In this document: positions 1-41,258 of the stretch, piece by piece
Position numbering within the stretch: the stretch's first letter is position 1
Layout of the letters: each line of letters opens with the position of its first letter
From: an uncultured bacterium
GTDB lineage: Bacteria > Bacteroidota > Bacteroidia > Bacteroidales > CAIWKO01
Direction of reading: 5' to 3'
Assembly (NCBI GenBank): GCA_903862465.1
Contig: CAIOYH010000112.1
Location: 1 to 41,258 of the forward strand
Length of the DNA stretch: 41,258 nucleotides
Translations under genes and position numbers: made by a program
The notes under the pieces: model-generated
The model's database searches: none
Seen by the model: only the letters and a program-made list of their open reading frames with translations
What the model was told of the DNA's origin: nothing

Positions 1-1
1 A

Positions 2-481
2 GCTTTAGAAGGTGATATCAATAGTACAAGTAAGGAAAATCAGAGGATTTTGAATGCTTGTTTGAAGGAGGATCAAAAGGTGTTGAATGTGATTAAGGCT
101 TATGCTAAATCTATAGGTGATAAGGAATTGGCAAAGCAAGCTACGAAGGCTGCTGTGTTGAAAAGTATGGGAATTACACCACAAAGAAAAGCTGTTGTGA
201 AGGTGATTAAGCCCGGGTCGAGTTTGTTGTTATATACAGATTTTATTGGAAAGAATTATTTGCAGTTGACGTTGTTGACTGAGAATGTGACGGTGTTGGT
301 GGGACAGACGCATTTGAAGTTGGGTGTGATTACAGATGGGACGGAATTGCCGTTTAATGAGGTATGGGTTGGACAGAAGAAGATGATGTTGGGCACGGGT
401 AGGTATATTAAGTTGACGAATACGGATAATTTTAAGAAGGCGAAGGTTAGGGTTTTTGTTCAGGAGGTGGATTTGGAGTAG
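2..481 (+). CDS. Hypothetical protein, C-terminal fragment (5' end outside window)
   Basis: Frame is open from base 2 (ALEGDINSTSKENQRILNACL...) through the TAG at 479-481. The ORF-track start at 50 is a TTG inside an open frame, so the gene probably starts upstream of the window. Confidence 0.6.
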   Translation, partial: ALEGDINSTSKENQRILNACLKEDQKVLNVIKAYAKSIGDKELAKQATKAAVLKSMGITPQRKAVVKVIKPGSSLLLYTDFIGKNYLQLTLLTENVTVLVGQTHLKLGVITDGTELPFNEVWVGQKKMMLGTGRYIKLTNTDNFKKAKVRVFVQEVDLE

Positions 482-509
482 GCTGCTTAGTTTAAGGTTT
501 AAACCCCAA

Positions 510-524
510 CCCCTTGAAAAGGGG
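510..524. repeat. Short intergenic hairpin (CCCCTTGAAAAGGGG), possible terminator or repeat
   Basis: CCCCTT (510-515) pairs with AAGGGG (519-524) just downstream of the first gene. Confidence 0.4.
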
Positions 525-600
525 CTATAATAGGTCGGGAATATTTTAATTGAGTAATTCAGTTTTCGTGTAAATTATTATAAAGATTAAAAGACAAGGC

Positions 601-1248
601 ATGAATGTACAATTATTTGATATAAAACATATTTTAATTAAGGTTTTTATTTTTATTGCAGCGATTGGATCAATTTGTGGTGTTCCTTTTATGAGTTGTA
701 AAGAATGTGTGCGACAAAGAGAAAAACAACCGGGACGCGATACCATTAGTTTTAATGTTCCAATTATTGCCATTTGTGACTCAATGAAAATCATGGATGG
801 TTTAATGGACAAGCTTAATCCTGCAAAAAAACAACCACGAATTAAAAGTTGGTTGGTCAAAGATTATGAACCTGAAATTATTGATATTAATGGCAATGAA
901 TTTCAATTAAAAAATCTAAAAGTTCAAGATTTAAATGTTTTTGGAGAATTAAATAATAAAGAAAAGATTCGCTTCTATAATTTGATTCAATTCTTTCTAA
1001 AAAACAATTTGACTTCATGCTTTCCTGAGAAGCTTGGATTGGTTTCAAAATATGAATATTTTTATCATTATAGAAATTATGAAAACATAAATGAGGAAGA
1101 ATATAATAGATTTGTTCTGTTATGTGATACAAATTTTAATTACAATAACGATAGTGTTGAACGTAATTTCAAATGTCTGGACAAAAGAGATGGTTTGGTG
1201 TTATTTAAGGAAAATTATCATCATTATCTAAGTGAACATAGTAATTAA
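601..1248 (+). CDS. Hypothetical protein with N-terminal hydrophobic segment
   Basis: 215-aa ORF with ATG; hydrophobic N-terminus (HILIKVFIFIAAIGSICGVPF). Opposite-strand ORFs are shorter with unlikely composition. Confidence 0.6.
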   Translation: MNVQLFDIKHILIKVFIFIAAIGSICGVPFMSCKECVRQREKQPGRDTISFNVPIIAICDSMKIMDGLMDKLNPAKKQPRIKSWLVKDYEPEIIDINGNEFQLKNLKVQDLNVFGELNNKEKIRFYNLIQFFLKNNLTSCFPEKLGLVSKYEYFYHYRNYENINEEEYNRFVLLCDTNFNYNNDSVERNFKCLDKRDGLVLFKENYHHYLSEHSN

Positions 1249-1313
1249 TATATTTATTACATTGATGATTGTAGCACAGCTTGGAACAGTACTACGATTT
1301 AGCAATTGTGATT

Positions 1314-1332
1314 GGGCGAATGCAATTCGCCC
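1314..1332. repeat. Intergenic palindrome GGGCGAAT-GCA-ATTCGCCC
   Basis: 8-bp perfect stem with 3-nt loop. Confidence 0.6.
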
Positions 1333-1375
1333 CTACAAAGCGTGGGAATGATGGGTGGGGTGAAAGGAAATGTTG

Positions 1376-1531
1376 ATTAAGAGACCAAGGGATAGATACG
1401 GGGCACGCGCGCAAGGGATTGGAACGGAAAGCCCACAGGGGCGTTATTCAGCCCCGAGGACTTGGAGAGGAAAGCCCGACCCCCCGATTTTCTCGGGGGG
1501 ATGCGCCATAATTAGTTGCGAGTTTAGAGTT
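1376..1531. repeat. Structured intergenic element, copy 1 (candidate ncRNA or repeat)
   Basis: Near-identical to 2713-2870: attaagagaccaagggatagatacggggcacgcgcgcaagggattg...aaagcccgaccccccgattttctcggggggatgcgccataattagttgcgagtttagagtt. Hairpins GGGGC(1438-1442)/GCCCC(1451-1455) and CCCCCCGA(1480-1487)/TCGGGGGG(1493-1500). Confidence 0.75.
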
Positions 1532-1590
1532 TGTAGTTCGGTGTTCCTAGTTCAGAGTTTGTAGTTCGGAGTTCGTAATTCGGAGTTTGG
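1521..1590. repeat. AGTTNNN heptanucleotide tandem array (about 10 heptads)
   Basis: agtttag agtttgt agttcgg tgttcct agttcag agtttgt agttcgg agttcgt aattcgg agtttgg. Confidence 0.75.
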
Positions 1591-1627
1591 GCAACAGAGT
1601 TCTGTTGAGTTATAAATTTTATTATTT

Positions 1628-2296
1628 ATGAAAAGAATATTTTTTCTTTCTATTGTATTAGCTTCTTGTATTCTTTTGTTTGGATGTAAAAAGAAAAAAG
1701 AAGAACCTGTTTATGTGACGGATCAAGATGGAAATGTTTATCCAACAGTGGTTATAGGAAATCAGGTTTGGATGACTAAAAATCTTAATACTACGAAATA
1801 TCGTAATGGAGATCTAATACCAAGAGTTATAGATGATGTGGGTTGGGATACATTGCATACCGGTGCGTATTGTAATTATGATTTATATATAGAAACATAC
1901 GGTCGTTTGTATAATTGGTATGCAGTGAATGATAGCAGGGGAATTGCTCCATTGGGTTGGCATGTAGCTTCGTGGGATGAATGGAATGTGTTGGTTAATT
2001 ATATGGGAGGAGCAGATGTAGCTGGCGTGAAGCTTAAAGAAGCCGGTAGCGAACATTGGGCAACATATAATAACAGTGCAACGAATGAAAGTGGATTTAC
2101 AGCATTACCTGGTGGCTTTAGAACTATGGGAGGTCCATTTGAGTATATAAGCGATGCTGGAATTTGGTGGTGTTCAACTGAAGAGAATGAACAAGGAGCA
2201 AAGGCTGTATCAATGTGGTATAATCAAGGTGGAGTACGTTTATATTCAGGAGGGAAAAAAGAATGGGGATATTCAGTTCGATGTGTAAAGGATTAG
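1628..2296 (+). CDS. FISUMP-domain lipoprotein
   Basis: Lipobox-like signal (SCILLFGCKKKKEE); FISUMP-type text 'VTDQDGNVYPTVVIGNQVWMTKNLNTTKYRNG...RLYNWYAV...GWHVASWDEWNVL...GFTALPGGFR...YSVRCVKD'. Confidence 0.85.
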   Translation: MKRIFFLSIVLASCILLFGCKKKKEEPVYVTDQDGNVYPTVVIGNQVWMTKNLNTTKYRNGDLIPRVIDDVGWDTLHTGAYCNYDLYIETYGRLYNWYAVNDSRGIAPLGWHVASWDEWNVLVNYMGGADVAGVKLKEAGSEHWATYNNSATNESGFTALPGGFRTMGGPFEYISDAGIWWCSTEENEQGAKAVSMWYNQGGVRLYSGGKKEWGYSVRCVKD

Positions 2297-2374
2297 GAGA
2301 GAAGGTAGATTTTTTTTGGTTCAATATATTTCGCCCCTAAAGGGGCTTTGGGGGTAGAGAGGGTTGTATTTTTA

Positions 2375-2422
2375 CCCCGACATGAATGTCGGGGCTACCG
2401 ATATTAAGCCCTTACAGGGCTT
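2375..2422. repeat. Two adjacent palindromes: CCCCGACAT-GA-ATGTCGGGG and AAGCCCT-TAC-AGGGCTT
   Basis: Perfect stems at 2375-2383/2386-2394 and 2406-2412/2416-2422. Confidence 0.6.
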
Positions 2423-2551
2423 TGAAGAAGGTTGGAAGGTTTGGGGTGACGTGTGTATGTCCATTTGTATTAAGGTTGAAAACTTGAAGAAGGTTTTTTT
2501 TTGTTTTGGGTTGGTGTTGATGAAGGATGGGAGTAGATGGCAAATTGTTAT

Positions 2552-2679
2552 GGGCTAAAGCCTTTACTGTGTAGGTAGTAGGTGACCCCGCCCTGAAGGG
2601 CAGGGTAATTCATTAGGTTGCATTACCCTGTGCTTTAGTACGGGGGAGAATACGGTAAAAATGCGTTTGGCTTTAGCCC
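2552..2679. repeat. Nested inverted repeat, MITE-like or structured element
   Basis: Outer stem GGGCTAAAGCC (2552-2562)/GGCTTTAGCCC (2669-2679); inner stem CAGGGTAAT (2601-2609)/ATTACCCTG (2632-2640). Confidence 0.6.
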
Positions 2680-2712
2680 CCAATATAAATATGGAGACAA
2701 TAGTTTTACGGT

Positions 2713-2870
2713 ATTAAGAGACCAAGGGATAGATACGGGGCACGCGCGCAAGGGATTGTAGTGGATAGCCCACAGCGCCGCTTCTTCGCGGCGCGAGGAC
2801 TAGGAACGGAAAGCCCGACCCCCCGATTTTCTCGGGGGGATGCGCCATAATTAGTTGCGAGTTTAGAGTT
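2713..2870. repeat. Structured intergenic element, copy 2 (candidate ncRNA or repeat)
   Basis: Second copy of 1376-1531; its variable hairpin is GCGCCGC (2775-2781)/GCGGCGC (2788-2794). Confidence 0.75.
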
Positions 2871-2978
2871 CAGAGTTCCTAGTTCGGAGTTCCTAGTTCA
2901 GAGTTCCTAGTTCAGAGTTTGTAGTTCGGAGTTCCTAGTTCAGAGTTTGTAGTTCGGAGTTCCTAGTTCGGAGTTATT
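2860..2978. repeat. AGTTNNN heptanucleotide tandem array (17 heptads)
   Basis: From 2867: 8 consecutive 14-mers agttcRgagttcct / agttcRgagtttgt, each made of two AGTTNNN heptads; preceded by agtttag. Confidence 0.8.
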
Positions 2979-3057
2979 GATTTGTTGATTGGTTAATTAA
3001 GGTTATTAGGAGTTGAGCAATTAACTTATTCAACAAATTAAGCATTCAACTCCCCCC

Positions 3058-4362
3058 CTATTCCAACCATTTCTTAATTCTCCCAATGACTTCTTCTTTC
3101 ATAGCGGCAGGCAAGGATGCGATGCGGCTACGGTGGCTACCTTCGGGGCAAACGGCTTTATAGAGATTGGTTTTATGGTCGAAATTGACAGCCGCAGCCG
3201 ACCAAGGGTCGTATTCGCCATAAATAAAAATCATTTGAGGATCGTTGTCGCGCAGGAATTTGGCACAGCGTTGCGAAATGGTGCTATCGAAAGTCACGCG
3301 ATAATCTTTGGGCATAAATATTTTGTCGAGATAGCCCTTGGCAGTGGTAATCTTCAGGTATTTTGCGAAGGGGCGAGTGTCGTAGCCGTAGTAGCCTAAT
3401 TCGTGGGCGGCTTGCACAAAAAATGCTTTCGTGGATTCCATCTCTTCCAAGGCAAAATAATCGGGTGAGCAAACTCGTATCAAATAGTTGAACATATCCA
3501 AATCACTCGCCTTCTTGGCAGGAATGGAAGCGGGTTTCCATCCCCATTGCCAAAAGGAAAAAGAAAATTCCAATACACAATAGTCATAGATTTCGTCTAA
3601 AGGCAGATTGAAAGTATAATGCTTATCGTCACAAAACGACTTGAACATCGGCATCAGTTTCGCTCTGCGTTTCAGTATCTGAAGCTGAAACTCTTGCACC
3701 TTGGCGCGGTCTTTGGCATTGCCAACCTGATTGGCTATAAAAGGCTCATGACGCCCGTCTTCGACGCCGAAACTCAAAGGCGCCACATAACACACAGAGA
3801 TATCCACGTCATTAGGATACAGCGTGCGATAAATCAAAGCCGTTTCGCCACCCTTGCTGATGCCGGTAGCTATCCATTTGTGCGTGTAAATCGTCTTAAA
3901 CAGCTCCGTAACGTGATGATGATCGGCAGCAGCATTCGTGGTGGTGAGATATTTCCAATTGAGTTCTTTGGGTGTGGAGGTGCCAAAATAGCGATGTTCC
4001 ACAAAAATCTGATTGGTATGAAACAAGCTTGCCACTTCTTCGATATAGCTTTCGCGCTCGGCATAATCGCCCGTATAGCCTTCCGTTACGATTACCGTAG
4101 CGGCATCATACGAAAAATGAGACACATAAACACGTTGCGCAAACCATCCCGCAGTGGTGTCATTCGCATCCAACCATTGTTTGAGCTCTACGAGATATTT
4201 CTCTTTGAAATTGGTAGTGAATTTGAGCGGTTTCACATCAATAACTCCGCGCAAGGACTTAATTTGTTTGTATAATTGTGTTTCTTGTGCCGTGGCAGAA
4301 GTCATTGCGAGGCAAACAAGCAACAACATAACAATCCGAATTTTCAGTGTTTTTCTGATCAT
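3058..4362 (-). CDS. S37-family (PS-10-like) secreted serine peptidase
   Basis: Signal peptide; nucleophile-elbow text 'WIATGISKGGETALIYRTLYPNDVDISVCYVAPLSFGVEDGRH' and 'FIYGEYDPWSAAAV...PEGSHRSRI' match the S37 alpha/beta-hydrolase pattern. Confidence 0.8.
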   Translation of the reverse strand: MIRKTLKIRIVMLLLVCLAMTSATAQETQLYKQIKSLRGVIDVKPLKFTTNFKEKYLVELKQWLDANDTTAGWFAQRVYVSHFSYDAATVIVTEGYTGDYAERESYIEEVASLFHTNQIFVEHRYFGTSTPKELNWKYLTTTNAAADHHHVTELFKTIYTHKWIATGISKGGETALIYRTLYPNDVDISVCYVAPLSFGVEDGRHEPFIANQVGNAKDRAKVQEFQLQILKRRAKLMPMFKSFCDDKHYTFNLPLDEIYDYCVLEFSFSFWQWGWKPASIPAKKASDLDMFNYLIRVCSPDYFALEEMESTKAFFVQAAHELGYYGYDTRPFAKYLKITTAKGYLDKIFMPKDYRVTFDSTISQRCAKFLRDNDPQMIFIYGEYDPWSAAAVNFDHKTNLYKAVCPEGSHRSRIASLPAAMKEEVIGRIKKWLE

Positions 4363-4398
4363 AATAAAAGGGATAAATAAAGTAAAATTAAAGAAAGA

Positions 4399-6354
4399 TT
4401 ACACCTGCGGTTTTTCTATCCTAGTCAAATCAAATTTGGGATTCTTTGGAAAGGCAAGCGGCACAGTTTCAACAATCACATTGCTAGTGTCCATGCCATA
4501 AGCACGCACCTCGCCAATACCTAGGCGTTTCAAATAGGAATATATATCCATGATAAACTGTTCGTATGGAGGAAAATCGAAGTCGAAATTTTGAATCCTA
4601 TCAATAATAATGAAACGGAAATCACCCATGATACGATGTTTGCGCAAGGAGGGATATTTTGATGTTAAATCCAATTCATCATTCTTAATCAATTCATCAA
4701 TAACTTGTTTAAAGAACAAATTGATACGCGGCTGTATCCTGAATCCCAATTTGAAATCTACCTTTATCAAGACATCAGGAATCACAGTGGTGACCTTAAA
4801 TTCTTTGGTGTTGGGCTCATCCATAATATCAATATGCACCAACCAATACATATCAGCCCGCTTGGGTTGTTTGTTGATGATGGAATAAATAATTTTAGAC
4901 TCCACTTCCGTCACGCGATTTGCACGGGTAAGATACACCAAATTGGTAGCATATTTGGGGATAGTTTGGTCGTTTTTCAAATCTTTGAGTATCTCAGTAT
5001 AAGGCGAAACACGAATAAATTCAATAAAACGATTCTTGATGGCGCGTCCTTTTTGCCATACATACATGATAAAAAATAATATGCCTGCAATCAGAATTGT
5101 GACCCAACCACCGTGTGAGAATTTATTTAGATTGGCGAATAAAAATGAACCTTCGATGGCAAGATAAAGTAATACGAAGGGAACGATAAGATATAAAGGC
5201 AGCTTTCGATAGAAGAAATAATAGCCCAATAGTATGGTGGTCATCAACATCGTTATGGTGATGGAAAGTCCATAAGCCGCCTCCATTTTCGACGATTCTT
5301 GAAAGAATAATATCACCAAGATACACGAAATCCACAAGAATCTATTGATGCTCGGAATATAAAGTTGTCCTTTGATTTGTGTGGGATAAATGATGCGCGA
5401 TTTGGGCCAAAAGTTCAACAATATGGCTTCATTAATAATAGAAAATGAGCCGCTGATCAAAGCCTGACTAGCAATGACAGCCGCAGTGGTGGATATGGCT
5501 ATACCAAACACCAAAAACCATTCGGGCATGATGCCATAAAATGGATTCACTTCATGAATATTCAAATTGGGATGAGAAAGCAACCATGCGCCTTGTCCTA
5601 AATAATTTAAAATGAGGGTAACTTTCACATACATCCATGTAGCACGTATGTTTTTAATACCGCAGTGTCCAATATCTGAATACAAAGCTTCAGCACCTGT
5701 GGTACATAAGAATACGGCGCCCAACAACAAGAAACCTCCGGGATAGGTGGCTAATAATTTGTAGGCATAATAAGGGTTGAATGCATGTAATATTTGGGGA
5801 TAATGTGTCATTTGCGAAAATCCTAATACGCCCAACATAGCAAACCATAAAAACATGATAGGTCCGAAAGATTTTCCGATAAATCCTGTTCCAAATTGTT
5901 GAATAAGAAAAATCACACAAATAATAGCAATAACAATGGGGATAATAGGCACATTCGAATTAATCATATTCAACCCTTCAATAGCAGAAACCACCGTAAT
6001 GGCAGGCGTGATGATACCGTCGGCTAAAAGCGTGGCACCTCCGATGATAGCAAACACAAAAACCCATTTCGCTTTCTTCCGAATCAAAGCATAAAGAGCG
6101 AAAATGCCTCCTTCTCCTTTGTTATCCGCTCGAATGGTAACCATAACATATTTAACGGTAGTTTGAAGTGTCAATGTCCATATAATACAAGAAATACCTC
6201 CCAATATCAATAAGGGTGATATGCCCTGCGAATTCGATACTATGGCACGCAATACATAAAGCGGCGACGTTCCTATATCACCATAGACAATACCTAAAGT
6301 AATGATGAAACCGGCGACAGATATATTTGATAAACTATGTTTGTGATTTTTCAT
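4399..6354 (-). CDS. kup: KUP/HAK/KT family potassium transporter
   Basis: GIVYGDIGTSPLYVLRAI, KGEGGIFALYALIRKK, TTGAEALYSDIGHCG, multiple TM helices. Confidence 0.93.
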   Translation of the reverse strand: MKNHKHSLSNISVAGFIITLGIVYGDIGTSPLYVLRAIVSNSQGISPLLILGGISCIIWTLTLQTTVKYVMVTIRADNKGEGGIFALYALIRKKAKWVFVFAIIGGATLLADGIITPAITVVSAIEGLNMINSNVPIIPIVIAIICVIFLIQQFGTGFIGKSFGPIMFLWFAMLGVLGFSQMTHYPQILHAFNPYYAYKLLATYPGGFLLLGAVFLCTTGAEALYSDIGHCGIKNIRATWMYVKVTLILNYLGQGAWLLSHPNLNIHEVNPFYGIMPEWFLVFGIAISTTAAVIASQALISGSFSIINEAILLNFWPKSRIIYPTQIKGQLYIPSINRFLWISCILVILFFQESSKMEAAYGLSITITMLMTTILLGYYFFYRKLPLYLIVPFVLLYLAIEGSFLFANLNKFSHGGWVTILIAGILFFIMYVWQKGRAIKNRFIEFIRVSPYTEILKDLKNDQTIPKYATNLVYLTRANRVTEVESKIIYSIINKQPKRADMYWLVHIDIMDEPNTKEFKVTTVIPDVLIKVDFKLGFRIQPRINLFFKQVIDELIKNDELDLTSKYPSLRKHRIMGDFRFIIIDRIQNFDFDFPPYEQFIMDIYSYLKRLGIGEVRAYGMDTSNVIVETVPLAFPKNPKFDLTRIEKPQV

Positions 6355-6444
6355 GTTTAAAAAAGAATCGGCAAAAGTAAAACATTTTGTCCGATACTGA
6401 TTATTTAATCGTAAATATTTTTCAACATTTTATAACCACCCTGA

Positions 6445-7515
6445 CTATTGAATAATTCCATTATAAATAGCACCCCCGCAATTATCAGCAATAGCGCCGG
6501 TAACACTCTTTAAGCAATTGTTTTCAAGTCTATCTCGCAGTACACCTAAAAAGGCAAATATCAAGGCTTCTTTATAATTAATGATGTCAGGAGCGGGGAT
6601 TTCAATTATGGAATTGCAATGTGATTTTATTTGTTCAACCAAAAATGTATTGAAAACTCCCCCGCCTGTTATAAGCACCTTTTTACCTGCTGATTTATTG
6701 ATATCAAGCGCGATTTGAAACCCTATATGCTCGGTCAATGTTCGCAAGATATCTTCAATGTTCAGATTGTACCTAATAATATAAGGTAAGAATTCCGTAT
6801 CGAGCCATTCCTTTCCTAAAGACTTGGGAGGGTTTTGATGATAATATGATATAGTATCGAGTGACGCCATTAACTGTTCTGAACGCTTTCCATGTCTTGC
6901 AATTTCTCCATTCTTATCAAATTTATAATTTAGCGCGTTGGCAAAATGATTTAGAACAATATTCGCAGGGCAAACATCATAAGCACTTCTATTATTATTT
7001 ATAGTGTATGAGATATTTGCAAAACCACCAATATTCACACACGCATCATACGCTGCAAAAAGCTCCCTATCTCCAATAGGAACAAGCGGTGCGCCTTGTC
7101 CATTAAAGGCAACATCAAGTGTCCTGAAGTCGCAAATAACTTTAGTTTGAGTTTCTGCAGCAATAGAAGCCCCATTGCCAATCTGCACTGTGATTACTTT
7201 TTCAGGTTGATGAAAAATAGTGTGCCCATGACTACTGACAAAATCAGGCTTAATATTCGTATCGAGTATAAATTTCTTTACAGATTCACCAATGAATTTT
7301 CCATATTCAATATTTAATAATGAGAATTCAATAGCAGAAAGATTGGCTGCATTGGATAAATGATTTATCCAACTTTCAGTATAAGGAATGGTAGTGGCGT
7401 GGATAATCTCAAAGTTCCAATAAAACGCATCTTTAGTAAAAACACAATATGCCATATCCAAACCATCGAGAGAAGTCCCCGACATAACCCCAACAACATG
7501 ATAACAAGCTTTCAT
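6445..7515 (-). CDS. anmK: Anhydro-N-acetylmuramic acid kinase
   Basis: VMSGTSLDGLDMAYC, SHGHTIFHQP, VCDFR-like ICDFRTLDVAFNGQGAPLVPIGD, NIGGFANIS, ITGGGVFN. Confidence 0.93.
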   Translation of the reverse strand: MKACYHVVGVMSGTSLDGLDMAYCVFTKDAFYWNFEIIHATTIPYTESWINHLSNAANLSAIEFSLLNIEYGKFIGESVKKFILDTNIKPDFVSSHGHTIFHQPEKVITVQIGNGASIAAETQTKVICDFRTLDVAFNGQGAPLVPIGDRELFAAYDACVNIGGFANISYTINNNRSAYDVCPANIVLNHFANALNYKFDKNGEIARHGKRSEQLMASLDTISYYHQNPPKSLGKEWLDTEFLPYIIRYNLNIEDILRTLTEHIGFQIALDINKSAGKKVLITGGGVFNTFLVEQIKSHCNSIIEIPAPDIINYKEALIFAFLGVLRDRLENNCLKSVTGAIADNCGGAIYNGIIQ

Positions 7516-7518
7516 TGA

Positions 7519-8802
7519 TTAAAGAGCTTCCAACACCTGCTCCATTTTGATGCCCCGTGAACCTTTTACCAAGATTAATGCATGCTTTTGAGGTTCTGTT
7601 TCCAAATGGCTCCTCAAATCATTCGAAGTTTGAAACGTCAAGAAATCTGTATGCTTATTAATTTTTGAAAATATATTCCCTACAAGGAAAACTTTTTGAT
7701 AATTGGATTCTACTAGGAACTCTATGATCTTTTCATGCTCCATATCTTTATAATCACCTAATTCAAGCATGTCGCCAAGCATCACAATTTTGTTTACAGA
7801 CTTCATCAAATTGAAATTCTCCAAGGCAGCCATCATGCTTGTTGGGTTTGCATTATAGGCATCTAAAATGATAGTATTGCCTTTTTTTTCAACAAATTGC
7901 GAACGGGAGTTTTTAGCTACATAATTCTCTATAGCTTCTTTAATCAGTGATGTTTCTACATCAAAATATTCTCCAATAGCAATAGCACTCAATAGGTTTT
8001 CGAAATTATATTTGCCAATAAGTTTTGATTCGATGATAGTTTTTTTGTTTTCCCAATACAATTTAACATAAGGGTTGGCAACAATAAATGTTACATGTAT
8101 ATTGGAATTTTGATTCGTACCATATGTGAATTGTTCTAGGTTGGCTGCCTGAGTTTTTAGTATAGGGTTATTATTATTCATAAAAACCATACCCTGATGT
8201 TGTTCAAGATATTTGTAGAGCTCAGATTTAGCTTCTATCACATTCTCAAATGAACCGAATCCTTCTAAATGGGCTTTGCCAATATTTGTGATTAATCCAA
8301 AATTAGGTTGAGAAATTTTACACAATGATTCAATTTCTCCAATATGATTTGCTCCCATTTCAATGATAGCGATTTCAGTATCGGAATTAATTTGTAGCAC
8401 AGATAGGGGTACACCTATATGATTATTGAAATTTCCATGCGTTGCAAACACTTTATACTTTTTCGATAGAACTTCTAAAACCAACTCTTTTGTTGTGGTT
8501 TTTCCATTACTGCCCGTAATTCCAATAACCGGAACCTTAACATGATTCCGATGAATAGTGGCTAAGTCTTGTAATGTTTTTAATACATCATCCACAAGAA
8601 TAATTCGATTATCTTCTGTGGCTTGTTTCTCATCAACAATTACAAAAGAGGCGCCATTCTCAAGAGCTTGTAAGGCAAATATGTTTCCGTTAAAGCTATC
8701 GCCCTTTAAACAAAAAAATAAAGAATCCTTTTGAATATTACGAGTATCAGTACAAATAACAGGATGCTGTAAAAAAATTTGGTATAGTTCGCCTATTTTC
8801 AT
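7519..8802 (-). CDS. murF: UDP-N-acetylmuramoyl-tripeptide--D-alanyl-D-alanine ligase
   Basis: Mur ligase motifs: ITGSNGKTTTKE, EMGANHIGEIE, ITNIGKAHLEGFGS, DAYNANPTSM, LGDMLELGD. Confidence 0.93.
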   Translation of the reverse strand: MKIGELYQIFLQHPVICTDTRNIQKDSLFFCLKGDSFNGNIFALQALENGASFVIVDEKQATEDNRIILVDDVLKTLQDLATIHRNHVKVPVIGITGSNGKTTTKELVLEVLSKKYKVFATHGNFNNHIGVPLSVLQINSDTEIAIIEMGANHIGEIESLCKISQPNFGLITNIGKAHLEGFGSFENVIEAKSELYKYLEQHQGMVFMNNNNPILKTQAANLEQFTYGTNQNSNIHVTFIVANPYVKLYWENKKTIIESKLIGKYNFENLLSAIAIGEYFDVETSLIKEAIENYVAKNSRSQFVEKKGNTIILDAYNANPTSMMAALENFNLMKSVNKIVMLGDMLELGDYKDMEHEKIIEFLVESNYQKVFLVGNIFSKINKHTDFLTFQTSNDLRSHLETEPQKHALILVKGSRGIKMEQVLEAL

Positions 8803-8880
8803 TGGGAGGAATAAAAGATTAAAATAAGTAAAAACCCCACTTACATAGTAAATGGGGTTCTTGAAAATAGAAAGTAAAAC

Positions 8881-10362
8881 TTAGTATTTACCAACGGGAC
8901 TACCAACGCGCGTCATGGCGCATCTGAACCCAATATAATCAGTTGCAAGATTTTCATCAAGGAATTTACGGTTGCCAGGACTTATCCAATATTGTCTGTC
9001 TTTCCATGAACCTCCTTTATAAACACGAGCTTTATCGTTGATCATAGAGGTGTTGCCATAATCATACATACCATTTTTTGTTTCAGCATTATCGGGTGGT
9101 GTAGCCCAATCATCGCCTTGTATTAAATAAGACGTATAGTCACCATCTAAATAATTTTTGTTATCTGCTTGACGATAGTTTCTTCTGTCTTTGCTTTCTT
9201 CCACTGTTACATCACGCATTTTGATACGACCTAAGCTGTCTTTATCTTCCAAAACACCATCATTATCGCGCATTTGGGTTTGAAATAGATTGCCTCTGAA
9301 AGGTCTAAAATCTGTAACATCTTCAAATGATAATGGTCTGTAAACATCCATTACCCATTCAGCTACATTACCAGCCATATTATATAAGCCATAATCATTG
9401 GGCCAATAAGAATAAACCGGTGCAGTGATGTCGGCAGCATCATTTAAATTACCTGCAACCCCCATATTGTCTCCACGACCACGTTTGTAATTTGCTACAA
9501 ATTCACCAAGATTATTTGCTCTATCGTTACGAGCAATATGACCATTCCATGGATAAATTCTACGTTCCAATACACGTTCATAAATAGTATTGCCAATCAA
9601 ACCTAATGCAGCAAATTCCCATTCAGCTTCGGTTGGCAGACGATATTTTGGTAATAAGATTCCATCTTCCATGCGCACTTTACGGGTACCGGAACCTGTT
9701 GGATTCATATCATATAGGTCTTTGTTAACCATACCTTCATATTGTCCTGCAAGATAAGCATCTGTATTGTAATTTTCTTCATTTTGTTGATTTGGATCCA
9801 TCTTCAAAACGCCTTCACGAACCAAGATATACTCATTGACACGGTCGGTACGCCAATTGCAATAATCAGCAGCTTGCACCCAACTAACGCCAACAACAGG
9901 ATAATCACGATAGGATGGATGACGTAAATAATAATCCACATAAGGTTCATTATACGCTAATTTATCGCGCCAAACTAATGTGTCAGGCAAACGTTTTTGC
10001 AGAACTTCGGGGTAATCTACACCGAAAACTCTTTTCGTCCAATACAAAAACTCACAATAATCCAAATTGCGAACTTCGGTTTGATCTAAATAAAATGACG
10101 AAACGGTAACTCTTCGTGCAATGTTATCCCAATCATAAAGAACATCTTGCTCTGTTCTGCCCATCATGAATGTTCCACCTTCAATAAGGACTAAACCCGG
10201 ACCTGTTTCTTGTTCTTCGTAAGGAACTAACTCAAAACCGCCATTTTTGGGGTTGTTATATTCCCAACCGGTGGTGGATGACACATCTTTTTTGCATGAT
10301 GTTAGAAACAATGAAGATATTGCTACACCTGCTAAAAAACCGATAAAACTTTTTCTATACAT
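8881..10362 (-). CDS. gldJ: GldJ-like SUMF1/FGE-fold lipoprotein (gliding / type IX secretion)
   Basis: Lipobox (SSLFLTSCKKD), SUMF1 motifs (GGTFMMGRTEQD, FYLDQTEVRNLDY, PVVGVSWVQAADYCNWRT, RLPTEAEWEFAA, GNVAEWVMDVY, RVYKGGSWKDR, GFRCAMTR); located beside murF and a PorP-like gene and near porU. Confidence 0.75.
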   Translation of the reverse strand: MYRKSFIGFLAGVAISSLFLTSCKKDVSSTTGWEYNNPKNGGFELVPYEEQETGPGLVLIEGGTFMMGRTEQDVLYDWDNIARRVTVSSFYLDQTEVRNLDYCEFLYWTKRVFGVDYPEVLQKRLPDTLVWRDKLAYNEPYVDYYLRHPSYRDYPVVGVSWVQAADYCNWRTDRVNEYILVREGVLKMDPNQQNEENYNTDAYLAGQYEGMVNKDLYDMNPTGSGTRKVRMEDGILLPKYRLPTEAEWEFAALGLIGNTIYERVLERRIYPWNGHIARNDRANNLGEFVANYKRGRGDNMGVAGNLNDAADITAPVYSYWPNDYGLYNMAGNVAEWVMDVYRPLSFEDVTDFRPFRGNLFQTQMRDNDGVLEDKDSLGRIKMRDVTVEESKDRRNYRQADNKNYLDGDYTSYLIQGDDWATPPDNAETKNGMYDYGNTSMINDKARVYKGGSWKDRQYWISPGNRKFLDENLATDYIGFRCAMTRVGSPVGKY

Positions 10363-10398
10363 ATTTTTGTTTGTTTTGTGTGTGTTTCTATTATATAA

Positions 10399-11382
10399 CT
10401 AAAATTGGGGGCAATTTATTGCTCTAACATGTTTTCTTGGATCTTTGCAATTAAATTGCAAAGCAAAAGAAACCTCATGAGCACCGCCCGTTGCATTGGT
10501 TAACTTTGAAATCGTGAGATCGTAACTGTATCCAATTTTAAACATACTTGCTTGTATTCCGACCATAAAAACAATTGCATCAGCATTTTTGAAATTTTGT
10601 CTGAACCAAAGCCCCCCTACGAAAGGATACCTATTAAAATATAAGCCGTAATTGATTTCTTGAAAATTTGCTTGCTGCATAAAAAGAATGTTTGGAGATA
10701 AGGTAGGAACATGATCATTGCTTCTGCGGCGTACTTTCTTAACAAGATTGATTACACCACCTGCATGAACAGTAAATCTACGTGGCATTCTACTTTTACT
10801 AATAAACCCTTCATCAGGTTGTGTGAGATGGTGAACAGCAAATCCTACGAAATATTTTTCACCATAACCCAATACACCAGCAGTAAAATCAGCATTTGAT
10901 TTACTTAATCTTCCCGGACGTAATTCATTTGTATTATAAACAAATCCATGACGTTTATCAATCATATCTCCAAAAGTCAATTTATTCCAGTCTAAACTTT
11001 TTTGAAAGAAAGTTCCTTGTATAGCAAGTTTCATCATGAATTTACGATTTACAACCAAACGATACGAATACATTATGGATACATTTGTTGTATTTAATAT
11101 GCCTTGACCTGCACGATCAGTAGTTAAAAGAACACCAATACCACCAGAAATTTTATCAATATGTTGGTCGTATGATGCGTTATAAGTTACATATGTTCCA
11201 GCGATAGAGGGCCATTGATCTCTAAAATTTAAAATTAATCTAGGGCAGAGCGAGGTTCCCGCAAAAGCTGGATTCAGATATAACGGATTAGCATAGAACT
11301 GTGAAAAATGAGGATCTTGCCCATAACTAGCACTTCCGGTTAATAATAAAATGAACAAAACAACTGCGTATAACTTTTTCAT
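10399..11382 (-). CDS. PorP/SprF-family type IX secretion membrane protein
   Basis: QDPHFSQFYANPLYLNPAFAGTSLCPRLILNFRDQWPSI...YNASYDQHI, typical PorP/SprF N-terminus. Confidence 0.9.
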   Translation of the reverse strand: MKKLYAVVLFILLLTGSASYGQDPHFSQFYANPLYLNPAFAGTSLCPRLILNFRDQWPSIAGTYVTYNASYDQHIDKISGGIGVLLTTDRAGQGILNTTNVSIMYSYRLVVNRKFMMKLAIQGTFFQKSLDWNKLTFGDMIDKRHGFVYNTNELRPGRLSKSNADFTAGVLGYGEKYFVGFAVHHLTQPDEGFISKSRMPRRFTVHAGGVINLVKKVRRRSNDHVPTLSPNILFMQQANFQEINYGLYFNRYPFVGGLWFRQNFKNADAIVFMVGIQASMFKIGYSYDLTISKLTNATGGAHEVSFALQFNCKDPRKHVRAINCPQF

Positions 11383-11620
11383 ATTAAATATTTTTTTGGT
11401 TCATACATATAAACGAATTTAAAGGCATGCATATTAGTAAAAGTGCAAAATATTTTTTAATAGCCCTATTTACAATATTGTCAATAATGCTTCGTTTTAC
11501 TGTAAAAATTTCAACAAGCAAAAATAATCTTTTTTTTTATATCCTAGCGAGTTTTTTTTTATTTTTTTTATTTATACATGAAAAAGACCTCAAAAGTTTC
11601 ATTAAATCAGTTTTTTTTTC

Positions 11621-11652
11621 TTTGTGCATGATAACTTAAATTGATAAATTTG
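11621..11652 (+). promoter_or_regulatory. Bacteroidota-type promoter of porU
   Basis: TTTG (11621-11624) - 20 nt - TAAATTTG (11645-11652), matching the TTTG/TAnnTTTG consensus, 21 nt before the ATG at 11674. Confidence 0.65.
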
Positions 11653-11673
11653 TTCCTTAATTAAAATATTTTT

Positions 11674-14600
11674 TTGATGAGATGGATTAAAAAAATTGCA
11701 GTATTGTCTTCTTTTCTTGTTTGCGCTACTTCAGCAAGTGCGCAAATGAAACAATTTAAAGGTGAAAACACCCTATTCCTTCGTTGGGGAACTATCAGAA
11801 CGATGTCCATTAGTGAGCTAAAGAAGAAACAGCTTTTAGTTTTTGAAGGGGCTGTTTATAATGATAGTACAGACCTTCCTTATTATAATTCAGTTGTAGA
11901 TGTAATAAAGTCTTTGTCTGTTCCCCAAGTGGAAATTACCAATACTATTTATGAAGAACTACCTGCCGCCGATTTTGAATTATTAAAAAAACACGAATCT
12001 ATAGTTTCTGATAATATTAAAATTAAGACCAAGGTAGCTTACGAAAAGAAACGCCCCTATTTAATTATTAGCTTCTTGCCATTCCGAAAAAACAATATGA
12101 ATGGAAAGATAGAACGACTAGTTTCTTTTGAACTTCACTACAATTATACTAAAGCAACTACTCTTCCCACCTATAACAAAGCTCATACCTATGCTGCAAA
12201 TTCAGTATTAAAAACAGGTGATTGGTATAAAATAAATGTTGTAGAATCCGGCATACATATTATTACTTACAATGATTTGGTTACTTTAGGAATGAATCCA
12301 TCTCAAATTGATCCAAGAAATATACGTGTGTATGGTAATGGTGGAAAAATGTTGCCCGAAAACAATGCGACTTTCAGGTATGACGATTTGAAAGAGAATA
12401 GTGTCTATGTTAGAGGTGAAGCGGATGGCAGGTTTGATTTGGATGATTATATTTTGTTTTATGCACAAGGAATAGACTATTGGGTGGCTGATAATGTCCA
12501 TAATGTCTTTAATCATAAAAAAAATAAATATTCGGAGGCATCTACCTATTTTATTACTACTAGTTTAGGCTTAGGAAGTAGGATTCAAAATGAGCCATCC
12601 CTTACTACAGCTCCTGATTACACCGTGACGGAGTTTAATGATTATGCTTTCCATGAAAAGGATTCCTTAAACTTAATAAAATCAGGTCGTGAGTTCTATG
12701 GTGAAGTGTTTGACGTGAACACATCTTATACCTTCGGATTTAATTTCCCTAATGTGGTTCCCGATTCTTTGATACATTTAAATTCAAATGTACTGGGGCG
12801 TTCGGTGGGTTATGGTTCGTATTTTAAAATATATGTAAATGGTGGCTTAGTCAATAATATTTTTATTACGGCTGCAAGCACTGATTATACCACTACGTAT
12901 GCCAATTCATCTTTTAATAATGTTACTGTTCCAGCAAACAATTCCATTAATGTTCGTGTTGATTATAATAAAGGTGTAAATGCATCAGCCGTTGGTTGGC
13001 TCGATTACCTCGAATTGAATGCCAACAGATACCTAACATTTACTTCGGGGCGAATGCCGTTTCGTAATATAAATTCAACAGGTATGGGTGTTTCTGAATT
13101 TATTTTGGGCAATGCATCTTCAAATGTATTAATTTGGGATGTTAGTGATTTCACCAATCCTAAGCAAGTAAATGCTTTGTTGAACGGGTCCAATTTATCT
13201 TTTCGCATATTGACCGACACACTGAAAGAATTTGTTGCCTTCGACGGAAGTTCCTATTATTCGGTTATACCCAACGGCAGAATAGCGAATCAAAATTTGC
13301 ATGGTTTGGCTCAGGCTGATATGATCATTGTTTCGTATCCTGATTTTGTTGGTGAAGCTTCTCGTATTGCCGACTTGCATCGTACCATGGATAACATGTC
13401 GGTGGTGATTGCTACACCTCAAGAAATTTACAATGAATTTTCTTCGGGCAATCAAGATATCACGGCTATCAAAGATTTTGTAAAAATGTTTTACGACAGA
13501 GCAGGTGGAAATACGGCTTTGATGCCAAAATATGTTTTACTGTTTGGCGATGCTTCCTACGATTGTTTGAATCGCATAGCTGATAATACCAATTACGCAC
13601 CTATTTATGAAACTGATAATTCGCTCGACCCAACCTCTTCTTTTTCTACGGATGATTATATTGGCTTCTTGGATGACGGTGATATTGGACCTTATGGAAA
13701 TATGCTGGATGTTGGCATTGGTCGTATTCCAGCAAAGACATTGGAAGATGCTCAAGCTATAACCACCAAAATAATCAATTATGCTGCTAATCACGATTTA
13801 GCTTCTAACACTGTTAGCTGTTCGAACTATTCGAGTTCGATTTCAAATTTCGGCGATTGGCGCAATGTGTTATGTTTCATGGCTGACGACAACGATGGGA
13901 ATGAACAATTCTTGCAGGAGTCAAATGATATTGCTACCTATGTTGACACCACCTATAATAACTACAACATTGATAAAATTTATCTCGATGCTTTTCCTCA
14001 AATATCCACTCCCGGTGGTCAGCGCTCTCAAGAATGCACGGATGCTATCAATAAACGTGTTGAAAAAGGTGCTTTGATAATGAATTATATTGGGCATGGT
14101 GGCGAAACAGGTTTGGCTCACGAACAAATCCTCACTGTTTCGGACATAAAGAATTGGACGAACCAATACGACACTCCTTTGTTTGTTACCGCTACTTGCG
14201 AATTTAGCCGTTGCGATGATCCCGAGCGTGTTTCTGCCGGTGAATATGTTTTGACCAATCCAAATGGAGGGTCTATTGGGCTGTTTACCACCTCCCGCTT
14301 AGCATGGTCGGGTTCTAATTTTATTTTGAATAGTACTTTCTACAAAAATGTTTTTGTCAAGACTTCGGGTGCATTTCCTCGCTTGGGCGATGTTATCCGC
14401 AATTCGAAGAACTATATGGCATGCCAGAGCAGCATCAGCAACTTTCTGTTGTTGGGAGATCCTGCATTGCGCCTAGCTTATCCACAGTTTAATGTCATTA
14501 CTACTACCATTAATAATCACCCCGTTCCAAGTGCTGACACGCTGAAAGCCATGTCGAAAGTGACGGTCACTGGTTTTATTGCCGACGATGCCAATGTGAA

Positions 14601-15558
14601 ACAAACGGGATTCAGTGGTATCATCACCCCTATTGTTTTTGATAAACCTGTGGAGATTTCGACCTTGGGCAGCGACGGAGCTCCTCAGAAGTTCTTTTTA
14701 CAGAAAAATGTTATCTTTAAAGGTAGAGTAAGTGTTACGAATGGCGATTTTTCTTTCAGTTTTGTGGTGCCTAAAGATATTGCCACCAAATTTGGCAAAG
14801 GACGCATCAGCTATTATGCTCAAAACGGTAGCACCGACGCTAACGGATATTACGAAAACTTCATCATAGGCGGAAGCAATAACAATACGATTACCGACAA
14901 CTTGGGTCCCGATATGCGTATATACATGAACGACACTCGTTTTGTTTCGGGTGGCATCACCAACGAAAACCCAATACTACTTGCTTATTTGGCTGATTCT
15001 GCCGGACTCAATACGGTGGGCAATGGCATTGGACACGACATCTCTGCCGTTTTGGACGATAACACAGAAAAAACTTTTGTGCTGAACGATTATTACGAAT
15101 CCGAACTCAACACCTATCAACACGGCATCGTCCGATATCCTTTTACCAAATTGGATGTCGGCACACATAAACTTAAACTCAAAGCATGGGATGTGTTCAA
15201 CAATTCGTCGGAAGGCGAAATTGAGTTCGTGGTGGCTGAAACTGCTCAGTTGGCTTTGAGTCATGTGTTGAATTATCCTAACCCTTTCACCACTTATACG
15301 GAATTTTGGTTCGAACACAATCAGCCTTGTTGCGGTTTGGATGTGATGGTGCAAATATTCACCATATCGGGAAAACTCATCAAAACCATACAAACTACGG
15401 TTGAGACCAATGGTTTCAGAGCCGACCCCATTCCTTGGGATGGCAAAGACGATTATGGCGACAACATCGGCAAAGGGGTTTATATTTATATGTTGAAAGT
15501 TAAAAACTCTTCGGGGCAATTTGCTAGCAAGATTGAGAAACTAGTGATATTGAAATAA
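11674..15558 (+). CDS. porU: Type IX secretion system sortase PorU (C25 peptidase-like)
   Basis: 1294 aa; C25 active-site-like segments 'LIMNYIGHGGETGLAHEQIL' (His) and 'PLFVTATCEFSRCDDPERVSAGEYVL' (Cys); C-terminal FlgD-like/T9SS-type domain. Confidence 0.92.
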   Translation: MMRWIKKIAVLSSFLVCATSASAQMKQFKGENTLFLRWGTIRTMSISELKKKQLLVFEGAVYNDSTDLPYYNSVVDVIKSLSVPQVEITNTIYEELPAADFELLKKHESIVSDNIKIKTKVAYEKKRPYLIISFLPFRKNNMNGKIERLVSFELHYNYTKATTLPTYNKAHTYAANSVLKTGDWYKINVVESGIHIITYNDLVTLGMNPSQIDPRNIRVYGNGGKMLPENNATFRYDDLKENSVYVRGEADGRFDLDDYILFYAQGIDYWVADNVHNVFNHKKNKYSEASTYFITTSLGLGSRIQNEPSLTTAPDYTVTEFNDYAFHEKDSLNLIKSGREFYGEVFDVNTSYTFGFNFPNVVPDSLIHLNSNVLGRSVGYGSYFKIYVNGGLVNNIFITAASTDYTTTYANSSFNNVTVPANNSINVRVDYNKGVNASAVGWLDYLELNANRYLTFTSGRMPFRNINSTGMGVSEFILGNASSNVLIWDVSDFTNPKQVNALLNGSNLSFRILTDTLKEFVAFDGSSYYSVIPNGRIANQNLHGLAQADMIIVSYPDFVGEASRIADLHRTMDNMSVVIATPQEIYNEFSSGNQDITAIKDFVKMFYDRAGGNTALMPKYVLLFGDASYDCLNRIADNTNYAPIYETDNSLDPTSSFSTDDYIGFLDDGDIGPYGNMLDVGIGRIPAKTLEDAQAITTKIINYAANHDLASNTVSCSNYSSSISNFGDWRNVLCFMADDNDGNEQFLQESNDIATYVDTTYNNYNIDKIYLDAFPQISTPGGQRSQECTDAINKRVEKGALIMNYIGHGGETGLAHEQILTVSDIKNWTNQYDTPLFVTATCEFSRCDDPERVSAGEYVLTNPNGGSIGLFTTSRLAWSGSNFILNSTFYKNVFVKTSGAFPRLGDVIRNSKNYMACQSSISNFLLLGDPALRLAYPQFNVITTTINNHPVPSADTLKAMSKVTVTGFIADDANVKQTGFSGIITPIVFDKPVEISTLGSDGAPQKFFLQKNVIFKGRVSVTNGDFSFSFVVPKDIATKFGKGRISYYAQNGSTDANGYYENFIIGGSNNNTITDNLGPDMRIYMNDTRFVSGGITNENPILLAYLADSAGLNTVGNGIGHDISAVLDDNTEKTFVLNDYYESELNTYQHGIVRYPFTKLDVGTHKLKLKAWDVFNNSSEGEIEFVVAETAQLALSHVLNYPNPFTTYTEFWFEHNQPCCGLDVMVQIFTISGKLIKTIQTTVETNGFRADPIPWDGKDDYGDNIGKGVYIYMLKVKNSSGQFASKIEKLVILK

Positions 15559-15564
15559 AAGAAA

Positions 15565-15591
15565 AAGGCTTGAACTCTCTGCCCAAGCCTT
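15565..15591. terminator. Hairpin AAGGCTTG...CAAGCCTT
   Basis: 8-bp stem (15565-15572/15584-15591) between convergent porU and the DUF2283 gene; A-rich 5' flank gives a T-tract on the - strand. Confidence 0.5.
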
Positions 15592-15610
15592 CCCCACAAA
15601 TCAACTCAAT

Positions 15611-15898
15611 TTACTTTTTACTATTCTTCTTATAAACTTCTTGAGGTTCGCTTGCCATATTGTGCAAATTCATTTGGTTTTCTTCGCCTGTTGCTTCATT
15701 TATAAATAATAGATGGGGCGATTGTTTATTTTGCAACTGTTGGTTGGCATTCAGAAGTTCAATCCCATAAACGGTTCCATCGGCACTAATGTCAATGATA
15801 AGTTCTTCACTAACTTTGATAGAATCAACTTTGGCATGGATTTTTTCGCGCAATTGTATGTAGGCGATATTATAGCGAGGGTCGTAGGTTATTTTCAT
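15611..15898 (-). CDS. DUF2283 domain-containing protein
   Basis: MKITYDPRYNIAYIQLREKIHAKVDSIKVSEELIIDISADGTVYGIELLNANQQL, classic DUF2283 text. Confidence 0.85.
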   Translation of the reverse strand: MKITYDPRYNIAYIQLREKIHAKVDSIKVSEELIIDISADGTVYGIELLNANQQLQNKQSPHLLFINEATGEENQMNLHNMASEPQEVYKKNSKK

Positions 15899-15908
15899 AC
15901 GTGTATTC

Positions 15909-16160
15909 TTAAAAATATTTTACTAAAACGGTTAATACGATATATTCATTGTTTTCAATAACACAATAAGCTTCCAATTGCTTTGTTGTATAATGTTTTT
16001 GATTCCAAGCAGCGTCGAACAAGAAGTTTTTTCTAAATCCAATTCTATCATATTTTGCTGGAAATTGTTCTCCGCTTTCAATAGTATCTATTATTTCACT
16101 TGCTATGGCGCCCCTCTCGATTGCTCTTTGGGCGGCATGTGGGTGTATTTTTATGTTCAT
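15909..16160 (-). CDS. DUF4258 domain-containing protein
   Basis: MNIKIHPHAAQRAIERGAIASEIIDTIESGE...YDRIGFRKNFLFDA...AYCVIENNEYIVLTVLVKYF; internal ATG at 16160 preferred over 16199. 10 bp before the DUF2283 start. Confidence 0.8.
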   Translation of the reverse strand: MNIKIHPHAAQRAIERGAIASEIIDTIESGEQFPAKYDRIGFRKNFLFDAAWNQKHYTTKQLEAYCVIENNEYIVLTVLVKYF

Positions 16161-16252
16161 AGTGATAAAATAATATTTGATATTGATTTGAAGGTACAAA
16201 GGTACGAAAACAAATTATATATAAGACAAAAACTTCTTCTTTTCAAAAGAAA

Positions 16253-16279
16253 AAGGCTCGAACTCCACGCTCAAGCCTT
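16253..16279. terminator. Hairpin AAGGCTCG...CAAGCCTT
   Basis: Related to the 15565 and 18181 hairpins; downstream of the T9SS-CTD protein on the - strand. Confidence 0.45.
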
Positions 16280-16311
16280 CCCCACTAATCAACTTAATTA
16301 ACCCAATTAAC

Positions 16312-18067
16312 TCATTCCACAACAACCTTCCTAATCCCAACTCCATTCTTGCTTCTTACTTTTATAAAATACATTCCTTTTGCTTGTCGCGATAAATCAA
16401 TGGTTGCAGCGGTTTGATTTTCTATTGCCGATTCGTAAACAATTTGACCGAAGGCATTCAAGATTTCTAATTTTTGATTTCTGTCTAAATTACCTAAAGC
16501 GACAGTAAAAATGCCTGAAGAGGGGTTGGGGTAAATGGAAACTTCGTTTTCATTTTTAATCTCTTTGATACTTGTTGTAGATTTTATGGTATTGAGCGTA
16601 GTGTTTGTAACAACAGCGGGATTGTAATCAAAATAAATGTAAGCTGTGTTTTTGATTTTTGTTTCGGGAATCAAATTGGGCTTTTGACGAACAGAATAGG
16701 TGACGTAACCATTGCTCGCATCCTGATTGGTGCCGCTATCCGGCAAATTAATATTAGGGAAATCAAATTCTACAATGTCGTTTCTTAAAAATTTGATTTT
16801 ACAATAATGGCTTGATTTTATTTTTCCAAATGTTCCCATGTCAAGGTTGCTGTCGAGCGTATCAATAATATAAACATTTCCGGCAGCGGCATTCCCTGTA
16901 TTTTGAAAATGAACAGTATAAAACATGTTCTGATTATTATCTATATATCCATTAGCACCTTCGCCTTGCGGAGTTACTTGTTTATCATTTGGATCCCATG
17001 AATTTAAAATTGTGTAACAGGCGTTTTGCGTGTTATTATTGGTGTTAATATCACCAACTAAAGGAGTTTCTATCAATGTGAAACATACTTGATTGCCAAG
17101 CTGTGCAAGAGGGCTGACAGTAAAAATATACATCAATATAAAAATTAGAAGCGCCTGAATAAAAACTAGTCAGATTGACAAAATCCCAAATAATTGTGTC
17201 TCCGGAAATAGTGTATGGATTATATGATGATGTGGGTGTAAGCAAGGTATTGTCATAAACGAGCTTTACCTTCCCATTGTTTACAGCTAAACAATCAAAA
17301 TTTATTACCTCGCCTCGAATTTCTGCAGTAGTAGAGCCGAGTTTAAAATGGTAGCCCCAAAAACCAGCAGTAAGATCAAAATTGTTTCCGCAATGAAAAC
17401 CAAAATTATAACCTGAGCTGGGAACCGAGTTTACATGCTGTACGGTGGGGCAATATATTCCATTAACATTGTTGGTTGTGGTTAAATCGTAAGCAAAGCC
17501 AATCGGAACATAATACGAAAAATCAGTACCATTCCAACCAATTTGCCTAGTTATATTTTGGTTATTATACCAAAGATTTATTCTTCCATCCCAATAGGCT
17601 GTTTCGCTTCCATCAAACAGGCAATTATTATTGGTGTCGCGATAATAGGTGCCTGTGATATAGTCGCAGGTATCTCCGATCAAAGAATATTGGACAACAG
17701 AATCTTTTTTCCCGTCAGGCGCGATAACCAAAACCTTAAGATCAACAGCTCCGGTGTTTGCATAATGGTGTTGAATACCATAAAAATTAAAATAAAAAAG
17801 AGAATCGTTGACCAAATTTGTTTTAAAGTTAGTATCAGCTCCGTCACCAAATTGAAGACTTATTATAATAGTGTCGGAGATTGGATTATAACCATGCGCT
17901 ATGCCATCAACACCGTTATAAAAAGTTTCGGTTTTGTTGCAACAGTAAACATTATAGCCTAGAATTGAGTCGTACATGAGACTATTATTTCTGATTTTGA
18001 TGGAGGTTTGGGCATTAGCCGCCGTGATTGTAAATGCTAATAATAAAACGAATAAAATCTTTTTCAT
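16312..18067 (-). pseudogene. T9SS-sorted extracellular protein split by a +1 frameshift (or sequencing error)
   Basis: Two overlapping ORFs (17051-18067 N-terminal with signal peptide; 16312-17136 C-terminal with repeat-like domain 'SWDPNDKQVTPQGEGANGYIDNNQNMFYTVHFQNTGN' and T9SS CTD). Continuity ...SNFYIDVYF|TVSPLAQLGNQVCFTLIETPLVGDINTNNNTQ... is restored by removing one A from the A5 run at 17122-17126. Confidence 0.75.
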
Positions 18068-18180
18068 AGCTATTAATTTTTAATGTATTACTATAGAACA
18101 ATAATTTGATAAAATGGTTGCCTTAGATTGGAAATAAATAATTTATATTTTAAAACTGATCACATTAAATTATGGTTTTA

Positions 18181-18217
18181 AGAAAAAGGCTTGAATATTA
18201 TGCTCAAGCCTTTTTCT
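18181..18217. terminator. Hairpin AGAAAAAGGCTTGA...TCAAGCCTTTTTCT
   Basis: 14-bp perfect stem (18181-18194/18204-18217); can act on both strands. Confidence 0.55.
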
Positions 18218-18509
18218 AATTTAATTTTTAAAATTATGAACCACTTATCTGTTTCTTGGTTTTGTAAAATGAACGATTATTATGTATATATGTACACCTA
18301 AAACATCAAAAAAATCTAACAATATCTTCATTATTGTCCATTTGTGTTTACCTTTTTTTATTTTTAGACTCTATTTATTTTCTACAAAGATATAAAGATT
18401 TCTATTAAGATGACATTTATAAATAAAAAGCTTACAAATCATCGTTGGGTGATTTAATTTTACTTACCTCCCTGAGTAAACCGTTAAGTAGTTAAAAACT
18501 ACCAATTAC

Positions 18510-18538
18510 AATGTTCGAAGTTTGCAACTTCGAACATT
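18510..18538. repeat. Perfect palindrome AATGTTCGAAGT-TTGCA-ACTTCGAACATT
   Basis: 12-bp stem, 5-nt loop; degenerate relative at 18725-18795. Confidence 0.7.
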
Positions 18539-18614
18539 AGAGTTCAACGTTTCAGATAGTTATAATCCTAATAGAGAAACGATTGAATATGTTCATGCCA
18601 CAGATTCTATATAA

Positions 18615-18676
18615 TTTATAACCGCTTAAAAGTAATTTATAACCGCTTATAAATAGATTATAACCGCTTATAAATT
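18615..18676. repeat. Three-unit 21-bp repeat (TTATAACCGCTTA core)
   Basis: ACCGCTTA occurs at 18621, 18642 and 18663, exactly 21 bp apart; every unit contains stop codons, so it is non-coding. Confidence 0.75.
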
Positions 18677-18833
18677 GTCTTTAGCGACCGACCCTGTTAT
18701 TTCAAAAAGTCGTATAACAACTAGTAAAAACCAATGATAGTACTGATAGTTGCAAACTACCATTCACAAAGTTCGAAGTTGCAGACTTTAAACAATATGA
18801 ACCATAACAGATACGGAATCTGCATTATACAAA

Positions 18834-19337
18834 TTAAATTGGAGAGTAAATGGGAGCCAATGATGGGTGAATGAGAGGCAATGTTCCATGAATTTTATTA
18901 GATGGAGAGCAAATGGGAGGCAATGTTCCGTAAATGGGAGGCAATGTTCCGTGAATGAGAGCCAATGTTCCGTGAATGAGAGCCAATTTTCCGTGAATGA
19001 GAGCCAATGTTCCGTGAATGGGAGGCAATGTTCCGTGAATGAGAGCCAATGTTCCGTGAATGGGAGGCAATGTTCCGTGAATGAGAGCCAATGTTCCGTG
19101 AATGGGAGCCAATGTTTCGCGAATGAGAGCCAATGTTGCGTGAATGAGAGCCAATGTTCCGTGAATGAGAGCCAATGTTCCGTGAATGAGAGCCAATGTT
19201 CCGTGAATGAGAGCCAATGATTTTAAGCTGTTCTGAGTGTTTTTAAAGGCACTTATTGACTCAGTTTTATTGGTACACAGATGTGCACTGAGGAGAAGAG
19301 ACACATAGCAAACCAAAAATATTAATAGGATTCGCAT
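18834..19337 (-). CDS. Possible repeat protein: signal-peptide-like N-terminus plus (LALIHGT)n heptapeptide repeats
   Basis: 167-aa ATG ORF; MRILLIFLVCYVSLLLSAHLC looks like an export signal. The repeat tract may instead be non-coding. Confidence 0.35.
   Translation of the reverse strand: MRILLIFLVCYVSLLLSAHLCTNKTESISAFKNTQNSLKSLALIHGTLALIHGTLALIHGTLALIHATLALIRETLAPIHGTLALIHGTLPPIHGTLALIHGTLPPIHGTLALIHGKLALIHGTLALIHGTLPPIYGTLPPICSPSNKIHGTLPLIHPSLAPIYSPI
18912..19217. repeat. 21-bp minisatellite, about 14.5 units (aatgagagccaatgttccgtg / aatgggaggcaatgttccgtg)
   Basis: Directly readable tandem units; + frame translates as NESQCSV/NGRQCSV, - frame as LALIHGT/LPPIHGT. Confidence 0.95.
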
Positions 19338-19346
19338 GTCTGCTTT

Positions 19347-19387
19347 ATCTGCGGGAAATACTTTTTATCTATAAATTTCCCGCAGAT
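19347..19387. repeat. Intergenic hairpin ATCTGCGGGAAAT...ATTTCCCGCAGAT
   Basis: 13-bp perfect stem, 15-nt loop. Confidence 0.65.
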
Positions 19388-19443
19388 TTCGCAAATTGTC
19401 GCATATAAATCTAATTGTCTATATGAAATATTTTAAAAGGAAG

Positions 19444-20484
19444 CTACTCGTTTGCAATCAACCTATCCACAATCAGATTCAACTCTTCATCATGGTCGGA
19501 AACATAGCGTCTGCCGGCAGCCACCAACTCTTGGATGTTTTCGGGTTTGGCATTGTCCATAGCGGAACTTGCTCCTTCAATAGCAGGTTCTAAACGGAAG
19601 TAATCCTTTTTGTCTTTCTCGCTTAAGGTATCGAACATCTGAGAAAGTTGATAGCTCACGGTTTCGGAATTGCCCGACATCAATATATCAATAATAGGCA
19701 TCATCCAACCTAAAGCGCCCCAACCTTTGGCTTCATTATAGGAATATGGCTTGCCTGTGGCGCCCGTGCCGATAGAAACTACCATCATATCTTTCACCAT
19801 AGGTTTATTGGGCTTTTCTGAGTCATTCAGAATGTTGCCGAAGTCGGTTTTGCGAGCTTCCGCATAAGCGCATAAGGCAGGATTGTTAGCAAATACACCT
19901 CCATCCACCAAATAAAGAGGTGCACCATAAATGGAATTGATTTTGGCAGTTTCGAAATAAGTGGGCGCTGCTGAAGTGGCACGACAAATATCGCGGACTA
20001 GGAAATTATCCACGTCGGTCCTTTTGGCATCCATAGAAGTGAAGAAAACGGCTGAACGCTTGGCGATTTCGTAAGAAGTAATCAAACACGGTTTCAGCAA
20101 TTGGCTCAGTTTCGTATCTCCAAAATAGTTTTTCAAGTTTCTTTCGAGATTCACAACAGGGTATTTTTCGTTTGTAAGACCCCATCCCCTACTGACCTTT
20201 TCCCAAAAATCTAAATCGAAAATCTCATGTCCTTTTTCAACATAAAGATCCACGGCTTCTTTCGCTGTGAATTTTGGACGACCATTATCGTTGGGCGCAA
20301 GATATATGCAAGATAAAATACCGCCAGTGCTTGTACCGGCAATAAAATCGAAATAGTCTACTAGACGTTTATCGCCACCTTTTCGTTCGCAAATCTTTGA
20401 TTCGATGTATTCGAGTATGGTTCCGGGAAGTATGCCTTTGATACCGCCGCCATCAATGGATAGGATTCTGATTTTTTTTGACAT
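19444..20484 (-). CDS. Patatin-like phospholipase
   Basis: GGGIKG oxyanion motif, GTSTGG nucleophile elbow, DGGVFANNPA catalytic Asp motif. Confidence 0.92.
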   Translation of the reverse strand: MSKKIRILSIDGGGIKGILPGTILEYIESKICERKGGDKRLVDYFDFIAGTSTGGILSCIYLAPNDNGRPKFTAKEAVDLYVEKGHEIFDLDFWEKVSRGWGLTNEKYPVVNLERNLKNYFGDTKLSQLLKPCLITSYEIAKRSAVFFTSMDAKRTDVDNFLVRDICRATSAAPTYFETAKINSIYGAPLYLVDGGVFANNPALCAYAEARKTDFGNILNDSEKPNKPMVKDMMVVSIGTGATGKPYSYNEAKGWGALGWMMPIIDILMSGNSETVSYQLSQMFDTLSEKDKKDYFRLEPAIEGASSAMDNAKPENIQELVAAGRRYVSDHDEELNLIVDRLIANE

Positions 20485-20680
20485 GGTTTTTTGGTTTTTA
20501 ATTTATACTATTGTTTGATTATGATCTTTAGTCGAGCACAAATGTAACTATTTTTTAGAAGGTAGACAAGAAATTGAAAAAAATATTTTTCTCATCAACG
20601 TTATTAAAAAAGCCCTCAAACATGGCAAAACCCTGTTTTTTAACTTTTTTTCTGAATTAAAATCACTTTTTTTTGAATTA

Positions 20681-20714
20681 TTTGTTTACATGTAATTTTA
20701 TTTGTATATCTTTG
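20681..20714 (+). promoter_or_regulatory. Putative promoter of the cold-shock gene
   Basis: TTTG (20681-20684) and TATCTTTG (20707-20714), about 30 nt before the ATG at 20745; spacing 22 nt is slightly long. Confidence 0.5.
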
Positions 20715-20744
20715 CAAATATTTTAAATACACAATACAATAACA

Positions 20745-20936
20745 ATGAAAAAAGGAACAGTAAAATTCTTCAATGAATTAAAAGGTTTTGGATTTATCAA
20801 AGACAGTGAATCCGAAAAAGAATACTTCGTACATGCTTCTGGTTTAGTTGACCAGATTAAAGAAGGTGACGAAGTGAGTTTTGAACTCCAAGAAGGAAAA
20901 AAAGGATTAAATGCAGTAAATGTTAAACGTACCTAA
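20745..20936 (+). CDS. CspA-family cold-shock protein
   Basis: MKKGTVKFFNELKGFGFIKDSESEKEYFVHASGLVDQIKEGDEVSFELQEGKKGLNAVNVKRT. Confidence 0.95.
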   Translation: MKKGTVKFFNELKGFGFIKDSESEKEYFVHASGLVDQIKEGDEVSFELQEGKKGLNAVNVKRT

Positions 20937-20968
20937 CATTACGTATATCTAAAAAAGGTTTTAATCTG

Positions 20969-20997
20969 AGCCCATCGCAAAACGATGGGCTTTTTTT
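20969..20997 (+). terminator. Rho-independent terminator of the cold-shock gene
   Basis: AGCCCATCG-CAAAA-CGATGGGCT followed by a T-run. Confidence 0.85.
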
Positions 20998-21002
20998 ATG
21001 CC

Positions 21003-21040
21003 AAAAAAAAAGACCTGATAAATTATAATCTGTCAGGTCT
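21003..21040 (-). terminator. Rho-independent terminator of the DEAD-box helicase gene
   Basis: AGACCTGA (21011-21018)/TCAGGTCT (21033-21040) with A-run at 21003-21010, i.e. a T-run on the - strand. Confidence 0.75.
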
Positions 21041-21068
21041 CATCATTTAGTTCTATCCTGTTAAAGGA

Positions 21069-22922
21069 TTAATGTTTATGGCGAGAATAGGTCTTTGACT
21101 TGCTTGGCCTATCTTGTTCTTCTTTTTCGCTCGCAATTCCGATGTTTATTTTACGGTCGCCAAAACGTTTATTTTTCAACAATCTTGAAATTTCTTGGGC
21201 ATAACGACTTTCTATCTCGAAAAAAGAAAATGTTTTCATCAAATCAATACGTCCGATTCCGATTTTTTTACCCGAAGTGCTTGAGTTAATCATTTCAATC
21301 AAACTACCGGGATTGAAACCATCCATTTTGCCTGCATTGATGAACATACGGGTATAGTCTCCCCCTGAACGATCCGACCCACGATCCCTATCACTTCTGT
21401 CGCCACGGTCTCTTCTATCGCCTCTGTCTCCCCTATCACCCCTGCTATCTCTATCACCTCTTGCATCTCTATCCCCCCTGCCGTCTCTATCTCCTCTACT
21501 GTCTCTATCTCCTCTACTGTCCCTTTCTCCTCTATTACGATCACGACGTTTAGAATCACGACGATTTCCATCATCACGGTTGCTACCATAATCATCGGGG
21601 ACTTTAATATCACTTGTCCCGCGATAATAATCTAAAAACTTATTAAACTGCAGCGAAACAAAACGTTTGATCACCTCTTCTTTTTCGAGCCATTCAAGCT
21701 TTTTGAAAATTACAGGTAAATAGGTATCGATTTCCGAATGGTCAATTTCCACTTTTTCCATGCGGTCAATCAAGTGAAACAACTGCTTTTCGCAAATTTC
21801 TCGTCCTTTTGGAATAGCGGCATGTTGGAAGTTCTTCTGAATTTTCTTTTCAATTTGCTTGATAAGATATTTTTCTTTCATATTAACGATAGCGATAGAA
21901 ATACCTGCTTTTCCTGCTCTTCCGGTTCTTCCGCTGCGATGTGTATATACTTCGGGATCGTCTGGAAGATTGTAGTTAATAATATGTGTCAAATCGTTCA
22001 CATCCAATCCGCGTGCTGCCACATCGGTTGCTACTAGCAAGCGAATATTCCGATGGCGAAACTTTTGCATGACCATGTCACGCATGGGTTGAGACAAATC
22101 GCCATGCAAGGAGTCGGCATTATAGCCGTCTTGTATAAGTTTGTCCGCAATTTCTTGTGTTTCGATACGAGTGCGGCAAAAAACAATACCGTAAATGTCA
22201 GGATTGAAATCGGCAATACGTTTTAAAACCAAATATTTATCTTTTGCATGAACCGTATAACAAAGATGTTTCACGTTTTCGGCTCCGGCATTTTTGTTAC
22301 CAATGGTCACTTCGAGTGGATTGGTCATATATTTTCTTGAAATACCAACAATTTCATGAGGCATCGTTGCAGAAAACAATAAGGTGTTTCTGCCATCAGG
22401 AACTTGAGCCAAAATTGCATTAATACTATCAAGAAATCCCATGTTAAGCATTTCGTCAGCTTCATCAAGCACTACGCGAGTTACATCCGAAAGCTTTGCA
22501 GCCTTACGTTCAATCAAATCTATCAAACGACCTGGAGTCGCCACAATGATTTGTACACCTTTCTTCAATGCATTTATTTGTGTTTCGATACTTGAGCCAC
22601 CATATACAGGAAGCACTTTCAAATCGTCTATATAGCGTGCATAATCGTTCAAATCGCCTGCAATTTGCAAACAAAGTTCACGGGTTGGGCATAAAATCAA
22701 TGCTCTTGGCAGTTTTGTTCCCGGATGAGCTTCCTGAATCAATGGCAAACCATAGGCTGCTGTTTTACCTGTACCGGTTTGCGCTAGTGCAATGATATCA
22801 GATTTTTTGTTAAGCATTAAGGGGATAACTTCTTCTTGAACCGGCATAGGGTTTTCAAAGCCAAGTTCTAGTATTGCCCTCTGAATTTGAGGGTTTATAC
22901 CTAATTCTTCAAATGTTGTCAT
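21069..22922 (-). CDS. DEAD-box RNA helicase (DeaD/CsdA-like) with RGD-rich linker and DbpA-type RNA-binding domain
   Basis: AQTGTGKTAAYGLP, VLDEADEMLNMGF, LFSATMP, HRSGRTGRAGKAG; (GDRDSR)n tract; C-terminal 'YTRMFINAGKMDGFNPGSLIEMIN...KIGIGRIDLMKTFSFFEIE'. Confidence 0.93.
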   Translation of the reverse strand: MTTFEELGINPQIQRAILELGFENPMPVQEEVIPLMLNKKSDIIALAQTGTGKTAAYGLPLIQEAHPGTKLPRALILCPTRELCLQIAGDLNDYARYIDDLKVLPVYGGSSIETQINALKKGVQIIVATPGRLIDLIERKAAKLSDVTRVVLDEADEMLNMGFLDSINAILAQVPDGRNTLLFSATMPHEIVGISRKYMTNPLEVTIGNKNAGAENVKHLCYTVHAKDKYLVLKRIADFNPDIYGIVFCRTRIETQEIADKLIQDGYNADSLHGDLSQPMRDMVMQKFRHRNIRLLVATDVAARGLDVNDLTHIINYNLPDDPEVYTHRSGRTGRAGKAGISIAIVNMKEKYLIKQIEKKIQKNFQHAAIPKGREICEKQLFHLIDRMEKVEIDHSEIDTYLPVIFKKLEWLEKEEVIKRFVSLQFNKFLDYYRGTSDIKVPDDYGSNRDDGNRRDSKRRDRNRGERDSRGDRDSRGDRDGRGDRDARGDRDSRGDRGDRGDRRDRGDRSDRDRGSDRSGGDYTRMFINAGKMDGFNPGSLIEMINSSTSGKKIGIGRIDLMKTFSFFEIESRYAQEISRLLKNKRFGDRKINIGIASEKEEQDRPSKSKTYSRHKH

Positions 22923-23061
22923 GTTGTTTGTTACGTTACGTGTTTTTCGGGTTTGTATCCCAACAGATTTTATTGGAATGGCGGGAATTGAAACTTCAAA
23001 TAATAATAATAAAAATATTTTTTTGCAAAGATAGTCTATTATTCAATACATGACGTCCAAA

Positions 23062-24810
23062 TTATTGTAATAATGCCAAATCTTCAATAATTGCATCTAT
23101 TTTTTGTTTGCAAACACTTTCAATTTCCTTAAATTTCGAGACATCTTTTAATTCTGTTTTTATCCCGAAATAAAACTTGATTTTAGGTTCGGTACCTGAT
23201 GGACGTATTGTGATTTTACTTCCATCAGCAGTAAAAACCTGCAAAACATCGGATTTTGGCAATTCGATGTTAGCAATATTACCATTCAAAGTATTGATAT
23301 TCCTTTGAAGTTTATAGTCTTTAATAGCTACAACTTTGGAGTCGTTTATTGCTTTTGGAGGATTCGTTCTGAAATTAGCCATCATTTGTTTGATTTCGTC
23401 GGCACCGGATTTGCCTTTCTTGGTGATGGAGAGTAAACTTTCATAGTACATGCCAAATTCCTTATAGATTTCCAACAGTAAAGCATATAAAGAAATGCCT
23501 TGCTCCTTGGCATGGACTGCAGTTTCAGCAATCATACAACAAGAAATCACCGCGTCTTTATCCCTTACAAAGTCGCCTACCAAATAGCCATAGCTTTCTT
23601 CGCCTCCCCCAATAAAAGTCTTTTGCCCTTCAAATTTTCTGATTATTTCTGCAATGTATTTGAAACCTGTCAACACATCAAAATATTCCACCCCGAATTT
23701 ATTGGCAATTTCTACTAACAACTCACTTGTTACAATTGTTTTTACAATAAATTCCTTCCCAAGTAACTTACCCGTTTTTTTCCATTGATTGATTAGGTAA
23801 TAGATAAGTAAGGAGGCAGTTTGATTGCCATTTAATAATATGTATTCGCCCCTATCATCTTTAATAGCAACGCCCACTCTGTCAGCATCAGGATCAGTAG
23901 CTAAGACCAATTCTGCATTCACCAATTTTGCTTTCTCAATCGCCATCGCTAAAGCTGCCTTTTCTTCAGGATTGGGTGATTTTATCGTTGGAAAATTACC
24001 ATCAGGGATAGCTTGTTCTTCCACCAAATGGATATTTTTAAACCCATATTGTTTCAAAGCGATTGGAACGAGCGTGATTCCTGTGCCATGCAAAGCCGTG
24101 TAAACAATACTTATATCTTTGTGTTTATGGATAATCTCAGGAATGAAAGACAGCTTTTTAACTTCCGCAAGATAAGCCAAATCAACTTCTTTACCTATAC
24201 TTATAATGTTCTCAGGTTTCGCAGAAAAACGAATCATATCAATAGCTGTAATCTTACGCACCTCAACAATAACGTTATCATCATGAGGAGCAACCAATTG
24301 CCCACCATCTTCCCAATAGACTTTATAGCCGTTATATTCTTTTGGATTATGAGATGCCGTTATGACAATGCCACTTTGACATCCAAGATGACGTATGGCG
24401 AAAGAGAGTTCCGGTGTAGGACGAAGCTCTTCAAACAAAAAGACTTTGCAGTTGTTCGCCGAGAGAATTTCTGCTGAAATTTGAGCAAAATATTTACTAT
24501 TGTTCCGAGAGTCGTAAGCAATGGCAACTTTAATTTCACTTATATTGGGAAACATCAGATGCAGATAATTCGCCAAGCCTTGCGTTGCCATACCCACAGT
24601 ATATTTATTCATGCGATTGCTGCCGACCCCCATGATGCCGCGTAAGCCACCTGTACCAAACTCCAAATCAGTATAAAACGATTCAAAGAGTTCGTCAGGA
24701 TTTTCATCCATCAATTGTTTCACTTGTTGACGGGTTTGCTCATCAAAGTTCTCGCCAAGCCATTGTTGTGCCTTTGCTATAATTGATTTGTCAATATTCT
24801 CAAGTTCCAT
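23062..24810 (-). CDS. Phospho-sugar mutase (phosphoglucomutase/phosphomannomutase family)
   Basis: GTGGLRGIMGVGSNRMN, VITASHNPKEYNGYKVYW, ATDPDADRVGVA, GGGEESYGYLVGDFVRDKDAV, RPSGTEPKIKFYFG. Confidence 0.93.
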   Translation of the reverse strand: MELENIDKSIIAKAQQWLGENFDEQTRQQVKQLMDENPDELFESFYTDLEFGTGGLRGIMGVGSNRMNKYTVGMATQGLANYLHLMFPNISEIKVAIAYDSRNNSKYFAQISAEILSANNCKVFLFEELRPTPELSFAIRHLGCQSGIVITASHNPKEYNGYKVYWEDGGQLVAPHDDNVIVEVRKITAIDMIRFSAKPENIISIGKEVDLAYLAEVKKLSFIPEIIHKHKDISIVYTALHGTGITLVPIALKQYGFKNIHLVEEQAIPDGNFPTIKSPNPEEKAALAMAIEKAKLVNAELVLATDPDADRVGVAIKDDRGEYILLNGNQTASLLIYYLINQWKKTGKLLGKEFIVKTIVTSELLVEIANKFGVEYFDVLTGFKYIAEIIRKFEGQKTFIGGGEESYGYLVGDFVRDKDAVISCCMIAETAVHAKEQGISLYALLLEIYKEFGMYYESLLSITKKGKSGADEIKQMMANFRTNPPKAINDSKVVAIKDYKLQRNINTLNGNIANIELPKSDVLQVFTADGSKITIRPSGTEPKIKFYFGIKTELKDVSKFKEIESVCKQKIDAIIEDLALLQ

Positions 24811-24880
24811 ATATATAATATTTTCTTACAAAATTAAACTTTTGCAAAAATACACAATCTAAACTTGAAATTTAAACATT

Positions 24881-25741
24881 ATGAAAAAAATTAATAGTAA
24901 ATTATTAAAGGTAGTTGCTTCATTGCTAACCTTGCTCTTTGGATTTTCATCAAACGTGATTGCACAATACGGTGTTCCTCAAAATTATTACAAACTCAAA
25001 GGCAATATATGCGACTTTGAAAATACTAAACCTATAGCAGGGATTAAAGTTTCAATAAAAAACACAGAATACACCATAGATGAAGTAGTGACTGACAAAC
25101 TTGGCAACTTTGAAATAAACACCTTTTATTGGGCATTTGATAAAATACTTTCACTTCAAGCAAAGGATAATAGTTCGGAAAATTACTTGCCGAAAGATAC
25201 TAATTTTATGCTTCAGTATCAAGATTTTTCCATAACAGAACCGCGGGGTTCTTGGGAATATGACAAAACGTGCCGTTACGTAGTGAATTTGAAATTAAAA
25301 AAGGAACTACCCATTTTAGATAGTATGCCTGCATTAACCGATTCATCAAAATATGAGGACGAACCCAAGACCTTGAAAGATACCATTATTATTAATGAGG
25401 ATGCTGCGCTAACGTCGAACGAAAATATTACGCAAGATTCTTTGGCAATAAAATCCTCGGTAAATACCGAGCAATACCCTCCTAAAGTTATCAACTACAT
25501 TGAAGTGTATCCCAATCCAACGAATACGATTATTCATATTATTATTGATTCGAAAAACAACGAAAAAGCAAATCTTGAGCTTTTTGATAATAATTCCAAT
25601 CAGCTCATTAGAAAATCAATTGAGTTATATGTAGGTTTGAATCCATTTGAAATGGATATGAGACCCTATCCTGTTGGAAATTATCTACTGATAATTACAC
25701 AACAAGACAGAAGAAGTATCAAAAAGATTATAAAACTATAA
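24881..25741 (+). CDS. Secreted protein with carboxypeptidase-regulatory-like N-domain and T9SS type A sorting domain
   Basis: Signal peptide; 'YGVPQNYYKLKGNICDFENTKPIAGIKVSIKNTEYTIDEVVTDKLGNFEIN'; C-terminal 'VYPNPTNTIIHII...YPVGNYLLIITQQDRRSIKKIIKL'. Confidence 0.75.
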   Translation: MKKINSKLLKVVASLLTLLFGFSSNVIAQYGVPQNYYKLKGNICDFENTKPIAGIKVSIKNTEYTIDEVVTDKLGNFEINTFYWAFDKILSLQAKDNSSENYLPKDTNFMLQYQDFSITEPRGSWEYDKTCRYVVNLKLKKELPILDSMPALTDSSKYEDEPKTLKDTIIINEDAALTSNENITQDSLAIKSSVNTEQYPPKVINYIEVYPNPTNTIIHIIIDSKNNEKANLELFDNNSNQLIRKSIELYVGLNPFEMDMRPYPVGNYLLIITQQDRRSIKKIIKL

Positions 25742-27283
25742 ATGCTCCTTGCGTAATAAGTCGTTGACTGTTTTGACAGGATTGAAAGTAATAATAGGTA
25801 CTTCTACAAAGATCGTATGCCACTTTGCCATAGCCCCATTCCATAAACCGGGCAATTCTTGAGCTTTAAGAGGTTTCCCATCTTTGGTTTTAAGCGATAT
25901 AAAACCTGTGGATACATCCACAAAATCATTGAGGTTGAATTTTCTGCCTTTATAATCCATAAAACAACACACCAAATCAACAGGGTTGAAATGCGTAGCC
26001 TTACTCATAATCTTTCGCTGACTCTCATCTTGAACATCTACTTGGGAGGACTCGATAATCTGTAAAGAGAGGTTTCCATTACAGTCTCTTACCACGAAAG
26101 GACCACCTCCGGGTTCTCCTTCGTTTTTCACCATGCCGCATACACGAATCGGACGATTTAGTAAGGCAAATAATTGTCGAATCTTTTCCGATTTATCGGC
26201 GGTAAAAAAATCCTCAGCAAAAGTGCACATCAGCTCGTCTTTGATAAAAGAAATTATCTGATTTAGGATTTTCTCCGACAGGTCAGGTTTCTCAAGCAGT
26301 TTGAGATACTCATAAACGCTGTTCCGAATATTAAGCAAACAGCCTGCAAGCGCCATTTTATAGAGATTGGTTTCAGGCTTCAATCTGTCGGGGACTATGT
26401 TATCAATGTTCTTGATAAAAACAATATCGGCAACAATATGATTCAGATTGTTGATTAATGCTCCATGACCACCCGGTCTGAAAAGCAAAGAGCCATCTGC
26501 ATTGCGAAAAGGCAAGTTGTCTTCATCCACGGCGATAGTATCAGTGGAGGCATTCTGAATGGAATGTGTAATGCGAAACTTCACTTTAAAAGATTCTTCG
26601 TACTGTGCCACAACTTCCTTCAGCAAAGTTTCAAATTTTCCAATATGTTCCGGAGAAAGTGTGAAATGAATATCCACATTACGATTGCTATCCGAACAAT
26701 AATTGGCACCTTCCACCAAATGCTCTTCCACAGCAGTTCGCGGATGTGTTTCGTAGTTATGAAACTTCAATAAGGCTTTGGGTAAAGCTGCATAATTTAA
26801 TCCTGGTTCGTAAAGCAAAAAGTCGAGTATTGTATTATAATCATGTTGCTCAAGGCAAGTAGTAATATCTTTTCCTTTTTCTGACATACATGTCTTCAAA
26901 TCATTGAAAAAGGCAAAGAGTTGAATATTTTTGAAGAAATACCCAACAGTATTAAAATCGGTTTCGCCTTTTAATTGCTCAATTTGTTCATCAGTGGCAA
27001 CATACTCACTTCTGAAAGAAAACAAATGGCTAAACATGCGCGTGGCAGCACCCGAAGCAGGAACAAATTTCAGCGTCCTTATATTATTCAGGTTACGAAG
27101 ATAAAAATCCGCCAATTCATTCGTAGTTTGGGCATCAAACTTCTTCATGCCATATTTCAAAGTGGCGGGGGCATCAAGTTTTACAAACGGGAATCCATTT
27201 TTGAAATTGGCTATCTGCTCTTCAATCAATGCTATTGAAATGCCTTTGTTTTTTATTTGCGCTAAATCCTTTTCTGAGTACAT
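25736..27283 (-). CDS. DUF4301 family protein
   Basis: MYSEKDLAQIKNKGISIALIEEQIANFKNGFPFVKL...VPASGAATRMFSHLFSF...RPGGHGALINNLN; start at 27283 preferred over 27343. Confidence 0.85.
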   Translation of the reverse strand: MYSEKDLAQIKNKGISIALIEEQIANFKNGFPFVKLDAPATLKYGMKKFDAQTTNELADFYLRNLNNIRTLKFVPASGAATRMFSHLFSFRSEYVATDEQIEQLKGETDFNTVGYFFKNIQLFAFFNDLKTCMSEKGKDITTCLEQHDYNTILDFLLYEPGLNYAALPKALLKFHNYETHPRTAVEEHLVEGANYCSDSNRNVDIHFTLSPEHIGKFETLLKEVVAQYEESFKVKFRITHSIQNASTDTIAVDEDNLPFRNADGSLLFRPGGHGALINNLNHIVADIVFIKNIDNIVPDRLKPETNLYKMALAGCLLNIRNSVYEYLKLLEKPDLSEKILNQIISFIKDELMCTFAEDFFTADKSEKIRQLFALLNRPIRVCGMVKNEGEPGGGPFVVRDCNGNLSLQIIESSQVDVQDESQRKIMSKATHFNPVDLVCCFMDYKGRKFNLNDFVDVSTGFISLKTKDGKPLKAQELPGLWNGAMAKWHTIFVEVPIITFNPVKTVNDLLRKEHL

Positions 27284-27524
27284 AGAAATATTTTTTTTCA
27301 AACGTACAACTATTTCAAATTGTGACAAAACTTTTTTTTGCATTTCTGCTATTCACTATCATTTTTGTCATGTTTTCTGACGAAATGGCAGACAATTGCA
27401 CTATGTCATTAAATTTGCATAATGCTTCGAAATAAAAAAATAAAACGAAAGTTATACATCGAATTATAATTTTGCGTACTTTTGATGTTTCTTTTAAAAA
27501 CAGATAATAACTAAAAAGTAAAGT

Positions 27525-27929
27525 ATGAACTGTCCAGTGTGCAAAAAATCAATGCTGGTGCTGGAACTTCAGCAAATAGAAATTGATTACTGTCAGGGAT
27601 GTGATGGTATATGGCTTGATGCGGGCGAATTGGAGTTATTGTTTGATGACAATCAAGCAAAAAAACAACTGCTCGACTCCTTTAGCCTCGACCGCAATAA
27701 TCCCGAAAAACCCCGTCGTTGCCCCAAGTGCTCAAAAAAGATGCACAAAGTTTGGGTGGGTGAAGGTGACAAAAAAGTGTTGATAGACAAATGCAGAAAA
27801 GACCACGGCATTTGGTTCGACGAAGGTGAACTACATGATGTGGTTGAACTGGGAAATATTGACAAACATAATAAAGTAATAGAATTATTGAACGATATGT
27901 TCGCACATAAATTAAAAACTAAAAATTAA
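27525..27929 (+). CDS. zf-TFIIB (transcription-factor zinc-finger) domain protein
   Basis: MNCPVCKKSMLVLELQQIEIDYCQGCDGIWLDAGELELL plus a second zinc-ribbon half CPKCSKKM...DKCRKDHGIWFDEGEL. Confidence 0.85.
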   Translation: MNCPVCKKSMLVLELQQIEIDYCQGCDGIWLDAGELELLFDDNQAKKQLLDSFSLDRNNPEKPRRCPKCSKKMHKVWVGEGDKKVLIDKCRKDHGIWFDEGELHDVVELGNIDKHNKVIELLNDMFAHKLKTKN

Positions 27930-27954
27930 AAACTAAAAATAAGGAGAAAAAACT

Positions 27955-28524
27955 ATGAGTACATTAGGAATTGCATTATTGGTTATTTTAGGAGTTATTG
28001 TTTTATTGATCTTTATGGTCATCGGCATCTACAACTCCCTAATTACATTAAGGAATCAAGTAAAAAACGCTTGGGCACAAATAGACGTACAACTCAAACG
28101 TCGTCACGATTTGATTCCCAACTTGATTGAAACCGTGAAAGGTTATATGACACACGAACGTCAGACCTTTGAAGCCATCACCAAAGCACGCAGCAATGCT
28201 ATGAGTGCTACTACTGTGGCTGAAAAAGGGCAAGCAGAAGGTATATTGAGCGGCATGATGGGCAGACTGCAAGTGGCAGTGGAAGCGTATCCTGAATTGA
28301 AAGCCAACCAGAATTTCTTGGCATTACAGGAAGAGTTGACATCAACGGAAAACAAAATTTCCTATTCACGTCAATCTTATAACGATCAGGTGTTGTTCTA
28401 TAACAACAAAAAGCAAGTCTTTCCATCCAACATCATTGCAGGTATGTTTAATTTTGCCGACGAAACATTCTTCGAAATACAAGATCAGGCTGAAAAAGCA
28501 GTACCGAAAGTAAGTTTTTCTTAA
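27955..28524 (+). CDS. lemA: LemA family protein
   Basis: N-terminal TM; YNSLITLRNQVKNAWAQIDVQLKRRHDLIPNLIETVKGYMTHE...ENKISYSRQSYNDQVLFYNNK...FPSNIIAGMFNF. Confidence 0.95.
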   Translation: MSTLGIALLVILGVIVLLIFMVIGIYNSLITLRNQVKNAWAQIDVQLKRRHDLIPNLIETVKGYMTHERQTFEAITKARSNAMSATTVAEKGQAEGILSGMMGRLQVAVEAYPELKANQNFLALQEELTSTENKISYSRQSYNDQVLFYNNKKQVFPSNIIAGMFNFADETFFEIQDQAEKAVPKVSFS

Positions 28525-28541
28525 TCTAAAAACAGACACAC

Positions 28542-29750
28542 ATGTGGGAACTCATTAAAGCCAATCAACGTCGGTCGGTGGTGCTATTCGTGTTGATGGG
28601 CATCATCTTGATTGCTCTTGGCTTTGTTTTCGGATTCGTTTTCGATCCTAAAGGCACGGGTGGTGGTGCTATCATTGGTATCATCATCGCTTTGTTGGTA
28701 TGGTTTATTATGTCGCTGGTGGCAGTTACTTCGGGTAGCGCCATCATGCTGTCGGCGAGCAATGCCAAAGAGGTTACTCAAGATGTGCATCCGCAGTTGT
28801 TCAACGTGGTGGACGAAATGCGCATCGCTGCCGGCATGAGCAAGATGCCCAAGGTGTATATCATCAACACCGACGCCCCCAATGCTTTTGCCACAGGGAT
28901 GAGTCCCGACAAGGCTGCAGTGGCGGTTACGGCTGGCTTGTTGGCACGTTTGAATCGCGACGAATTGCAAGGTGTGATGGCTCACGAAATGTCGCATGTC
29001 ATCAACCGCGACGTTAAGTTTATGACCATCGCGGGCGTGATGTTGGGCAGCATCGTCATCATCTCTGAGATATTTTTGCGGAGCATGATATTTGGCGGAG
29101 GCAATAGAAGCAGCAGCAAAGAAGGCAACGGACAAGCACAAGCTATCATCATGATTATTGCTCTGGTTTTTGCCATCCTCGCCCCTATCTTGGCACAATT
29201 GCTCTATTTCTCCATCTCGCGCAAGCGTGAATATTTGGCAGATGCAAGTGCGGTGCGCCTCACCCGTTATCCCGAAGGATTGGCGTCGGCATTAGAAAAG
29301 ATTTCGAACTCCAACATTGATATGCCCATGGCAAACAAGGTGACGGCACCCATGTATATCTGCAATCCTTTGAAGAAAAAAGGTATGAAGATGGCTGATT
29401 TGTCGAGCACCCACCCCCCTATCTCCGAACGGATCCGTATTTTGCGCGCTATGGCAGGCGGAGCAGGTTTGGCGAACTATCAAAGTGCCTACAGTCAGGT
29501 GAAGGGAAATGCTGCTAAGATTATACCTGGTGGGGAGTTGAAACTAACCGAAGACATCGGCATCCGCATGGGCATCGCATCAGAGGTGTTGGACAACAAA
29601 ACCACGGCACGTAGTTCTAATGATATTATGATGAAAGTGGATAATTATGCCTTCATCAATTGCGATTGCGGCATGAAACTGAAAGTACCTTCCAATTATG
29701 AAGGCAACGAAATTATGTGCCCAAGATGTGGGACGAGGCATGGGGTATAG
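28542..29750 (+). CDS. M48 family (HtpX-like) membrane metallopeptidase with C-terminal zinc ribbon
   Basis: MAHEMSHVINRD (HExxH), SRKREYLADASAVRLT; C-terminal 'INCDCGMKLKVPSNYEGNEIMCPRCGTRHGV'. Confidence 0.93.
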   Translation: MWELIKANQRRSVVLFVLMGIILIALGFVFGFVFDPKGTGGGAIIGIIIALLVWFIMSLVAVTSGSAIMLSASNAKEVTQDVHPQLFNVVDEMRIAAGMSKMPKVYIINTDAPNAFATGMSPDKAAVAVTAGLLARLNRDELQGVMAHEMSHVINRDVKFMTIAGVMLGSIVIISEIFLRSMIFGGGNRSSSKEGNGQAQAIIMIIALVFAILAPILAQLLYFSISRKREYLADASAVRLTRYPEGLASALEKISNSNIDMPMANKVTAPMYICNPLKKKGMKMADLSSTHPPISERIRILRAMAGGAGLANYQSAYSQVKGNAAKIIPGGELKLTEDIGIRMGIASEVLDNKTTARSSNDIMMKVDNYAFINCDCGMKLKVPSNYEGNEIMCPRCGTRHGV

Positions 29751-29841
29751 GGGAAGAAGTACTTGGAGTGCCTAAAGTACTTGAAGTATTTAAAGTTGTT
29801 AGTTGAGAATAATAAAGTTTATAAAGAAAAAAATCAAAAAC

Positions 29842-30075
29842 ATGTTTAGAAAAATTATTATACCCGAAAGTGCCAACATATCATTATTATTGCCCGAAAA
29901 CTTCATTGGGAAGCAAGTAGAAGTCATTGCCTTTAAAGTTGACGATGAAAAAATCAATGAACAGAAAAGTGATGAGGACAAATATGCTTGGAAAAATGCA
30001 AAGGATTTTTTTGATGCACATCGTATAGACCTTAGCCACTTTGAATTCAACAGAGAAGAAGCAAATGAGCGATAA
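29842..30075 (+). CDS. Putative antitoxin of the PIN TA pair
   Basis: Small ORF MFRKIIIPESANISLLLPENFIGKQVEVIAFKV... typical of Bacteroidota PIN-associated antitoxins; overlaps the toxin start by 11 bp. Confidence 0.7.
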   Translation: MFRKIIIPESANISLLLPENFIGKQVEVIAFKVDDEKINEQKSDEDKYAWKNAKDFFDAHRIDLSHFEFNREEANER

Positions 30076-30475
30076 TATTTTTTTAGATAGCAATATCTGT
30101 ATATACCTATTTGCGAATGATGCAAAGAAAGCAGAAATTGCTTATAATCTTATAGATAAAAGACCTATTATAAGCACTCAGATCATTGTAGAAGCTACCA
30201 ATGTATTTATAAAAAAGCTCAAGTTTCCCAAACAAACGGCTTTTGATTCCGCAATGTTTATTATGAACAGGGCTAAAGTTAATGTAATTACTCCGAACAC
30301 TTTAAATAATGCTTTTGCCATCAGTTTGAAAAATAATTTTTCATTTTTCGATGCTCTCATTCTTGCATCCGCTATAGAAAGCAATTGCACCATTCTCTAT
30401 TCTGAAGACCTACAACATAATCAGAAAATCACTTTCTTAAAGAAGCATATCACTATTATCAATCCTTTTATCTAA
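30065..30475 (+). CDS. PIN domain-containing toxin (VapC-like)
   Basis: MSDNIFLDSNICIYLFA...STQIIVEATNV...FSFFDALILASAIESNCTILYSEDLQHNQ: PIN acidic residues in order. Confidence 0.88.
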   Translation: MSDNIFLDSNICIYLFANDAKKAEIAYNLIDKRPIISTQIIVEATNVFIKKLKFPKQTAFDSAMFIMNRAKVNVITPNTLNNAFAISLKNNFSFFDALILASAIESNCTILYSEDLQHNQKITFLKKHITIINPFI

Positions 30476-30604
30476 GTGTTTTTCGTGAATCCAAAACAAG
30501 CAATAGCTAAGACCACTTTGGTCGGAACCCAAGATCAACTTGTTTTCAAACATCTTATAAACTCCAAACATCAGGCACTTTAGCGCACTATAGGCACTCC
30601 CACC

Positions 30605-32674
30605 TTATTCCGCCACAAAATTAAAATTCCTTGGATACTTCACCGAGTATTTGAAACTCATCACTTTTCTTTCATTACTGTTCAACATAATGTCCCAAGT
30701 GAGTTTCCCGCTTTTTTCATCTAGCTTGGCTAAATTATAATCCAAAGGCTGCACCTCAATTGATTTCTTTTCGGAAACAGGAAATTGATCTTCGATAATG
30801 ATATGGATAGTGCTTGCTTTATTGTTTCTCACCGTAATGTCCCAACCGATGGTTTCTTTAATATTATTACCTATCAAAATTTTATCTTTCATTATTTTAT
30901 TTCCTTCACGAGTGATGATGATATTGCGGTCTCTGCCTAAGGAAACATTCAGTGTATCGCTTGCCAAATCGGTGTTTAAAAACGATTCCCCGGTGAAAGT
31001 TCCCTGATAATAAAGACTTGCATTGCCCGACAACAAGTTCAAACTCGTCCAATCCACAATCTGTGCCGACAAAAACACATTATTATCCATCTTAGGAACA
31101 GCATGGTAAATATAATTCACAGGAACACTCACCTCTTTAATTTTTATGGAATAATCCCTGCCATCCGAAGGAATGGTGTAAGGAATATCAATGGAATACT
31201 CCAAATTGGTGACATTGGTTTTTAGAGAATTGGAGATAAAATTGGCTGTCTCAACCCCTTTTACCTTCGCAGCGTCAATATACATAACTTGACCGTCCTC
31301 TCTCGAGCCTCTGTATTCCCCAAAACTTGCAGCACTACCTCCATTTATCACATCAACATCTTCTATTTTGGCAATTCCACTAACCGAATTCAAATTTCTA
31401 TTTCTATTAACTCCAGCTATTTTACTAATTTCGTTGCTACTAAATGTCGATCCGGAAACTACTTTGTCAGCAGAAATAAGCGGAACTTTATATTCTGAAA
31501 TCTCAACCGACTCGAGATTTATGGTACTTGCCCTCATAGGGATATCCTGAAAAGTAATCATATCAGGCTGAATGCGCACTGAATTCACAGTAACCGCTGT
31601 ATAGCCTATATACGACACCTTAATATCATAATAGCCCGATGCTATAGGTTTAATGGTGTAATTGCCATCAAAATCAGAAGTAACACCAGTCAACATCGTA
31701 GTACCTGAATAAATCAGCACATTGGCAAAAGGGATAGGTTCGTTCGTTTCTTTATCTAAGATTCTGCCCTTCAAAGTGCCAGCGCCTTTGGCAACAGCAA
31801 CCGATTGATAGGTGCGGACATTGCCCAATTTCCATGCCGACAAATCAGGTTTGTTGCCACTGAGCGTTGGGTTGGAAGTAGAAAGTTTCAGCTTTGCCTG
31901 ATTCCAATCTTCGCCTGAGGATTGATAGATATTGGCATTATACACTATGCTTAAGGGCTGCGTGATATCGTCCACCCTGAAATCATACAAGGGAGTCCAA
32001 CCCGCGCTATTGATAAAATAACTCAGCACAAAAGATCCATTCACCTCCTTATCGCAATCAATAGCCATAATAATCCTGCTGTGAGTTTTGTTTTTCTTTG
32101 AGGCAAACTCATTCATCTGCATATACAATTCCTGTATCTTTTTGTTGGCAGTCTCCAAATCCTTCGACAAGTTCAATTCGCCCTGCTTGATATCATTCAG
32201 GCGAAGACGATAATAGTCCGCAGCCTCTTTTATCTCCGATATGGATGAACCTGTATCGCCCTTTTTTAGGTACTGATTGTTGAGCAGCAAGCTTTCTTCC
32301 TGACCAAAAACCACCATCTTGTTTTTGATGGTCTTTATAATAAACTCCTGTTCGTCAATTTTCGTCTGAATGTCAACCTCCACCTTATCTTTGCGACTTA
32401 GATTTGGAATGATATTTTCGTGCTTCACCGACAAAATAACCGAACTCGGGATTTTGTTCACCTGAATACTCACAGGATTTATCTCCCCGGGCAAATTATC
32501 TACCACCAAGAAATGTTTTCCTTTCAAACACTTCAAATCAACCTGACGCGAAATTTGCGCACCACTGAAAAACACGGTAACATCCGTAATTTTAGAATTT
32601 ACCCATAAGGTGTCTATCCCACAAAAAGCTTTCTGCGAAAGCAATACCAACAGTATCACGATTATTTTCTTCAT
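30605..32674 (-). CDS. MuiA/DUF4139-family protein with CarboxypepD_reg-like and TonB-plug-like insertion
   Basis: SKITDVTVFFSGAQISRQVDL...ITDVTVF N-domain; GWTPLYDFRVDDITQPLSIVYNANIYQSSGEDWNQAKLKLSTSNP; insertion 'GTLKGRILDKETNEPIPFANVLIYSG...'. Start at 32674 preferred over 32740 (signal peptide MKKIIVILLVLLSQKAFC). Confidence 0.85.
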   Translation of the reverse strand: MKKIIVILLVLLSQKAFCGIDTLWVNSKITDVTVFFSGAQISRQVDLKCLKGKHFLVVDNLPGEINPVSIQVNKIPSSVILSVKHENIIPNLSRKDKVEVDIQTKIDEQEFIIKTIKNKMVVFGQEESLLLNNQYLKKGDTGSSISEIKEAADYYRLRLNDIKQGELNLSKDLETANKKIQELYMQMNEFASKKNKTHSRIIMAIDCDKEVNGSFVLSYFINSAGWTPLYDFRVDDITQPLSIVYNANIYQSSGEDWNQAKLKLSTSNPTLSGNKPDLSAWKLGNVRTYQSVAVAKGAGTLKGRILDKETNEPIPFANVLIYSGTTMLTGVTSDFDGNYTIKPIASGYYDIKVSYIGYTAVTVNSVRIQPDMITFQDIPMRASTINLESVEISEYKVPLISADKVVSGSTFSSNEISKIAGVNRNRNLNSVSGIAKIEDVDVINGGSAASFGEYRGSREDGQVMYIDAAKVKGVETANFISNSLKTNVTNLEYSIDIPYTIPSDGRDYSIKIKEVSVPVNYIYHAVPKMDNNVFLSAQIVDWTSLNLLSGNASLYYQGTFTGESFLNTDLASDTLNVSLGRDRNIIITREGNKIMKDKILIGNNIKETIGWDITVRNNKASTIHIIIEDQFPVSEKKSIEVQPLDYNLAKLDEKSGKLTWDIMLNSNERKVMSFKYSVKYPRNFNFVAE

Positions 32675-32866
32675 AAAATACCAATTAAAATTTTGGCAAA
32701 TGTACGGAATTATTATAGGAAGTCTGCAAAAAAGTTCCAATTATACAAAGTTTATAATCTTTACCAAGTTTTTATACCAACACAGTATTATAGCAATTTT
32801 GTTTTCCTGTTACTTTGTTACCTGTTACCTTTTACTTGGTTACCTGTTACTTTGTCACTTCTTCTC

Positions 32867-34339
32867 CTAAAATTTGGTGTATAGGAAGGATTGGATTTCC
32901 TGGCTTTGAAATCTGATGAATATCTGACTTACAATTAAAAAGATTATGATTTTGATGATGAGGGGGGATCGAATGAAACTTGCAGATATTTTTTGCTTTA
33001 TGTTTTTAGAGATGAATACGATGAGGAAGGCGACAATGATGATGATCATGTAAAGCCATCGAACGCGGATGAAGGGCGGGAGATAATGCAAATCCATGTT
33101 GGTGAACATTTTGAAATAGACGTTACAGGCGGCTGTTAGACTGTCGGCTCTAAGTAATACTAGAAGAGAAACGACGAAAGCAAAGGTAAAAACCCATCCT
33201 GTGATGCTGACAATTTTTGAAGGAATATGCTTGCGGGATAAGCTGATGAGCGGACGGCTGTAGATTTCCCACGACATGGCGATACCATAGAGCAGTCCCC
33301 ACATAAGGAAGGTGTAAGACGCTCCGTGCCATATACCGCAAACTAGAAATGTGATGATGATGGCGATGACCGAACCATGAATTTTGAGGCTTCGCATATA
33401 GAAATTGAGCGGCGTAAAGATGTAATCGCGCAGCCATTCGGAGAGGGAAATGTGCCAACGACGCCAAAAATCGGTGATGGAAGTGGCTTTGAATGGCTCG
33501 TTGAAATTGATGCCTATGTCAAAACCAAGGATGGAGGATATGCCAATGGCGATGTCGGTGTAACCGGAGAAATCGAAGTAAATCTGCATAGCGAACCCAA
33601 GGATGCCCATGAGGTTTTCGAAGCCTGTAAAACCACCATTTACCGAGAAAACAATGTTGACATACATGCCAAGATAATCGGCAATGATAGCTTTTTTGAT
33701 GACGCCTTTTAGTATGAAATATATGCCGCGGTTGATGTTGAATTTGGTGATGGCGGCAGTGGTGGAGATTTGAGGCAGAAAGAGTTCGGCACGGGTGATG
33801 GGTCCGGAAATCAGGAGGGGAAAGAAGGTCATATAGAGCAGATAGTCGGTGATGTTGGAGGCGGGGGGATATTTTTCGTAATAAACATCAAGCACATAGC
33901 TGATACTACGGAAAATGTAGTAGGATATGCCAACCGGAATCAGAATTTTTAGTGTTGAGAAGGAATGATGGGTAGTCGAATTTAATATCTGTATGAAGAA
34001 ATTGGTATATTTGAAGTAAACCAATAGTTCAAGACTTATGAAGACGGCGATGAACATCCATAATTTGCGTATGGAGTCTGACTTGGTCAGCGCCATTTGC
34101 CGCGTGATGAAGTAATCACTGAAAACAGGGATGATAATCACCAAAAAGAGTATGCCTGTGAGCTTGTAATAAAAGAACAAAGAGATGAGAATAAGCGACC
34201 ATTTTCGCAATTCCGGCTTGGTGTAAACCAAACTGTAAATGATGATAAACAGCGCAAAGATGTAAAGAAAAATGCTGCTGATGAAAGATATCGGATTGGC
34301 GGGGTCGAAGAAAAAATAGTGCTTTGTTATAAAGTCCAT
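32867..34339 (-). CDS. MBOAT family O-acyltransferase
   Basis: FWRRWHISLSEWLRDYIFTPL and CGIWHGASYTFLMWGLLYG, multi-TM. Confidence 0.93.
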   Translation of the reverse strand: MDFITKHYFFFDPANPISFISSIFLYIFALFIIIYSLVYTKPELRKWSLILISLFFYYKLTGILFLVIIIPVFSDYFITRQMALTKSDSIRKLWMFIAVFISLELLVYFKYTNFFIQILNSTTHHSFSTLKILIPVGISYYIFRSISYVLDVYYEKYPPASNITDYLLYMTFFPLLISGPITRAELFLPQISTTAAITKFNINRGIYFILKGVIKKAIIADYLGMYVNIVFSVNGGFTGFENLMGILGFAMQIYFDFSGYTDIAIGISSILGFDIGINFNEPFKATSITDFWRRWHISLSEWLRDYIFTPLNFYMRSLKIHGSVIAIIITFLVCGIWHGASYTFLMWGLLYGIAMSWEIYSRPLISLSRKHIPSKIVSITGWVFTFAFVVSLLVLLRADSLTAACNVYFKMFTNMDLHYLPPFIRVRWLYMIIIIVAFLIVFISKNIKQKISASFIRSPLIIKIIIFLIVSQIFIRFQSQEIQSFLYTKF

Positions 34340-35185
34340 TTATAAAAGGCTCTCAGGGGGATTAGGCGGCAATAAAACTGTCGGGGGATTGCGTTTTGCT
34401 TTGAAAACCGGATATTTCATCATCACGGGATGCGAACATTTTTTCATCATGAAGGTGGCGATGGAATCCATCCAACGTGAGGCAGATGAACGCGTGGGGT
34501 GAACCCCATCGGTGCTTCGCTCGAAGCTTAGGTTTTTGGATAAGAAGAATGTACCGTCGTCAACCGAAGACGAGAGCAGGTCGTTGATACCGGTGTCGTC
34601 GGTCCAATTGGGAGGACCTACCCAGATGTATTTCCTGCCGCCAAGCTGCTCAAGTATGTTTTGGACGAATTGTTTGCGGTTTTCTTTGATGTTGCGGATA
34701 AAGAGTTCCATGCTTCCGATTACTAAAACTACATAAGTAGGATTGTATTTTTCAACAAAATAACGGATGGTGTCGCAGTTGCCATACCATAGTGTGGACG
34801 ACGAATACCAGATTACCTGATGCATTTTGTAACCGTTTGCATTACAATAATCGTTCATGCGCAAACCCAAACCTTCTAACATGGAATCGCCTATCAGGAG
34901 GAAATTTTGTTTGGTCGTATCTGCGATTTTTTCGGAATTATCGCGACCATAAATCAGAGTTCTGTCGAAGGCAAAATAATCAGTGGGAGTGTTGGGTTTC
35001 ACTTTTACGGTAAGTAAATCATGAAAATTTATGGTACCGGGGACGGTGTCGGTGATGTGTCCTTTCTGGTTTTTATCATTTGGATGCCCATTGGGATTAG
35101 CTATGAATGAATAAAAAAACTGACTGACAATCAGAATGAACAATACAATAACGACAGGAATAAAAGGATTTTTATGGTTGAGCAT
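34340..35185 (-). CDS. SGNH/GDSL hydrolase-family protein, membrane anchored
   Basis: N-terminal TM; LLIGDSMLEGLGLR, VLVIGSMELF, STDGVHPTRSSASRW; directly abuts the MBOAT gene. Confidence 0.8.
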   Translation of the reverse strand: MLNHKNPFIPVVIVLFILIVSQFFYSFIANPNGHPNDKNQKGHITDTVPGTINFHDLLTVKVKPNTPTDYFAFDRTLIYGRDNSEKIADTTKQNFLLIGDSMLEGLGLRMNDYCNANGYKMHQVIWYSSSTLWYGNCDTIRYFVEKYNPTYVVLVIGSMELFIRNIKENRKQFVQNILEQLGGRKYIWVGPPNWTDDTGINDLLSSSVDDGTFFLSKNLSFERSTDGVHPTRSSASRWMDSIATFMMKKCSHPVMMKYPVFKAKRNPPTVLLPPNPPESLL

Positions 35186-35554
35186 GATTGGGTTTTGATG
35201 TTTGTTTTTATTAAAGGGGGTGCAAAATTATGAAATATTCATAATAGATTGACAATTGCATAAAAATAAATTTTGGCAATTTCTTCATTTGTGGTACTGG
35301 AACATATCCCATACATACGGCATAAGTTTTCTAAGGCATGTTATTCTGGAATAATTATTGGTTTTAGGAACTTTATTACTTTCGTAAAAATCACATAATG
35401 TATGGCTTTAACTTTATTACCTTATTGTGCAAGAATAAAATAATAAAGTTGGATTTTTTGTTGTATCTACATGTTACTAAAGTAACAAGGTTTTATGCCA
35501 GCACCTCAAAAAATGATTCTACCCTAATTTAATCGCGATATTTTTAGAAGGTTA

Positions 35555-36631
35555 TTACCAGATAATATTCTTTTCTATAAATTGAATCAGGTCATTTGCC
35601 ATAGTCAAATGTTCGCCGATGCGGGGATGTCCGCGGCTTTTTTTGTAAGCAAAGAAGTGGGTGTAAATTTTATCATCCTTCAACTGTGCCACGGCTTCAT
35701 TGACATAAGCGGGGTAGTGCGAACCTTCCTTGGTGATGCTTCCATCGCCCAACACACAGATAATAGATGCTTGGGGATATTTGGCGCGGATGCTTGAAAC
35801 AAAACTCTTGTAGGCATCAATAATAAAATTGGAATCAGGAGCTTTTCCGCCAAAACGGTATTTGAATTGTTCGTTCATGGGCATCTTCACCAGCCACGAA
35901 TCGTTTTGCAGCAGATGCACAACCACCACATTGGGAGTGTAAGCCTCGAAATCCCATTTGGAAGTCGAATCAAACGGGTCGAGGCGGTCGTACATTTCGG
36001 GCATTATCATTTTAAACCAGCTCACCATAATGCCGATGCCGCTTTTGCTGATGCAAGAATATTGCGCATTGAAATGACGTGCTACTATGGCAGAATATGA
36101 AAGATAATTGTTCTCATAATAACCATTGCCCGAATCTTTCCCACTGCTGTCTTCTATGGCATAACCGCAGGTGATGGAGTTGCCATAGAATTCAATCTTT
36201 CTCTTTTTTGGCGAAGGATCCGGGATAGCGCCAGCATCCACAGGAAGCTCAAAACCAAAGAAAAGCGTTTTGCCTTTGTCCCATTCCGTGCGTTTGAACA
36301 GCGTCAGATGGTGAAAACCCAAATCCACATTGGAGGCAAGCAAATAGCGACGTTTTGTTGTGTCGGTATGAATTTTCCCAACCATTTTATCGTCCATCAC
36401 CACATTATAATAATTGCCCGTGTCCTTATCCTGCATGATGGCTGCAATGGCACTTCCTTCAAAATAAACATTTACGGAAGTCCCCGACCACGAAAGCACA
36501 GCAGCATCTTTTTGATAAACTATCCGTCCTTCATAGCTAATATTGGGGTTATTGAAGGGCAGGAATGTGCCCTGCGACCATCCTATACTGCAAAAGCTAA
36601 AGAATAAAATCAGCGTGAAGTAGTGTTTCAT
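35555..36631 (-). CDS. SGNH/GDSL esterase with CE2-type N-terminal domain
   Basis: IEFYGNSITCGYAIED; N-domain 'ISYEGRIVYQKDAAVLSWSGTSVNVYFEGSAIAAIMQD'; signal peptide. Confidence 0.85.
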   Translation of the reverse strand: MKHYFTLILFFSFCSIGWSQGTFLPFNNPNISYEGRIVYQKDAAVLSWSGTSVNVYFEGSAIAAIMQDKDTGNYYNVVMDDKMVGKIHTDTTKRRYLLASNVDLGFHHLTLFKRTEWDKGKTLFFGFELPVDAGAIPDPSPKKRKIEFYGNSITCGYAIEDSSGKDSGNGYYENNYLSYSAIVARHFNAQYSCISKSGIGIMVSWFKMIMPEMYDRLDPFDSTSKWDFEAYTPNVVVVHLLQNDSWLVKMPMNEQFKYRFGGKAPDSNFIIDAYKSFVSSIRAKYPQASIICVLGDGSITKEGSHYPAYVNEAVAQLKDDKIYTHFFAYKKSRGHPRIGEHLTMANDLIQFIEKNIIW

Positions 36632-36661
36632 AGTATAAGCCTCAGATAATCATGAACAAAC

Positions 36662-37786
36662 CTAATCCTTACATTTCCCCTCTCCAACTGATTGTCCTCC
36701 TTTAAACATTGGAAGTTTGTCTAAAGAATTCACAACATCACTTTCCCAAATGTAAGTAGGACTTGCATCAATCATTTGATAATTATTTATCATATAATCA
36801 TATTCTTTACTAATTATCGCATTCCTTTCATTAGCAATTTTATTATCAATCTGTTCAATAATTTTTTTATTTATATTGGCTTTCCCGGCAACAATCTGCC
36901 ATGATTCAGAAAGAAAAATTACTCTTTGCCTTAAATAGCTTTGAAATAACGAAGGGTAATTATCCCTCAAAACCATCTGAACCATATCTTCAATTATTTC
37001 CGGCTCTCCATGAAGTGATGTAAAATTATTATTCTTTTTCGAAAAGATATAATGGACTTCCAATTTAATTTGCTTTTTAGGGATCAAAGAATCTGTCTTA
37101 CTAAAAATATATTTTAATGCCTGTGTTCCATAAGGGCATTGGCTCATAATAAAAAGTTCTAATGTATTATCTTTTTTAGAATGAATACTCTGCATTTCTA
37201 TTTTTCCAACCTCCTTTATGTACCCCAAAACAGAAACTCTCTTTTCCAATAAACTATCTATTTTTCTATCAGTCAATCCAATGATTTCAGTTATGGTATC
37301 CAAATTTTCAACAAAATATTTTCCTCCCTTTATTTTTAACAAACCTGATATCTTTCTGTTCTCATAAATAGGATTTTTAATTGCAGCATCAATTTTTGTA
37401 GATAACGAACTCATCGCCGAAATAGTAATTTTGTCAGCGGGTGTGGCATTATCAATATTTATTGTTTTCAAAAACCCTATTGACTTCTGCGCAACATACA
37501 AATTCAAAACATCAAATGCTATTTTGTTTGTAGAAGTAATATCCCATGTCATTTGCTCATTCTCAAATTTTACATTAACATTCAATTCTATATTACCTTT
37601 ATATTGACTGATACCATCTAACATAGCACTGTTCAATATCGTAAATTCCATATAATTCAGCAATATCTCGTATTTAGGTTTTGAAAAATCAATTAAGTTA
37701 CTTTTCAAAGTACCTTGAGAGAACAAAACATGAAATTGCAATATTAAAAAAATAAAAACAATCCGTTTTAATAGATTTTCAAACAT
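36662..37786 (-). CDS. Secreted thioredoxin-like protein with CPYG motif
   Basis: LELFIMSQCPYGTQALKYIFSK...SLHGEPEIIEDMVQMVLRDNY...ASPTYIWES (cis-Pro-like). Confidence 0.65.
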   Translation of the reverse strand: MFENLLKRIVFIFLILQFHVLFSQGTLKSNLIDFSKPKYEILLNYMEFTILNSAMLDGISQYKGNIELNVNVKFENEQMTWDITSTNKIAFDVLNLYVAQKSIGFLKTINIDNATPADKITISAMSSLSTKIDAAIKNPIYENRKISGLLKIKGGKYFVENLDTITEIIGLTDRKIDSLLEKRVSVLGYIKEVGKIEMQSIHSKKDNTLELFIMSQCPYGTQALKYIFSKTDSLIPKKQIKLEVHYIFSKKNNNFTSLHGEPEIIEDMVQMVLRDNYPSLFQSYLRQRVIFLSESWQIVAGKANINKKIIEQIDNKIANERNAIISKEYDYMINNYQMIDASPTYIWESDVVNSLDKLPMFKGGQSVGEGKCKD

Positions 37787-37837
37787 TTTTAATTATTAAT
37801 ATCCTTTTTTATTAGAGAACCTGTATAGTTGAAATTT

Positions 37838-39784
37838 TCAGGGTGTGCAAACACAACAACCTCCATTAGCCATACCATTACTACAACTACCAGTATTTGA
37901 TGTTACATTACAATATCCACCAACAACAGATACTGCATGACTGCAACCACAATTAGAGGTATATACACCTATGCAGACTGCAAAAGTACTTACTGCTGGC
38001 CCAGTAGGTCCCTGAGGTCCTGTTGCACCAGTTGATCCTGTAGCTCCAGTTGCTCCAGTAAGACCTTGCGGACCTTGAACACCTTGAATACCTTGTGGTC
38101 CTGTAGCACCAGTTGCACCTGTGGCACCTTGAGGCCCAACCAAACTTACACCACTTCCCCAAGCGCCTGCAGTTTTAGGTCCATAAATCAAATGAGTTGA
38201 AGTATTGATATAAAAATCTCCATTAGAACCAGTCCCTGCTACAGGCACAACCACTCCATTTAAAACTGTACTACCATTGGTTCCAGCCGCTCCGGTAGCA
38301 CCAGTTGCGCCTGTAGAACCTTGAGGTCCAACCAAACTAACTCCGCTTCCCCAAACTCCTGCTGTTTTAGGTCCATAAATTAGATTAGTTATTGTATTGA
38401 TGTAAAAATCACCATTCACACCTACTCCAACTGATGGTGCACCAGTTCCATTAAGAACAGAATACCCATTTGCTCCATTATTTCCGGCAGGTCCTGTCGA
38501 ACCAGTTGCCCCTGTCAAACCAATGGGTCCTTGAGCACCGGTTGAACCAGTAGCCCCCGTTGCACCCATGGGTCCAATCAAACTTACGCCACTGCCCCAT
38601 GAACCTGCTGTTTTTGGTCCATATAACATATTCGAAAAGGTGTTTATATAAAAATCACCATTAACTCCTATCCCAACAGTTGGCACAGTGGTTCCATTTA
38701 ATACTGAATACCCATTTGTTCCATTATTTCCGGCAGCCCCTGTCGAACCAGTTGCTCCTATCAAGCCAATGGGTCCTTGAGCACCGGTTGAACCAGTAGC
38801 TCCCGTTGCACCAGTGGGTCCAATCAAACTTACGCCACTTCCCCATCCTCCTGCTGTTTTTGGTCCATATAACATATTCGAAATGGAATTAATATAAAAA
38901 TCACCATTAACTCCTATACCTACAGTTGGCACAGTGGTTCCATTTAAAACTGAATACCCATTTATTCCATTATTGCCTGAGGGTCCTGTCGAACCTGTTG
39001 GTCCGGACAAGCCAATAGGTCCTTGTAGACCTGTTAATCCAATTGGTCCTTGGGGTCCAATAGCTCCGTCGTTACCTGTCAGTCCGATTGGACCTTGAGG
39101 TCCAATTATTCCATCATTACCTTGCTGTCCCTGAGGTCCTACAATGCCATCGTTACCTGTTAATCCTATTGAACCTTGAGGTCCCACAGCACCGTCGTTT
39201 CCTGTCAATCCAATTGGACCTTGAGGACCCATTGCCCCATCATTACCTTGCGGTCCCTGAGGTCCTACAGCACCATCGTTACCTGTTAACCCAATTGGAC
39301 CTTGAGGACCCATTGCACCATCATTGCCTTGCGCTCCTTGAGGTCCCGTTAAGCCTATTGGTCCTTGCGGTCCGGGAGTACTGGATTGATTTGAATACAA
39401 TGCATAAGGAACGCTGATAAGTTGTGGTGAGCCTACAGCAATAAAGCCCATGCCCAGATTCATTTGAACATTGAGATATTTTGCTCCTGCTCCCCAATTA
39501 ATATTATTAAAAACACCAACAGGTGAAGTTCCATCACCTATTTCAAAGTTTACAAGACCAAATTGATTAGTAGTGGTTACATGAGTTTCGTGATATACAT
39601 CAGTTCCCGAAACCGAACCGTCAAGTATGGTGATTAAAAATGTTATGGTTTGAGAAGCAATAATGCTACCGTTATTATCTCTGCAGACTGCCTGATAATT
39701 AAACTTCTGCGGTGCCTGTGCCCATAAGGGCATTGCAAAAACTCCTAATAGAAGAAATAGAATAAATGTGTATTTATTTTTCAT
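37838..39784 (-). CDS. Collagen-like triple-helix repeat surface protein with Cys-rich C-terminus
   Basis: Signal peptide; QAPQKFNYQAVCRDNNGSII module; long GPQGPIGLTG/GATGATG tracts; four 'VLNG..VP..G.G.NGDFYIN....LIYGPKTAG.WGSGVSL.GP' modules; Cys-rich tail. Confidence 0.92.
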   Translation of the reverse strand: MKNKYTFILFLLLGVFAMPLWAQAPQKFNYQAVCRDNNGSIIASQTITFLITILDGSVSGTDVYHETHVTTTNQFGLVNFEIGDGTSPVGVFNNINWGAGAKYLNVQMNLGMGFIAVGSPQLISVPYALYSNQSSTPGPQGPIGLTGPQGAQGNDGAMGPQGPIGLTGNDGAVGPQGPQGNDGAMGPQGPIGLTGNDGAVGPQGSIGLTGNDGIVGPQGQQGNDGIIGPQGPIGLTGNDGAIGPQGPIGLTGLQGPIGLSGPTGSTGPSGNNGINGYSVLNGTTVPTVGIGVNGDFYINSISNMLYGPKTAGGWGSGVSLIGPTGATGATGSTGAQGPIGLIGATGSTGAAGNNGTNGYSVLNGTTVPTVGIGVNGDFYINTFSNMLYGPKTAGSWGSGVSLIGPMGATGATGSTGAQGPIGLTGATGSTGPAGNNGANGYSVLNGTGAPSVGVGVNGDFYINTITNLIYGPKTAGVWGSGVSLVGPQGSTGATGATGAAGTNGSTVLNGVVVPVAGTGSNGDFYINTSTHLIYGPKTAGAWGSGVSLVGPQGATGATGATGPQGIQGVQGPQGLTGATGATGSTGATGPQGPTGPAVSTFAVCIGVYTSNCGCSHAVSVVGGYCNVTSNTGSCSNGMANGGCCVCTP

Positions 39785-39801
39785 GGATTTAAATTTGAAG
39801 A

Positions 39802-40296
39802 TTAATACATTTTCATTAATTTATAAGTTTTAAATACGCTGCCATTTTGTATAACACGCAAAAAATAATTCCCTGCTGCAAAAGTCCATAAATCAATATT
39901 GATTATAGTAGAACCCTTCATGCTTGTTTTATAATTCTTTGTTAGAACAAGTTGTCCTAATAAATTATAAATCATAAAATCAAAATCCGCTGCTTTATAT
40001 CCTGTAATCTGTATATTAATTTGATCAACAAAGGGATTGGGAAATATAGTTATTGAGTTGGGCTCTTCGGGAGTGACATTATCAATAGAAAAAGGTTGCT
40101 GATAACCTTGAGTAAGAGAATTGCTTGCATTACTGTATGTAGAAACGATAACATCCCCAAGAGTAAAATCCATTTCAAAGTTGCTGGCAAAATAGCATGT
40201 TCCTCCATAAGAAGAAATTGTATATCTTTCCACCGATTGCGAAAATACTATCGTCAAACAAAAACAAAACATCAAAAACACATATACTCTTTTCAT
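39802..40296 (-). CDS. Secreted protein with T9SS type A sorting domain
   Basis: MKRVYVFLMFCFCLTIVFSQ signal; 'FTLGDVIVSTYSNASNSLTQGYQQPF...SITIFPNPFVDQINIQI...AAGNYFLRVIQNGSVFKTYKLMK'. Confidence 0.88.
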   Translation of the reverse strand: MKRVYVFLMFCFCLTIVFSQSVERYTISSYGGTCYFASNFEMDFTLGDVIVSTYSNASNSLTQGYQQPFSIDNVTPEEPNSITIFPNPFVDQINIQITGYKAADFDFMIYNLLGQLVLTKNYKTSMKGSTIINIDLWTFAAGNYFLRVIQNGSVFKTYKLMKMY

Positions 40297-40508
40297 TTTT
40301 CTGATTTTTACACAAAAATACTCTTTTTTAATTAATTGACGAACATTAATAGAAAAACAATAACATTATTCAAACTAAAACTATTGGAAAACAAGGCACT
40401 TTTTTATCTAATAAGCCACATGCAAAAGAACTATCTTATTTTTTTTTGCACTTTTACTTCATGTCACTTCTCTATCCCATATTAAAGTCTATCATTCCAA
40501 CTAAAAGA

Positions 40509-41258
40509 TTATCGAAATTTAAAATTTGCTATATAAATTTCTTGAAGATCATCATTAGTCGGCAAAATAGTCCTATTAACATAAAAACCAATCGTTTCTA
40601 TAGAGTTCAAATCAATTTTACCAAATTTATAAATAGGGATTGTGCATTTTTGCCAATTAGTAGTTATTGATTTAGATTCACAAAAGTATCCAATACTTGA
40701 TTCGGTATGCTTTTCTATACCATTAAAATCTTTCAGGCTTATACCAATTATTTCACCACCATTTACTCCTTTAACATCAAATTCAACAAATTCCCCATTT
40801 ATACTATAAGGATGTAATGGTAACAACATCCATCCGGCTCCATCACCACATTCTTTTCCTGAAACATTCATAGAAATTGTCAAATAATACGGTTTAATTG
40901 ATTTAGGATCATAATGAGAAAATTCAAAATTGCAAGTACCATTTGATTCCCACTTTGCAACTTGCACATATGGATATGAATCTGTGATTTGTTCAAAAAC
41001 TTTATCAACATTTTCAATCTTAACTTTCTTATCAATAATAGAAATATTGTCAATCTCAGTATAAATGTTATAAGGCAAAACCAAAATACATGAGTAAAGC
41101 AAGAAGAACAAAAATATCTTGATTAAAAGATTTTTATTTATGCTTAATGACTCTTCGTTTTTATTTTCTTTATCCGACTCTCTGTTTTTAAATTGCTTCC
41201 AAAGAAATGTAATAGCAATAGACGCAATCAAAAAAGAAATTGAATTTACCAATATAAG
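40509..41258 (-). CDS. Hypothetical membrane protein with C-terminal beta-sandwich-like domain (5' end outside window)
   Basis: Frame open to the window edge; the ORF-track start at 41252 is a TTG. N-terminal TM segments, C-terminal carbohydrate-binding-like text 'EFDVKGVNGGEIIGISLKDFNG...WQKCTIPIYKFGKIDLNSIETIGFYV'. Confidence 0.55.
   Translation of the reverse strand, partial: LILVNSISFLIASIAITFLWKQFKNRESDKENKNEESLSINKNLLIKIFLFFLLYSCILVLPYNIYTEIDNISIIDKKVKIENVDKVFEQITDSYPYVQVAKWESNGTCNFEFSHYDPKSIKPYYLTISMNVSGKECGDGAGWMLLPLHPYSINGEFVEFDVKGVNGGEIIGISLKDFNGIEKHTESSIGYFCESKSITTNWQKCTIPIYKFGKIDLNSIETIGFYVNRTILPTNDDLQEIYIANFKFR

Follow-up and report, generated by a model that had tools for sequence, protein, structure and literature searches.

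The closest described relative of the element analysed here is the Flavo-1 RNA (RF01705), which was reported by Weinberg et al. 2010 (PMC2864571) and is filed in Rfam under the class Gene; sRNA. Flavo-1 is a widespread structured 'RNA' without a function so far, and in F. psychrophilum it has been reported in both sense and antisense, often outside transcripts (PMC9723704). Two other systems are relevant for comparison. GTAG repeats constitute the REP/RAYT system (PMC3733652), and Frpo/ssi sites are ssDNA promoters on conjugative plasmids that serve anti-defence genes of the leading region, with the same geometry as described below (PMC11541004).

The window, a 41,258-nt contig from an uncultured member of the Bacteroidales, belongs to a 4.2-Mb genome in 230 contigs (G000) and carries two copies of the element with the following features.

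1314–1336, − strand: GTAG-tagged REP-like palindrome GTAGGGGCGAATTGCATTCGCCC upstream of copy 1, read from the sequence by resemblance
1376–1406, + strand: 5´ module of copy 1 (ATTAAGAGACC...GGCAC), from the alignment of 40 copies; other sequence in some copies
1407–1507, + strand: structured core of copy 1, matched by covariance model R1 (120.5 bits) and by Flavo-1 (1406–1485, 26.9 bits)
1409–1413, + strand: 5´ side of the closing stem P1, GCGCA, pairing with TGCGC at 1502–1506; double changes at 2 of 5 pairs, e.g. AU to CG to GC
1415–1420, + strand: 5´ side of P2, GGGATT, pairing with AAGCCC at 1472–1477; double changes GC to AU and UA to GC
1421–1428, + strand: 5´ side of the symmetric internal loop, GGAACGGA (GNA-NN-GNA), facing GGAGAGGA at 1464–1471
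1429–1434, + strand: 5´ side of P3, AAGCCC, pairing with GGACTT at 1458–1463; co-varying alleles
1438–1455, + strand: tip hairpin P4, GGGGC/GCCCC; double changes at 3 of 5 pairs, GCGCC/GGCGC in other copies
1480–1500, + strand: hairpin P5, CCCCCCGA/TCGGGGGG, from alignment, covariation and DNA fold; length and sequence vary in the family
2713–2743, + strand: 5´ module of copy 2, with the same sequence as in copy 1
2744–2846, + strand: structured core of copy 2, matched by R1 (117.1 bits) and by DNA fold; P4 is GCGCCGC/GCGGCGC and P3 is TAGCCC/GGACTA

The first-pass annotation had described a duplicated intergenic element with an exchanged but paired hairpin. The duplication is real, with 91% identity between 1376–1531 and 2713–2870 across the full 156 nt, and both versions of the stem are located as described (GGGGC/GCCCC at 1438–1442/1451–1455; GCGCCGC/GCGGCGC at 2775–2781/2788–2794). 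The second stem is also present (P5, 1480–1487/1493–1500). It had been called invariant, which holds between the two window copies but not across the family, where P5 is among the most variable parts and has at least 13 alleles ranging from CCCGTAGGG to CCCCGACAATTTCTTGTCGGGG. The phrase 'gga...aaagccc', previously taken as a sign of internal modularity, represents opposite sides of one long hairpin rather than successive modules; the partner of GGGATT is the second AAGCCC, and that of GGACTT is the first. A 64-aa ORF over the element (1370–1564) is almost certainly no gene, and similar ORFs lie over other copies. Elsewhere, the window contains tandem repeats at 18807–19268 and 38082–39361, comprising 16 copies of a 21-nt unit and, further along, longer repeats.

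The core, which spans ~101 nt in the 40 aligned copies, comprises the P1 closing stem, P2, a GNA-NN-GNA/GNA-NN-GNA loop, P3, the P4 tip and the P5 hairpin. P2, P3 and P4 make up a single long, imperfect hairpin, which is interrupted by two symmetric GNA/GNA loops and whose tip is swappable. The G and A positions of the internal loop are near-invariant, and its central 2 bp covary, with 94.5% paired across taxa. Double compensatory changes were observed at 12 of 27 pairs in the G000 alignment, in which 96.4% of the helix cells are paired; this level was reached by 0 of 500 shuffles, and a control in which the partner was slid by one column dropped pairing below 50%. Across 74 phylum-wide copies, double changes affect 23 of 27 pairs and the paired share of the cells is 96.5%, with far lower values in slid controls. 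P3 occurs as AAG/CTT, TAG/CTA and AAT/ATT, and P4 as GCGCC/GGCGC, GGGGC/GCCCC and GGAGC/GCTCC; the variable stem is paired in 99.5% of cells in other copies. RNAalifold recovers the same helices except for short inner ones, and DNA folding of the window copies yields the same structure. The strong covariation, both within the genome and across taxa, bears out the earlier proposal of selection on structure: compensatory change maintains the fold of the element. Two of the refuting cases named in the first-pass annotation, an unpaired variable stem in other copies and a lack of covariation, did not arise. Covariation by itself is no proof of RNA. When alleles of P3, P4, P5 and the loops were recoded, 109 of 201 pairs failed the four-gamete test; this independent assortment makes recombination or conversion among the copies probable.

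Closeness to a known Bacteroidota family, which the first-pass annotation had raised, is supported, although Rfam membership in the strict sense is not. No match was obtained at the gathering threshold. By E-value, RF01705 matched the window copies, the rest of the genome and other taxa at 23.9–37.1 bits, below the cut-off of 42, with alignments that were nearly always full length (1–76/76) in nearly every copy tested and a genome-wide E of 4.6e-6. The full-length helix and loop architecture of RF01705 and its occurrence in Bacteroidota are thus shared while the scores stay below the cut-off, so the element family is placed within the Bacteroidota Flavo-1 superfamily as a divergent branch and not as RF01705 as defined. 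Both have a nested helix, a 3-nt loop, a 2-bp helix, a second 3-nt loop, a further helix and a swappable tip, which is exchanged wholesale in canonical Flavo-1 as well. In contrast to Flavo-1, which has the AU-rich AUCCUUUU/AAAAGAU, the element has GC-rich P2, P3 and P4, and it bears an extra P1 closing stem and the P5 hairpin. Canonical Flavo-1 in other genomes scores 60–85 bits, with copy numbers up to at least 51.

The element is a dispersed, high-copy interspersed repeat of ~78–105 nt that is patchy among close relatives. The genome-wide BLAST search suggested with the first-pass annotation returned 40 copies in G000, and model R1, which was built from this set, returned 60. Among same-genus genomes, R1 found 46 copies in G003, 24 in G001 and 0 in G002; other genomes of the order contain 1–6 copies or none. 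The 5´ module of ~31 nt is present in most of the 40 aligned copies and is replaced by unrelated sequence in six. Among the contigs listed, matches to the core pattern were observed in Algibacter, Flavobacterium, Chryseobacterium, Pedobacter, Mucilaginibacter, Chitinophagaceae, Cytophagaceae and Bacteroidales and in a few viral contigs. All named contigs listed, and virtually all plasmids with the element, are from Bacteroidota. A different interspersed repeat of ~125 nt (L011, 4238–4400) occurs in ~20 or more copies in G003.

The pair types indicate which strand folds and in which form. The ~4,900 helix cells include 76 G.T versus 28 A.C (p=3e-6), which identifies the folded strand as the + strand as drawn, and sheared G.A pairs in the GNA/GNA loops are possible on the + strand only. 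G.U (G.T) accounts for 1.6% of standard pairs, versus 8.4% in 22 distinct tRNAs of the same DNA, a rough control. The pattern used to gather the phylum copies fixes some 5´ arms and may depress G.U, but the unfixed P1 and P5 are equally low. If the element were a non-coding RNA, as Rfam files Flavo-1, the + strand would be transcribed and its RNA fold selected. The covariation and the RF01705 architecture are in keeping with this reading, and the excess of G.T over A.C would put any RNA on the + strand. However, almost no sigmaABfr promoter, and almost no T-run on either strand, was found among 99 genus copies; neighbouring genes run in both directions relative to the element; in phages it is antisense to every local gene; and copy number ranges from 60 to 0 within one genus. 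With G.U five times rarer than in tRNAs, the 'candidate ncRNA' label of the first-pass annotation is left unsupported, and an RNA identity is considered unlikely. The rarity of G.U, the lack of promoter and T-run, the mixed orientation and the frequent position of Flavo-1 outside transcripts in F. psychrophilum favour folded ssDNA. The analysis thus supports the + strand, folded as single-stranded DNA, as the object under selection.

At least 83 PLSDB plasmids carry the element, all from Bacteroidales and about half typed as conjugative. In pBF9343 and ~30 relatives, the element has a resolvase gene on one side and an ArdC-like gene on the other; one copy in p5482 of B. thetaiotaomicron VPI-5482 precedes ArdC, and a second has no such neighbour. 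The two p5482 copies are located at 18645–18727 and 31048–31130. The 5´-side neighbour is ArdC or its metallopeptidase-domain homologue in pBACSA01 and CP126057, ArdC at L369, RadC at L380, and a RadC/JAB gene in pMMCAT and three further plasmids. An ArdC-like or RadC/JAB gene occupies the 5´ side in all annotated contexts examined, apart from an IS-disrupted one and the second p5482 copy (pBF9343, p5482, pBACSA01, CP126057, NZ_CP041231, pMMCAT relatives, L369 and L380). Its start is 200–860 nt from the 5´ side of the element, and it is transcribed away, so that the + strand of the element is its template. ArdC of pBF9343-type plasmids has its own ordinary promoter ~240 nt beyond the element, which indicates that the element is more than a 5´ leader of ArdC. 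Judging by gene order, pBF9343-type plasmids and p5482 would transfer the + strand, whereas pMMCAT would not. No empty sites were found on plasmids. At L369, L379, L385 and L389, on plasmids that otherwise differ, the stretch from the element to the ArdC/JAB gene contains another conserved structured motif, AAATCTCCANCC-hairpin-GGTAGTATTT.

A recognition element or signal in folded ssDNA is the reading favoured here, although only tentatively. Building on the observed dispersal, conserved fold, strand preference and plasmid neighbourhood, we infer that the + strand would fold as ssDNA in vivo and be recognised by a protein, most likely as an initiation site such as an Frpo/ssi-like promoter, a priming site or a single-strand origin. 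The site would be used at a single-stranded DNA stage, e.g. conjugative entry, when a polymerase or primase would start RNA or a primer at the hairpin and read the + strand towards the 5´ side of the element, where ArdC or RadC/JAB lies on plasmids. Copies on chromosomes, those of the window among them, would be non-autonomous versions of this structure that have been dispersed. Similar to Frpo/ssi, the element would be a folded ssDNA structure upstream of anti-restriction or establishment genes that are transcribed away. Unlike Frpo/ssi, it shows no sequence similarity or promoter boxes and is dispersed in high copy in chromosomes as well; neither sigmaABfr boxes nor −10/−35 elements were recognised in its stems, and the promoter role is putative.

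Several observations count against the ssDNA signal. The genus of the window has no ArdC gene at all, and no family is enriched among the genes upstream of chromosomal copies. In pMMCAT the orientation is wrong on the assumption that the adjacent mobC/relaxase indicates the active oriT, and the plasmid contexts reduce to ~3 independent lineages. The position in phages is not predicted by this model: in five viral contigs (L364, L366, L370, L371 and L372), the element is antisense and 1–8 nt behind a terminase-like gene, whose protein falls into two to three diverged lineages. The terminase label derives from a Walker A motif and position, with no match in Pfam or PHROGs.

The ssDNA-type folding constraint and the intergenic, patchy, high-copy distribution are also expected of a REP-like selfish palindrome that a Y1/RAYT (HuH) transposase mobilises in ssDNA form. 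The element resembles REP/RAYT in being an interspersed, intergenic imperfect palindrome of patchy copy number in a genome with HuH transposase genes. Two of the four Y1_Tnp genes in G000 share the strand of a copy and lie 300–500 bp to its 5´ side, and GTAG-tagged hairpins precede many copies. The linkage was promising in G000 but failed in relatives: the two linked RAYTs are near-identical paralogues and thus perhaps reflect one event, no such neighbourhood was found in G001, G003, G005 and G032, G018 and G034 have a copy without Y1_Tnp, and G002 has six Y1_Tnp genes without a copy. The core is several times longer than a REP with its 20–40 bp palindrome and lacks the GTAG tag, the GTAG hairpins being separate neighbours, no flanking RAYT gene is conserved in relatives, and Flavo-1 shows no replication-strand bias in the complete genome G095. 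Mobilisation of this kind is likewise judged unlikely. Beside the GTAG-tagged palindrome listed above, the window has a second at 2374–2397; the stems of both are variable. AAGGTT-rich repeats are inverted around two near-identical Y1_Tnp genes (L035 1100–2030; L040, complement, 1600–2460), possibly as their own terminal repeats, and also occur at 2420–2500 of the window.

The flanks of chromosomal copies raise the possibility of an attC-like recombination or integration site, with DNA gained and lost on the 5´ side and a stable 3´ side. In copies shared between G000 and G003, the 3´ flanks are 95.5% identical, whereas the 5´ flanks are replaced in 5 of 8 pairs or only ~85% identical, and the copies mark synteny breaks. 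At one G000 copy, an extra 1.4-kb gene lies exactly at the 5´ edge; this insertion, which adjoins the element and does not consist of it, was the one found in a search for empty sites between G000 and G003. The cassette of ~1.4 kb with one ORF (L009 1000–2490 versus L111 2449–2706) is absent from G003, and its ORF belongs to a family of seven members, including window 2–481. On the 3´ side of the window copies is a peptidase S37 gene (3058–4362), whose G003 counterpart has a different neighbour and no element; the block 1–2870 therefore looks newly placed. The ssDNA-type hairpin, symmetric internal loops and variable tip recall integron attC, but R/L boxes (RYYYAAC/GTTRRRY), cassette arrays and a linked integrase are all absent; the ends are GCGCA/TGCGC or GCGTTA/TAACGC, and the copies are scattered. 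Draft assemblies may break or mis-join at repeats, homologous recombination among 60 copies would give the same picture, and the element is fixed in position on ~30 plasmids. An attC-like role is considered quite improbable. A transcription terminator or mRNA 3´-end element behind genes, which would explain why copies lie nearer gene ends than starts (~44 to 17 within 100 nt) and directly after the stop codon of the terminase-like gene in phages and the resolvase gene in plasmids, is very unlikely, given that the T-run expected behind the hairpin of an intrinsic terminator is absent on either strand, that chromosomal copies yielded neither promoter nor terminator signals, that both orientations occur and that the strand preferred by the G.T/A.C asymmetry is antisense to the terminase-like and resolvase genes.

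The surroundings of chromosomal copies also show strand asymmetry. The + strand of the element is the G-rich strand at 39/40, 33/40 and 17/20 loci. The skew appears at third codon positions in genes of both directions, is local and fades over 3–6 kb 3´ of the element. The C152 copy has a skew of +0.3 to +0.4, versus ~0 in the element-less G002 orthologue, a net change towards G. Cytosine deamination was ruled out as the sole cause, since the changes are mainly N>G. Extreme GC-skew islands of several kb, with third-position skew up to 0.9, are located at 1–4000 of the window and on contigs C152, C209, C27 and C29 of G000; many start at a copy, and some are without a detected copy (C29 near 44 kb, C209 40–42 kb). 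Canonical Flavo-1 in G095 shows neither replichore orientation bias nor local skew, so the islands are no general property of Flavo-1. If the element causes these chromosomal strand islands, local mutation bias would have a source that has so far gone unrecognised.

In its broadest form, the proposal would extend to the whole Flavo-1 superfamily, on file as sRNA since 2010: its members would be Bacteroidota ssDNA promoters or initiation sites on conjugative plasmids, phages and chromosomes, and chromosomal copies would repeatedly expose the adjacent strand and thereby give rise to the 3´ G-rich islands in this genus. We regard this extension as rather unlikely. For the element itself, the test of strand and pair types points to DNA, and the well-known Bacteroides plasmids pBF9343 and p5482 give it a fixed place beside anti-restriction genes. 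This result recasts Flavo-1 as a testable problem of how Bacteroidota deal with single-stranded DNA that enters the cell.
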